Positions 1 through 52,781 of a stretch of DNA of 52,781 nt are shown here, in pieces. The notes under the pieces are model-generated. The model did not search any database and had not been told where the DNA came from. It saw only the letters and a list, made by a program, of their open reading frames with translations. Origin of the DNA: an uncultured Granulosicoccaceae bacterium (lineage in GTDB: Bacteria > Pseudomonadota > Gammaproteobacteria > Granulosicoccales > Granulosicoccaceae); contig CALIMV010000187.1 in NCBI GenBank assembly GCA_938045275.1, positions 1 through 52,781 on the forward strand, in the 5' to 3' direction. Positions within the stretch are counted from its first letter, which is position 1, and every line of letters starts with the position of its first letter. A program made the translations under genes and the position numbers.

Positions 1-462
1 GGGCATTGGCTGAGCATCAACTAGCACACAGTCCTGAAATCCAGAACCTTCCTCGCCGTAGATACCAATTGCGGCAGTCACTGTGCCAGCCGGAGCCTGC
101 AAGGTTGCCGAGTACACGCCAGAAACATGTTCGAGTATTTCAGTGACTTTACTGGCAAGAGTATTGTCGTCAGCATCGAGAAATGCCAGAGTAATACTGG
201 CTGCCTTCACAACTTTAATACCACATGTCATGCTGTAGGTAACACCAGGTTCGGCCGGAGTGGTGCGGTATGCACATCCGCCTGCATCAAGATTGGCTAC
301 ATCAACGGCAGCTGAATCGGTACCACACTCTTGCCACGGTGTCGTCAAATTGGAACTGGTTAGTAGATCGTCGACTACAAGTGAAGCACCTGCGGTTGAA
401 CCCACCAAAAACGCCCCAAGCAGTGCGCTTTTAGCTGCATTAAAAGGTAATTTTCTTCTCAT
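1..462 (-). CDS. Secreted protein of unknown function, truncated by the window edge
   Basis: This reading frame is not in the ORF track because its stop lies outside the window. The ATG at 462 follows a GGTGG-like ribosome site, and the frame is open to base 1 (154 codons). The product starts with a basic n-region (MRRK), a hydrophobic stretch and small residues near residue 24, which looks like a signal peptide. The remainder is rich in Ala, Val, Thr and Asp, with scattered Cys, like extracellular beta-sandwich proteins. I recognise no family. A sigma-54-like -24/-12 element lies about 140 bases upstream. The reading frame and export are well supported; the function is unknown. Confidence 0.7.
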   Translation of the reverse strand, partial: MRRKLPFNAAKSALLGAFLVGSTAGASLVVDDLLTSSNLTTPWQECGTDSAAVDVANLDAGGCAYRTTPAEPGVTYSMTCGIKVVKAASITLAFLDADDNTLASKVTEILEHVSGVYSATLQAPAGTVTAAIGIYGEEGSGFQDCVLVDAQPMP

Positions 463-1093
463 TAATTTGTCCACCTGTGTGACACATTCTTGTTTGCCCA
501 TCATTCCGTCTGAGCGTCATATTGATAGAGCGATAAGCTCTATTTAATCTCCGGTAATGGGTGCCTGAGCGCAAACAAAACCAGCCTTCGCTTGCATGGT
601 TATGCCACTTTTGTGCCACGTGGTAGGCAATTTAATGTTGGTGTCAGAGGGTGTATTGAACGAAAGCAAGATCTTGCACTTTACCGCAGTCAATTAACTG
701 TTAAGAGCAGCCCAAACGCAGCGTTTTACAAACATCACTCTTAGTTCTTGTAGCAGGCAGGGCAATTGTTACGCTGTGTGACGGTAAGTCAAAAAATGCA
801 TGTTCATACAATATGGGGGATAACTGGCCTTTTCTGGCCGCACTTACAGAAACCTGTATTCCCTAATGTAGAAAAGTCCTAAGTCAAGAGCCATACAAGA
901 TCAGGCAGTTGCTGTATTGACAATTATCGACAGTCGGCGCGCGGTTCCAAGCACTACTGGTATTAACCACCCTGCGCTTACGCGAGCTGTGACATTGATG
1001 CGATGGAGGAGATTCTGCATTTTTGGCGTGCCAATGGCGGTTTGAATAACGTTTGGCAAAAGTAGGTTTAAACCGACACCGCCAATGTTTATC
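463..1093. other. Intergenic stretch without a convincing gene
   Basis: About 630 bases between the secreted-protein gene and the end of the amino-acid transporter operon. Every open frame in it is short and lacks a ribosome site or recognisable family. The only structure I can point to is the promoter-like element at 603-618 on the minus strand. It may hold decayed coding sequence. Confidence 0.5.
603..618 (-). promoter_or_regulatory. Candidate sigma-54 (-24/-12) promoter
   Basis: Read on the minus strand the sequence is TGGCACAAAAGTGGCA. It has the GG and GC dinucleotides ten bases apart required by RpoN and a perfect TGGCAC half. The -12 half is TGGCA instead of TTGCA. It faces the truncated secreted-protein gene and would give an untranslated leader of roughly 130 bases. 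No activator site is visible, so this is a motif match only. Confidence 0.3.
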
Positions 1094-1861
1094 TCAATGC
1101 ACCAACACCTGACTTAGAAACTTGCGGGTACGATCTGTTTTGGGGTTTTCGAAAAATTGTGTCGGCTCAGCCGATTCAACAATTCTGCCCTCATCCATAA
1201 AGATCACACGGTCTGCAACCTGCTTGGCAAACCCCATTTCATGGGTAACACAAATCATTGTCATTCCGCTCTGCGCAAGATCGATCATTGTGTCCAGCAC
1301 TTCTGCAACCATCTCGGGGTCGAGCGCCGAGGTAGGTTCATCGAATAACATCACCTTTGGATTCATACAAAGCGCACGAGCAATCGCAACGCGTTGCTGC
1401 TGTCCACCGGAAAGTTGAGTCGGGTATTTATCGGCCTGTTCAGGAATGTTGACGCGCTCCAGATACTGCATAGCGATATCGCGAGCTTGCGCTTCGGGAA
1501 CCTTGTTTACCCACATGGGGCCAGCGGTACAATTTTCCAAAATTGTCATGTGCGGAAACAGATTAAATTGCTGGAACACCATACCCACCTCGGAACGTAC
1601 TTTATCGATATCTTTCATGTGTTGGTGCAGCTCTACTCCATTAACGTGAATGGTGCCAGCTTGATGCGCCTCAAGTCGATTAATACAACGAATCAAAGTA
1701 GATTTACCCGAACCCGATGGGCCGCAAATGACAATTCGCTCGCCTATATTGACTGCCAGGTCGATATCGGCAAGAGCTTGAAAATCCCCAAAGAACTTGC
1801 TTACACCCGTGATTGAAATGATTGGAAGCTCGGAGTGTGGTTCTTTATCAGTCATTATCAT
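1094..1861 (-). CDS. Polar amino-acid ABC transporter ATP-binding protein (GlnQ/AapP type)
   Basis: ATPase of an amino-acid uptake system. It powers the membrane permease encoded just upstream. The 255-residue length is normal for the HisP/GlnQ family. Walker A is GPSGSGKST at residues 47-55, the Q-loop is [10 protein letters not shown], the signature is LSGGQQQR, Walker B is [14 protein letters not shown], and the switch histidine is in VTHEMGFA. The start ATG overlaps the permease stop as ATGA, so translation is probably coupled. It is the last gene of a three-gene operon (binding protein, permease, ATPase) with no outer-membrane component. The exact amino acid cannot be read from the ATPase. 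Confidence 0.92.
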
Positions 1862-2829
1862 CTCTGAACTTTGCGGAATTTGCGTTCAATACGTGCTTGA
1901 ATAAACTCGAGCACCATACTCATCATCCAATACAGCATCGCGGCTGTAATCAACATTTCTAAATGATTGAAGGTTTTATTACCCAGCGTTCTGGCTAGAA
2001 ACATTAACTCCCAAACGCCAATAACTGAAACCAGCGAACTGTCTTTAAGCATGGCAATAAATTGATTACCTGTTGGAGGTATGATCAGTGGAATGGATTG
2101 CGGCAGAATTATTTTACGCATGGTTAAGCCGAATTTAAAACCCAGTGCTCGGGAGCCTTCCCATTGCCCATCATCAATGCTCATGATGCCGGCACGGAAT
2201 ATTTCTGTCATATAAGCGCCATAGCAGAGCGACAAAGCGATTATTCCGGCAGGCACTGCGCCAATAACAAAGCCTAATTGCGGAAACCCTAAATAGATTA
2301 AATAGACTTGCATTAGTAACGGCAAGCCGCGAAAAAACGAGGTATAAAAACTGGCAATCGCAAATGCAAAGCCATTCGATGAGAGCTTGGCCACAGAACC
2401 AAATATGGCTATGACAAACGCTATCATTATTGATATGGCTGACACGTACAGTGTGGTGAATATACCCTGTGTCACCATGAACCAGATTTTACTCTGGATA
2501 AACTTGAAACTGAGATCAAAACTATAAAAGAAAGCGAGAAAAAGCAGAAGCAATTCAAGCCATACCACAATTACCTGCCAACGAAATCTTGGTAGCAGAC
2601 TTATAGCAACCAGGTTGACTATGAATAGTACAGCAAGGGTAAACGAGGTGACGAAACGGCCGTAGAATCCACTTTCTTCTGGATTACCTGCAACGGGTGC
2701 AAGGAAATGACCCACCGCAGTCTGCGATGGGTCAAGGATAAAAAATACAATGCCTGCAATCAGGAACAATAATAATACGAATCGCGGCTTTCTTAGCAGC
2801 AGCTCCTCAGTTACCGTGTCCTGAATCAA
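1858..2829 (-). CDS. Amino-acid ABC transporter permease (HisMQ family)
   Basis: Inner-membrane channel subunit of the amino-acid importer. The 323 residues begin with two extra hydrophobic segments (near residues 15-32 and 60-82) separated by a periplasmic loop. These precede the usual five-helix core. The coupling motif that contacts the ATPase is visible as [22 protein letters not shown] around residues 210-231, typical of the family's EAA loop. Only one permease gene is present, so it probably works as a homodimer. It lies between the binding-protein gene (86 bases upstream) and the ATPase gene (4-base overlap). The extra N-terminal helices also occur in other long permeases of this class. 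Confidence 0.9.
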
Positions 2830-2915
2830 TGTCTGGTTTACCTGCGTTGTAGTTGTCGGCTTATTTTACTGGCGCAATTTGCCGACTGAATTTTGTCGAC
2901 GTTAAATTTTTCAAC

Positions 2916-3743
2916 TTATTTGGCTATTGCGTAATCTACGCCGTACCACTTTTTAGACAGTTCGCTCAAAGTGCCGTCTTCGCGCATTGCAGTAACAAGT
3001 TCTTTTAGCTTGTCGTTAAACTCCTGATCACCAATATCAATAGTAACTGCAAGTGGTTCATAGAAAATTGGATCACCAATGACTTTTATCGGGTAACCAT
3101 TTTTTATCGCCTCAAGAAATACTGGCAAGCTACTTACGGCACCATCCAGACGAACACCATCACCTAATCGCAAGTCGTCTAAGGCGATAGTAGAAGTTTC
3201 ATAAGATTTGATTTCTGAATCGTCAATTAAATACTCAAAAGTTGGTGCGCCTTCAGCATCTATGGAGAGATCTTTTTGAAGATAAAGCTCAAAGGTTGTG
3301 CTGGTTCCAGTGCCAACCTTTTTACCGCTCAGTTCTTCAATTTTCGAAATTTCAGAATCTTCATGAACACCAACAGCTGCCGGCGTGTAATAGTAAACAG
3401 CAGGAAAGGCCAGTTTTTCTGCTCGCGCCTTTGTTGGCGTCATCGAACCGACGTGAAGGTCCCAACGACCATTCCAATTACCGGCTGTGATGATATCCCA
3501 AGCAGGAGTGGTAAATTCAATTTCGACATCCATACGTTTTGCAATTTCGCGCGCAACGTCAACATCAAATCCATCCATCTCGTTTTTATCGTTTATAAAA
3601 GACTGCGGTGGCCAGTTTGCATCAGTAGCAACCATGATTGACTTCTTTTCCATAATGCTGTCAAGCACTGGTCCGGCCTGCACAGCCATGGTTGAAAATA
3701 GCGTAAACAGTGCGCCGCACAATACAATTTTCATGAATTTCAT
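2916..3743 (-). CDS. Periplasmic amino-acid-binding protein (solute-binding family 3)
   Basis: Receptor of the amino-acid ABC importer. The 275 residues start with a signal peptide ending near MAVQA-GP (about residue 23). The mature domain opens with the family pattern VATDANWPPQSF...GFDVDVAREIAKRM and includes the second-lobe motif KKVGTGTSTTFE. An Asn-Trp-Asn-Gly loop around residue 95 is unusual and may shape the pocket. A GAGGA ribosome site precedes the ATG. A short inverted repeat (GTCGGC...GCCGAC, 2855-2886) lies in the gap before the permease gene and could protect the upstream message, giving excess receptor. The ligand is not predictable. Confidence 0.9.
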   Translation of the reverse strand: MKFMKIVLCGALFTLFSTMAVQAGPVLDSIMEKKSIMVATDANWPPQSFINDKNEMDGFDVDVAREIAKRMDVEIEFTTPAWDIITAGNWNGRWDLHVGSMTPTKARAEKLAFPAVYYYTPAAVGVHEDSEISKIEELSGKKVGTGTSTTFELYLQKDLSIDAEGAPTFEYLIDDSEIKSYETSTIALDDLRLGDGVRLDGAVSSLPVFLEAIKNGYPIKVIGDPIFYEPLAVTIDIGDQEFNDKLKELVTAMREDGTLSELSKKWYGVDYAIAK

Positions 3744-3844
3744 TTAAGTGTGTCCTCGTTAGTTGTCTTTTACAGCCGAGACAATACTACACTCCGGCAT
3801 TTTTCATTACCAGCAGTATTCTTCATAATTGGACTAGTTCCAGA

Positions 3845-5662
3845 CTAAACATACAACCCGCGCGCACTTTCATCCAATTGTTGCATCTCGTATAGCGCCC
3901 GGTATCGTCCGCCTTTTATCATTAACTCTTTGTGAGTACCCTGCTCCACGATTTTTCCTTGATCAACAAACAGAATACGGTCTGCTTGTCTGATGGTTGA
4001 TAGGCGATGCGCAATAATAAATCCGATCCTGTCTTTCAGCAATGAGGCCATGCCTTTTTGTATTTGCTGTTCAGTCTCTGTATCCACTGACGACGTTGCT
4101 TCATCCATGATCAGGATTTGCGGGTTGGCGACAATAGCGCGGGCAAGAGAGACTAATTGTTTCTGACCAGCAGAGAGCCTGTTGCCGCCTTCTCCAGCCT
4201 GGGTGTTATATGCATCGTCAAAGCCCATGATAAAACCATGAGCGCCAGCAAGTTTGCTCGCCTCGATAATCTGCGCATCTGTTGCATCCAATTGTCCGTA
4301 GCGGATGTTACTCATGATGGTGCCGCTGAATATATGATTATCCTGCAGCACAACACCAAGGCGTGACTGTAACCAGTGCTGAGAATACTGTCGGTAATCC
4401 TGGCCATTGACCAGCACCGAGCCCTGCGTTGGCTCGTAAAAACGGGCCAGCACGTTAACCAGTGTGCTCTTGCCACCACCTGTAGGTCCAACGATGGCAA
4501 TGGTATGGCCGGCACTTGCGTCCACGTTTATGCTATCCAATATTGGTTGACCATTGTCATAGGCAAAACACACATCAACCAATTGAACATGTCGAATCGG
4601 TGTAGTGTCTGTGTTGTCAACCAGAATATCTTCAGCGTCAACAATGGCAGGCTTCTCGTTTATCAAACCAAGAATGCGTTCCGCTGATGCTTGTGCCATC
4701 TGCATCTCGGCAAAACGCTCACCAATCTTCTCAACTGGTTCGAAAATATTGTTGGCAAAGCCCATAAAAGTCACCAAAGTACCAACTGTTATTGCACCAC
4801 CTAACACCTCAACTCCTCCTATGACCAGTGTCAAACCGATAGCCAAACTGGCTAAGGTCACCACGATGGGCAAATAGATAGATGCATAAGTGGCATTTCT
4901 TATTTTGGCACTGGCCAACCGATGTGTAAGGCCACTGAATTCGTCAAGATTAGCTTGCTCTCGTACGAATACTTTGCTGGTTAGCACACCACTGATCGCT
5001 TCGTTATAGCTAGCAGTTATTCGGCTGTTAACAGCCGTAGCAGCACGCGCACTGCTTAGCAAACGTCTTTGAAAATAGACCGAGGCCACAGCCAGCAACG
5101 GCATTACACAAAGTACAACCATGGCAAGCTGAGGATGCAGCCAAAACATCGCAATGATGATACCGATCATCATTGTGCTGCCCCATACAGCGTCCAGAAA
5201 TCCCCATACCAATATATGTGATAGCCGATCGCAATCTGACGTCATGCGTGCCATCAACCAGCCCACCGGACGGCGATTAAAATAGCTGAACGACAAGGCC
5301 TGCAAGTTTGCAAACCCATCTCGACGGATTTCACAACTGATTCGAGTTCGCAGTTTGCTACCAATGCGAATGAAACCACCAATAGATACGCTTATAACAA
5401 CAGTGACTAGTGCGTATAAAAGTGCGTAATCCCAAAGCTTTGAGCTGTCGGCGTCTGCAGCCACTGCATCAATAACGGCACCGGTTATCAGCGGGTAACA
5501 GATTTCCATAGCACCGGTTATAAGCGCACACACGGCAAGCCACGCAAGGTCCTTAGGATACCGGCGTGCGTAACCCCACAACTGCAACCAGAGCTCACTC
5601 TGTAACGCGTTACTTATGTCGTGGTCGTCTTTTTCGTCTAAAGCGTCCAATTCATTCATCAT
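3845..5662 (-). CDS. mdlB: ABC exporter half-transporter with the consensus catalytic site (MdlB type)
   Basis: Fused membrane/ATPase half-transporter of 605 residues. Six hydrophobic segments lie within residues 35-335, and the nucleotide-binding domain follows. Walker A is GPTGGGKST, the signature is LSAGQKQ, Walker B plus catalytic Glu is ILIMDEATSSVDTE, and the switch is AHRLST. The signature with A-G-Q-K-Q resembles the MdlB half of heterodimeric exporters. The gene starts 23 bases after the partner gene's stop, with a strong GGGGAG ribosome site. The pair probably extrudes lipid-like or drug-like substrates, but the substrate is unknown. It is separate from the importer operon downstream, with a gap of about 100 bases. 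Confidence 0.88.
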   Translation of the reverse strand: MMNELDALDEKDDHDISNALQSELWLQLWGYARRYPKDLAWLAVCALITGAMEICYPLITGAVIDAVAADADSSKLWDYALLYALVTVVISVSIGGFIRIGSKLRTRISCEIRRDGFANLQALSFSYFNRRPVGWLMARMTSDCDRLSHILVWGFLDAVWGSTMMIGIIIAMFWLHPQLAMVVLCVMPLLAVASVYFQRRLLSSARAATAVNSRITASYNEAISGVLTSKVFVREQANLDEFSGLTHRLASAKIRNATYASIYLPIVVTLASLAIGLTLVIGGVEVLGGAITVGTLVTFMGFANNIFEPVEKIGERFAEMQMAQASAERILGLINEKPAIVDAEDILVDNTDTTPIRHVQLVDVCFAYDNGQPILDSINVDASAGHTIAIVGPTGGGKSTLVNVLARFYEPTQGSVLVNGQDYRQYSQHWLQSRLGVVLQDNHIFSGTIMSNIRYGQLDATDAQIIEASKLAGAHGFIMGFDDAYNTQAGEGGNRLSAGQKQLVSLARAIVANPQILIMDEATSSVDTETEQQIQKGMASLLKDRIGFIIAHRLSTIRQADRILFVDQGKIVEQGTHKELMIKGGRYRALYEMQQLDESARGLYV

Positions 5663-5685
5663 GATCTCCCCATTAACAGGATTTC

Positions 5686-7587
5686 TCAGGCCGTGATTAA
5701 CGGACTGTTTGTTGTATCAAGGTCAGCCTGCATTGTTGATTCAAGTTCGTTCTGGATCGCGCACAGGCGCTGATAGTGTCCGACCTGATTGGATAATTGC
5801 GCATGCGTGCCAAGTTGCACAACTTTGCCAGCATCCATTACCGCAATTCGATCAGCATGCCGAAAGGTCGACAGCCTGTGGGCAACGATTAAAGTTGTCC
5901 GCGTGCCGGCACGGCTCTGCAAGGCGTCCAGTATTACTTTTTCCGTTCGGCTATCAACCGCTGACAAGGCATCGTCGAGTATCAGAATCGGTGTATCTTT
6001 CATCAGTGCGCGGGCAATAGCCAAACGTTGACGTTGCCCACCCGACAAACTGACACCCCGCTCTCCGATGACAGCGTTGTAGTGTTCGCTAAAGCGCATG
6101 ATCGACTCATGCAGTGCAGCATCCTGACAGGCAGCCTGCATATCGTCATCACTAGCATCTGCTCGGCCTACGCGCAGATTGTTTGTGATTGAACGTGAAA
6201 ATAGAAAAGGCTCCTGAAAAACCACTGCAATCTGATTCCGCAGCCAGTGTTTGTCGAGACTGTTTATCTCATACCCATCAAGCTCGATAGAACCATGCTG
6301 GTACTCATACAGTTTCAACAGCAATGCGATTAATGTTGTTTTACCACTACCCGGTGCGCCGGCAATGGCCAGCGTCTCACCCGCTGCGATATCAAGATTT
6401 ATATCCTGCAACATATTTTCTGCCAATGTTTCAGGGTCTTGTTCAGCCGCACCTTTCTCAGCTAACCCTTTTTCAACCGATTGCAATCCATAGCTGAACG
6501 AAAGATGTTGGATGCGTAGCGCACCAGAAGCTCGAGCAATGTGTGGTACCTGCCCGCTCGACTCATCTGGTTGTACCAGTATGTGATTAATCCGGTTCAA
6601 CGCAACCATCGACATTCCGCTATCGACCAATACCTTGCCCAGATGCCTTATCGGCCATATCACCATCGAAACATAGGTGATAAACGCAAAAAGATCACCC
6701 AGGCTGATGTAACCACCCTGCACTCTGACTGCACCGCCAATTAACACGATGCCAATCTGGCTGAACGAAATAAAATCGCTCAGGCTCCAGAAGTACGCCA
6801 GAATCTTTACCATGTGATATTCACATTCACGAAAGTCTTCATTGCATTCGGCGAACTTATCAATCTCGAAGGCCTGTCGATTGAACGCGCGCACTACTCG
6901 AATACCGGTCAGATTTTCCTGCAGACAAGCTGTCATTCGCCCCTCGGCTTCATCAGACTTCAGAAAAAGCACCTTCACTCGGGAGAAAAACAGGTACGAG
7001 CCCAGAATCAGCAGCGGCGTCAAACACAGAGATGCCAACGCAAGCGTTGTATCTATCCAGAACAACACTGGCGTTACGCAAATCAACAGCAATAATGAGC
7101 GACTGATATCCACCAGGTTAGACGCGAGAAAAGCACGTACCGTCTCTACATCTGAAGAACAGCGCTGCACCAGATCACCCGTCTTTTCTGAATCAAAGAA
7201 GCTGGCGCGAGTGGCATGCAAACGCGCATAGAGGTTCAACCGTAACTGCTCGGCAATCGCCTCAGAAGCACGAGCGGTAAACCGTCCGCGCAGAAACAGA
7301 AAAATGCCAGCAATTAGCGTCATGAGCAAAGACAGGCTGCCGGCAACAATCAACAATTCGACCAGACCAGCCTTGCCATATACTGCAATTAGTAGAGGCG
7401 ACATAGCCGCAGTATCCTGCTGGCTCACCATATCAATGACGTATTTCCCCAAAACGGGTGGTACAAACAGACACAGATTGGCAATAATCATTGCGAATGC
7501 TGCACCTGCAAACCACCATCGTTGGCCGCGAGTCAGGCGCCACAGCTGTCTTGTGGTCCGATTGTCGTTGGTTACATCGTTATTCAT
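5686..7587 (-). CDS. mdlA: ABC exporter half-transporter with a degenerate catalytic site (MdlA type)
   Basis: Partner of the MdlB-like protein. A six-helix exporter domain is followed by an ATPase with Walker A GAPGSGKTT, signature LSGGQRQR, and Walker B ILILDDALSAVDS. The residue after the Walker B Asp is Asp where the catalytic Glu is expected. This is the usual degenerate site of one half of heterodimeric exporters, as in E. coli MdlA. The ORF track extends to 7671, but that start is a TTG. I prefer the ATG at 7587 (MNNDVTNDN), giving 633 residues; ATGs at 7614 and 7623 are also possible. No good ribosome site marks any of them. A linker of about 35 residues with charged repeats precedes the ATPase domain. 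Confidence 0.85.
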   Translation of the reverse strand: MNNDVTNDNRTTRQLWRLTRGQRWWFAGAAFAMIIANLCLFVPPVLGKYVIDMVSQQDTAAMSPLLIAVYGKAGLVELLIVAGSLSLLMTLIAGIFLFLRGRFTARASEAIAEQLRLNLYARLHATRASFFDSEKTGDLVQRCSSDVETVRAFLASNLVDISRSLLLLICVTPVLFWIDTTLALASLCLTPLLILGSYLFFSRVKVLFLKSDEAEGRMTACLQENLTGIRVVRAFNRQAFEIDKFAECNEDFRECEYHMVKILAYFWSLSDFISFSQIGIVLIGGAVRVQGGYISLGDLFAFITYVSMVIWPIRHLGKVLVDSGMSMVALNRINHILVQPDESSGQVPHIARASGALRIQHLSFSYGLQSVEKGLAEKGAAEQDPETLAENMLQDINLDIAAGETLAIAGAPGSGKTTLIALLLKLYEYQHGSIELDGYEINSLDKHWLRNQIAVVFQEPFLFSRSITNNLRVGRADASDDDMQAACQDAALHESIMRFSEHYNAVIGERGVSLSGGQRQRLAIARALMKDTPILILDDALSAVDSRTEKVILDALQSRAGTRTTLIVAHRLSTFRHADRIAVMDAGKVVQLGTHAQLSNQVGHYQRLCAIQNELESTMQADLDTTNSPLITA

Positions 7588-8095
7588 GATTCGTTCATCA
7601 CATAAGTGCGCCATAGGGCGCATGGCAAAAACTGCAGTGCCTGTGGTGAACGAGTAAATTAGGATCAGCAACGGGCGACTGCGCGGCTTGCGATCGCGGT
7701 GTCTCGTTGTCTGAGGTTTAAAGGTCAGCCGTTATTAAACTTATCAATGCAACTTATTAGTAAAAACAATACTGGTACAACTGATACTAATAAAAATAAG
7801 GTTTGCGGGCTGGAAGCAACAGGTGCTAGGAGACACTCGCTCTCATTGAGCCAGTCATCGGGTTATCAATTCGCAACTTAGTCATTTGATACTCCTGCCT
7901 GTCGCCTAGTGGCGGATGGGTGTTACGACTGAATAGTACTCCAGTCATTTTTTTTCTTCAAGTGTTAGTTTAATTTAACTAACCTCGCAAATTTCCATAC
8001 TTGCTGTAAACCAGAATTAAAGCGAATCAAAAGCAGCGTTTATATTCACACGATTTTTTTGCCTTAATTGTTCCGGTATTTCATAACGCTCACTG
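7588..8095. other. Intergenic region upstream of the exporter genes
   Basis: About 500 bases between the exporter start and the end of the glycoside hydrolase gene, both on the minus strand, so it should hold the exporter promoter. A 60-codon plus-strand frame (7699-7881) has no ribosome site or recognisable product and I do not call it. A small dyad lies at 7964-7983. Confidence 0.5.
7964..7983. promoter_or_regulatory. Small inverted repeat, possible operator or hairpin
   Basis: GTTAGTT and AACTAAC are perfect inverted copies separated by TAATTT. The repeat is AT-rich and lies between two minus-strand genes, about 380 bases upstream of the exporter start and 110 bases downstream of the glycoside hydrolase stop. 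It could be an operator or a weak transcript-end hairpin. There is no other evidence. Confidence 0.25.
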
Positions 8096-9979
8096 CTACT
8101 GACAACGACCAAAAAAAGCATTGGACGTTTCCGGTATCCATTTATTTGTGGCTGAGTCATACAAACCAAACCCGCCGTCTACACGAGAATCGAACGCCCA
8201 GACAGCCCATGAGATACTAGTATTACTACCATCGAGCTTTAAGTCTTCATAAGCTTGTAGCTTGTCACACATGTATTCTTGCGTACCACTCCAACCCACC
8301 GTTTTGTTGTTAAGAACACGAACCCTCCCCATGCCAAATTCGCCCATAAAGAATGGCATACCGGCTTGCTGTGCAACACGATCATGGTTAATAGCGTTAT
8401 TTGCGTGACCCTGTATCGCCATACTACGTAAAGGCAAGCTGGTATCGCACTGCGATAATGTATAGGGTGGATTCTGTGCATAACAGCCTGATGAATCATA
8501 GCTCTCGGTCCAGACCCCTGCCCCTCGAGTACCGCGATATCCTTGACCATCCAGATCCGCGATGCCATCACCATCGTAGTCAGGTCCGCTGCGTTGAGGC
8601 TCCACTCCGGTGAAGTAGTTATGTGCCGTCCAAACTAGGTTCGGAGTGTCGGCAAAGACGTCGGCAATAGCATTGCCATCACCCAGGCCGTTGTCAAATA
8701 GGTGTCCGCCGTAGTAGGAACCAAGCACGACGATTACGTCTGCTCGATACTGCCGGATAGTAGCCACCATAGGCTTGTAGACCAACATAAGGTCACGCTG
8801 ACGTTCGTAAGTCCAGGCACCTGAGCTACCCGCAGGATGCGGCTCATTCACCACTTCTACCGCAACCACCGCTGGATGGCTGCCTAAACCGGAATCGTCC
8901 ATAATCCATTTTAAGTACTGGTGCAGTTCATCGCTTTTAAGTAGCTCGAAGCTATTCTTTCGATCAGGTGTTAAGCCATGTTGCCGCCACACCCAGTCCG
9001 GCATCCAGAAATTAGCGTCACCACCCAGATGAACTGCATCGAGGATAACGTCTACGTCGTATTGTTCAGCATAATCCAGCACACGCTTTAACTCTTGTAG
9101 CAACGCTTCGTTGAACTGACCTGATCCGGTGTGCAGCTGATCCCAGTGGATAGACAACCGCAAGGCGTTAAACACTATGGATAGCGCTTGAATATCTTCA
9201 GCACCCAGCGGTCGCGCATTATTGCCAACAAATTTATCACTGCGCACATTGGCAGCGTTCCAGCGAACAACCTGATTTGTTTTAGCGTTGACAATTTCCC
9301 ATCGCCCGTTGACTTTCGCGGTTGCGAGCCTTTCTGATGTCGGTTCGTCGATTGTCGTGTTGAAATGGTAACCGGTACGCCAGCCAACGTTACCGCTGCT
9401 GTCCACCGCCTTTATGTAATACCAGTAGTTGGTTGTTGGGTTCAGCCCTGTGTCAGTAAATGACAAATCGGTAGTTTCTCCGGCTTTCACGGCTACACCA
9501 CCGTCAGCTAATGCACGATAAATCATATAGTGATCAACAGCCACATTGTCAGATGCTGCCTGCCAGCTGATGCTCATGCTTTCGCTCGACAGTGGAACGA
9601 CTTTGATCAAAGTTGCTCGCGACGGACGCTCATCATCCTGTAGTGAACAGAGAACGGGATCTTGTCTACTGGATAAATTATTTACTGCTTTCGTTCGCAA
9701 TCGATACTGAATGGTACTTTCCGGCGGAGCCATATTGCCGTTATCCTGAAAACGATAGTTGCTCGTTTCACCATCTAATACCGCACCGCGCCAATACCAG
9801 GGACTACCATTGACAGTACGCTCAACAATATACTTATAAACGTCCGAATCCGCCCACGACACACTATATATACCGTCACTTTCAACAAAAGTGCATGGCG
9901 GCGTAGCGGCCCAAGCCGCCGGAGCAAGCAGGGTTAACAACAGAATACTTCTGGTTACTAGCTCTCGAATTGATTCCAT
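8096..9979 (-). CDS. Secreted GH5-type glycoside hydrolase (cellulase/mannanase fold) with a fibronectin III domain
   Basis: The ORF track begins at 10138, but the ATG at 9979 has a GGAGG ribosome site eight bases upstream and opens a clear signal peptide (LLLTLLAPAAWA-A), giving 627 residues. An N-terminal beta-rich region is followed by a fibronectin type III module (about residues 120-215: SMSISWQAASDNVAVDHY...NYWYYIKAVDSSGN). The catalytic (beta/alpha)8 domain follows. VVNEPHP holds the acid/base Glu and FFMGEFGMG the nucleophile Glu, as in glycoside hydrolase family 5. A Ca-loop-like insert (DYDGDGIADLDG) lies between them. It probably attacks a beta-1,4-linked plant or algal polysaccharide outside the cell. 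The substrate is not settled by sequence. Confidence 0.85.
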   Translation of the reverse strand: MESIRELVTRSILLLTLLAPAAWAATPPCTFVESDGIYSVSWADSDVYKYIVERTVNGSPWYWRGAVLDGETSNYRFQDNGNMAPPESTIQYRLRTKAVNNLSSRQDPVLCSLQDDERPSRATLIKVVPLSSESMSISWQAASDNVAVDHYMIYRALADGGVAVKAGETTDLSFTDTGLNPTTNYWYYIKAVDSSGNVGWRTGYHFNTTIDEPTSERLATAKVNGRWEIVNAKTNQVVRWNAANVRSDKFVGNNARPLGAEDIQALSIVFNALRLSIHWDQLHTGSGQFNEALLQELKRVLDYAEQYDVDVILDAVHLGGDANFWMPDWVWRQHGLTPDRKNSFELLKSDELHQYLKWIMDDSGLGSHPAVVAVEVVNEPHPAGSSGAWTYERQRDLMLVYKPMVATIRQYRADVIVVLGSYYGGHLFDNGLGDGNAIADVFADTPNLVWTAHNYFTGVEPQRSGPDYDGDGIADLDGQGYRGTRGAGVWTESYDSSGCYAQNPPYTLSQCDTSLPLRSMAIQGHANNAINHDRVAQQAGMPFFMGEFGMGRVRVLNNKTVGWSGTQEYMCDKLQAYEDLKLDGSNTSISWAVWAFDSRVDGGFGLYDSATNKWIPETSNAFFGRCQ

Positions 9980-10170
9980 GCCAACCTCCAAATAACGTAA
10001 AGTATTGTATTTTTTGCAATGTGACACTTTCACCAGGGCCACCGCGGAAAGGACACTGAACAAACGAGTCATTATATTAGAAAGGTTTATCTGATAACTG
10101 ACATGGACTTCTTGACATGGTTGCAAACTCATCAACAACCAATGCTAAACACTTGAATAGCGGGATCAGA

Positions 10171-11439
10171 TCATCGCTCTGAGAGTTCACCATGGAAAAG
10201 GAACTGATCAATTTGATCGGTGAACGCATCGAATTTAGGATTGAATGTGGATATCGCCCAGATCTCATTATTCGATCGGAGCTGATTCCATAACCCATAC
10301 GCGACGTCATCTGCATTCTCGCAACGCTCTACGTCTTCGGCAGAACGCCGACCACGAAGACCACAGTTACGATAATCACCGTTCACCCCATAGTGACTAT
10401 TTTCAGGAGAGACATGCACTGATACATGTGAGAGTCCTTTTACTCTTAGCTCTGCATCTTCAGCTCGAATCCAGATTAGTTGTTTATCTTGTACACCAGC
10501 TATCGGATCAGAATAAAAATTAACGATCGGACTATTCACATGTTTTGCAAAATTTTTATGAAATGCAATGTTGGCCTCAGGCTGAACAACGGCATCGTCC
10601 ATACTTTGAATCAGTAACCAAGGCAACTTTACTTGCTCAGTATTACCAAGCACACTTTTCATATGACGAATTGCACTTACTGTCTCTGAAACACTACGCG
10701 AAGGCGCAGCACCATAACGCGCAAAATCATCTGGAGGACTTTTGCTTAACCAGGGAATGGCCCAGTCAAGAAGAGGAGATAATCGAGCTAATCGACTAGC
10801 TGAAATGGAATAAGCCGGTGATATTCCAATAACACTTTTTACCGGACTGTCTTTTTCGTTTGCGATGGTCAATGTTAACGCTGCACCAAGGGAAAAACCT
10901 CCGAGAACCACATTGTCATGTTCAGCAGCAGCTTGCATTGTCAGGTATCGAATACTTTTCAACCAATCATGATGATCAACGATCAGAAGATCGCCTGCAC
11001 GTGTACCGTGTCCCGGCAGCAGTACAGTTCGAACGATAAAGCAAGTCGATGCAAGATGTTTAGCCAAATCCTGCATCGCAAAAGCCGTATCGGATAAACC
11101 GTGAACCAGAATTACAATACCCCGAGTTTTTACATCGGCGCATTGTGGTGTCGGTGAATATTCATTGGGTGTGACGGCAAGAAGTTCAGTGCTAGTATCA
11201 GCTGCTTTTGCAGAATCGAAGTAAACTCGATGCTCAGCAACCAACTGACGTATCACTGTCACGTACTCAGCAAAACTATTGCCTTTTAGCGTCTGCTCGA
11301 CATTGACCCAACCCGCTGGTTCCAGGTATTCATCTGGTGCATCGTTTCCGTTTTTTACAGCGCATGCAACAGACACGAAGACGCTTAGCAGCACTGTTAA
11401 CAGTGTCCATAGTCTGGTTATTATATTAATTCTCTGCAC
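10171..11439 (-). CDS. Lipoprotein alpha/beta hydrolase (monoacylglycerol lipase / S33-like)
   Basis: A 422-residue serine hydrolase, probably anchored to a membrane. The N-terminus is a lipoprotein signal with Cys at the lipobox (VSVAC, about residue 26). The fold markers are IVILVHGLSDTAFAM (oxyanion region), the nucleophile elbow GGFSLGAAL, an acid residue candidate in QSMDDAVV, and a histidine in KGLSHVSVH. The insertion between the acid and histidine strands is longer than in simple esterases. It lies about 190 bases upstream of the glycoside hydrolase on the same strand, so both may act in extracellular nutrient breakdown. Lipase, esterase and acyl-transferase activities are all possible. 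Confidence 0.8.
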   Translation of the reverse strand: MQRINIITRLWTLLTVLLSVFVSVACAVKNGNDAPDEYLEPAGWVNVEQTLKGNSFAEYVTVIRQLVAEHRVYFDSAKAADTSTELLAVTPNEYSPTPQCADVKTRGIVILVHGLSDTAFAMQDLAKHLASTCFIVRTVLLPGHGTRAGDLLIVDHHDWLKSIRYLTMQAAAEHDNVVLGGFSLGAALTLTIANEKDSPVKSVIGISPAYSISASRLARLSPLLDWAIPWLSKSPPDDFARYGAAPSRSVSETVSAIRHMKSVLGNTEQVKLPWLLIQSMDDAVVQPEANIAFHKNFAKHVNSPIVNFYSDPIAGVQDKQLIWIRAEDAELRVKGLSHVSVHVSPENSHYGVNGDYRNCGLRGRRSAEDVERCENADDVAYGLWNQLRSNNEIWAISTFNPKFDAFTDQIDQFLFHGELSER

Positions 11440-11640
11440 AAGTCATTCACTGTATTAGTCCCAGTTTCATGTCACACCCTCTAATTCACCCAAGCAATTT
11501 ATTATGTTACGCCAATGAAAACTGAATGATAAGTAGAGTCAGACCGAATACACCGTTCTGCTAATACGCACTATTCTTAAACTTGTTCAATAATTAGAAC
11601 TAAAAGGATGTGGAAGGTAATAAACAACGCTATACCAAGA

Positions 11641-13293
11641 TCAGGTGGTAGCCAGATTATCAAGCCAATCGGTTCGCATAACAGGAACTGAGTTTAGCAA
11701 TTGTTGCGTATAGGGGTGATGAGGCGGAGTTATAACCTCTTCCAACGTACCGTACTCCACTACTCTTCCTTCTCGCATCACAGCAATCGTATCTGCCATT
11801 TTTACAATGATAGAGATATCATGAGAAATAAACACGTAGCTGACACCGGTGCGACTCTGAAGGTCGCTGAGTAAGGTCAAAATAGATTTCGCAACAACGG
11901 TATCCAATGCGGACGTTATTTCATCACATATAATCAGCTTTGGTTCGGCAGCTAGCGCACGCGCCAGATTCACTCGTTGTTTTTCTCCGCCCGAAAGCTC
12001 TCTGGGAAAACGCCGTGCGTATTCAACAGGAAGCTCGACTAACTCCAACAACTTGGCAACTCGATCTTTAATCGATTCCTGCGGAATATCAAAATAGAAA
12101 GCCAATGGGCGGCCGAGAATTTTATCTATGCGATGCCTTGGGTTTAAGGCAACATCGGCCATTTGAAATGCAAATTGAATACTTCTTAATTGCTCCCGAT
12201 CACGCCGGTTAATGTTGTCATTTAATGGCTGTCCATCCAAAGCTACTGATCCGGATTTTATGTTCATCAAGCCTGATATAACCCGACCCAGGGTGGTTTT
12301 ACCAGAACCCGACTCACCGATAACGCCAATGGTACGCGATTTAAAAGCCTCCAAATTAACATCGTGCAAAGCAAGATACTGGTGAGAATTTCCGTATCCA
12401 GCCGTAACCGTATTCACACTTAACAGAGGAAGCGACATTGAATCGTCAGAACGTGTGGGCGGTGTTCGTGCTGATGGCAACTGCTCTGGCATGACGTGCG
12501 CAGCATTGATTAATTCTATCGTGTATTCGTGCTTTGGATGGTCAATAATTTGTGTAATGGGCCCATACTCAACGACACGACCCTCTTTGAGTACCAGAAC
12601 CTCATCGGCAATTTGAGCAACGACAGCCAGGTCGTGACTGACGTAAATGGCGGATGTTTTTTTGTTACGAATTAATTTTTTAAACGAGCGTAATACTTCA
12701 ATTTGTGTGGTCACGTCGAGCGCTGTGGTCGGCTCATCCAATATCAACAATTGCGGATCGCAAATCATGGCCATAGCCGCCATTAGTCGTTGCAGCTGCC
12801 CTCCACTCACCTGATGCGGGTAACGTTGGCCAATGGTTTCGGGTTCGGGAAGGTCAAGCTCCCGGTAGAGTGATATGGCTTTGTCTGTTGCCTGTGTCTG
12901 CGACATGATGCCGTTGATGACCGCCGTTTCGGTGACTTGACGATTAATTGTCAGCGAACTATTGAATGCTGCGGCGGCACTCTGTGCGATGTAGGCAATA
13001 TCTTTTCCACGTATGCTGCGACGCTGATGGTTGGACAATTTTAGAACATCAACATCGCCCAACTTGGCGCTACCTGCATTGACTATACAACCCGCTCTGG
13101 CAAAGCCAAGGCAGGCCAGCGCTATGGTGGTTTTTCCTGACCCTGATTCTCCGATAAGCGCGGTAACCTTGCCAGGCTCTATCGAAAAATTGATATCTGA
13201 AACTATTGGTGTGAGATGACGTTTCCGCGATTGCGCAGATACACAAAGCCCATTGACTTCAAATACCGGGGTGATCTGATTTTGCTCGTTCAC
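11641..13293 (-). CDS. Dipeptide/oligopeptide ABC transporter, fused double ATPase (DppD-DppF type)
   Basis: Two ATPase domains fused in one 550-residue chain, as in GsiA and YejF. Domain 1 has Walker A GESGSGKTT (about residues 45-55), signature VSGGQLQR and Walker B LLILDEPTTALD. Domain 2 has Walker A GESGSGKTT again, signature LSGGEKQR and Walker B LIICDEITSALD, where Pro is replaced by Ile. It energises the two permeases encoded upstream. Its start overlaps the preceding permease stop by four bases. It is the last gene of a four-gene operon (binding protein, DppB-like, DppC-like, this). Peptides are the default substrate, but this family also carries opines, glutathione and heme. Confidence 0.92.
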   Translation of the reverse strand: MNEQNQITPVFEVNGLCVSAQSRKRHLTPIVSDINFSIEPGKVTALIGESGSGKTTIALACLGFARAGCIVNAGSAKLGDVDVLKLSNHQRRSIRGKDIAYIAQSAAAAFNSSLTINRQVTETAVINGIMSQTQATDKAISLYRELDLPEPETIGQRYPHQVSGGQLQRLMAAMAMICDPQLLILDEPTTALDVTTQIEVLRSFKKLIRNKKTSAIYVSHDLAVVAQIADEVLVLKEGRVVEYGPITQIIDHPKHEYTIELINAAHVMPEQLPSARTPPTRSDDSMSLPLLSVNTVTAGYGNSHQYLALHDVNLEAFKSRTIGVIGESGSGKTTLGRVISGLMNIKSGSVALDGQPLNDNINRRDREQLRSIQFAFQMADVALNPRHRIDKILGRPLAFYFDIPQESIKDRVAKLLELVELPVEYARRFPRELSGGEKQRVNLARALAAEPKLIICDEITSALDTVVAKSILTLLSDLQSRTGVSYVFISHDISIIVKMADTIAVMREGRVVEYGTLEEVITPPHHPYTQQLLNSVPVMRTDWLDNLATT

Positions 13294-14147
13294 AATTCGT
13301 CCGGCAATGCAGCGTCAGTGGCTTTCAAAAACCAATCAACAAGTAAATTAACAGATAGTGTCACTATAGCAATGCACAACGCCGGATAAAGCGGCGTATA
13401 GGTTTCGTATAGCAGGCCTTGCATGTTCTCTTTCACCATCACGCCAAGATCTGCGTGCGGTGCTTGTACTCCCAGCCCTAAAAAGCTCAGTGCAGAAATA
13501 AACAGGATGGCATAGGTGAAGCGTATGCCAAACTCAGCGGCTAGCGGTGCCAGCGCATTGGGTAGCATCTCGTGCCAAATAATCCAGCCCATCTTCTCAC
13601 CTCTGACTCTGGCAGCTTCAATGTAGTCTTGCACCACGATATCCATGCCCAAGGCTCTGGCGACTCGAAATACACGAGTTGAATCTATTAAAGCGATGGT
13701 AACAATAAGCACAGTAATCGAAGAACCAAGCGCAGAAATAACAATGAGAGCAACCATAATCGCTGGAAACGATATTAACGCATCAACACTGCGACTCAAT
13801 ATAGAATCTACCCAACCGCGTTTTACTGCGGCAAAGAATCCCAGAGCACAACCTAGTACAAAAGCGATGACAGAAATGGTTAACGCTACACTCAAGGTGA
13901 CACGCGCACCGAATATTAGCCGTGATAACATGTCACGACCCAAAAAATCACTGCCCAATAACATGACGTTATCTGGAAGTGAAAAACTTTCATCGGTCAA
14001 TATTGCCGCTTCTGGATGCGGTGCAATTAGCGGCGCAAACAAAACAACAATCACAACAACAGCTAGCACCAGCAAACAAATAACCGGTGTCAGCGTCAAG
14101 TCTGATACGAGTTTTTTTATTACGCTGGACGGCCCATCTGTGTTCAC
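13290..14147 (-). CDS. Dipeptide-type ABC transporter permease (DppC type)
   Basis: Second membrane subunit of the peptide importer. The ORF track starts at 14240, well inside the upstream permease gene. I place the start at the GTG at 14147. It overlaps the upstream stop as GTGA and has a GAGGT ribosome site eight bases before it. This gives 285 residues, the usual DppC length. The N-terminal helix, a periplasmic segment ending in GSDFLGRDMLSRLIFGARVTL (a DppC hallmark) and the ATPase-contact loop EAARVRGEKMGWIIWHEMLPN are all present. Translation is probably coupled at both ends of the gene. Confidence 0.9.
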   Translation of the reverse strand: MNTDGPSSVIKKLVSDLTLTPVICLLVLAVVVIVVLFAPLIAPHPEAAILTDESFSLPDNVMLLGSDFLGRDMLSRLIFGARVTLSVALTISVIAFVLGCALGFFAAVKRGWVDSILSRSVDALISFPAIMVALIVISALGSSITVLIVTIALIDSTRVFRVARALGMDIVVQDYIEAARVRGEKMGWIIWHEMLPNALAPLAAEFGIRFTYAILFISALSFLGLGVQAPHADLGVMVKENMQGLLYETYTPLYPALCIAIVTLSVNLLVDWFLKATDAALPDEL

Positions 14148-15097
14148 TTGGGATACCTCAGACGAGGGTTTGAAACTATCGCGATAATGTCGGCAAGTAG
14201 ATTCAACAATACATAGACCGCACAAAATATCATTGCACACACTTGCACTACCGGAATATCTCTGGTGGTTACTGACTCAACCATAAGCCGCCCCAATCCG
14301 GAAAAATTAAACAGTGTTTCTACAACCACTATTCCGGATATAAGAAAGGCCAGATTAAGCGCTACCACATTCGCAATTGGGGCAAGCGCATTCGGTAACG
14401 CATGAACCAGCAGTAGACGCCAACGTGGAACGCCTTTTAAAATGGCCATTTCTGTCGCCGGTGAACTCAATACATTAATTACTGCAGTGCGCGTCATACG
14501 CACCATATGAGCCAGTACGGTAAATACCAAAACTGTAACGGGTAAAACCATCATGCGAGCGACAGTGAAAAAATCCAAACCGGGTCGAATATTTGCGATT
14601 GCCGGCAACCAACCTAGTTTTACGGCAAAGATCATGACCAGCACAATGGCGATGAGAAAGTCAGGTAATGATATTAGGCTCAAGCTAACTACAGAGATAA
14701 CTCTGTCGGTTAAGCTATTGGGCTTAATCGCAGATAACAGGCCTAACATCAGAGCAAGTGGTACCGAGATCAGTGCAGTGACTCCGGCCAATAACAAGGT
14801 ATTCCAGACACGTTCGCCCAGGAGCTGACCAATGTCTGCACCGCTAACCATGGACGCGCCCAGATCGCCGGTTAATAAATTTCTCAACCAGCGAAAATAA
14901 CGAGTTGGAGCCGATTCGTTTAATCCTAACCGAATTCGTACGTTCTCCAATAGCTCGGGCGTGGCTCCCTGCCCTAGAATGGCCTGAGCTACATCGCCTG
15001 GCAGAATTTCAGTACCGACGAAAATAAGCACCGATACCAAAAACAAGATGGCAATACCGAGCAGTAACCGCTGAATAATGAGTACAAATAGCGTCAC
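14144..15097 (-). CDS. Dipeptide-type ABC transporter permease (DppB type)
   Basis: First membrane subunit of the importer, 317 residues. The N-terminal helix (LLLGIAILFLVSVLIFVGTEILPGDVA) and the PGD motif are typical of DppB. The coupling loop is seen in EMAILKGVPRWRLLLVHALPNALAP, and the helices fill the remaining length. The C-terminal sequence LRYP-K matches family members. It lies 79 bases downstream of the binding-protein gene and shares a four-base overlap with the DppC-like gene. Confidence 0.92.
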   Translation of the reverse strand: MTLFVLIIQRLLLGIAILFLVSVLIFVGTEILPGDVAQAILGQGATPELLENVRIRLGLNESAPTRYFRWLRNLLTGDLGASMVSGADIGQLLGERVWNTLLLAGVTALISVPLALMLGLLSAIKPNSLTDRVISVVSLSLISLPDFLIAIVLVMIFAVKLGWLPAIANIRPGLDFFTVARMMVLPVTVLVFTVLAHMVRMTRTAVINVLSSPATEMAILKGVPRWRLLLVHALPNALAPIANVVALNLAFLISGIVVVETLFNFSGLGRLMVESVTTRDIPVVQVCAMIFCAVYVLLNLLADIIAIVSNPRLRYPK

Positions 15098-15176
15098 TGG
15101 CGCATTTTACACATCGCGCTACTTTGCATTACAAATAACATTCACAAACCCGGCCTTCGCAGAATAAAATTGACTC

Positions 15177-16766
15177 TTAACTTTCAATCCAAACTGTTCT
15201 GGCAAACTGGTAAAAACCCAATGGCCCTGACGGATGAGAACTGATGCCGTGCACGTTGTTGGCTTTTGCATCGAGAATATCGCGAAAAGCCAATGTAATG
15301 TGACCACCGTCATCGTGCAGTATTCTCTGCATTTCGCAATACATCTCTTTGCGTTTGTCAAAATCAACTGTTGAGCGCGCTTCAAGTAGTAGCGAATCAA
15401 ATTTTTCATCAGCAAATTTAGTTTCATTCCAATCGCTATCACCTTTGAACGCAATGGAAAACATGAGATCGGGTACCGGTCGCATGTCCCAGCCGGATAC
15501 AACCATAGGTTTCTGTATCCATACCGCGGACCAATATGTATCTGCTGGTGGCTGAATCAGATTCAGATTAATCCCGGATTCTGCAGCGGATTGCTGTACC
15601 ACCTGGCATGCTGCCAGCGAACCTGCGCCAGGCACATCGGAGGCGTACAAATCGATGCTCGTGTTCTCCAGACCGGCTTTCTTGATATGAAAGCGCGCTT
15701 TGTCCGGGTCGTGTGCACGTTGAGCGATATCTGCACAATAGTATGGATCAGTTGGAGAAATGGGGTGATCGTTTCCTATTGAACCATAGCCTTTAAATAC
15801 GTTCTTGACAATTTGTTCACGATTAACCGCATATTTCATTGCCTCGCGAAAATCGGCATTGTTGGTTGGTTCGCGGTCTAACATCATAGCAAGATTTACA
15901 AATGCTCCACTTGGGCTACGAATCAAATCAACCTTCTTGTTACGCTCTATCAAACTAACCGCTTTGGGGTCGAGTTCGAGCATGACGTTTATATCGCCCG
16001 ATAACAGTGCATTGACTCGTGCCGTGATGTCGCCAATACCGATCACTTCAATTTCGTCGACCCAGGGACCATCCGAACCCCAGTAATTATCGTTGCGTTC
16101 GAAAATGTATCGAGAGCCAGCAATCCATTCTTTAACTTTAAACGGACCTGTACCTATCGTCGTATTAACAAAATCTTCATAACCATTTTGCGATATCTGT
16201 ACACGTGTGTCGGATAGTACGATTGGGAAATCGGCATTGGGTGCAGACAATTTAAATTTTACAACGTGATCGCCATCTTTTGACATCTCGGCAATCTGGC
16301 TCATGTATCCTTTTGCCGGAGACTCGCTTCCTTCGCGGGTATGGCGACTACATGAATACATGACGTCATCTGCAGTAAAAGGTTTACCGTCATGCCAAAG
16401 TACATCTTTGCGCAGTTTAAATATCCATTCACTGGCATCAGCACCAACCTCCCATGACTCGGCTAACCACGGTATGGGCTGCAAATCTGGTCCTCTGTTA
16501 ACTAAGCTATCGTAAACAGAAAACCCCATCATTATGTTTGCAGTTGAGAAATAAGTGGTAGGGTCTAGAGAATCTTTTGCTTGTGCCGCTTCTACACCTA
16601 CGGTGATTTTTCCACCCTTCTGAGGTGTCTTGGCGTAGGCAGGGCTGCTAAGAAGTGACGTGGCAGTAGCCGCGGTAGCGCCCAATGCTGCCATGCGGAC
16701 CAAAAACTCGCGTCGCGATATTAATCGAGCGTGCAGTGCATTAATGAGGTCTTTTTCTGTTGCCAT
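15177..16766 (-). CDS. Dipeptide-type ABC transporter solute-binding protein (family 5) with a Tat signal
   Basis: Periplasmic receptor of the peptide-type importer, 529 residues. The N-terminus carries a twin-arginine motif (SRREFLV, residues 17-23), then a hydrophobic run and a cleavage region near SSPAYA-K. The protein is therefore probably exported folded by Tat. Family 5 signatures include WIFKLRKDVLWHDGKPFTADDV and TGPFKVKEW. An AAGGGAA ribosome site precedes the ATG. It is the first gene of the four-gene operon. The neighbouring D-aminoacylase and Fe/2OG oxygenase genes suggest a modified amino acid or peptide as ligand, but that is inference from position only. Confidence 0.9.
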   Translation of the reverse strand: MATEKDLINALHARLISRREFLVRMAALGATAATATSLLSSPAYAKTPQKGGKITVGVEAAQAKDSLDPTTYFSTANIMMGFSVYDSLVNRGPDLQPIPWLAESWEVGADASEWIFKLRKDVLWHDGKPFTADDVMYSCSRHTREGSESPAKGYMSQIAEMSKDGDHVVKFKLSAPNADFPIVLSDTRVQISQNGYEDFVNTTIGTGPFKVKEWIAGSRYIFERNDNYWGSDGPWVDEIEVIGIGDITARVNALLSGDINVMLELDPKAVSLIERNKKVDLIRSPSGAFVNLAMMLDREPTNNADFREAMKYAVNREQIVKNVFKGYGSIGNDHPISPTDPYYCADIAQRAHDPDKARFHIKKAGLENTSIDLYASDVPGAGSLAACQVVQQSAAESGINLNLIQPPADTYWSAVWIQKPMVVSGWDMRPVPDLMFSIAFKGDSDWNETKFADEKFDSLLLEARSTVDFDKRKEMYCEMQRILHDDGGHITLAFRDILDAKANNVHGISSHPSGPLGFYQFARTVWIES

Positions 16767-16936
16767 TTGACGATTCCCTTATCGATAGCATACTGCTGCC
16801 GAAAGTTAAGTGATAATCACAATTCTTTCCGTTGCAAACCATTCTGTGACAATCTCGGTAGCAAATCAAGGCTATCAGCTAGCGCTTTAGTACAAATGCA
16901 CTCAAAACACTGGCATTAAGCCAGTTTTACGCGCTA

Positions 16937-16953
16937 GAATATTTTTTATATTC
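16937..16953. promoter_or_regulatory. AT-rich inverted repeat upstream of the Fe/2OG oxygenase gene
   Basis: GAATAT and ATATTC are perfect inverted copies around five T residues, about 50 bases before the oxygenase start and 170 bases before the divergent transporter operon. The position suits an operator or a promoter -10 region. It is a pattern observation only. Confidence 0.25.
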
Positions 16954-17003
16954 AGGTGAGCAAAAACCAGCTACTGTAATTTTACTATTCAGGCGTAACA
17001 ATT

Positions 17004-17894
17004 ATGTCCAATGGGCCAATAACAAGCAGTGCAACTCGCGATACCCACGTCGCTGAAATGATCAATTTATCGCAATACCCTATTAGCGATTTAAATCAAT
17101 CATCAGGTCGCGCATTTGCAGATAGTCGTGCATTTGCAGATAGTCTCGCATTTGCAGATAAATGTAGGCTTGAATATAAAAATACCGGATTATGCATGCT
17201 ACCGGGCTTTATCAAACCCGCAGCGCTTAATACCATGGCCAGTGAAGCGTCTGCTTTTAGCGACAAAGCCTATTTTTGTAAAAGCACGCACAGTGCATAC
17301 CTTGACAATGGAGATTCCAGCACCAGTAAAGACGATGTAGCAAATCGACAGGAACAAACCTATGTCGGTTCTGTCGCCTACGACTATATTCCCGAAAACA
17401 GTAGTTTAAAACAGCTCTATCATTGGGATCCATTAAAAGAATTTATTGGCTATGTTTTAGGCAAAGCAAGCTTCCACCGATTTGCTGACCCTTTTGGCGC
17501 GTGTTCGGTCAATGTATTTGTTGAAGGTGGTGAGCACGGTTGGCATTTTGATGAATCGGAGTACACCGTTACTTTGATGTTACAGGCGCCAGAGCAAGGC
17601 GGTGCATTTGAGTATGTGCCGCAAATTCGAGGTACTCCGGAGGAGAAAAAAATCGTCGGCAGAGTCCTTGATGGTGAACGCGACGGTGTCGTGGAGCTGC
17701 CATTCACAACAGGCACATTGTTGATTTTTGGTGGCAACCAAACTTTGCACCGCGTCACTCGGGTTAGTGGCAATCGTGCACGCCTGGTACCTGTATTGTG
17801 TTACGCAGAAGACCCCAATTTGGTAAACAGCGAGTCTGTGCAACAGCTATTCTGGGGTAGATCTGGCAGTTCATCACAAGCATCCACTAATTAG
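17004..17894 (+). CDS. HalD/BesD-family Fe(II)/2-oxoglutarate oxygenase, hydroxylase-type active site
   Basis: A 296-residue non-haem iron oxygenase. The family includes amino-acid halogenases (BesD) and related hydroxylases acting on free amino acids such as lysine. The iron site reads GWHFDESEYTVTLML, so the first His is followed by Asp two residues on (HxD). The halogenases have Gly or Ala there. The distal His and the 2-oxoglutarate Arg are in LHRVTRVSGNRARLVP. I therefore predict hydroxylation, not halogenation. The N-terminus contains three AFAD repeats encoded by an 18-bp tandem repeat. It is divergent from the peptide-type importer, which may supply or remove the product. Confidence 0.8.
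   Translation: MSNGPITSSATRDTHVAEMINLSQYPISDLNQSSGRAFADSRAFADSLAFADKCRLEYKNTGLCMLPGFIKPAALNTMASEASAFSDKAYFCKSTHSAYLDNGDSSTSKDDVANRQEQTYVGSVAYDYIPENSSLKQLYHWDPLKEFIGYVLGKASFHRFADPFGACSVNVFVEGGEHGWHFDESEYTVTLMLQAPEQGGAFEYVPQIRGTPEEKKIVGRVLDGERDGVVELPFTTGTLLIFGGNQTLHRVTRVSGNRARLVPVLCYAEDPNLVNSESVQQLFWGRSGSSSQASTN
17112..17160 (+). repeat. In-frame 18-bp tandem repeat inside the oxygenase gene
   Basis: The 13-base core GCATTTGCAGATA occurs three times with an exact 18-base period, starting at 17112, 17130 and 17148. The units encode AFADSR, AFADSL and AFADKC. The last copy runs into sequence that matches the normal family N-terminus, so the first two look like expansions. The period is a multiple of three, so the frame is kept. 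Confidence 0.85.
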
Positions 17895-17903
17895 TCGTTC
17901 AAA

Positions 17904-18198
17904 ATGATAACGCAACAAGACATAATTCAATTCGAAAAAGAAGGTGTCGTGTGTTTGCGTGGAGTATTCAGTACAGGTTGACTTGAACGACTTACTACGG
18001 GTGTAGAAAAAAACTTTAACGACCCCGGGGCCTACAATACGGTTTACACCGACAAAGTCTGGCACGGCTAGAATTTATCACGAGCATGTATTGATAAAGG
18101 AACCAGGTACTCACGAGTCTACGCCTTGGCATCATGATCTGCCTTACTACGGTGTGGATGGTGACCAATCGAAAAACACCGTAATGTGGCCTGTTTAA
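17904..18198 (+). pseudogene. Decayed phytanoyl-CoA dioxygenase (PhyH) family gene
   Basis: The fragment starts with ATG and a family-like N-terminus (MITQQDIIQFEKEGVVCLRG), then meets an in-frame TGA (codon 26). It reads on as LERLTTGVEKNFNDPGAYNT to a TAG. A second frame then gives HVLIKEPGTHESTPWHHDLP, the iron-binding HxD region characteristic of PhyH proteins, before a TAA. Roughly 50 or more residues that normally separate these parts are missing, and the C-terminal half is gone. A stop, a frame change and deletions together mean it is not functional. It directly follows the intact oxygenase gene on the same strand. Confidence 0.8.
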
Positions 18199-18209
18199 AC
18201 GCCACCTGT

Positions 18210-18788
18210 TTAATAAAAGCCGAGTTTTTCATCACCCAATTCAATACCAACGCCGTTTATTACACGAACAAAATAACTGAACATAGCAACCACTTGCACA
18301 AGTTCAGATATCTCAGCATCGTTCCATCCAATCGCGCGTAGTGCTTCAATGTCGGCACGCTCCATCTGAGATGGATGCACGCAAAGCTTGCGTACGTACT
18401 CCAAAGCACAAACTTCCTTCCTCGAACCACAAGCACTTATTTCTGCTGAACATAAGTCGTCCAGAATCTGGCTGGCACGCGTTTCGTCTTCTGAGAGTGA
18501 TATAAAATTTTGACCATGATGGGCTATTGCGTACTCGCACCGAGCTAAAACCGCAACATAGGTGCCGACAAGTTCGGCAAACACTTTTGCCAGCACATTA
18601 CTGTTGTGGTGAAGCGCAGCCTTGTACAAATTATCCGCCGGCAGGATAGTTTGAGCAGACAAACTAAAGCCGCGATACAGATTGTCTAGCTGTCCGTTAG
18701 CGCTCAACACCTGATCGTAGATGGCGCGTAGTGCCGCATCAGATTCATGATAATCAATATCGTCAATCCAGCAGATGCGCTCAGGCAT
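18210..18788 (-). CDS. AhpD-like / carboxymuconolactone decarboxylase family protein with an altered redox motif
   Basis: The ORF track starts at 18911, but ATG 18788 has a GAGGAAAC ribosome site and gives 192 residues, the normal size of the peroxidase-related AhpD-like group. The helical core and the C-terminal half (AIGWNDAEISELVQVVAMFSYFVRVINGVG) match this group. The active motif normally reads E-x-x-C-x-x-C-x-x-x-H. Here it is ARCEYAIAHHG, so the second Cys is Ala while the first Cys and the His remain. Peroxide reduction through a disulfide is therefore doubtful. It diverges from the glutathione transferase gene, with 59 bases between starts. Confidence 0.75.
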   Translation of the reverse strand: MPERICWIDDIDYHESDAALRAIYDQVLSANGQLDNLYRGFSLSAQTILPADNLYKAALHHNSNVLAKVFAELVGTYVAVLARCEYAIAHHGQNFISLSEDETRASQILDDLCSAEISACGSRKEVCALEYVRKLCVHPSQMERADIEALRAIGWNDAEISELVQVVAMFSYFVRVINGVGIELGDEKLGFY

Positions 18789-18847
18789 GACTGTTTCCTC
18801 AATTCCAGATATATTATAAGTAGGTGACACCGAGTATACACAGCGCC

Positions 18848-19537
18848 ATGAAGCCCGAGCCATCAATATATCAACTGTACGCATCGCCGAATACTTATTC
18901 GATTGGCCCACACCTGTTGCTCGAAGAATGCCGCGTACCTTACCGCATCATTAACCCAAAGCTTGAACCTTCGGTAACTAACGAGACGTTTCATACCGTA
19001 AGTCCACATGGGCGTGTACCAGCGTTAACAATGCCAAACGGCACAAGCATAATTGAATCTGGTGCTATTGCATTACATCTGGCGGATACTTTATGCGAAA
19101 TGCAGTTCTCAATAGACCATGACTCACAAGAGCGTGCGCCCTATCTTCAATGGTTGTTCTATTTATCCAGCACATTGCAACCCGATGTTATGTTGGTGTT
19201 TCATCCAGAGTATTATTTTACTGACAAAGCACAACAGTCAGCATTGGTCGAAGCAGCCAGGCATCGACTAACCAATGTCTGGCAAGTGCTGGAAAAACAG
19301 TACAGCACGAAAACACACCGCTCATCGTGGATGTTTGAGTGTGGTCCTACAGCGTTGGATTTTTCGTTGGCAACCGTATTAATGTGGCCAGAATGTTTTC
19401 CCCGTTCAACAAATGCATATCCGGCTCTTGGTGCCATGCTAAGCGAAATTTCTGAACGACCATCGTTTAAGCGAATTATGCCGTGGCATCAACGCAAAAC
19501 GGAGGACCTTCCGCAACGTTATTCGGTAGGAATGTAG
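18848..19537 (+). CDS. Glutathione S-transferase family protein
   Basis: A soluble 229-residue transferase. The thioredoxin-like N-domain begins IYQLYASPNTYSIGPHLLLEE and has the cis-proline motif HGRVPALTMPNG and the gamma-glutamyl-binding ESGAIALHLAD. The all-helical C-domain follows. I chose ATG 18848 because family members begin about eight residues before the first strand; the longer GTG start at 18824 has no advantage. The stop is five bases before the next gene's start. A Ser/Thr in PNTYS is the likely catalytic residue, as in beta- and nu-class relatives. It may conjugate or dehalogenate an intermediate of the local pathway. The substrate is unknown. Confidence 0.82.
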   Translation: MKPEPSIYQLYASPNTYSIGPHLLLEECRVPYRIINPKLEPSVTNETFHTVSPHGRVPALTMPNGTSIIESGAIALHLADTLCEMQFSIDHDSQERAPYLQWLFYLSSTLQPDVMLVFHPEYYFTDKAQQSALVEAARHRLTNVWQVLEKQYSTKTHRSSWMFECGPTALDFSLATVLMWPECFPRSTNAYPALGAMLSEISERPSFKRIMPWHQRKTEDLPQRYSVGM

Positions 19538-19542
19538 TTCAA

Positions 19543-20622
19543 ATGCAAAATGAAGCAAAAGACGGTGCACTGAATTTGTTAAAAAATTGCCTGAATGTGC
19601 AAAATGATGATTCAATCTTGTTGGTGGTAGAGCCCTCCGATACATTTTATGAAAGCGGTGTTGCCAAGCTAATAAAGGAATCACTAATTCAATTGCGCGC
19701 TCGCATAACAGTCATGGACCCGCAACTGATCAGTGACCCTAATGATTTTCCTGAAGACGTTTCAGATGCAATGAAAGAGCACGATCACACTCTGTTCCTT
19801 AGCCGCATTGGTGACTACGTACGCTTTACACCACTATCCAGTGACAGCACGCCAACAACCAGCTACACACGCGATACAAAAACGCTCGGAGCACCCTATG
19901 CCACGGTGAATAACCGTCTAATGAACACGTTACAACTTAAACTGGAAGATGAGTTAATGCGTGCAACGCACTGGCGTATACAATGTTCATTGGGAACTGA
20001 TTTATCCGGAACATTCTGTTGGCCAAGTCTTGCCGGAGGGCAGGATGACGAGCTCACGGTTATTTTGTTTCCGGTATCTACTTATAAACCGGTACCTTGT
20101 ATCGATGCTAATGGACAGGTAGCGCTTTCTCGATGGTTAATGCCCGGCGGAGCCGCGAAGCTTGCCGATGCCGATATGACCATTAAGGGTGTTGTACAAG
20201 CTAAGGTTAAAGACGGAAATCTTGAATCCTTCGAAGGAACAAACTCAGAAGTAAAGAAGCTAAATAACCACTACGACTATATAAGCAAAACATTAGGTAT
20301 TAATCGAAACCGTATACATTCTTGGCACGCCGGTATAAATCCACAAACGCGATTCGATTATCCAGCAGATGATTTTCTCGATTTATGGAGCGCAATCTCC
20401 TTTGGCAGCCCAAAGTATTTGCACTTTCATACCTGTGGTGACGAACCTCCAGGCGAGGTTGCCTGGTCTGTGTTCAACCCCACTATTACAATCGACGGTA
20501 AGCCGTATTGGAAAAACGGAGAGTTTATTTGGTTGCATCGAAAAGACAACAAGGCCCTTATAGATTCAACCGACGGTGCACACTACCTGCTTGAGCCCAG
20601 TCTATCAATTGGCATTGACTAA
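19543..20622 (+). CDS. M29 aminopeptidase / NicX-like putative metalloenzyme
   Basis: A 359-residue protein that I place tentatively in the fold group of M29 aminopeptidases and 2,5-dihydroxypyridine dioxygenase NicX. The support is the overall layout: an N-terminal alpha/beta domain (SILLVVEPSD), a middle LSGTFCWPS...ELTVILFP part, and a His-rich C-terminal part with IHSWHAGINP and LHFHTCGDEPPGE that could bind metal. The ATG at 19543 has a TAGGAA ribosome site and lies just after the transferase stop. The ORF-track start at 19483 would overlap that gene. It is co-directional with the transferase and D-aminoacylase genes. It may be a ring-cleaving dioxygenase or a peptidase. Confidence 0.5.
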   Translation: MQNEAKDGALNLLKNCLNVQNDDSILLVVEPSDTFYESGVAKLIKESLIQLRARITVMDPQLISDPNDFPEDVSDAMKEHDHTLFLSRIGDYVRFTPLSSDSTPTTSYTRDTKTLGAPYATVNNRLMNTLQLKLEDELMRATHWRIQCSLGTDLSGTFCWPSLAGGQDDELTVILFPVSTYKPVPCIDANGQVALSRWLMPGGAAKLADADMTIKGVVQAKVKDGNLESFEGTNSEVKKLNNHYDYISKTLGINRNRIHSWHAGINPQTRFDYPADDFLDLWSAISFGSPKYLHFHTCGDEPPGEVAWSVFNPTITIDGKPYWKNGEFIWLHRKDNKALIDSTDGAHYLLEPSLSIGID

Positions 20623-20670
20623 GTGTTACTGTTGTTTGTACGACGCGCCGTTTATGCTAAGGAAAATTAG

Positions 20671-22134
20671 ATGACTATCGCCAATCTCTTATTTCGCAAC
20701 GCCAGACTCATCGACGGTACAGGTGCTCCAAGCCGTACAGCTGATGTAGCTATATCCGACGATCGCATTAGCGCAGTCGGGAATGCACTTGATATTAAAG
20801 CCCTCGAGGTAATCGATGCGCAAGGCTTGGTTCTGGCGCCCGGCTTTATTGATGCACATACACACGATGATCGCATCGTTCTTGTTGACCCGGCAATGAG
20901 CAGTAAAAGCAGCCAGGGCGTTACCACCGTTGTAACAGGAAACTGCGGTATCTCGATTGCTCCGGTAAAAATTAAAAAAAGACCTCCGGCTCCGCTTGAC
21001 TTGATTGGCCAAGAACCGGATGCGTTCTTCGAATCGTTCACAGACTATTTTCAAACAGTGGAAGCCAATCCGCCTGCTGTTAATGTGGTCGCTCAGGTTG
21101 GCCATAGTTCATTGCGCGTAATGGCTATGCAAAATCTTGATCGTCCGGCAACCGCATCTGAAATTGACACGATGTGTACAGCATTACGCAAGGCACTTGA
21201 AGAAGGTGCTGCCGGCCTCTCCACCGGTCTTGAATACCCGACAGCCATTGCCGCGCCTACGGATGAAGTGACGTCGCTCGCGACAGTAACAGCGGAGTTT
21301 CATGGGTTTCATTCAACCCACATGCGTGATGAGGGACAAGGAATAATGGATTCGCTTGCTGAGACTGTCCATATTGGCAAAACGGCTCGCATCCCTGTCA
21401 TCATTTCACATCACAAATGCGCAGGATTACCCAATCACGGGCAATCACTTAATACACTCCCGTTTATTGAAAATGCACAGATTCAACAACCTGTAGCGCT
21501 GGACTGCTACCCCTATGTTGCAAGTTCAACGGTGCTCGACGCCGTTCGTGTTTCAAAAGCATCTAAAACCGTGGTGTCGTGGTCAACGCCTCTTCCAGAG
21601 CAGGCAGGCAAAGATCTCGTTGATATAGCTAAGGATCTTTCTCTTGATTTAGAAGAGACGATCAAAACTTTGCAACCAGCGGGCGCAATCTATTTCAACA
21701 TGGATGAAGACGACGTACGTCGTATACTTAGCTTTCGAACCACAATGATAGGTTCAGATGGTTTACCACATGATAAATTCCCGCACCCACGTTTATGGGG
21801 TACATTCCCTCGTGTCCTTGGTCACTATTCGCGCGACATCGGATTATTTAGCTTAGAGGAAGCAGTTCGAAAAATGACGTCCCTGACAGCAACAACGTTT
21901 GGCATTAAAGACCGTGGCGTCATAGCCGAGGGTAACTTTGCTGATCTAGTGCTGTTCGATGCAGATGCAATCATCGACTCTGCCACGTTCGCAAACCCTG
22001 CAAAACCCGCAGCTGGTATAGCGCAAGTGTTCGTCAATGGAGCACGTGTTTGGCACAATGGCGCTTCAACCGGTGTACGCCCGGGTCGCGGCTTACGCCG
22101 ACAATCGTTAACGCCATTGCATTTCACAAATTAG
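20671..22134 (+). CDS. N-acyl-D-amino-acid deacylase (D-aminoacylase) family amidohydrolase
   Basis: Zinc-dependent hydrolase of 487 residues that removes acyl groups from N-acyl-D-amino acids or related N-acyl compounds. The N-terminal beta-sandwich opens LLFRNARLIDGTGAPSRTADV. The metal motif DAHTHDD is at about residues 64-70, followed by GVTTVVTGNCGIS with the bridging Cys typical of this family. Further ligands are in VGHSSLRVMAM, HSTHMRDEG and ISHHK, and the catalytic Asp in MIGSDGLPHD. An AAGGA ribosome site precedes ATG. It probably shares an operon with the two upstream genes. The neighbouring transporters could deliver acylated substrates. Confidence 0.88.
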   Translation: MTIANLLFRNARLIDGTGAPSRTADVAISDDRISAVGNALDIKALEVIDAQGLVLAPGFIDAHTHDDRIVLVDPAMSSKSSQGVTTVVTGNCGISIAPVKIKKRPPAPLDLIGQEPDAFFESFTDYFQTVEANPPAVNVVAQVGHSSLRVMAMQNLDRPATASEIDTMCTALRKALEEGAAGLSTGLEYPTAIAAPTDEVTSLATVTAEFHGFHSTHMRDEGQGIMDSLAETVHIGKTARIPVIISHHKCAGLPNHGQSLNTLPFIENAQIQQPVALDCYPYVASSTVLDAVRVSKASKTVVSWSTPLPEQAGKDLVDIAKDLSLDLEETIKTLQPAGAIYFNMDEDDVRRILSFRTTMIGSDGLPHDKFPHPRLWGTFPRVLGHYSRDIGLFSLEEAVRKMTSLTATTFGIKDRGVIAEGNFADLVLFDADAIIDSATFANPAKPAAGIAQVFVNGARVWHNGASTGVRPGRGLRRQSLTPLHFTN

Positions 22135-22222
22135 CAACTTAGCATCTACGCTTTTCCAGATTCCATGGCCAGCGTTTACCTGCTATGAAATCCCGCGCGT
22201 TACCGTTAAAAGCGTTTTTCGC

Positions 22223-24025
22223 TTAGATAAAAGTGATCAACATTCCTATTAAAATGCAACTCAATTTAGCTGCCCAGTTTTTATAACCAATTAAGCCGTA
22301 GGATACTGCAGATAATCCAATAGCGATTTTCACAAACGTAAGCAAAGCCCAAAACGGCTCTTCTGCCAAAGCTATTACCATTGGGTTCGCTATTATGCCA
22401 AGCGGAATGAGATAGAGACCAACACCTAAAGCCATAGCAGTAAAGGCAACTTTTAGCCAATTTTCATCGACCATGCCGGCTGCAATATATACCGCACCAC
22501 AAACCGGTGGGGTTATCGTTGAGAGTAGTGCAAACCAGAATACAAACAAATGTGTTTGCAGCGGGTCCAGGCCTAATTGAATAAGTGCGGGCCCTGCCAC
22601 CGATACGCAGATAACGTAAGCCGCGGTCGTTGGCACTTCCATGCCTAAAACCAAACAGGCAAGCGCAGTCAGCAACAATGATGGCCAAAGCATCCCTTGA
22701 GAGCCTGCCAATATTAAGGAAGTGATTTTAACCCCAAGCCCGGTTATTGACAGCACGCCTATAACGATTGATGCGCACAGAATGATTGATGCGATTACAG
22801 CTATTTGTTTCCCGGCGTTAATGCACACCGACTTAAACCTTGCCACTGTACGATGCCAATCAAACGATAGTTTTCCATCAATAAGCAACAACAGACAGCC
22901 GGTAAGTATGGCAATACAGGCTGCGTACTGTGGTGTGTAGCCTGCCGAGAACATCCCCCAAAGCAACAGCGCGAACGGCAGAAGAAAAAAACAGGCTGTC
23001 ACGATCACATCGATAATCGCAGGCTTTGCACTATCATCAACACCCGATAGCTCGTAGTGACGTGCGTACGCATTAATACCGACCCAAACTACCAAGAAAA
23101 ATAACACTGCCGGTAGAAATGCTGCTGACATGACTTGCACATAAGGCACACCGGTAAGCTCGACCATGACGAATGCTCCGGCACCCATTAGCGGTGGCAT
23201 AATTTGTCCACCAGATGAGGCTACCGCCTCCACAGCCGCTGCAAGTCGTTTTGGGTATCCCAGTTTCACCATAGCCGGTAAGGTCATAGCACCAGTAGAC
23301 GCTACATTTGCCGATGCTGATCCGGATATTGAACCAAACAAAGCTGAGGAGATCACGGATACTTTTGCAGCACCTCCGGTCAGACGACCAGCGGTGGCAA
23401 TGGCCACATTCATAAAGCCTTGCCCTGCTTCGCCTGCGTTAAGAACGGCACCAAAAATAACGAATACAGCAACAACACCAACCGATATACCGGTAATGCC
23501 ACCCCAGATTCCCCCTTCAGCAATGGTCAACGTTCCTAGAAAACTATAAAGCGGCGTTCCAGAATGGCCAAACTCACCCGGTATGTATTGCCCAAACAAA
23601 CCATAAGCTAGCGCAATAACCGCCACCAACGGTAACGGCCATCCGATCGCTCGGCGCGCGGTTTCGATAACTACTAAAAGCAGGCTAATGGCAATGACCA
23701 TCTGAAACTGATTGTCCAGAAAGCCGTATTGATCACCCAAGACAGACTGATTTGCCGCAACCCATAAACACGCTGCAATACCAACAGCACAGATCAGGAG
23801 CCCGCTTACTCGCGATAGGCCAGTGCTGCTGGCGAATACCAACACCCAAGGCAATGCCAGAGCCATATGAATAGGCCTGGCAATAAGATTGGGGACCAGG
23901 CCGTATAGGATTAACCCAAGATGCAGAAATATGCTCAGCGCTCCAAGCGCAATCCAGATCAACGAAACAGGATTACTATCTTGCAACTGCTTCGTTGTTG
24001 CAGCAGTTTTCAGCTCTCCACCCAT
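22223..24025 (-). CDS. TRAP transporter fused permease (DctQ-DctM type, TAXI system)
   Basis: Secondary-transport permease of 600 residues in which the small (DctQ-like) and large (DctM-like) membrane subunits are fused, as usual for TAXI-type TRAP systems. Roughly the first 170 residues hold the small-subunit helices. The large subunit follows with GSISGSASANVASTGAMTLPAMVKLGYPK and SGGQIMPPLMGAGAFVM, the hallmark segments near the sodium and substrate sites. The C-terminal domain has LSTITPPVCGAVYIAAGM. It lies 53 bases downstream of its binding-protein gene. It converges on the D-aminoacylase gene with only 88 bases between the stops. Confidence 0.92.
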   Translation of the reverse strand: MGGELKTAATTKQLQDSNPVSLIWIALGALSIFLHLGLILYGLVPNLIARPIHMALALPWVLVFASSTGLSRVSGLLICAVGIAACLWVAANQSVLGDQYGFLDNQFQMVIAISLLLVVIETARRAIGWPLPLVAVIALAYGLFGQYIPGEFGHSGTPLYSFLGTLTIAEGGIWGGITGISVGVVAVFVIFGAVLNAGEAGQGFMNVAIATAGRLTGGAAKVSVISSALFGSISGSASANVASTGAMTLPAMVKLGYPKRLAAAVEAVASSGGQIMPPLMGAGAFVMVELTGVPYVQVMSAAFLPAVLFFLVVWVGINAYARHYELSGVDDSAKPAIIDVIVTACFFLLPFALLLWGMFSAGYTPQYAACIAILTGCLLLLIDGKLSFDWHRTVARFKSVCINAGKQIAVIASIILCASIVIGVLSITGLGVKITSLILAGSQGMLWPSLLLTALACLVLGMEVPTTAAYVICVSVAGPALIQLGLDPLQTHLFVFWFALLSTITPPVCGAVYIAAGMVDENWLKVAFTAMALGVGLYLIPLGIIANPMVIALAEEPFWALLTFVKIAIGLSAVSYGLIGYKNWAAKLSCILIGMLITFI

Positions 24026-24078
24026 TTCTCAAAAATTGACAAAACGCAAAGCTGATCGACTGGTTAACCTAAAACCGA

Positions 24079-25044
24079 TTATTTCTGATCGTCGGTAAGA
24101 GAAAAGCCGGATTCTTCATAATATCGAATTGCACCGGGATGAATCTTGCCTGTGATGTTGGACATCAGGTTTTCATCAACGCCATTCCACCATGGCGCAC
24201 CTTCTCCCATACCCTCCTTTGCTTCCCAAAATGTCTTGGTTAATGCATAAGCAGTATCATCACTCATGGCAGTGGTTGTGAAAGCCGCTACCGGCAGTGA
24301 TGTGGTGGTTATCTCGGCATCCTGGCCCTTATAGGTTCCGGCTGGAATGACCAGTTTTGATCGCTTCGACTGTTGGATTTGATCGTCGCTCAAAGATATT
24401 ACATTAACGCCAGTTGATGCCGCCGCTTCAATAACGTTAGGAGCCGGGTAGGAACCTGCGGTTACGAATCCATCGATCTGGCCATTTTTTAGCGCAGCCA
24501 CAGCATTGGATAACTCAACTTCGGCTAATGTAACTTTACCTTCCAAGCCAAAGAGCTTTAAGTACTTTTCTCCTTCAGTAGCACCAAATGAGCCTTTACC
24601 TAATAAAATGGTTTTACCTTCCATTCCAGCAAAGTCGGTAATACCGCTATTGGCCGACATAACAAAGTGCATTGTTAGAGAAGGAATTGGAAACAAGGCC
24701 CTGATCTCATCAAACTTTGGGTCACCCTTACCCTCAAACATCGCTTTACCACCCTGCGCCAAATTGACCAAAACAGGCGGCGTGGTGAATACATAATCTT
24801 CTCCGCGCGCTTTAACTTCCATCACATTTTGAACAGAGCCCTGACTCTCTTCCACCGTCACAATAATGTTACCGTCAGAGCCCGATTTCATTGCCTCTGA
24901 TATCTGCACCCCCATTTGATAATAGGACGACGTCGATTTTGCGGATTTATAGGTGATGCGTGTTTCAGCACTAACCGGGACAACCGCAACGAGTGCGCTT
25001 GAAAAAAGCGTTACGACAATTAATTTTTTTATCCACTTATTCAT
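24079..25044 (-). CDS. TAXI-family TRAP transporter solute-binding protein
   Basis: Periplasmic receptor of 321 residues. The start is ATG 25044, which has an AAGGAG ribosome site; the ORF-track start at 25077 has none. A signal peptide runs to about VVPVSA-E. The mature part opens RITYKSAKSTSSYYQMGVQIS, the TAXI-family Gly/Ser-rich strand, and later has LLGKGSFGATEGEKYLKLFGL. TAXI proteins bind glutamate, other carboxylates or unknown ligands. It is the first gene of a two-gene operon. With the D-aminoacylase next door, an acyl-amino acid or its product is plausible but unproven. Confidence 0.9.
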   Translation of the reverse strand: MNKWIKKLIVVTLFSSALVAVVPVSAETRITYKSAKSTSSYYQMGVQISEAMKSGSDGNIIVTVEESQGSVQNVMEVKARGEDYVFTTPPVLVNLAQGGKAMFEGKGDPKFDEIRALFPIPSLTMHFVMSANSGITDFAGMEGKTILLGKGSFGATEGEKYLKLFGLEGKVTLAEVELSNAVAALKNGQIDGFVTAGSYPAPNVIEAAASTGVNVISLSDDQIQQSKRSKLVIPAGTYKGQDAEITTTSLPVAAFTTTAMSDDTAYALTKTFWEAKEGMGEGAPWWNGVDENLMSNITGKIHPGAIRYYEESGFSLTDDQK

Positions 25045-25611
25045 TACTTTCTCCTTGTTTGTTGCGCGTGCATTCACTAGAACATCGTAAATTTATCGTA
25101 GTACACGATTTGTGACATTAACGATGGTAACAATTATCTTAGCCATGCCTTGTAGGGGCAATTTCAACTGCCCACCATACGTCTTTTGTCCGCCAACCGA
25201 GCGTTTTTGGCCAGAAGTATAAATTTGCGGCCATGGCAACACGCATACTGACAGCCAACAGCAGCATAGCCGTTTTTTTGCGACCATTTAGCGTAAAAAA
25301 GACAAACGAACGCCGAAAAATAGCTGTACTAACCTATATAAGATGCCATTAATGTACTACACAAGTATTGCTCGACTATGGCCCAACTATGGCTCGAATA
25401 AGACTCAATAATGGCTCAAGTGTGTGTCCAAGACAGCTGGAGAAAGGATAGAAACTGACGGCAACAATTGTAATTCTTTAGGGATTTGATTCCTCGTGGT
25501 GCGTACAAGATGGTTTTATTTAGTCATGGCTCAGGTTATTATCAGTCGCCAGTATAGCACCGGCATTAACTGCTGCACCCTGGCTGACAAGTTTGGGATT
25601 TATTGCGAAAA
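25045..25611. other. Divergent regulatory region between the TRAP operon and the ebo cluster
   Basis: About 570 bases between two divergently transcribed units. It should hold both promoters. A degenerate hairpin starts with TGTAGGGGCAAT at 25151 and resembles the hairpin at 51712. ATGGCTC-like words recur between 25376 and 25532 (ACTATGGC, AATGGCTCAA, CATGGCTCAG), which may be activator sites. I see no gene; the 64-codon minus-strand frame at 25093 lacks support. Confidence 0.45.
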
Positions 25612-26814
25612 ATGAATAAACTTAGCATGCCAGAGGTACCCATGCAGGGGACCAGTACGTCTTGGCAAAAATTCAGCGTTGCCTACGAGTTTCCAGTGTG
25701 TTTCACTCGCACATTGTTCTCTCCTGAAAATCCGGTTTTTTTAGAAACGCTCTGTCGCCTCGAGCCAGCCAAGCGCCATCGACTGTTGATTTTTGTTGAC
25801 AGTGGCGTTCTTGACAGCAACCCCAAACTGCCCACCGACATTGAAGCTTATATGCAAGCACATGCAGAGCACCTTGAGCTGGTGATTAATCCTGTAGCGA
25901 TGCCGGGCGGTGAGACGATCAAGTCAGAATTGCATTTTATAGAACAGATGCAAAAGGTTATTGTCGAGAATCACCTCGATCGCCATTCTTTTGTAATCGG
26001 TATTGGCGGTGGTGCTTTGCTTGATGCCGTTGGCCTTGTAGCTGCAACCTCACACCGTGGTATTCGACATGTGCGTGTGCCTACTACCGTGTTGGCGCAG
26101 AACGATTCCGGAGTCGGTGTCAAAAACGGCGTGAATCTTTTTGGACAAAAAAATTACATAGGCAGTTTTACTCCACCGTTTGCTGTGCTCAACGACTACG
26201 ACTTTATTGAAAGCCTGCCGAAGCGCGAAAAAATAGCCGGAATGGCAGAGGCCGTCAAAGTAGCATTGATACGCGATTCAAAATTCTACGACTGGCTTGA
26301 ACTTCATGCCGTAGACCTCGCGCAATTTAAAACTGCCGAAATGCGCTACATGATTGAACGCTGCGCTAAATTGCACATGCAACAGATTGGTCAGGGTGGT
26401 GATCCGTTTGAGGCCGGTAGTGCCAGGCCACTCGACTATGGACATTGGTCGGCGCATCGTTTGGAAACCCTGACCCGGTATCACCTGCGCCACGGAGAGG
26501 CGGTTGCGATCGGTATTGCTCTGGATGCGCGTTATTCTGTGCTCTGTGGTTTACTGGATTCAGGGCTTGAAAATCGTGTGTGTTTAATGCTCGAGCGCAT
26601 TGGTTTTACGTTGTGGCATCCGGCTTTGGAGATGCAAGCAGCATCTGGTCATCTTGAGTTGTTGACCGGCCTCACCGAATTTCGAGAACATCTGGGTGGC
26701 GAATTAACCATTACGCTACTTAAGGCATTAGGCGAAGGAATTGAAGTACACACTATCGATGAAGCATTAATGGAGAATGCGATTGATTGGCTAAAACACC
26801 GTCGACCCCGCTAG
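25612..26814 (+). CDS. eboD: EboD, 3-dehydroquinate-synthase-like sugar phosphate cyclase
   Basis: Member of the sugar phosphate cyclase superfamily, 400 residues from ATG 25612; ATGs at 25627 and 25642 are alternatives, the latter after an AGAGGT site. Family marks are FSVAYEFPVCFTRTLF, the NAD loop GIGGGALLDAVG, VPTTVLAQNDSGVGVKNGVN, the GMAEAVKVALIRD segment, and zinc ligands in LDYGHWSAHRLE and HGEAVAIGI. All catalytic-site segments look intact, so it should be active. In the ebo cluster EboD is thought to make a cyclitol-like precursor, not dehydroquinate. It leads the plus-strand run eboD-eboA-eboB-idi with gaps of only a few bases. Confidence 0.9.
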   Translation: MNKLSMPEVPMQGTSTSWQKFSVAYEFPVCFTRTLFSPENPVFLETLCRLEPAKRHRLLIFVDSGVLDSNPKLPTDIEAYMQAHAEHLELVINPVAMPGGETIKSELHFIEQMQKVIVENHLDRHSFVIGIGGGALLDAVGLVAATSHRGIRHVRVPTTVLAQNDSGVGVKNGVNLFGQKNYIGSFTPPFAVLNDYDFIESLPKREKIAGMAEAVKVALIRDSKFYDWLELHAVDLAQFKTAEMRYMIERCAKLHMQQIGQGGDPFEAGSARPLDYGHWSAHRLETLTRYHLRHGEAVAIGIALDARYSVLCGLLDSGLENRVCLMLERIGFTLWHPALEMQAASGHLELLTGLTEFREHLGGELTITLLKALGEGIEVHTIDEALMENAIDWLKHRRPR

Positions 26815-26820
26815 CTGTCG

Positions 26821-27699
26821 GTGAATACCCAAATGATAAATATTGAAGTTGCCGAATTATTGGAGTCATGGCTCGCCAAACGCCTTGATCACAACCAGCG
26901 CGTCTGGTTTGATGAACGACTCAAACTACTTAAAACTGCGAACTCAAATAAAGAATTACACATCACGCTTGGTTTCATTCCACGAAAGTTACCGCGTAAC
27001 GATCTTGAACTCAGTAAAGCCAATCTTGATCAGGCCAATGCGTTAAAACCGGGATGGGATCCATCCGACTGGTCTATTGATGTTGCCGCACGCATTGCAG
27101 TGCTTTGCAGAGTGGCTGATCGCGACCCAATCGCGTTTGGCGCTTTATTTCAAACCCTGTGTCAAACAGCCGATCTTTCTGAATCCATGACGCTTTATCG
27201 CGGAACGGCGGTATTTCCCGAATCAGATAGAATGGATAAACAAATTGCAGAGGGCTTGCGAACCAATATGCGCGCCGTGTTTGAAGCGATTGCACACCGA
27301 AATCCTTACCCGCAGGTTAACTTTGATCAACATCGCTGGAATCACATGATTTTGAAAGCTTTGTTTATTGACAGCACATTAGCGCCCATTCAAGGCCTTG
27401 ATGAGCGTGCCAATGAAGAACTTGCGAAGATCCTGTGCGACTATGCGCACGAGCGTTGGGCGGCAGGTCGCGTTGTTACCCCTGAACTTTGGCGCTGTGT
27501 CGGGCCGTTTGCCACCGGTACGATGATTGATGATCTGCAAAAGGTGGTAGAGTCAACAACAGACAACGAATGTTATGCTGGCCTTTTCGCTTTGCAAGCC
27601 AGTAGCGACCCTCGTGCGGCAACGATCCTTGCGCAGCAAGCAGACAAACTTGAACAATTAAATCAAAGCGCTATCACATGGGAGTCGATCACCGAATGA
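26821..27699 (+). CDS. eboA: EboA family metabolite traffic protein
   Basis: A 292-residue alpha-helical cytosolic protein of unknown mechanism. It is recognised by the EboA-family signatures EGLRTNMRAVFEAIAHRNPYP, WNHMILKALFI and CDYAHERWAAGR, followed by VVTPELWRCVGPF. The frame starts at a GTG six bases after the eboD stop. An ATG four codons on (26833) is an alternative, and neither has a clear ribosome site. Its stop overlaps the eboB start as ATGA. In cyanobacteria ebo genes are needed to move a scytonemin precursor to the periplasm. What EboA itself does has not been shown to my knowledge. Confidence 0.9.
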   Translation: MNTQMINIEVAELLESWLAKRLDHNQRVWFDERLKLLKTANSNKELHITLGFIPRKLPRNDLELSKANLDQANALKPGWDPSDWSIDVAARIAVLCRVADRDPIAFGALFQTLCQTADLSESMTLYRGTAVFPESDRMDKQIAEGLRTNMRAVFEAIAHRNPYPQVNFDQHRWNHMILKALFIDSTLAPIQGLDERANEELAKILCDYAHERWAAGRVVTPELWRCVGPFATGTMIDDLQKVVESTTDNECYAGLFALQASSDPRAATILAQQADKLEQLNQSAITWESITE

Positions 27700-28622
27700 T
27701 GTTCATAGACCCACACGCACACATGATTTCTCGTGTAACTGACGACTATGAAGCGATGGCGGCGTCGGGCGTAGTCGCGGTTATCGAACCTGCGTTCTGG
27801 GTTGGACAACCACGTACGCACGTTGGCACATACATCGACTATCTATCTTCAATAATCGGCTTTGAACGCTTTCGCGCCGGACAATTCGGCATTCGTCACT
27901 ACTGCACAATCGGTCTCAACTCTAAAGAAGCCAACAACGAAGAACTCGCCGAAGCTGTCATGGAGATTCTGCCTCAGTTTGCACTGAAGGAAGGCGTGGT
28001 TGCAATTGGTGAAATCGGTTATGACGAACAAACAGAACTGGAAGATAAGTATTTCAGACAACAGCTTGAGCTGGCCAAAGAGCTCGACTTACCAGTCATG
28101 ATTCACACCCCGCACCGGGATAAAAAACGCGGAACATCACGTTCTATGGATGTGTGCGAAGAGCATGGCTTGGCTCCGTCCAAAATTGTCGTCGACCACA
28201 ACAACGAAGAAACAGTGCGAGAAGTACTCGACCGTGGATTTTGGGCTGCCTTTTCGATTTATCCATCCACGAAAATGGGTAATGAACGAATGGTAGATAT
28301 ACTTGGCCAGTACGGTGCAGAGCGCATCATGGTCGATTCCGCATGTGACTGGGGAATCTCTGAACCGCTTGGGGTTGCCAAAACAGCGAAGCTTGCATTG
28401 CAACGTGGTATTCCCGAAGCCCAAGTAAAACTCGCGTGTTATCAAAACGCTCTTGACGCTTACGGCCAGAGCGGCCAGATGAAGGAGGACGATTGGTTAA
28501 ATCCACCACCGGTCGATCAACGTACTGTTTATGAGGGCAATTCAATTCTTCGCGGAGGTCGTGATCCTGTGGTTGAGGAAAGTTCTGATCGTCATAGTAC
28601 CGACAAGCTGATAATCAAGTAA
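27696..28622 (+). CDS. eboB: EboB, TatD-family metal-dependent hydrolase
   Basis: A 308-residue TIM-barrel hydrolase. The ORF-track start at 27678 lies inside eboA. I use the ATG at 27696, which overlaps the eboA stop as ATGA. Metal ligands typical of TatD proteins are visible: DPHAH near the N-terminus, GEIGYDE, MIHTPHRD, VDHNN and VDSACDW. The substrate in the ebo pathway is unknown; a phosphoester or cyclic metabolite fits the family. The stop lies three bases before the idi start, so the four plus-strand genes appear to form one transcript. Confidence 0.88.
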   Translation: MMFIDPHAHMISRVTDDYEAMAASGVVAVIEPAFWVGQPRTHVGTYIDYLSSIIGFERFRAGQFGIRHYCTIGLNSKEANNEELAEAVMEILPQFALKEGVVAIGEIGYDEQTELEDKYFRQQLELAKELDLPVMIHTPHRDKKRGTSRSMDVCEEHGLAPSKIVVDHNNEETVREVLDRGFWAAFSIYPSTKMGNERMVDILGQYGAERIMVDSACDWGISEPLGVAKTAKLALQRGIPEAQVKLACYQNALDAYGQSGQMKEDDWLNPPPVDQRTVYEGNSILRGGRDPVVEESSDRHSTDKLIIK

Positions 28623-28625
28623 ATC

Positions 28626-29234
28626 GTGCAATCATTTTCTGACATAAACAAGGCCAAAATAAAAGACGCCAACCTGCATGAGTTAATCATCGGCATCGGC
28701 GACCACGGCAAGGACAACTTTCCAGTAGAAAAACTCGATGCACATAAACGCAATGTACCTCACATTGCTATCTCGATTTTCGTGTTCCGAGGTGACAAAC
28801 TGCTGATACAACAACGCGCTGCCACTAAATATCACTCAGGTGGTTTGTGGACCAACTCTGTGTGTTCCCATCCGCGTTGGCAAGAATCTGAAGCCGATTG
28901 CGCCAATCGAAGGCTGGAAGAAGAACTCGGTTGGACAGTGCCGCTACAGAAGTTAGGTCAAATCGGCTACTCCGCAAAAGTGGGCTGGCTTTATGAAAAC
29001 GAACTGGTGCATTGCTACTTTGGACAATTTACTGATACTTGTAACACTGATCAGTTCAACCGAGAAGAAGTCGCGGCAGTGAGATGGGCAACCATAAACG
29101 AGTTGATTGCTGAAATAGGTGAGGCACCAGAACGTTTTTCCGCCTGGTTCAGAATTTATTTATCAGAACACCTGGACACCATCAACAAAGCGGTGAACCA
29201 TAAACAGAACAAAGATAATACCCGCTACCAATAA
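28626..29234 (+). CDS. idi: Isopentenyl diphosphate delta-isomerase, type I
   Basis: Interconverts isopentenyl and dimethylallyl diphosphate. The 202-residue Nudix-fold protein shows the catalytic Cys in TNSVCSHPRW, the His-rich N-terminal segment PHIAISIFVF..LLIQQRAATKYHSGG, the Nudix-like CANRRLEEELGW and the catalytic Glu in YENELVHCYFG. It starts with GTG three bases after eboB. The last twelve residues are polar and look like a free tail. Type I Idi is dispensable in many bacteria with the MEP pathway. Its place inside the ebo run, together with the UbiA-like EboC, suggests that an isoprenoid precursor is needed for the same job. Confidence 0.92.
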   Translation: MQSFSDINKAKIKDANLHELIIGIGDHGKDNFPVEKLDAHKRNVPHIAISIFVFRGDKLLIQQRAATKYHSGGLWTNSVCSHPRWQESEADCANRRLEEELGWTVPLQKLGQIGYSAKVGWLYENELVHCYFGQFTDTCNTDQFNREEVAAVRWATINELIAEIGEAPERFSAWFRIYLSEHLDTINKAVNHKQNKDNTRYQ

Positions 29235-29283
29235 CCAATCAAATTTTCGAACCTGGCAAACGGGACCAAACACACCTTTAGCC

Positions 29284-29406
29284 ATGTTTCAACTTGCCAG
29301 GGATGACCGAAAGTTTGTTATCGAGCAGCTTTCCAACTTTGACGAGTGCTGTCTGCTCAGACTGACATTTCACCTGGGTTTTGAATTCCAGGAAGGATAC
29401 GATTGA
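29284..29406 (+). CDS. Possible 40-residue small protein between idi and eboF
   Basis: A short open frame (ATG to TGA) encodes a charged peptide starting MFQLARDDRKFV and ending FEFQEGYD. It begins 49 bases after the idi stop and ends just before the convergent eboF stop. There is no ribosome site, and the region also carries an inverted repeat (CCTGGCAA...TTGCCAGG), so it may only be the transcript end of idi. I list it as a low-confidence candidate because its composition resembles real protein. Confidence 0.2.
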   Translation: MFQLARDDRKFVIEQLSNFDECCLLRLTFHLGFEFQEGYD

Positions 29407-29408
29407 AA

Positions 29409-30791
29409 TCAGCCAAACACATGTTTTAGCACTAATTCCTTAAAATCTGTGGCCGCAATCTGTTCGTCTGACAACAGGCTGGCGTTAGAACTTATAACAA
29501 TTGGGCCGTGCGCCGGGTCATCTGTTGGGCGACCATGAGAGCCCTTGACAAGTTGCGTGTCCTTTAACGAGATGACATCCAACAATGTTCTAAAACCAAG
29601 CTTGCGTCGAGCCAGTCGTAATCCCGCCGATGCCATTGGGTATTTAAGTGCAGGGTCGAAAAACAACTCAACAGGGTCATAACCAGGCTTTCTGTGTATA
29701 TCGACGGTACGCGCGTAGTCGGGTGCTCGTGCATCATCTAACCAATAATAGTAACTAAACCATCGATCAGCCTGCGAGATGGCAACCAATTCCCCCGAAC
29801 GCTCGTGGTTCAAACCCCAATCTGCTTTGCCCGATTCGTCCAGTACATGTTCTACACCATCAAGTGAGGCGACAAGCTCACGCACCTCGTTAAGTCGGTT
29901 CGAATTATTGACATAAATATGTGCTATTTGATGATCGGAAACCGCAAAGGCATCTGATGCTCCCGCGTCGATTTGTTCGCGCTCATGTTCATTTCGCACC
30001 TTAACGAAACCAGCACGGCGCAACTCGCGATTAATGTGGATGGCATCGGTTACCGGTGTAATGCCGTATTCGGACACGATAATAATCTCCTGTCCCTGCG
30101 CATCGGCAGTGGCGATCAGTTCACCACATAGCTGGTCGACCTGGGCTAGATCTTTTTGCACACTCGGGTGATCAAGATCAGGGCCGAGACGTTGTAGGTT
30201 GTAATCGAGATGCGGTAAATAGGACAGCGTCAGGGTCGGTTTTTTTGTATCCATCACGTATCGAGTAGCATCACTTATCCACTTACTGGAGGTAATGTCT
30301 GCCCCTGGCCCCCAAAATTTGAACAGCGGGAATTGACCGAACTTGGCATCGAGTTCATCGTGCAATTCGGCCGGAAAAGCGTAATGGTCGGGAATCTTGC
30401 GACCGTCTGCCGGATACATCGGCCTTGGCGTGGCACTCCAATCGGCACTCGAGTACATGTTGTACCACCAGAACATCTTAGCGCAGGTAAACTCGGGGTC
30501 GCGAGCACGGCCGGCCTCCCAGATCTTCTCCCCTGCAACCAGTCGATTTGATTGTCGCCACAACCATACCTCAGACAGATCGCGGAAATACCAACCGTTG
30601 GCCACAATGCCGTGCTCACTTGGTAACAGACCGGTGAGCAGGGTCGATTGTGCAGAGCAGGTAACGGCCGGTGTAATTGCCTTAAGCGGCCGCATGCCGC
30701 CGCGCTTGGCAAGTTTTGCCAGATGCGGCGTGTGCTCACCAACCAAAGCCGGACTTAAACCAACAACGAGAATGACAAGAGTTTGTTTCAT
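29409..30791 (-). CDS. eboF: EboF, alkaline phosphatase superfamily phosphodiesterase
   Basis: A 460-residue protein of the nucleotide pyrophosphatase/phosphodiesterase group. The first strand (LVILVVGLSP), the nucleophile region PAVTCSAQSTLLTG with a Thr/Ser nucleophile, and LPSEHGIVANGW are typical. Later metal sites appear in LSYLPHLDY and HGRPTDDPAHGP. The segment corresponding to SDHGM of characterised enzymes reads VSEYGITPV, so Asp-His is Glu-Tyr; this may be normal for EboF. It has no signal peptide. It lies on the opposite strand to its partners, converging on idi and diverging from eboE with 86 bases between starts. Confidence 0.85.
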   Translation of the reverse strand: MKQTLVILVVGLSPALVGEHTPHLAKLAKRGGMRPLKAITPAVTCSAQSTLLTGLLPSEHGIVANGWYFRDLSEVWLWRQSNRLVAGEKIWEAGRARDPEFTCAKMFWWYNMYSSADWSATPRPMYPADGRKIPDHYAFPAELHDELDAKFGQFPLFKFWGPGADITSSKWISDATRYVMDTKKPTLTLSYLPHLDYNLQRLGPDLDHPSVQKDLAQVDQLCGELIATADAQGQEIIIVSEYGITPVTDAIHINRELRRAGFVKVRNEHEREQIDAGASDAFAVSDHQIAHIYVNNSNRLNEVRELVASLDGVEHVLDESGKADWGLNHERSGELVAISQADRWFSYYYWLDDARAPDYARTVDIHRKPGYDPVELFFDPALKYPMASAGLRLARRKLGFRTLLDVISLKDTQLVKGSHGRPTDDPAHGPIVISSNASLLSDEQIAATDFKELVLKHVFG

Positions 30792-30807
30792 TCTGTGATG
30801 ATACCCA

Positions 30808-30857
30808 GTTAAACAGTTTCAACGCAATCGCATCCATGTTTAACTACGTTGTTTAAA
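30808..30857. promoter_or_regulatory. Three TGTTTAA-type repeats in the eboF/eboE divergent promoter
   Basis: GTTAAACA (30808-30815), TGTTTAAC (30837-30844) and TGTTTAAA (30850-30857) all lie in the 86-base gap between the divergent eboF and eboE starts. The first two are perfect inverted copies. The layout suits a shared operator for both transcripts. No regulator gene is adjacent. Confidence 0.4.
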
Positions 30858-30877
30858 ATCAATCTCCTGCGCTGCAA

Positions 30878-32080
30878 ATGCATTTAAAAGAAACTATCGG
30901 CACTATCGGGCATCTGTGCTATTGCTCCAACATACACCCTGGCGAAAGTTGGCAAGATGTTCGGGCCAACTTAACCCGCTATATTCCAGAGATTCGCCAG
31001 GCGCTACATCCCGATGGCGATTTTGGCCTTGGCTTACGATTGTCCGCAGCCGCAGTAAATGACCTGGCTTCGCCCGAAGTATTAGCTGAATTCAAAGCTT
31101 TTCTCGCCGAATCAAACAGCTATGTATTTACCATCAACGGATTTCCTTACGGGCCGTTCCACGGAACGCGTGTTAAAGAAGATGTGTATTTACCCGACTG
31201 GAAGGATACTGAGCGCTTGCGCTACAGCAATCAGCTCGCCGATGTGTTTAGCGAGTTCTTACCTGATGGACAAGTTGGCAGCATCAGTACCGTACCTGGT
31301 GCATTTAAAACATCTGTTGAAAAGACAGATGATGTGACGATTATGGCGAAGTATTTTGTCCAGCATGTTGCACATCTTGTACGCCTGGAACGTAAAACCG
31401 GAAAATCCATCATTCTGGCAATTGAACCGGAACCGTGCTGTTTTCTTGAAACCGTCGACGAGTCGATCGACTTCTTTCACAATCACTTATATTCACAGGC
31501 AGCTGTGAAGCAATTAGGCAATGAACTTTCAACGTCTGCAACTGACGCAGAACAACTGCTGCACAAGCATTTAACCTTGTGTCTCGATTTGTGCCATGCT
31601 GCGGTGGAATTCGAAGACTGCAACACTTGTATTGATGCATTGGACAAAGCTGAAATTGAAATAGGAAAGCTACAGATCAGTGCCGGTCTCTTATTACCGG
31701 AGGTGAACAAAGACAGCGCGCGTGTACTTGAACCCTATATAGACAAGGTATATCTGCATCAAGTAATAGAAAAAAAGGACGGTGTGATCAATCGCTATAA
31801 GGACTTACCCGATGCACTGGAAACCCTGGAGGAAGATGGTGCCAGTCGAGAATGGCGTGTGCATTTTCATGTCCCAATATTTCATAAAGATCTGGGTAAC
31901 TTTTCCTCCACCCAGTTCTTTATCAGTGAAGCCCTTGCCCGACATAAAGTCAAACCGATCAGCGAACACCTTGAGGTGGAAACTTATACCTGGAATGTAC
32001 TACCACCTGAGCTACGTAACATCAGCGTGGAAGAAGCAATTACCCGTGAGCTGGAATGGGTAGTGCACGAGCTGTCATGA
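30878..32080 (+). CDS. eboE: Metabolite traffic protein EboE (TIM-barrel sugar isomerase-like)
   Basis: A 400-residue protein of the xylose-isomerase-like TIM-barrel superfamily. The N-terminal motif GHLCYCSNIHPGESW is highly characteristic of EboE. Further conserved parts are GLGLRLSAAA, AIEPEPCCFLET, LCLDLCHAAVEFED, VYLHQVIEK, HFHVPIF and EVETYTWNVLP, many of which provide His, Asp or Glu that could bind a metal. The chemistry is unknown; isomerisation or epimerisation of the EboD product is a reasonable guess. The stop overlaps the eboC start as ATGA, so the two are translationally coupled. Confidence 0.92.
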   Translation: MHLKETIGTIGHLCYCSNIHPGESWQDVRANLTRYIPEIRQALHPDGDFGLGLRLSAAAVNDLASPEVLAEFKAFLAESNSYVFTINGFPYGPFHGTRVKEDVYLPDWKDTERLRYSNQLADVFSEFLPDGQVGSISTVPGAFKTSVEKTDDVTIMAKYFVQHVAHLVRLERKTGKSIILAIEPEPCCFLETVDESIDFFHNHLYSQAAVKQLGNELSTSATDAEQLLHKHLTLCLDLCHAAVEFEDCNTCIDALDKAEIEIGKLQISAGLLLPEVNKDSARVLEPYIDKVYLHQVIEKKDGVINRYKDLPDALETLEEDGASREWRVHFHVPIFHKDLGNFSSTQFFISEALARHKVKPISEHLEVETYTWNVLPPELRNISVEEAITRELEWVVHELS

Positions 32081-32946
32081 ATTTCAGCACCGTTTTAAAA
32101 CTAGGCCGTGTATCGAATCTGCCAACGGTATGGAGCAACACGCTCGCAGGCGCTGTGCTTGCAGGGCTTCAGCCGATACCATGGTCCATTGCGCTTTTGC
32201 TTCTGGCTATGTCGCTTGCTTATGTTGGTGGTATGTTTTTAAATGATGCTTTTGATCACGAAATCGACGCTGAAGAACGGCCAGAGCGCCCTATTCCCTC
32301 GGGCCTGGTTACTGCCTCTAGTGTTTTTACCGCTGGGTATTCGATGTTGGCAGTCGCCGTGTTGCTCTGCGTGATCACGGCGATGACTACGCAAGGTAGC
32401 CTGTTGTTCTCCCTGATTGCAAGCGTATTACTTGTAGCATCAATTGTTCTCTACAACGCTTGGCATAAAAACAACCCGATCAGCCCATTTATCATGGGTC
32501 TATGTCGCGTATTTGTTTATATATCCGTCGCGTATGCTTTCATGCACTCACCGCCAGCCACTGTGTACGTGGGAGCTTTGTGCATTCTGTGTTTTCTTAT
32601 CGGTTTGACCTATACAGCGAAGCAGGAAAGCCTTGGTGAGGTGAAAAATCTCTGGCCGCTGGTTTTTCTGGTGGTGCCGATTTTTTACGGAATATTTAAT
32701 CTGCAAAAAAATGTCGCAGTGTGGTTACCGCTGTTATTGCTAGTTGCTTGCGTATTGTGGGCAGTGCACAAGGTTCGGCGACGTGGTGCTGGTGATATTC
32801 CTCGCGCAGTCGTTACGATGATTGCCGGTATATCACTAGTAGATGCTGTACTGATCGCAACAGTAGCCGGTTTACCGTTGGCACTGTTTGCTATAGCTGC
32901 GTTTTTTCTGACCTTGTTATTACAACGCTATATTGCTGGTACATAA
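32077..32946 (+). CDS. eboC: EboC, UbiA-like prenyltransferase family membrane protein
   Basis: A 289-residue protein with about eight membrane segments. The first Asp-rich motif of UbiA prenyltransferases is present (NDAFDHEIDAEERPERPIPSG), preceded by RVSNLPTVWSNTLAG. At the position of the second Asp-rich motif I see TAKQESLGEVKNLWP, with Glu but no DxxxD. It may bind a prenyl-type substrate in the membrane without acting as a standard transferase. I use ATG 32077, which overlaps the eboE stop; the ORF-track start at 32056 lies inside eboE. Its TAA stop forms part of the target-site copy of an inserted element. Confidence 0.88.
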   Translation: MNFSTVLKLGRVSNLPTVWSNTLAGAVLAGLQPIPWSIALLLLAMSLAYVGGMFLNDAFDHEIDAEERPERPIPSGLVTASSVFTAGYSMLAVAVLLCVITAMTTQGSLLFSLIASVLLVASIVLYNAWHKNNPISPFIMGLCRVFVYISVAYAFMHSPPATVYVGALCILCFLIGLTYTAKQESLGEVKNLWPLVFLVVPIFYGIFNLQKNVAVWLPLLLLVACVLWAVHKVRRRGAGDIPRAVVTMIAGISLVDAVLIATVAGLPLALFAIAAFFLTLLLQRYIAGT

Positions 32947-32947
32947 A

Positions 32948-33134
32948 CCCTGGCGTTGCATAAAATTTCAAGTGCAGAAGCATATAGAGCAGTATATAAG
33001 GCGTTGCACGGAGTATTTACTGGGTTGAGCCTAGTCACTCTAGGTGAGACCCAGGAAATACGAGTACAGCGCCTTAGATGCTGCTATAGAGGCAGCGAAG
33101 CGATTCTGGGCTGCAATTTTATGCAACACCAGGG
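32948..33134. mobile_element. MITE-like 187-bp palindromic element at the eboC stop codon
   Basis: The ends are inverted copies: 21 of the outer 23 bases match (CCCTGG, one mismatch, GTTGCATAAAATT, one mismatch, CA). TAAA flanks both sides (32944-32947 and 33135-33138), consistent with a 4-bp target duplication, and the left copy contains the eboC TAA. The interior is also imperfectly palindromic, centred on the hairpin at 33014-33060 (CTGGGT...CCTAG TCACT CTAGG...ACCCAG), so the whole transcript could fold into one long hairpin. No transposase fits in it. The 84-codon ORF across it is not a credible gene. Confidence 0.75.
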
Positions 33135-33288
33135 TAAAGTAATGCTTAGACGACAAGTCAGCGGAGTATCCAATCGGAATAGAGGGGCGCCTCGCTGTAC
33201 CACCCGTTGAACACTATGCCGGCGCTAATCCAATCTCCAGTCGGGTATTCATTTTATGGCGGGAGCACCAGTCAGATGTACTTTCAGC

Positions 33289-34104
33289 TTATTCATGACA
33301 ATTAACCAGCTCCCCTATCACTTTGCGCCCGCGCAACATTTCATCAGGGCTGCCAAAATTGCACATATAATGATTTTTAAATCCGGCTTTTTCGAGTAGA
33401 TCGAATGTGTTAGCAAAATCAATAATGCCTTCACCTGGAAACAGGTGCGCTTCATACTTGCCATGATTGTCAGCCAACCGAACTTCACCACAACGATCAA
33501 TTGGCAGCCTTTCGATAAAACCGTCGATACCTTCGGGTTCCAGCGTAGCGTGGTTGATAGTGTAGGACCAGCCCAGATGAGGAGAATCTATTTGATCAAA
33601 ATAGTACAGACACTCTTCCACGGTGTGGGGCAAATACTGCACTTCGGCAAGTTCAGGCTCGCGATTTAAATTTTCAAGTAGCAGCTTTATACCGACTTTC
33701 TCTGCGTAGGCAACCGTGCGTTTCAACCGCTCCAGACTGGCGTGCATCCGCCGCTCCCGGTCACCAAAGTGATACCCACCATGTACCACTACCCATTCAG
33801 CGTTTAGCTGAACCGCAAGATCGGAATAGGTTTGTAAATACTTATCTACAGCTTCTGATACAAACGGTGATATTTCAGCGGTATTGACTCCTGATAAGGT
33901 GTGCAGACCCAGATGAATCCCATGCGCCTCGCACCTGGTTCTGATGGTGTCACAAGCCGTCTGATCAAACCTGTCCATATTATTCGGCGCTACATCGAGC
34001 TCCGCCTGTACATAGCTAATGCCATTATCAATAGCCCACTCTACCGCACTCTCCAGTGACATTTTGGCTTGAAGGTCTATCCCGATTCTATCCATTAGGC
34101 TCAT
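33289..34104 (-). CDS. Sugar phosphate isomerase/epimerase family TIM-barrel protein
   Basis: A 271-residue xylose-isomerase-like barrel. The opening IGIDLQAKMSLESAVEWAIDNGISYVQAELD, the HLGLHTLSG strand, WVVVHGGYHFGDRERR, LLLENLNREPE (Glu ligand), LGWSYTINHATLEP, VRLADNHGKYEAHLFPGEGIIDF (DNHG, PGEG) are standard for the family, and metal-binding residues look intact. The start could be 34104 or the ATG at 34095. It lies next to the ebo cluster but is divergent from the TRAP operon, whose substrate (perhaps a sugar acid) it may process. Its relation to Ebo is only positional. Confidence 0.85.
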   Translation of the reverse strand: MSLMDRIGIDLQAKMSLESAVEWAIDNGISYVQAELDVAPNNMDRFDQTACDTIRTRCEAHGIHLGLHTLSGVNTAEISPFVSEAVDKYLQTYSDLAVQLNAEWVVVHGGYHFGDRERRMHASLERLKRTVAYAEKVGIKLLLENLNREPELAEVQYLPHTVEECLYYFDQIDSPHLGWSYTINHATLEPEGIDGFIERLPIDRCGEVRLADNHGKYEAHLFPGEGIIDFANTFDLLEKAGFKNHYMCNFGSPDEMLRGRKVIGELVNCHE

Positions 34105-34214
34105 TTTGCTTGCTCACATGATGATTATGGAGATATAGTCGAACATATGCGCCTTTTTGTACGGCAGTAACCAGCCGGTCTGAAAAGCGCCGATCAATCT
34201 GCATTATCTACTTT

Positions 34215-34231
34215 TATCAATTAGTTTGATA
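34215..34231. promoter_or_regulatory. Palindromic operator candidate upstream of the TRAP operon
   Basis: TATCAA and TTGATA are perfect inverted copies separated by TTAGT, a 17-base dyad of the size bound by dimeric GntR or LacI regulators. It lies about 48 bases before the dctP start and 111 bases before the divergent isomerase start, so it could control both. No regulator gene is next to it. Confidence 0.4.
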
Positions 34232-34278
34232 GGTCTTCCTGATTATAGGTCGTACCAGTTATTGAATAGGAGATCAAA

Positions 34279-35277
34279 ATGAAAAGGATTAACCACTATT
34301 GCAAAACCCTAGGTGCCCTACTAGTGATAGGCGTATTCACTACGGCAACAGCAAACGCTGAGGTCTTGAAACTGCGGATGTCTGTGGAAAGCACACCGGG
34401 TGCTTCAACTCAGCAGATGCTCGGAGCGTTTAGGGATGAGTTAAAGAAAGAGATGGGTGACGATGTCGCTATCGAGTATTTTGACAGCGGCACGCTGGGC
34501 GATGAAATTGTACACATGCAACAAGTGCGTACCGGTCAGCTTGACGTGATTCCGATTGGCTCCGATGCAGTACAACTAGACTCAAAATGGGCTGTTTTTG
34601 ACATTCCGTTTTTGTTCAAAGATCGTGACGCGGTTGCTGCGGTGTTCGATGGCGAAATCGGACGCGAACTTGACGCATCATTGCAAGAATCAGCGGGCTT
34701 GAAAGTATTGGGGTTTGGCGAAATCGGATTCCGTAATATATCTAACAATGTTCGCCCAGTGGTAGTACCGGAAGACTTAAAGGGGCTTAAGTTGCGAACT
34801 CCCGGTAGTAAAACTCGAATACTATCATTTGAAATGCTCGGAGCGTCTCCAATAAAAATGAATATTGGAGAAGTGTACCTTGCATTGCAACAAGGTGTAG
34901 TGGATGGTCAGGAAAATCCATTGGGTAACATTCGAAAATGGTCCTGGCATGAAGTTCAAAAGTACATCTCAATGTCTAACCATGTGTACACACCAATCAC
35001 CTTTGTGATGAACCTGAAACGCTACAATTCCCTCACCGATGATCAACGGGCATCTATCGACAAAGCAGCAGCGGCGGCGGTAGTGTCGAGCCGTCAATAC
35101 GGCACCGACAATGACAATAATCTTGTTGCTGAGATCAAAGAACTCGGCAAAGGCAAGGTTGAGTTTAATGAAATCGATGTGGCGGCATTCAAAGATGCTG
35201 CTGCCCCAATCGCCGCAGAGATCGGTGAAATCGCAGGTGAAGAATTTACTGCGATGGTGATGAAAGCTGTTCAGTAA
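34279..35277 (+). CDS. dctP: TRAP transporter solute-binding protein (DctP family)
   Basis: Periplasmic receptor of 332 residues with a signal peptide ending near TANA-E (about residue 27). The DctP fold is recognised from KLRMSVESTPGASTQQMLGAF, the DLKGLKLRTPGSKTRILSFEMLGASPIKMNIGEVYLALQQGVVDGQENPL block with the conserved Arg that pairs with substrate carboxylates, and the C-terminal helices. An ATAGGAG ribosome site precedes ATG. It heads a dctP-dctQ-dctM-yciI-like operon. The gap to dctQ holds a 12-bp hairpin that may raise receptor levels. The likely ligand is a sugar acid or other carboxylate. Confidence 0.93.
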   Translation: MKRINHYCKTLGALLVIGVFTTATANAEVLKLRMSVESTPGASTQQMLGAFRDELKKEMGDDVAIEYFDSGTLGDEIVHMQQVRTGQLDVIPIGSDAVQLDSKWAVFDIPFLFKDRDAVAAVFDGEIGRELDASLQESAGLKVLGFGEIGFRNISNNVRPVVVPEDLKGLKLRTPGSKTRILSFEMLGASPIKMNIGEVYLALQQGVVDGQENPLGNIRKWSWHEVQKYISMSNHVYTPITFVMNLKRYNSLTDDQRASIDKAAAAAVVSSRQYGTDNDNNLVAEIKELGKGKVEFNEIDVAAFKDAAAPIAAEIGEIAGEEFTAMVMKAVQ

Positions 35278-35291
35278 TCTATTGCTGATAA

Positions 35292-35335
35292 AAACCCTGA
35301 CCGCGATGTTTTAGCAATCAGACCGGTCAGGGTTT
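35292..35335 (+). promoter_or_regulatory. Intercistronic hairpin between dctP and dctQ
   Basis: AAACCCTGACCG and CGGTCAGGGTTT are perfect inverted copies (12 bp) around a 20-base loop, filling most of the 69-base gap. No T-run follows on the plus strand, so a full terminator is unlikely. Such hairpins downstream of binding-protein genes commonly block 3' decay or partly terminate, so that receptor exceeds permease. Confidence 0.65.
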
Positions 35336-35346
35336 ACTGAATTAAT

Positions 35347-35934
35347 ATGAGCAAAGAAATCAATGCAAATCAAGGCACCTCCGATGCTGACGATATTGGT
35401 GCGCGAATAGATGAAGTTGGTCGGCAGATGGAACTGGCCGACCCGGATGCAGATATTGATCCCGTTAATCGCTGGATAAATCGCGTGGTTGAGGCCATTG
35501 GTGTGCTAACAATGTTGACCATTGTACTCACCATATTCGTCAATTCCGTAGGCCGTTACCTATTCAATGCGCACCTTCTGTGGGCAGAGGAGCTGGTTTT
35601 GTTACTCATACCATGGCTGGCGATGACAGGCACTTTTTTGGCGATACGGCGCGGCACAATGATCCGCATCGATTTTTTCTTCGAAAAACTGCCAAAATTT
35701 CTGCAAAAACCTGTGCTTATCACAGGTTATATTTTATGTATTGCCATGTTGGGTTTTCTGGGTGTTATCTCAATCCAGTTCGTGCAATTATTTGGTTCCG
35801 ATACCAGTCCCTATCTCAACATCGCCACAGGCTGGTCAACCGGCGCTCTGGTGATCGGTGGTTTTGCCGGCGCGGCTGCGTTTTTGGCATTGTTGGTAAG
35901 TGCTTCTTTACGTCATAAAAAACCGATCGATTAA
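35347..35934 (+). CDS. dctQ: TRAP transporter small permease (DctQ family)
   Basis: A 195-residue membrane protein with four hydrophobic segments (about residues 52-75, 82-102, 122-145 and 160-185). The DctQ signature VNSVGRYLFNAHLLWAEELVLLLIPWLAMTG is clear. The N-terminal 45 residues are unusually long, acidic and polar (GTSDADDIGARIDEVGRQMELADPDADIDP) for a family whose members usually begin close to the first helix. It acts with DctM as the Na+-driven permease. Confidence 0.9.
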   Translation: MSKEINANQGTSDADDIGARIDEVGRQMELADPDADIDPVNRWINRVVEAIGVLTMLTIVLTIFVNSVGRYLFNAHLLWAEELVLLLIPWLAMTGTFLAIRRGTMIRIDFFFEKLPKFLQKPVLITGYILCIAMLGFLGVISIQFVQLFGSDTSPYLNIATGWSTGALVIGGFAGAAAFLALLVSASLRHKKPID

Positions 35935-35971
35935 GCGAGACAGCCAGCTTAACTTTAGAGGTAAATGAAAC

Positions 35972-37252
35972 ATGCTCGGAGCTCTGTTTGCCGTATTGTT
36001 ACTTTGTCTGTTGTTGATACTGCGTGTACCTATGCTGGTCTCCATAGGCATAGCGGTCGTCGTCAATTTCTATTTATCCGGTGCCTGGGCGCTAACACTA
36101 CCGCAAAGCATGATGTCTGGCATGAGTCGATTTGTATTAGTCGCCCTACCGCTGTTTGTGCTTGCTGGTGGATTAATGAATGCCGGAGGTATTTCATCAA
36201 GGCTGTTTGAATTTGCTCGCGCCATCGTTGGCTGGCTACGGGGTGGTTTGGCACACGTTAATGTTGTTACCAGTATGTTTTTTGGTGGAATGATCGGATC
36301 ATCAACCGCCGATTTGGCCGGAACCGGCTCCATCGTTATTCCAGCGATGAAAAAAAACGGATACCCCGCTGATTTTGCAGCAGCTGTCACGGCTTCATCA
36401 TCGGGAATTGGTCCACTGGTTCCACCTAGCTCACCGATGATTTTGTATTCGGCAGTGACCGGGACTTCACTTGGTGCACTGTTTCTCGCAGGCCTTATAC
36501 CCGGCATTCTACTTGGCTTGAGTCAAATGTTAATAATTGCGTTTCTTGCCAAGCGGCGCGGCTGGCAGGCATTCGCCGGATTCTCAATGCACGAGGTTAG
36601 GCGCACTGCGCGTCGCGCCTTACTGTCATTTGGTTTACCAATAATCATCATTGGTGGTTTAGTGGTAGGTGCATTCACACCCACAGAAGCCGGTGCATTC
36701 GCAGTCATTTATGCAGGTCTACTCGCGACTGTGGTTTATCGTCGTATCGGCTTGCGTGATTGTTATCGGGTGCTAGCCAATTCGGTGCAACTTACCGGCG
36801 AACTGCTGGTTATTGTCAGCCTCTCATTTGCATTGGGTGCAGGGCTTACTAACGCACACGTTCCCGAAGCGTTAGTTGTGATAATCGACTTCATTGCTGT
36901 TGGCGACAGCCAATATTTACGAATACTCGCCATGGTTATACTGGCTATCATCGCTGGTATGGTTCTCGACCCGCTGATACCTGTTCTCATGCCAATCATT
37001 CTGCCTACTCTGTTGATCTACGATATTGATCTGGTGCATTTTGGCGTTTTAATGGTCATATCTGTTGTTATCGGGCAAGTCACACCGCCAATGGCGATCG
37101 CATTGTTTATTGCCGGGCGCATTGCTGATGTCGATCAAATTAGAGTGCTACGTGCCAATCTACCTTTCTTTATTGGCATTGTAATTTTCCTGTTAATAGC
37201 CATTGCCGTTCCGGAAATTGCCACCTGGCTTCCATCAATAATGCGTGACTGA
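35972..37252 (+). CDS. dctM: TRAP transporter large permease (DctM family)
   Basis: A 426-residue membrane protein with about twelve hydrophobic segments. Family hallmarks are LPLFVLAGGLMNAGGIS, MFFGGMIGSSTADLAGTGSIVIPAMKKNGYP, SSGIGPLVPPSSPMILYS and VIGQVTPPMAIALFIAG, which line the substrate and sodium sites. An AGAGGT ribosome site lies upstream of ATG. It is a separate gene from dctQ, unlike the fused TAXI permease at 22-24 kb, so the window carries both TRAP types. Confidence 0.94.
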   Translation: MLGALFAVLLLCLLLILRVPMLVSIGIAVVVNFYLSGAWALTLPQSMMSGMSRFVLVALPLFVLAGGLMNAGGISSRLFEFARAIVGWLRGGLAHVNVVTSMFFGGMIGSSTADLAGTGSIVIPAMKKNGYPADFAAAVTASSSGIGPLVPPSSPMILYSAVTGTSLGALFLAGLIPGILLGLSQMLIIAFLAKRRGWQAFAGFSMHEVRRTARRALLSFGLPIIIIGGLVVGAFTPTEAGAFAVIYAGLLATVVYRRIGLRDCYRVLANSVQLTGELLVIVSLSFALGAGLTNAHVPEALVVIIDFIAVGDSQYLRILAMVILAIIAGMVLDPLIPVLMPIILPTLLIYDIDLVHFGVLMVISVVIGQVTPPMAIALFIAGRIADVDQIRVLRANLPFFIGIVIFLLIAIAVPEIATWLPSIMRD

Positions 37253-37320
37253 CGTTTTCGCAAACATTATTTATCCAAGTTATTACATCTTCGCACCATA
37301 ATTAAACTTAGGAGTCTATT

Positions 37321-37611
37321 GTGTTGTTTGTATTTCATATATTAGATAAACCAGGCACTACAGAGCAACGACTTGCCCTTCGACCGAAGCAATATGAGCA
37401 CCTTGGAACAGTTGAAGACCGAATGATTGTTGGTGGACCGCTGCTTGGTGAGGACGGACAAACAATGATCGGAAGCTTACTGATCATTGACTTCGATGAT
37501 CTTGCTGCTGCTCAATCGTGGTTAGCCGAAGCACCATTTACTAAAGGTGGTGTATTCGGTGAGTGGACGATTTATCCCTATACTCAGAATTGGCCCCGTC
37601 CGCAGCCGTGA
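37321..37611 (+). CDS. YciI-like small protein
   Basis: A 96-residue ferredoxin-like-fold protein of the YCII family. The pattern HILDKPGTTEQRLALRPKQYEHLG, then GGPLLGEDGQTMIGSLLIIDFDDLAAAQSWLAEAPF is typical, including the His and Asp that form the putative active site. It starts with GTG after a TAGGAG ribosome site, 68 bases downstream of dctM. It probably closes the TRAP operon. YciI proteins have few proven functions; some act in chloro-aromatic catabolism or as lactone-type isomerases. Confidence 0.82.
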   Translation: MLFVFHILDKPGTTEQRLALRPKQYEHLGTVEDRMIVGGPLLGEDGQTMIGSLLIIDFDDLAAAQSWLAEAPFTKGGVFGEWTIYPYTQNWPRPQP

Positions 37612-37682
37612 GAAGATTCGCTTAACGCTTGATGTGCGGTGGCTTGTGATAAGTCGAGACAAACTATCTGGTTTTAATCACT

Positions 37683-38090
37683 CTACTCTGCCGCCCGTAC
37701 GGGCAGTAAAACTTGATCAATAAAAAACACATCCGTAAGAAACGAGCGCACGGTAATCATGCCATTCGTATTATCAATCATGTCAGATGTAATGTTGGTC
37801 TGGGCAGTTAGAATATCCAGAACACTTTTCATGATATCGGTATCGCGTATAAAATGCTTCGAAAATGCAGCGGTTGCGCCAGCCATAGGAAGCAGTTCTT
37901 CAGTGTGGGCAGAAACTGTATTTAATGCCTTTCGGAAACGCTCCAAAAACCCACGAATCTGGGAAGCACCTTCGGTTTCCTGTTCGACTTGCTTACCTTG
38001 CGCTGCAAACGCCAGCATGAATTCGTAGGCCTCTTCTATTGTATCAATGGCTTCGCGAAAGTTCGCCGCGACTTGCTCATTTGTACTCAT
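37683..38090 (-). CDS. Hypothetical helical protein
   Basis: A 135-residue protein with no family I can name. I use ATG 38090 (MSTNEQVAANFREAI), which follows a CGGAGT ribosome site; the track start at 38213 has none. The sequence is nearly all predicted amphipathic helix (AIDTIEEAYEFMLAFAAQGKQ, ASQIRGFLERFRKALNTVSAHTEELL), resembling a four-helix bundle, and has no Cys. It is downstream of the molybdenum hydroxylase operon on the same strand, but 400 bases away, so co-transcription is uncertain. Confidence 0.6.
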   Translation of the reverse strand: MSTNEQVAANFREAIDTIEEAYEFMLAFAAQGKQVEQETEGASQIRGFLERFRKALNTVSAHTEELLPMAGATAAFSKHFIRDTDIMKSVLDILTAQTNITSDMIDNTNGMITVRSFLTDVFFIDQVLLPVRAAE

Positions 38091-38491
38091 GTTTGTACTC
38101 CGTTTGAATATCATGCTGTAGAAACAAAGGTTTTTTGCGTCAGCCATAACCCAGTGAGACAGACTACCAGGCCATTTGTGGCGCACCCTGTCTGCGACAG
38201 AAGAATTGTCCATAAACTGCCGTTGCCAAGATTGGGAATGAGATTGTCATTGCGATATTACGCAGAAAAATAATTATTGTTTCGTGCGTTGTTCGCGACG
38301 CAGAGGATGATGCATAACAATGAATAGAATTGCTGCAGCCACTGGTACCTAAAGCAAATTCCAGGATACTCACACCAACATGTTCTGACCCCAGATATTT
38401 TTTACACGCAGCAATTCCAAAGATCTATGATTTTTATTTATATTTATTGTTTATACGCTAATCAACACGATTACTCAATTGTACAGAGCTG
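38091..38491. other. Intergenic stretch
   Basis: About 400 bases between the FAD subunit stop and the hypothetical helical protein, all on the minus strand. It is AT-rich near 38420-38460. It presumably contains the promoter of the helical protein. No credible gene or strong repeat seen. Confidence 0.45.
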
Positions 38492-39487
38492 TCAAGCCGA
38501 CAAGGACCGAACAGCACGTTTTGCCAAGTTAGCCATTAGCGGCTGCTTAAAATGATTGTAGTTCAATGCTTTGGCACCAGAACTGGCTACACGACTCGCC
38601 AAAGTTTCCATTTCTTCGTTGGGCACTTCACCCTTCAGCAGATCTTCAACATTTGACATGCGTCGCGGAGTACACTGTACAGCGCCACAAACCATGCGTA
38701 TATCAGAAACGCTGTCGCCCTCTTTTATTGCCGCCATCGCAACACTGACCAGTGCAAAGTCCCATGTGTTTCGATCAGCCACTTTCTCAAAATACTGATG
38801 ACTTTCAGCCCAAGTAGCCGGAATGCGTATGCCAAGTAGAATGTCGCCCGGCTCCAGTACTGTCATGCGTTCTATATCAATTTCTGGGCCGATAAAAAAT
38901 TCTTCAGCAGGCACAACTATTTGATTCTCGCCGCGCTGTACCAACATTTCTGCATCTAGCGCAACGCATGCTGGTGCTGTGTCAGATGGTGTAACCGCAA
39001 CACACCGCTTCGCTTCAAACAACGCGTGTTCACGATTCATCGCTGTGGGCGTATTAGCAAAGCAGGTGTCACCACCAGCGCGATAGCACGGAAAACCATC
39101 ACGATAATAATGACAACGTGTATCCTGACAAAGATTGCCACCAATGGTGCCAACATTTCTGATTTGCGGACTAGCCACTCTTTCAGCAGCATCAGCAAGC
39201 ATCGGAAAGCGTTCTTTTATCAATTCACTCTTGGTAATCTCGGTAAGCGTTGTCATCGCTGAAATATAGACACCGCCATCGTCGTCCCTTATTCCGCCAT
39301 TAAGCTCAGCCAAGCCAGAAATATCGATAACCGCCGCAGGTTGTTTTACTCGATCTTTAAACCAATCGAGGCTGTCTTTCCCGCCAGCCAGAAGCCAGGC
39401 ATTGTCGCCGTGTTTCTTCACCAGCGCCTGTGCATCTGCCAGACTGCCGGGTTGAAAGAGCTCAAAATTATGCATCATGTCTGTCAT
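38492..39487 (-). CDS. Molybdenum hydroxylase FAD-binding subunit with a probable extra [4Fe-4S] site (PaoB/HcrB type)
   Basis: Medium subunit, 331 residues, passing electrons from the iron-sulfur subunit to FAD. The FAD motifs are LLAGGKDSLDWFKDR and the NVGTIGGNLCQDTRCHYYR segment. A cysteine-rich loop (Cys in NLCQDTRC, FPC, DTC and AKRC) follows, matching the insert that holds an additional [4Fe-4S] cluster in 4-hydroxybenzoyl-CoA reductase and PaoB. An AAGGAG ribosome site precedes ATG, 13 bases after the large-subunit stop. It has no leader of its own, so it would be exported with the Tat-carrying partner, as in PaoABC. Confidence 0.85.
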   Translation of the reverse strand: MTDMMHNFELFQPGSLADAQALVKKHGDNAWLLAGGKDSLDWFKDRVKQPAAVIDISGLAELNGGIRDDDGGVYISAMTTLTEITKSELIKERFPMLADAAERVASPQIRNVGTIGGNLCQDTRCHYYRDGFPCYRAGGDTCFANTPTAMNREHALFEAKRCVAVTPSDTAPACVALDAEMLVQRGENQIVVPAEEFFIGPEIDIERMTVLEPGDILLGIRIPATWAESHQYFEKVADRNTWDFALVSVAMAAIKEGDSVSDIRMVCGAVQCTPRRMSNVEDLLKGEVPNEEMETLASRVASSGAKALNYNHFKQPLMANLAKRAVRSLSA

Positions 39488-39500
39488 GGTTTACTCCTTC

Positions 39501-41915
39501 TTACTGGCAGTTGGTTTGCAACGGCTTATGAGACTGTGGTAAGCCTGCGGCTGCATTGATAATCATATCTGTCACAACAGGTGTTCGATTGAACATGTGT
39601 CCACCTAGTGCATCTGATATCGCGCATAACAATGCTGCCGAGGCGCAACCCTCAACTGGCTCACCGATTCCTTTTGACCCAAGTGGTGACTGCTCGTCTG
39701 GTAAATCTACTGCCGCCCATTGCAACGCTGCAGGAACATCAAGATAGGTTTTCGGCTTAGCCTGATACAAACCAATGGCATTCGGCCTGCCGTATTCAGG
39801 GTCGTATATATGGCGCTCCGTTGTTGCCAATCCAAAACCCATGATAGCCCCAGAGCGAATCTGGGCTGCAAGACCTTGTGGATGCATAACAACACCGCAA
39901 TCGGCAACGCCCAGATAATCAAGAATCTCGTATTTACCCGTTTCAAGATCGAGATCGATTTCTATAAAACCTGCTGCCAATGCCGGCACAGTTGCGGTTT
40001 TTGGCATATTGTCTTTTGACACGCCGATCAGTCCGCTACCGGCAAGACCCGCAACCGATGCCGCCGTCATCGGGTTAATGTCCTCTGGTGCTTCCATACC
40101 TGAAAATTTGCCGCCTAGGTCGATGGCCTTTTTTGCACAATCAGCAAAGGACATGGATTTTCCAGCATCCGCTGTGGCGACAACCATCTCGTTTTCGAGT
40201 TTGTAGTCATCTGCCGCACCACCGAGTTCCATAGCGGCTATCTCAAGCAATTTGTTTTTAGCATCGGTTGCCGCAGCGAAATTTGTTCTTGACATGGTAA
40301 ACGAGGTATTCGAACCAAACTGGCCGAAGTTCCATGGCAGATTTTTAGTTGTGCCACCACGTTCAATGATGCAGTTCTCCCACGCCATACCGAGAACTTC
40401 TGCAGCCACTCGCGAAGTTGAAGCATAAGAAAACGTTCCCAGATTTCCAACGCCGGTATGGATATGCAATTTGCCATCCGGTGATAGACGCACCAGACCA
40501 TCAAAGCCTGCTGCACCTGCAGAATGATAGGCAGATGCAACACCATAGCCGCGCACTTTCGAGCCGTTTCGCTGGCCTGATGCTTTGGAACGCTCACTCC
40601 AGTTAAATTGCTCTGCACCGTTCGCTAACGCCTCTTTCAGGTATGCACTGGTTACCGGACCCTGCTTTGCACCATACTTAGCGTCTTTGCCGCCTTCTCC
40701 CGGCGCATTGATAGACCGAATAGCCACGCGATCTATCCCAAGTTCACGCGCAGCCTTGTCAAATAGTGGCTCAAGCATGTTGGCTGCCTGGTTCTCCCCA
40801 GGCCCACGCTGCGCACCTTTGGGAACGGTATTGGTTAACACAGGTATTGCTCTGAAGCGCATGCTCTCAGGCTGAAAAACAATTGATATTGCGGCACCGA
40901 CATTGTTGAAATCCCAGAAACCTGTTGTCGTACCCAAATCCTGAACAACAAATACATCCGCCGCTGTCAGCCGCCCCTCTTTGTTGAAACCAAGCTTGCC
41001 CCAGCCTTGAAAGCCAGCACGGGCATACCCGTTGTAGTACTCCTCTGCCCTGGAGACACGTAGCATGGCCGGACGCCCTCCCATCTTTTTGGACATCAAT
41101 GCGGGTAGCACCATTAACGGATAGGCGCTTGCCTTACCACCAAACCCACCACCACAATATTCGGCAACAAACACCAGTTCGGCAGGCGAAATGCCAATCA
41201 TTTTTGCAAGCCCGGGTTGGGCGAAAGCAGTGGATTGAGTTGAGCCCCAGACATGACATTTTCCGTTTTCCCAATACGCTGCCGCAGAACGAGGTTCCAT
41301 TGCATGGTGTGCATTGGATGAATGCACGAAGGTCTCTTCTACTACCACGGCGGCTGCATCAAATGCGGCATCAACATCGCCAAACGCCCACTCGACCGGC
41401 ACCTTGCCTTGTGGTAGACCATCTTCACCTGCGAGTGCAAAGTCCTTTCCGCTCCATTTCACCTCTTGAAACTCCACATCGCGACCAACAACGTTGCCAC
41501 CAGTCAACGCGTTAGGACCGTCGGGCTTTAAACTCTCCAATGGATCAATACAAAACGGCAGAGGCTCCAGTTCAACTTCGATTGCTGCCAATGCATCTGC
41601 TGCAAGCTGTTCATTTTCAGCAGCGATTGCGACTATAGGTTGGCCGACGTAGGCAGGCTCGCTGGAAAGAATTGCCATGCCAGCAGGACCCGGTTGCTTT
41701 ACATCCTCAGGTACCAGTGTTGCGAGTACACCCGGCATTGCTTCTGCTTTGCTTAAATCGATGGATTTGACCTTCGCGTGTGGCATTGGCGAACCGAGAA
41801 CTTTTATGGATGCCATGCCATCGGCCCGAAAATCTCCAGCGTATTTGGCCGAGCCGGTTACCTTTGCGACAAGATCTGGCGGTGTGAAATCTTTACCTAT
41901 TAGTTTGTAAGCCAT
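39501..41915 (-). CDS. Molybdenum hydroxylase large (molybdopterin) subunit, aldehyde oxidoreductase type
   Basis: Catalytic subunit, 804 residues from ATG 41915 after a GGAGAAGG site; the track start at 41981 lies within the upstream gene. It has the xanthine-oxidase-family N-domain (DLVAKVTGSAKYAGDF) and the molybdopterin contact CGGGFGGKA (about residue 260). GAQRGPGENQAANMLEP follows in the cofactor domain. The catalytic Glu is in GSKGIGEPVEG near the C-terminus. This family oxidises aldehydes or hydroxylates heteroaromatics with water oxygen. Gene order is 2Fe-2S, Mo, FAD. It starts two bases after the 2Fe-2S subunit gene ends. Confidence 0.88.
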   Translation of the reverse strand: MAYKLIGKDFTPPDLVAKVTGSAKYAGDFRADGMASIKVLGSPMPHAKVKSIDLSKAEAMPGVLATLVPEDVKQPGPAGMAILSSEPAYVGQPIVAIAAENEQLAADALAAIEVELEPLPFCIDPLESLKPDGPNALTGGNVVGRDVEFQEVKWSGKDFALAGEDGLPQGKVPVEWAFGDVDAAFDAAAVVVEETFVHSSNAHHAMEPRSAAAYWENGKCHVWGSTQSTAFAQPGLAKMIGISPAELVFVAEYCGGGFGGKASAYPLMVLPALMSKKMGGRPAMLRVSRAEEYYNGYARAGFQGWGKLGFNKEGRLTAADVFVVQDLGTTTGFWDFNNVGAAISIVFQPESMRFRAIPVLTNTVPKGAQRGPGENQAANMLEPLFDKAARELGIDRVAIRSINAPGEGGKDAKYGAKQGPVTSAYLKEALANGAEQFNWSERSKASGQRNGSKVRGYGVASAYHSAGAAGFDGLVRLSPDGKLHIHTGVGNLGTFSYASTSRVAAEVLGMAWENCIIERGGTTKNLPWNFGQFGSNTSFTMSRTNFAAATDAKNKLLEIAAMELGGAADDYKLENEMVVATADAGKSMSFADCAKKAIDLGGKFSGMEAPEDINPMTAASVAGLAGSGLIGVSKDNMPKTATVPALAAGFIEIDLDLETGKYEILDYLGVADCGVVMHPQGLAAQIRSGAIMGFGLATTERHIYDPEYGRPNAIGLYQAKPKTYLDVPAALQWAAVDLPDEQSPLGSKGIGEPVEGCASAALLCAISDALGGHMFNRTPVVTDMIINAAAGLPQSHKPLQTNCQ

Positions 41916-41917
41916 AG

Positions 41918-42610
41918 TTACACCTTCTCCGATGCTTTCATCACACCCTTGAGGTAATGATCGTAGGCGCCGCAACGGCACAAGTTCCCTGACATGGCCA
42001 TTCTAGCCTCATCAACTGTCGGGTTTGGATTTTCCTTTAAAAAAGACACGGCCGTAACCACCTGGCCTGGTGTACAGAATCCGCACTGCGGACCAAGCTC
42101 ATCGATAAAGGCCTGTTGCACTGGATGCAGCGTACCGTCGCTATCAGCGATGCCTTCAATGGTGGTGATTGATTTATTTTTTATTCGGTGCGTTAACGTG
42201 GAGCACGAATAAATCGATACGCCGTCAGCCATAACAGCACAAGCTCCACACTCAGCGCGATTGCAACCGACTTTGGTCCCGATTAGGTTGAGTCCGTAAC
42301 GCAAGGTATGTGCAAGCGTCTCATTCGGCGCAACATCGACATTTCGTTTACGTCCATTGACATTCAGCGTTATCAACCGTTCAACAGCACGCGCATCGGC
42401 TCGCGCCGGACGGGTTCCGGAGGTAAAAAGAATTGCGGTACTGGATACTGCGATGCCAGAACACACTACGCCTTGCAGGAATCGGCGGCGTGTTAAATTC
42501 AATGGTTTCCAGGGAGGAATATGCTTTGAACCGTCTGGTGTGATCTCCTTGATCGCAGGCTCACCAGTGTAGTCGACTGTGGGGTCGTAAGGCATTAAAT
42601 CTTCATTCAT
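41918..42610 (-). CDS. Molybdenum hydroxylase 2Fe-2S subunit with a Tat signal (PaoA type)
   Basis: Electron-transfer subunit, 230 residues. After a polar N-terminal extension of about 37 residues comes a twin-arginine signal (LTRRRFLQG, then a hydrophobic run ending TRPARA). The first [2Fe-2S] site is CNRAECGACAV...YSC and the second is CGFCTPGQ...CRCGAY. Export of the complete heterotrimer on this one leader is known for E. coli PaoABC. The ATG at 42610 has an AAGGA site nine bases upstream; the track's 42616 start is TTG. It heads the operon. Confidence 0.88.
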   Translation of the reverse strand: MNEDLMPYDPTVDYTGEPAIKEITPDGSKHIPPWKPLNLTRRRFLQGVVCSGIAVSSTAILFTSGTRPARADARAVERLITLNVNGRKRNVDVAPNETLAHTLRYGLNLIGTKVGCNRAECGACAVMADGVSIYSCSTLTHRIKNKSITTIEGIADSDGTLHPVQQAFIDELGPQCGFCTPGQVVTAVSFLKENPNPTVDEARMAMSGNLCRCGAYDHYLKGVMKASEKV

Positions 42611-42685
42611 TTGCAATGATCCTTTGTTGAATGATATTTTCGTGCGTGATCTATTTTGTTGTGTGTTCTTAAAGTTTGGTAACTT

Positions 42686-42711
42686 GCATTCGCTTGCATC
42701 TAATCGAATGC
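42686..42711. promoter_or_regulatory. Inverted repeat upstream of the molybdenum hydroxylase operon
   Basis: GCATTCG and CGAATGC are perfect inverted copies separated by 12 bases, about 80 bases before the first gene of the operon. Half-site spacing of nearly two helical turns suits a dimeric regulator. No regulator gene is adjacent. Confidence 0.3.
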
Positions 42712-42950
42712 GAAATTGCTGTTTTGATTATCTGCCTCATACAAAGAACATTCAACCCATATCCGCCAAAAGCATTGCTGACGCGGTCCCATGAGACATA
42801 TTGGCTCAGAGATCAAGTCCGGTTAGGAATAAAAAAATGAACATAGTCTTGACTTGTGAAACTCAATCAAAGCAAAAATAGAATGATTCAATCTTGGCGC
42901 TAACATCATCTCAAACGCATCCGCTTAGATCATACCAATGGTCTTCGCGA

Positions 42951-43280
42951 ATGAGTACATCGATACTGTTATTGGTTATTGCAGAATCTCTAGTAGCACA
43001 AGAGCCGCGCGATGCTGATGCTGAGCTTCAGAACATACGGGCATTGCCCTACGGGTTTCATGTTCAATGCGAAGACGGAGATTTAAAATTCCGTAAAAAA
43101 GGCAGTGCAACCTTTCTAGTCAGAAACAGCCTCACGTGTTTGCGCACCCGTATGCAAGTTGCTGAAAAGTATCGAAATGAATTTACGCTATGCAGCAACG
43201 ATCCGACTCACGAAAACATTCCTCCAGACAGGAAAGTAGTCAAGTGCGCTAATTTAGCGATTGACGATGTCGAGATTTAG
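42951..43280 (+). CDS. Hypothetical small exported protein
   Basis: A 109-residue product from ATG 42951; the track start at 42894 is TTG. It begins MSTSILLLVIAESLVAQEP, a plausible short signal peptide. The mature part is polar with four Cys (VQCED, LTCLR, TLCSN, VKCAN), which could form two disulfides in the periplasm. I recognise no family and see no clear ribosome site. It diverges from the molybdenum hydroxylase operon and converges on the next hypothetical gene. Confidence 0.45.
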   Translation: MSTSILLLVIAESLVAQEPRDADAELQNIRALPYGFHVQCEDGDLKFRKKGSATFLVRNSLTCLRTRMQVAEKYRNEFTLCSNDPTHENIPPDRKVVKCANLAIDDVEI

Positions 43281-43313
43281 TTAGCAAAAGACTTGTAGTT
43301 CAGTCTTCTTCGT

Positions 43314-43649
43314 TTATCTTTCCGGATAGTGCATACGCCACGCACTCTGGGTTCCCGTTGTTAGCAACAGGTTTTTTGACAGCGCCGGTTTATCGCAGGG
43401 CTGCGCACCGAACTCAGCGCCCCATGCTGCTGCTTGTGGTGTGAAATAAAGTCGGTGTACCCGATTCGCGCCCAGATCTTCTTCCCTGGAGAAAACACCA
43501 AACCCATCTTCGGAGGGCATACCAACATTCTCTCTGACATAATCGATGAATCGCCCGGGCCATTTACCAATCTCGTACATTGCACGAAGATCGTATTCAA
43601 ATTTACCACCTTTAAATTCTAAATAGCACCAATCCACAAAGCGCCTCAT
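43314..43649 (-). CDS. Hypothetical protein
   Basis: A 111-residue soluble protein, rich in aromatic residues (FVDWCYLEFKGGKFEYDLRAMYEIGKWPG) and without membrane segments. It contains two Cys. I recognise no family. The ATG has no strong ribosome site. It lies 60 bases downstream of the BLUF sensor gene on the same strand, so the two may be co-transcribed, which would make it a candidate partner of the light sensor. That is inference. Confidence 0.5.
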   Translation of the reverse strand: MRRFVDWCYLEFKGGKFEYDLRAMYEIGKWPGRFIDYVRENVGMPSEDGFGVFSREEDLGANRVHRLYFTPQAAAWGAEFGAQPCDKPALSKNLLLTTGTQSAWRMHYPER

Positions 43650-43709
43650 TCAAATAGTAGTAAATAAAAAGATTCTTAGCGGGCCTTGCATTGAAAAAGT
43701 CGTTTGACG

Positions 43710-44195
43710 CTAGTATGACCGACCGTAACTACGAGTTAAATCGCGTAGTTGAGTTAACAATACTTCCTGCCCTTCTGTCACTCGCCACGGCGCCGCCTCG
43801 GATAAACCACCCATAGAAGCCATTAGAGGTATATCTTCCTCACCGTGTTCCACAACCAAAGTCATAGCCCAATGTTTGAATTCTCGTGCCGGTACCATTT
43901 CAGATTCAACTGTTTTAACATTCTTATGCCGGGAGTCATTCTTTATTTTGTCAAACAGAGAAATAATGGCAGTTTCCGGCCCCTCCAGTACCTGTGCAAA
44001 CAAGTTTCTGTATTCGTACAAAACCAATGCACCAGTAATACCCTGACTCACATTGTATTTACGCGCACCAGCTAATATTGAGGCCAGCTCGGCTTCACCG
44101 CCAGAATTTCTTTCCGGCAACAAACTTTTGCTATGATATATCAATCGATAACAGGCTTCGGCGCTCCCATTATCACTCACTGTTTTCTTCACCAT
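43710..44195 (-). CDS. BLUF-domain blue-light sensor
   Basis: A single-domain flavin photoreceptor of 161 residues. The BLUF signatures are YRLIYHSKSLL (Tyr of the photocycle at about residue 16), ARKYNVSQGITGALVLYEYRNLFAQVLEGP (the Asn and Gln that hydrogen-bond the flavin), NDSRHKNV and REFKHWAM (the switch Trp). All key photocycle residues look present. The C-terminal ~35 residues are a short helical cap, with no output enzyme domain, so it should act through a protein partner. ATG 44195 has an AAGGAG ribosome site; the track start at 44213 does not. Confidence 0.88.
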   Translation of the reverse strand: MVKKTVSDNGSAEACYRLIYHSKSLLPERNSGGEAELASILAGARKYNVSQGITGALVLYEYRNLFAQVLEGPETAIISLFDKIKNDSRHKNVKTVESEMVPAREFKHWAMTLVVEHGEEDIPLMASMGGLSEAAPWRVTEGQEVLLTQLRDLTRSYGRSY

Positions 44196-44287
44196 TAATA
44201 GCTCCTTTGTCAATATTCAAAGCAGATAAATTTGCGCGATAACTGACATAGTTGACATATCTATAACAGAAACTTCGCGAAATTCAG

Positions 44288-45331
44288 TTAGGGAACTATT
44301 ACTCCTCGACCAACAAATCGACGGTTTTTAAAATCATCAATAGCCTGATTAATGTTATCCAATGAATATTCGGTGTAGTGCATTTTCACCAAGCCATCGG
44401 CATTGAGTTCCATCAATTCTACTAATTCGATATAGTCGCCAACAAGACTCCCACCTATCTTGATCTCGTTGACGACAAACTCTAATGTCGGTATCTCAAT
44501 AGTGCCACCATAACCAACAACAATAAGCTCACCTCCTTGACGTAAGAGCTTCCAGCAAATGTTTTCCACACCAAGTTCACCGACAAAGTCAATAACGACA
44601 TGGCTACCACCACCGGTGACGTCCTTCACTTGTTCAATTAAATCTGGTCCACCATCCAGCACTATGTCAGCGCCAAGTTCCTTTGCCAATGTTTGCGCGC
44701 CGAGTTCGCGATCAACAGCAATCACCCGGGCTCCACAGAGGTGCTTCAAACATTGAATGGCAATATGACCAAGCCCACCAACCCCTAGCACAGTCACATA
44801 AGCACCTGGATGCACCAATCCAGCGGCGCGCTTGGCGGCTCGGTAAGCTGTGATGCCGGCATCGGCCATTGGCGCCACATCCAGTGGTGTGATATTGGTG
44901 TTTAATTTGATTAAAGAGCTTTCGTTCGTAATAAAGTATTCGGCAAATCCGCCATCCAGACCGAGGCCGGGAAACAGACCTTGCTCACAATACATATCGT
45001 GTCCATAACGGCAGTTCAGGCATATTCCACAACTACGATGAGGATGACAGATGACTGCATCACCCGTTTTTACGGACTTAACATTGCTGCCAACATCCTC
45101 GACCCATCCAGCATTTTCGTGGCCCATGATATACGGCAGGAGGCTCCCTTCGGCATCCATGAGGTCTTTCCAGACGCCTTCAATAATGTGAAGATCTGTG
45201 CGACACAATCCTGCAGCACCCACTTTCACCACGACGTCGTCCGGTGAATTGATCGTTGGTGAGGCTACATCTTCGATCTTCAGTTGAACGTTCATTGCCG
45301 GATCATATTCGTACAATCTTGCGGATTTCAT
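44288..45331 (-). CDS. Zinc-dependent alcohol dehydrogenase (MDR family) of the monooxygenase cluster
   Basis: NAD(P)-dependent dehydrogenase of 347 residues. The catalytic zinc ligands are in AAGLCRTDLH and GHENAGWVEDVG. The structural zinc site is GICLNCRYGHDMYC, and the nucleotide motif is VLGVGGLGHIA. ATG 45331 has an AAGGACG ribosome site. In Gordonia, Rhodococcus and Mycobacterium propane-oxidation clusters a homologous gene sits next to groEL and oxidises the secondary alcohol (2-propanol) to a ketone. Here it is last in the minus-strand run, 51 bases after the chaperonin gene. The alcohol used by this organism is inferred. Confidence 0.9.
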   Translation of the reverse strand: MKSARLYEYDPAMNVQLKIEDVASPTINSPDDVVVKVGAAGLCRTDLHIIEGVWKDLMDAEGSLLPYIMGHENAGWVEDVGSNVKSVKTGDAVICHPHRSCGICLNCRYGHDMYCEQGLFPGLGLDGGFAEYFITNESSLIKLNTNITPLDVAPMADAGITAYRAAKRAAGLVHPGAYVTVLGVGGLGHIAIQCLKHLCGARVIAVDRELGAQTLAKELGADIVLDGGPDLIEQVKDVTGGGSHVVIDFVGELGVENICWKLLRQGGELIVVGYGGTIEIPTLEFVVNEIKIGGSLVGDYIELVELMELNADGLVKMHYTEYSLDNINQAIDDFKNRRFVGRGVIVP

Positions 45332-45382
45332 TTTGACGTCCTTATTTTTAGATTGGCGATTCAATAAAATCGCAGTTCAAGT

Positions 45383-47020
45383 TCATGATCGACCAAGCAG
45401 TTCCGCTCCGCCGCCCAATGCAGGACCTTCAGTAGGGTCGGCTTCGCCTTCATCGAGATCTGCAATCAGCGTTTCCGTGGTCAAAATCAGGCTTGCAACG
45501 GATGCTGCGTTGACCAGCGCACTTGCGGTCACTCTAACGGGGTCGATAACACCCGTTTCAAACATGTCTCGATATTCACCATCAGATGCGTCATATCCCT
45601 GCCCTGGAGAAGCAGCAGAGACTGCTGCAATCACAGCTTTAGGTTCAGCACCTGCGTTGTACGCTATTCGTTCTATCGGTTTAGTTAAAATCGAACGCAC
45701 CAATTCAACACCTGTACGCACATCGCCGGCATTGGCAAACATGACCTTGTCGAGGCAGCCGCTTATCTGAGCTAACGCCGTGCCGCCCCCAGCGACAACA
45801 CCGTCTTCGGCTGCAGCTTGAACAGCGCAAAGCGAGTCCTCAATTAGCTGGATTTTGCGTTTCTGTTCCACCGGAGTGACACCCCCGACTTTAATGACGG
45901 CTACGCCACCAGACAACTTTGATAAACGTTCGCGTAATTTATCCTGCTCTATATTCGGCGGTGCTACATCAAGTTGTCGCTGTACCTGATCGCGTCTTGC
46001 CTTGATTGCCGCGCTATCACCGTTACCGCGAATAACGCTGGTGAAGGAAGAACTGGCCACTACTCTGTCAGCTCCTCCCAATTGTTTGAGTGAGACGTCT
46101 TCAATTTTACGCCCCAGGTCTCGGGCCACAACTTCTCCACCGGTCAATATAGCCAGATCATCCATCATCGCTGTTCGCCAATGCCCGTATTCTGGAGGAT
46201 GGACAATTAAGTATTTTCCAATGCCGTCGTCATCCATTAAAGAGACAACGACTGTCGGCGCAATCTCCTCAGCAATGATCAACAATGGCCGGCCTTCTTT
46301 CTTAGCGATCTTTCGTACATTCACCAGAACATCAGGGCTGAGAATCTTATGGTCTGTCATTAGGATTAGCGGATTTTCCAACGCCGCCTCCATTTTCTCT
46401 TCATCTGTAACCATGTGGTGCGACAGGTAACCGCGCTCAAAAGACATGCCCTCAACGACATCAAGCGTTGTTTCAACAGTCACAGAAAAGTCAGTGTTTA
46501 TGACTCCCTCACTACCGACACGTTCATAAGCCTCAGCAACCAGAGAACCCAGTTCGGGGTCGGTAGCTGCAACTTTGGCAACTGCCGCTAGGTAGTCCGG
46601 GTTGTCTTTACAGGAACGCGCAGATTTTTCCAAGTTAAGTAATATTTCATCAACAGCGAGAGTAATACCCTTACACAGGTCAACGGGTTTTAAATTGCCG
46701 TCTGTTTTACCCACCCCTTTTTGAATAAGAGCATTGGCAAGCACTATCGCCGTGGTAGTGCCATCTCCGGCAACTTCATTGGTTTGCATGGACACTTCTC
46801 TTACAACCTGCGCGCCCATATTTTCAAACCTGTCGGTTAATTCGATTTCGGCCGCGATTGATACCCCATCCCGGGTTATTACAGGGGTACCAATAGGGCG
46901 ATCGACCATTGCGTTGAGCCCTTTGGGACCGAGCGTCGGTTCGACCGCCGCCGCTAGCTGAGCAACGCCTTTTGCTAGCGCGTGTCTAGCAACATTTCCG
47001 TGAACAAGTAGCTTTGCCAT
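45383..47020 (-). CDS. GroEL-like chaperonin dedicated to the di-iron monooxygenase
   Basis: A 545-residue group I chaperonin paralogue. It keeps the ATPase core (GDGTTTAIVLANALI, VVAGGGTALAQI, NAGAEPKAVIAAV). Its C-terminus ends GPALGGGAELLGRS and lacks the GGM tail of housekeeping GroEL. No groES is adjacent. In actinobacterial prm/mim operons such a chaperonin is needed to fold the hydroxylase large subunit, and I infer the same role here from gene order. It may use the cell's ordinary GroES. Differences in the apical domain are expected but I cannot align them here. Confidence 0.9.
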   Translation of the reverse strand: MAKLLVHGNVARHALAKGVAQLAAAVEPTLGPKGLNAMVDRPIGTPVITRDGVSIAAEIELTDRFENMGAQVVREVSMQTNEVAGDGTTTAIVLANALIQKGVGKTDGNLKPVDLCKGITLAVDEILLNLEKSARSCKDNPDYLAAVAKVAATDPELGSLVAEAYERVGSEGVINTDFSVTVETTLDVVEGMSFERGYLSHHMVTDEEKMEAALENPLILMTDHKILSPDVLVNVRKIAKKEGRPLLIIAEEIAPTVVVSLMDDDGIGKYLIVHPPEYGHWRTAMMDDLAILTGGEVVARDLGRKIEDVSLKQLGGADRVVASSSFTSVIRGNGDSAAIKARRDQVQRQLDVAPPNIEQDKLRERLSKLSGGVAVIKVGGVTPVEQKRKIQLIEDSLCAVQAAAEDGVVAGGGTALAQISGCLDKVMFANAGDVRTGVELVRSILTKPIERIAYNAGAEPKAVIAAVSAASPGQGYDASDGEYRDMFETGVIDPVRVTASALVNAASVASLILTTETLIADLDEGEADPTEGPALGGGAELLGRS

Positions 47021-47088
47021 AACGTCAAACCATCCTTTAATAGTTGCAAATTCAATTGGTCTGTCAATGTTTGGTTATTTCTGTTCTT

Positions 47089-47913
47089 CTATTTGCCTCC
47101 GGTAACAGCGGATGGCGTTGCGACATTTCGAATAAATTTGATAGGCACCGAGTCAGATTTCTCGATGACCAGTTCCTTGTAACGAGCGTCTTTTAGCCCT
47201 CGACAAAGCGCACCATTAAATTCCATATTTATTCGAACTCCCCGGCTATGGGAGAGATAGGCTTGTAAACCGGTCGCAGTTAACCCCTTACCCGTCCAGG
47301 TAACAAAAGCAGAATCAAACTTTGTATTCGCTAGTCCCCGCGACATTAAAATGGATCGGTAGCGTGGTTTCTGTTTCTTGGCCTCTTCATCGTCGAAATC
47401 GATGGAATCGAATGTTTCCATCGTCATTTCAACAATATCCAGATCTGACAGCCCCTGTTTCTTGAGTGCCAAAAGAACAGATTCCTGACGACGGATGAAT
47501 GCCTTCTCCTGAAACTGATTGCGCAACGCAGTTAAATCTTCACCATTACAATACTCTGCAAACACATCACTGAAATCACGATTTCCGTTTACACCGTCAT
47601 TGATTCGATCACCAAAGCAATGATCATTGAGTGTAATTTTCACACCACCAACCCAGTCCAGTTTCTCGATTTCAATTCGCATATCAAATGCCATGAGAAA
47701 GGCAAAGTTAGGAGAACACCAGTAGGTAGGAAGTCGAAATTCAACTTCCACCAACTGTTCATCACACCCCACCTTTACAGCTTCAATGAAACCCATTGTG
47801 GTAACAGGCTCGTCGAGCTCTGGGTCTATCACATTGTCCAAGCGTTCCAGAACTTCTGCTTCCAGTTCAGATCTCTGCAAATCTATTGATCTCATCGAGC
47901 TATCCAGCTTCAT
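47089..47913 (-). CDS. DUF59/MIP18-domain protein of the propane monooxygenase cluster
   Basis: A 274-residue protein. The N-terminal ~100 residues form a DUF59 (MIP18) domain (EAEVLERLDNVIDPELDEPVTTMGFI, then YWCSPNFAF with the Cys usual in iron-sulfur assembly relatives). The C-terminal part is helical and not recognisable. Proteins of this type occur between the amidohydrolase and chaperonin/dehydrogenase genes in prm/mim operons and probably help metal insertion into the hydroxylase; the exact role is unproven. I use ATG 47913; the track start one codon earlier is GTG. A GTAGG site precedes it, directly after the amidohydrolase stop. Confidence 0.82.
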   Translation of the reverse strand: MKLDSSMRSIDLQRSELEAEVLERLDNVIDPELDEPVTTMGFIEAVKVGCDEQLVEVEFRLPTYWCSPNFAFLMAFDMRIEIEKLDWVGGVKITLNDHCFGDRINDGVNGNRDFSDVFAEYCNGEDLTALRNQFQEKAFIRRQESVLLALKKQGLSDLDIVEMTMETFDSIDFDDEEAKKQKPRYRSILMSRGLANTKFDSAFVTWTGKGLTATGLQAYLSHSRGVRINMEFNGALCRGLKDARYKELVIEKSDSVPIKFIRNVATPSAVTGGK

Positions 47914-47921
47914 CACGCTGC

Positions 47922-48947
47922 CTACCCTGCAGCAGCCAGCTGTATAGGTGAGTTCTGTAGCTGCTTTAACTTAGCGGTAACGTCGATATCATAAAGTTTT
48001 GCAGCATTAAGCCCGAGAATTTTCTCTTTGTTCTCAGCGGTTAATTGCACGCCACGTTCAGCGGCTATGTCTTCAGGTATTTCGAAATCCCAAAACTTCT
48101 CAACCAACCACTGAGGTGTCCATATTGCGTAATCAGAGCCGAAGAGAATTTTGTCTTCACCAATCCAGAACAACAATTCGGCCATGATTTCTGCAAAATA
48201 GCGCTCTCGTGTAAATATAAAAGGCATTGCAACGGCCAGGCCTGCATAAACATTCGTCTCTTGTGTTGCAATCCAGCAAAATTCATCTAAGCGCGGCAAA
48301 CCACAATGCTCGATAATCCAATTAAGATTTTGAAATTCTGTCGCCGCATGATCCACGTCGCGAACATCAAATGCGTCAAGGCTTAGTGGAATTATTGTCG
48401 GACCCTTATGAACATGTATGTTTTTGATTCCGAGCTTCTCACACAATTCAAAACACTTGTATGCTGCAGGATCATTGAGACGCCACCCTTTACTGTCTCC
48501 GTTCCATTCAGCGGTATACATTTTCACGCCCTGAATATCATATTTATCTTTTAAAAATTGAATATGCTCAAGCGCCTTTTTACCGTCCCGAGGGTCAAAA
48601 GCGCCATTGACTATAAATCGTTCTGGATTGCGGGCAGCCATCTTGGTACTACGCTCAACACTGGAAAAGCCATTTTTGTAAAAATCCGAAAGAACGGTTG
48701 TCTGTATAATCGCAACATCATCAGGACCATCGACAAACAGATCACGGTAAACATCGTCTTCGGAGTATTTTTCGAATTTCGATTTCTCCCACAGCTGTTC
48801 AGGCGGACTCAAATTTGAGTGATAGGCATAAAAACAATCAATGAATTGTTTACCATGAACATTGCTTTGATTTTCCGGACTACCATCCCAAAAATGGGTA
48901 TGTCCGTCGAGTACAAAGATCTCTTTTCCATTTGCAGTTTTGTACAT
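47922..48947 (-). CDS. Amidohydrolase-2 family protein of the propane monooxygenase cluster
   Basis: A 341-residue TIM-barrel metal hydrolase. The metal motif is LDGHTHFWDGS near the N-terminus, with IEHCGLPRLDEFCW and the C-terminal FGSDYAIWTP supplying further ligands. A counterpart sits immediately after the coupling-protein gene in actinobacterial prm/mim clusters, where it is conserved but without a settled function; a maturation role for the hydroxylase has been proposed. Gene order is the main support for involvement here. It is separated from prmD by a gap containing a strong hairpin. Confidence 0.85.
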   Translation of the reverse strand: MYKTANGKEIFVLDGHTHFWDGSPENQSNVHGKQFIDCFYAYHSNLSPPEQLWEKSKFEKYSEDDVYRDLFVDGPDDVAIIQTTVLSDFYKNGFSSVERSTKMAARNPERFIVNGAFDPRDGKKALEHIQFLKDKYDIQGVKMYTAEWNGDSKGWRLNDPAAYKCFELCEKLGIKNIHVHKGPTIIPLSLDAFDVRDVDHAATEFQNLNWIIEHCGLPRLDEFCWIATQETNVYAGLAVAMPFIFTRERYFAEIMAELLFWIGEDKILFGSDYAIWTPQWLVEKFWDFEIPEDIAAERGVQLTAENKEKILGLNAAKLYDIDVTAKLKQLQNSPIQLAAAG

Positions 48948-49062
48948 TTCATCTCCTCGATACTCTTACTTTGTTTAAGGCATCTGTTTGATCAGCTGTA
49001 ATTACGACCCCTTTCGAACTTGTATTTATGACCGATAGTCACGTTAGCGCTGTACGTCGGTC

Positions 49063-49099
49063 TGCGTACAAATCTGATTTATTTTCAAATTTGTACGCA
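49063..49099 (-). promoter_or_regulatory. Strong hairpin between the coupling-protein and amidohydrolase genes
   Basis: TGCGTACAAAT and ATTTGTACGCA are perfect inverted copies; beyond one mismatch three further pairs extend the stem, leaving a seven-base AT loop. It starts nine bases after the prmD stop (minus strand). No T-run follows, so it is more likely an mRNA end-protecting or attenuating structure dividing the highly needed structural genes from the accessory genes. Confidence 0.6.
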
Positions 49100-49107
49100 A
49101 CAATCAA

Positions 49108-49479
49108 CTATTCGATATATTCGAACATGTCTTCCATGTTTCCATAAAGAATAACGGTGTTATCATCCACGCGCACCATTCGTCCATAGTGGGTAGACGT
49201 GTTCACCTCAAAGGTTTCTGCAGTCATTTCACGTCCCAGGTAGTCACTGATCTCATCCATCTTGAAAACCAGTTGACCTTCACCGTCTATACGGATCGTT
49301 GCTGGGTTGTATGTGATGGTTACCGCCGGGTCAGTATCCATGAATTCGGCTATCGCACGAGCTTCAACCGAATCGTTCATTGTGACACCGCATTGGTATG
49401 AAATTGTCTGATCGAACTTGATATCTTTCATTGATTTAAAGATATTCTTCCGAGACGCATCACGCGCTATTTGTGACAT
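49108..49479 (-). CDS. prmD: Monooxygenase coupling (effector) protein, MmoB/DmpM family
   Basis: A cofactor-free regulatory subunit of 123 residues that binds the hydroxylase and tunes oxygen activation. The family pattern is visible in CGVTMNDSVEARAIAEFM and the core ATIRIDGEGQLVFKMDEISDYLGREMTAETFEVNTSTHYGRM. An AGGAG ribosome site precedes ATG, and the gene lies 18 bases after the beta-subunit stop. The order A-B-C-D (alpha, reductase, beta, coupling) is that of group 5 soluble di-iron monooxygenases. Confidence 0.92.
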   Translation of the reverse strand: MSQIARDASRKNIFKSMKDIKFDQTISYQCGVTMNDSVEARAIAEFMDTDPAVTITYNPATIRIDGEGQLVFKMDEISDYLGREMTAETFEVNTSTHYGRMVRVDDNTVILYGNMEDMFEYIE

Positions 49480-49497
49480 GGTTGTTACTCCTGTTGA

Positions 49498-50559
49498 TTA
49501 GCGGCTAAGACCAAGTTCAGAAAAAATCTGGTCAACTCGTTCGTTGGAAATTGCTTTCACATCCTGATATGACACGGGCTTGGAATGTGATTGAGACCAG
49601 ATTGGTTGTAGAGCGTTTGCAGCTTTTTCAGCCAGGTCACCGTGCTTTTTTATCCAAGACTGGAACAATTTTTTATTGCTCGCGCTGTGTTCTTTATCGT
49701 TGCCCAGCAAATAAATAAGATCAATGGTATTCGCCAGATTACGTTCATAGTCGGCCTCAGCAGCGGAGATCACTGATGGCGTAATGAAATCGTTATTAGC
49801 CGCAGCAACCTGCATGAGAAAACCGGAGCGAAACAGTTCTCCAACTAATGGCTCGAAGATGAGATTTACCGCAAAATATTGTTCCAGATAATCTTCAGCA
49901 CCCATAATCGTCTCAACCGATTCGCGGACACCTTGCCAGATGGGGTCTTCAAGCCATGCTTTTTTTCCGAGCTCATCATCCCATTCATCTATGTCCATGC
50001 CAATTTCGGCAAGGTATAGCGTAATGTCTTGAGCCAACCTCAATTTGTAAGATGAGTTAGTTAACGTGGCATTGTTTATCATCTGTGTAAAGCCGTATCG
50101 CTGAGCCTGCATCAGAGAAGTTCCCAAGCCGAACTCTGCATGTTTCCAGGCACCCAAATGCGTTTGCAAAATTCGACACCAGGATTTATCAAAAGCCTTG
50201 TGCGCGCCGGCCTGCCTCGCATTGGCAATAACCCCCTGAACCATCGTTACAATTTTTGATTGGCGTTGGTAGTGAGTTCTCTCCCATTCCTGGTCCGGTG
50301 CACGGAACTCATGCCAGTTACTGCTTTTAGCTGCAGTGAACTCTTTTTGATAAGCACCGCCACCTTTGCCTATACCGTCTTCAAAACCGATGATCCAGTC
50401 TTGGATTAAGTAGCGGTCAGGATCTGGTTGCACGTCTACCGTGACATCCTCGTAGTGAGTCGCACGTTTACCGCGCGGCTCATAGTAGTTGTATTTTCGG
50501 CTGCCGGAACCGACAAAGGTAGCCGAGCCTGCTGCACCAGAACTTGTTGTTGTCTCCAT
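49498..50559 (-). CDS. prmC: Soluble di-iron monooxygenase hydroxylase, small (beta) subunit
   Basis: A 353-residue helical subunit that packs on the alpha subunit. It is recognised from YNYYEPRGKRATHYEDVTVDVQPDP near the N-terminus, GLGTSLMQAQRYGFTQMINNATL and SYKLRLAQDITLYLAEIGMDIDEWD. It lacks the di-iron ligands, as expected. ATG 50559 has a GGAGG ribosome site; the track start at 50571 is GTG. The first ~20 residues (ETTTSSGAAGSATFVG) are low-complexity and probably disordered. It lies 37 bases downstream of the reductase gene. Confidence 0.92.
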   Translation of the reverse strand: METTTSSGAAGSATFVGSGSRKYNYYEPRGKRATHYEDVTVDVQPDPDRYLIQDWIIGFEDGIGKGGGAYQKEFTAAKSSNWHEFRAPDQEWERTHYQRQSKIVTMVQGVIANARQAGAHKAFDKSWCRILQTHLGAWKHAEFGLGTSLMQAQRYGFTQMINNATLTNSSYKLRLAQDITLYLAEIGMDIDEWDDELGKKAWLEDPIWQGVRESVETIMGAEDYLEQYFAVNLIFEPLVGELFRSGFLMQVAAANNDFITPSVISAAEADYERNLANTIDLIYLLGNDKEHSASNKKLFQSWIKKHGDLAEKAANALQPIWSQSHSKPVSYQDVKAISNERVDQIFSELGLSR

Positions 50560-50596
50560 AATAGCCTCCACTGGTAATTGTTATTGATAGTTGCGA

Positions 50597-51658
50597 TTAG
50601 TGAACCGACGACGAGCCGGATGTCGGTGTAAATTTATCTATGAAAATTCGTTCCGTTTCAAAATCGTTCATGAACAAAACAGGTGTTAACGCATCGATCA
50701 TCGGTGGTGGTCCACAGGCATACACATCACCTTCGCCATTGAGATCCATGGCCTTTATCCGACGTTCAACACACTCGTGAACGAATCCCCGCTCCCCGCT
50801 CCATGTTGAATCATCATCCTCATGGCTAAGAACTGGAATAAATTCAACCGTTGGATACTGTTTGACTAAATCGGTGAGCTCTTCGAGCTTAAACAGGTCA
50901 TCCTGAGTGCGTGCACCGTAAAAGAAGAGCACTGCGCGTTCCTCACCACTGGCAAGTTGGTCGTTTAATATCGACCATATTGGTGACATACCAGAGCCCG
51001 CACCAACCAGAATCACCAAGCCTTGCCGATCTTCGCGTCGGAAGCACATACCGTATGGCCCAGTGATACTGACAGTGGCACCTTTTTTTATGCCACCATC
51101 ATCGAGTTCACCGGAGAATTGTCCATCCGGGTATTTTTTAATGATGAAAGAAAGTTTTTGGGCTTCATTTGGCGAATTCGCCATGGAAAACGACCGAGTG
51201 ATCGACTCACCGGTTGACGTTGATACCGTGATATCCACGTATTGTCCTGCCCAGAATTTTAATGGCGTATCAATTTCAATCTCTACGCCACGTATGTCAT
51301 GAGTCAGTGCTGTGAAGTCTACGATACGACCACTGAATTCCTTTACTGGAATAGCTTTAGATAAAATCTCTTCGTCAAAATTAAGCAACTCAATTTCTAC
51401 ATCGCTGTACGCCAAAGCGCAACACATCAGGATATGCCCGCTATCACGTTCAAATTCACTCAGCGCAAAAGTCGAGTGTTTCAGTAACTCTGTTTCGCCA
51501 TCAAGCTGTATGCACTTGCACGCAGAGCACTGTCCCTCCTTGCAACCATGCGGTAAAGCAATTCCCTGTCGAAAAGCCGCATCAAGAATTGTTTCATCTT
51601 CATGAACTTCAAACTCGATTCCCACTGGCTCTAATCGAACATTATATGTTTCAACCAT
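50597..51658 (-). CDS. prmB: Monooxygenase reductase, 2Fe-2S/FAD/NADH (MmoC type)
   Basis: Carries electrons from NADH to the hydroxylase. The N-terminal plant-type ferredoxin has GCKEGQCSACKC and a distal Cys in LMCCAL. The FAD domain has RSFSMANSP, and the NADH domain has GAGSGMSPIWSIL and YACGPPPMID. I place the start at ATG 51658 (MVETYNVRLEP), near which family members begin, giving 353 residues. The track ORF begins at 51727 within a hairpin whose GGGG could act as a ribosome site, so a 376-residue form is possible. It ends GSSSVH, a serine-rich tail. It lies between the alpha and beta genes. Confidence 0.9.
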   Translation of the reverse strand: MVETYNVRLEPVGIEFEVHEDETILDAAFRQGIALPHGCKEGQCSACKCIQLDGETELLKHSTFALSEFERDSGHILMCCALAYSDVEIELLNFDEEILSKAIPVKEFSGRIVDFTALTHDIRGVEIEIDTPLKFWAGQYVDITVSTSTGESITRSFSMANSPNEAQKLSFIIKKYPDGQFSGELDDGGIKKGATVSITGPYGMCFRREDRQGLVILVGAGSGMSPIWSILNDQLASGEERAVLFFYGARTQDDLFKLEELTDLVKQYPTVEFIPVLSHEDDDSTWSGERGFVHECVERRIKAMDLNGEGDVYACGPPPMIDALTPVLFMNDFETERIFIDKFTPTSGSSSVH

Positions 51659-51711
51659 ACCTAAGAACTCTTGAATTCGAACGACCGATTGTCTTTGCAG
51701 CATGTTAGTCA

Positions 51712-51737
51712 TGTAGGGGCTTAACATTGCCCCTACA
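51712..51737. promoter_or_regulatory. Perfect hairpin between prmA and prmB
   Basis: TGTAGGGGC and GCCCCTACA are perfect inverted copies around TTAACATT, in the gap after the alpha-subunit stop. There is no T-run, so it may stabilise the 3' end of the alpha-subunit message. It overlaps the longer possible start of the reductase gene. A degenerate relative starts at 25151. Confidence 0.6.
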
Positions 51738-51778
51738 CGCCGCTTGCTTGCTATCTTTGCATTGCTTTAATTACACGG

Positions 51779-52781
51779 TTATCTACACGGATTGATTGTG
51801 AATCCTGCTCGGTAATCGGCTAAATGAGCTTCACGATCGGCATCATTCATACCACGCAGGGCATTGAGTGGCGACCCCAATGTGTGGCCACGTACATGAT
51901 CAAGTGTCCACATCTCTTTATCGTCGAAACGAAGATGAGGTTGTGGCACCAAGGTTTTGCCATCTTCACGCACAAAGTTTAAATCGGTGATCGCGTCAGC
52001 GAGATCCCATCCGTCGTACAGCGTTTCCCATTCACGCTTACCGGAGAATTTACCCATGGCCGGAGTCGGACGACCCTGATACTCATCAGCAAAAGCTTCG
52101 ACTGCAGTCCAGCGATCTAATTCGTGCGCGAAGGTGTGTAGCTTCCCGTCGAGCTCATCAACGACCATATCTTCTCGAATAAGACATGGGACAAGACAGG
52201 ACCAGCAGCGATGTGGGTACACATAGCCAACTTCTTCGTTGAACGTGATGACCTTCTGACCCGGCACACTGAGTTTCTCATACCACTTCCAGAATTCACC
52301 GAACTCGGCATACCAACCTGGGTATTTATGCTCGAACCATTCAAAATCTTTTTCAGTCTGAGCTTCAATTCGCCAGAAATTTACAGGCCAGCCAACAGCG
52401 AAAAATTGGGCGACTTTGTGTACGTAGTTCTTCTCTACTATTCGCTTCCAGGCTTCCTGAACATCATCGTGATGAATTTTTACACCGTACTTCTCAAGTG
52501 GTAGCATATAAGTGCGATAGTAATCTTCAAAAATCCAGCGGTGCCACATTTCAGCATAAGACTCTTTTTCCTTGTCTCTATTAGTCGTGCCATACTCAAT
52601 AAAGGTACCAATTGCGGCATCTACGATGGCATGGTTTTGCCAAAACGCATAACGAATATCACGTTCAAGCAGCAAATGATTCTCTGGCTCCTTCAGTGCG
52701 GCCATAAGCAGCGAATGGCCATTACCGATATGACGACTTTCATCAGACTGTACTGATAAAAATACGGTTGGTAGAGCGTAA
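51779..52781 (-). CDS. prmA: Soluble di-iron monooxygenase hydroxylase, large (alpha) subunit, C-terminal part
   Basis: C-terminal ~333 residues of the catalytic subunit; the N-terminus lies beyond the window edge. The track ORF starts at an internal Met (52705), but the frame is open to 52781 and encodes PTVFLSVQSDESRHIGNGHS just upstream. Its ESRH is the second ExxH di-iron ligand motif. Downstream, MWHRWIFEDYYRTYMLP and the C-terminal NALRGMNDADREAHLADYRAG agree with propane/THF-type alpha subunits. Full proteins are about 540 residues. Together with B, C, D, the amidohydrolase, DUF59, GroEL-like and dehydrogenase genes this indicates a group 5 (Prm/Mim) enzyme. Confidence 0.93.
   Translation of the reverse strand, partial: YALPTVFLSVQSDESRHIGNGHSLLMAALKEPENHLLLERDIRYAFWQNHAIVDAAIGTFIEYGTTNRDKEKESYAEMWHRWIFEDYYRTYMLPLEKYGVKIHHDDVQEAWKRIVEKNYVHKVAQFFAVGWPVNFWRIEAQTEKDFEWFEHKYPGWYAEFGEFWKWYEKLSVPGQKVITFNEEVGYVYPHRCWSCLVPCLIREDMVVDELDGKLHTFAHELDRWTAVEAFADEYQGRPTPAMGKFSGKREWETLYDGWDLADAITDLNFVREDGKTLVPQPHLRFDDKEMWTLDHVRGHTLGSPLNALRGMNDADREAHLADYRAGFTINPCR

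Follow-up and report, generated by a model that had tools for sequence, protein, structure and literature searches.

In the stretch of DNA analysed here (52,781 bp, hereafter the window), a 187-bp palindromic sequence abuts an eboC-like gene at its stop codon. This sequence is very probably a type II MITE, non-coding and palindromic over its full length, that owes its movement to an IS1380-family (DDE) transposase acting in trans and that landed at this stop codon. The family to which it belongs is new, and small transposons of its kind are well known; the element is real, mobile and of the IS1380 type, and there is a good explanation for its location at the stop codon. Sequence comparisons establish that the family is dispersed in multiple copies with target duplications, that two other copies have empty sites, and that IS1380-family insertion sequences carry matching ends. 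The host of the window copy is a Granulosicoccus-like marine bacterium, and to the MITEs already known the family adds one from marine host-associated gammaproteobacteria whose likely mobiliser (IS1380) can be named. It also offers a simple account of how small transposons come to lie exactly at stop codons, namely a TNNA target that recreates the TAA, together with the avoidance of genes and promoters.

A palindromic element at the end of an eboC-like gene

The features of the element and of its two neighbouring genes are collected in Table 1. The inverted-repeat arms, taken one base further out on each side (32947-32970 and 33112-33135), are 24 nt long and 92% complementary with two mismatches, in agreement with the extent of the element and the ends of about 23 bp that a sequence-only reading of this DNA had proposed. 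That reading had also described a TAAA on each side, the left one overlapping the TAA of eboC, and both points are correct, the TAA being the one that ends the eboC-like open reading frame. Its further claim of a self-complementary interior is borne out by folding, as the whole element forms one hairpin (−98 kcal/mol). A 203-nt stretch folds at −100.9 kcal/mol, whereas its dinucleotide shuffles give −51.9 ± 4.3 (z = −11.3), and none of the 200 folds as well. One part of the earlier description has to be changed, since the native 3' region of the gene was said to have been replaced by the insertion, and it is instead displaced by 191 bp and still present after the element. No transposase gene lies inside the 187 bp; the only listed open reading frame there is a mechanical 84-aa frame starting at TTG, which exits the element.

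Table 1. Coordinates of the element and neighbouring host genes in the window
Feature	Position	Strand	Remarks
EboC-like UbiA-family prenyltransferase ORF	32056..32946	+	Host gene, outside the element
Left 4-bp target-site duplication copy, TAAA	32944..32947	+	The eboC-like ORF stops at 32944-32946 (TAA)
Palindromic MITE, 187 bp	32948..33134	.	25 of the 45 full family copies are exactly 187 bp
Left terminal inverted repeat, CCCTGGCGTTGCATAAAATTTCA	32948..32970	+	Family consensus CCCTRGYGTTGCATAAAATT
Self-complementary interior	32971..33111	.	89% of cells remain paired across 39 copies; beyond the ends, no similarity to the IS1380 interior
Right terminal inverted repeat	33112..33134	-	Reads CCCTGGTGTTGCATAAAATTGCA on the - strand
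Right 4-bp target-site duplication copy, TAAA	33135..33138	+	
Sugar isomerase/epimerase-like TIM-barrel ORF, convergent neighbour	33289..34104	-	Host gene, outside the element

The best NCBIfam match of the open reading frame that ends at the element is EboC, at 125 bits and under the curated cut-off of 250, while the frame upstream of it is EboE (456.7 bits, over the cut-off of 250). Together these two frames span positions 30878-32946 and share 25 bp (32056-32080).

The insertion can be pictured as follows. An IS1380-family transposase would recognise ends of the CCCTRGYGTTGCATAAAATT type and duplicate 4 bp of the form TNNA, and the target at the eboC-like gene would have been TAAA, that is, the TAA stop plus one base. 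The predicted locus before insertion, with the 187 bp removed, reads GGTACATAAAGTAATG. The duplication would have left a stop codon on the upstream side, so that the gene was unharmed and the insertion could be tolerated.

Dispersed copies, varying target duplications and empty sites

The genome that carries the window (G000; 499 contigs, 82% complete) holds three full copies, the other two lying on contigs C116 (86% identity) and C2 (80%), and a further end match, a contig-end fragment, lies near the edge of contig C146. When 57 genomes of related taxa were searched, matches to the element were present in four, this one included, all of the same genus, and were absent from the other 53. The same-genus matches number 14 in G008, 13 in G026 and one in a third genome. 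Many of the copies in G008 and G026 are cut by contig ends, as expected, because repeats break assemblies. Across GTDB species genomes, the exact end pattern CCCTRGYGTTGCATAAAATT was found in 66 stretches. Chromatiales bacterium (ex Bugula neritina AB1) accounts for most of them, and the others lie in two Granulosicoccus MAGs, a Granulosicoccaceae MAG, a Desulfobacteraceae MAG and two other gammaproteobacterial MAGs. Copy numbers range widely among these hosts, from about 40 in the Bugula neritina AB1 Chromatiales genome to one in the Granulosicoccaceae MAG. The element had no match in the plasmid and phage collections, and the exact end pattern was not found in viral contigs.

Of 47 rows collected, two were duplicates, which leaves 45 distinct copies with both ends. 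Perfect 4-bp duplications flank 24 of these copies and are of 11 kinds, and 22 of the 24 have the form TNNA (TAAA, TATA, TTAA, TTTA, TAGA, TCAA, TCTA, TTGA and TTCA). In about half of the copies the duplications are imperfect, and the mean identity of the copies within the Bugula symbiont genome (G057) is 88%; judged by these two features, many copies are old. The multi-copy search that the sequence-only reading had proposed thus came out in favour of a MITE, with dispersed copies and varying TNNA duplications.

Two copies of genome G008 have an empty site in a relative. For copy L010, the flanks are joined without the insert in G020 (80% over 523 bp), and for copy L016 they are joined in G007 (71%). 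The eboC locus itself is too divergent for such a comparison, as the nearest eboC orthologue is only 59% identical at the protein level. When the positions of the copies were compared with those of eboC, none of the 22 other genomes of the genus with an eboC match carried a copy there. The element is therefore multi-copy and absent from eboC in these 22 genomes, the opposite of a single-copy sequence conserved at this site in all relatives.

Two variants of the family deserve mention. Copies L010, L015, L016, L017, L018 and L022, all from the Granulosicoccus genus, carry GC-rich inserts of 14-15 nt of the GGGGCCGCC type, which occupy mirrored places on the hairpin arms, sometimes on one arm only (alignment columns 59-73, 117-130, 150-163 and 190-204). 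In Granulosicoccus g1_MAG_00002, a 50-bp mini-version (L100, 2307-2356) consists of barely more than the two ends, with flanks CATA and TATA.

IS1380-family elements with matching ends

The search for an insertion sequence with the same ends, which had also been suggested, led to the IS1380 family. In another gammaproteobacterium (L066), the end CCCTAGCGTTGCATAAAATTTAA directly adjoins the last codons of an IS1380-like open frame; the fragment is a 56-aa C-terminus whose best family is NF033539 IS1380 (E = 0.0095, profile positions 389-418 of 419). Searching the class with this fragment recovered full-length IS1380 elements that end in CCCTATCGTTGCATAA / CCCTACAGTTGCATAA. The proteins of two of them, L151 and L152, score 244.6 and 232.9 bits against the NCBIfam IS1380 cut-off of 180 and also match Pfam PF13701 DDE_Tnp_1_4. 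Element L151 is 1,630 bp long with ends CCCTCCAGTTGCATAAG / CCCTATCGTTGCATAAG and the duplication TCAA/TCAA, L155 is 1,635 bp long with the duplication TTAA/TTAA and an interrupted open reading frame, and L152 has an intact transposase frame. The 187-bp family thus shares its ends with IS1380-family insertion sequences and has target duplications of the same 4-bp TNNA form as L151 and L155. Between the window element and the IS1380 elements the similarity is confined to the ends, and the interior does not derive from IS1380 as that of a type I MITE would; since only the ends match, the element is a type II MITE.

The reduction of IS1380 elements can be followed in two other sequences. L160 (1361-1708, 348 bp) and L153 (1360-1620, 261 bp) are internally deleted IS1380 elements in which both ends and the C-terminus of the transposase survive. 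They are intermediates on the way from an insertion sequence to a MITE, and MITEs usually arise in this way.

A second palindromic MITE family is present in the Desulfobacteraceae MAG JAUWMY (G061; L060, L126, L129 and L131). Its members are 188-200 bp long, have the end CCCTAACGTTGCATAAAATTTGA and perfect TNNA duplications, and differ from the Granulosicoccus-type family in an unrelated interior. The end of this second family matches the end of the IS1380 element L152 at 20 of 22 positions.

Among the MITE-carrying genomes, no IS1380 transposase was found in G000 (82% complete, 499 contigs) or in G008, and the one in G026 is truncated, so that these three assemblies lack a complete candidate for the present-day mobiliser. 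The G026 sequence is a contig-edge remnant of an IS1380-type transposase C-terminus (L133, 1-99, on G026:C285; 70% over 33 aa). In the Bugula symbiont, an IS1380 relative of the right subgroup is assembled only partially (50% identity, 299 aa) and ends TATA|CCCCCAGGTTGCATTAAA. Other IS1380-type open reading frames found in the host genomes with NF033539 were rejected as partners, as their surroundings lack the right ends, with the exception of that on C133, which belongs to the right subgroup. In plasmids, the IS1380 C-terminus had no match.

Several known systems resemble the family described here. Prokaryotic type II MITEs such as Coxiella QMITE2, Correia, RUP and MITEAba12 are likewise short and non-coding, with terminal inverted repeats, target duplications and hairpin-folding transcripts, and most of them lie between genes; 3' untranslated regions are also the main location of QMITE2 (PMC10969869). 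The 187-bp family differs from them in its sequence, its end motif, its TNNA target and its IS1380-type ends. IS1380 is absent from a 2024 review of prokaryotic MITEs, and our text searches of open-access papers turned up no description of an IS1380-linked MITE. IS1380-family elements (NF033539; PF13701) have ends of the form CCCT..GTTGCATAA and, in L151 and L155, 4-bp TNNA duplications like those of the MITE, but they are about 1.63 kb long with a transposase, whereas the MITE is 187 bp long without one and has an unrelated interior. The ends of piggyBac begin with CCC, and its 4-bp TTAA-like targets are similar as well, a resemblance only, as piggyBac is eukaryotic and strict for TTAA while the 187-bp family uses TNNA. 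IS1380 transposases count among the distant relatives of piggyBac in prokaryotes according to PMC10140906, and IS1247, an IS1380 element from Paracoccus, is listed with a 5-bp duplication (PMC3281130). ERIC and REP/BIME are also palindromic intergenic repeats able to sit at gene 3' ends, with sequences unrelated to the 187-bp family; REPs are linked to tyrosine (RAYT) transposases and not to DDE transposases (PMC2817692).

These data bear on two other explanations of the element. If the sequence were an inverted repeat that arose by chance, or simply an ordinary terminator of eboC present in one copy, only its position downstream of a gene would be accounted for; against this stand copies at other places that are 80-90% identical and agree in length, ends and duplications, the shuffles that never fold as well, and the lack of a copy at eboC in relatives. 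The multi-copy result refutes this explanation, which we regard as next to impossible. It is also very unlikely that some other DDE transposase (from the IS1634, IS4 or IS5 families, for instance) moved the element and that the likeness to IS1380 ends is convergence. The missing IS1380 transposase in G000 and the weak profile similarity shared by the families of the clan speak for such a mobiliser, but the 23-nt pattern-fitting end directly against an IS1380 C-terminus in L066, the match at 20 of 22 positions between the ends of the second MITE family and L152, and the agreement of the target duplications in length and pattern argue for IS1380. An IS1380-family transposase is thus the likely mobiliser of the 187-bp family, with movement in trans suggested by the shared ends.

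Gene 3' ends and the hairpin

We used mechanical open reading frames for the gene context of the copies and the TNNA sites of the same loci for the expectation. Between gene pairs, 14 copies are convergent, 19 tandem and one divergent, against 6.0, 16.8 and 11.2 expected (convergent excess p = 0.001; divergent deficit p = 2e-5). The copies avoid divergent (promoter) intergenic regions and favour the 3' ends of genes. Six of 48 element-stop distances are 0-1 nt after the stop, compared with 3.3% of the TNNA sites within 350 nt (p = 0.005). The simplest explanation of this concentration at 3' ends is that insertions in genes and promoters were removed, with the overlap between TNNA and stop codons contributing. 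Targets of the TAAA, TAGA and TTAA type may hold a stop codon that the duplication restores; therefore, the stop codon is the first place outside the gene where an insertion does no harm, and insertion exactly at a stop is a recurrent and explicable outcome.

The hairpin raises the question of a role in RNA. Pairing was counted on the structure of the window copy across 39 copies, the RNAalifold consensus of the gapped alignment being poor, and 89.1% of the cells are paired. Changes on both sides of a pair were found in 14 pairs and 31 cells (9.4 and 14.1 in shuffles), also above slid versions, and the covariation score is 0.105 against 0.02-0.05 for slid partners. Pairing is kept across the copies; relatedness inflates such counts, and inverted repeats can persist at the DNA level. 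No intrinsic terminator was called in the element, where the stem is followed by TAAAGTAATG and no U-tract, and no promoter was called in it either. Rfam families gave no match above the gathering score, with a sub-threshold STnc450 only, outside the element.

One could propose that the element has been co-opted at gene 3' ends to work as RNA: it would be part of the eboEC mRNA, or of the transcript of the convergent gene, and its long hairpin would block 3' exonucleases or stop convergent read-through. The great stability of the hairpin, the conserved pairing with its double changes and covariation, and the strong 3'-end and convergent bias of the copies all point this way, as do the preference of Coxiella QMITE2 for 3' untranslated regions and a 3'-end ERIC that alters Yersinia transcript levels (PMC10969869). 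However, processes at the DNA level can keep inverted repeats, selection against hits in genes and promoters predicts the bias by itself and explains the positions equally well, and the element has neither a U-tract after its stem nor a terminator call. The effect of such elements may also be destabilising, and published MITEs in 3' regions include cases of destabilisation (PMC10969869). We therefore consider a co-opted RNA role unlikely; the stabilisation of the eboC transcript that the sequence-only reading had suggested is possible. The Granulosicoccus-type and G061 families have in common their ends, their length and their whole-length palindromy. We could speculate, though we hold it doubtful, that palindromy over the full 187-200 bp or so is itself selected in MITEs mobilised by IS1380, either because the transposase uses a folded DNA substrate or because a 3'-end RNA hairpin that comes ready-made turns insertion at a stop codon into a benefit.

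Apart from the MITE at eboC, copy L010 touches a stop codon in another way. On our reading of the frame, its element sits a few codons inside the frame that is conserved in G020, and the MITE end appears to give the stop (CCC TAG) of the gene that was hit (1501-1506, G008:C55), while the relative G020 keeps a slightly longer, uninterrupted frame.
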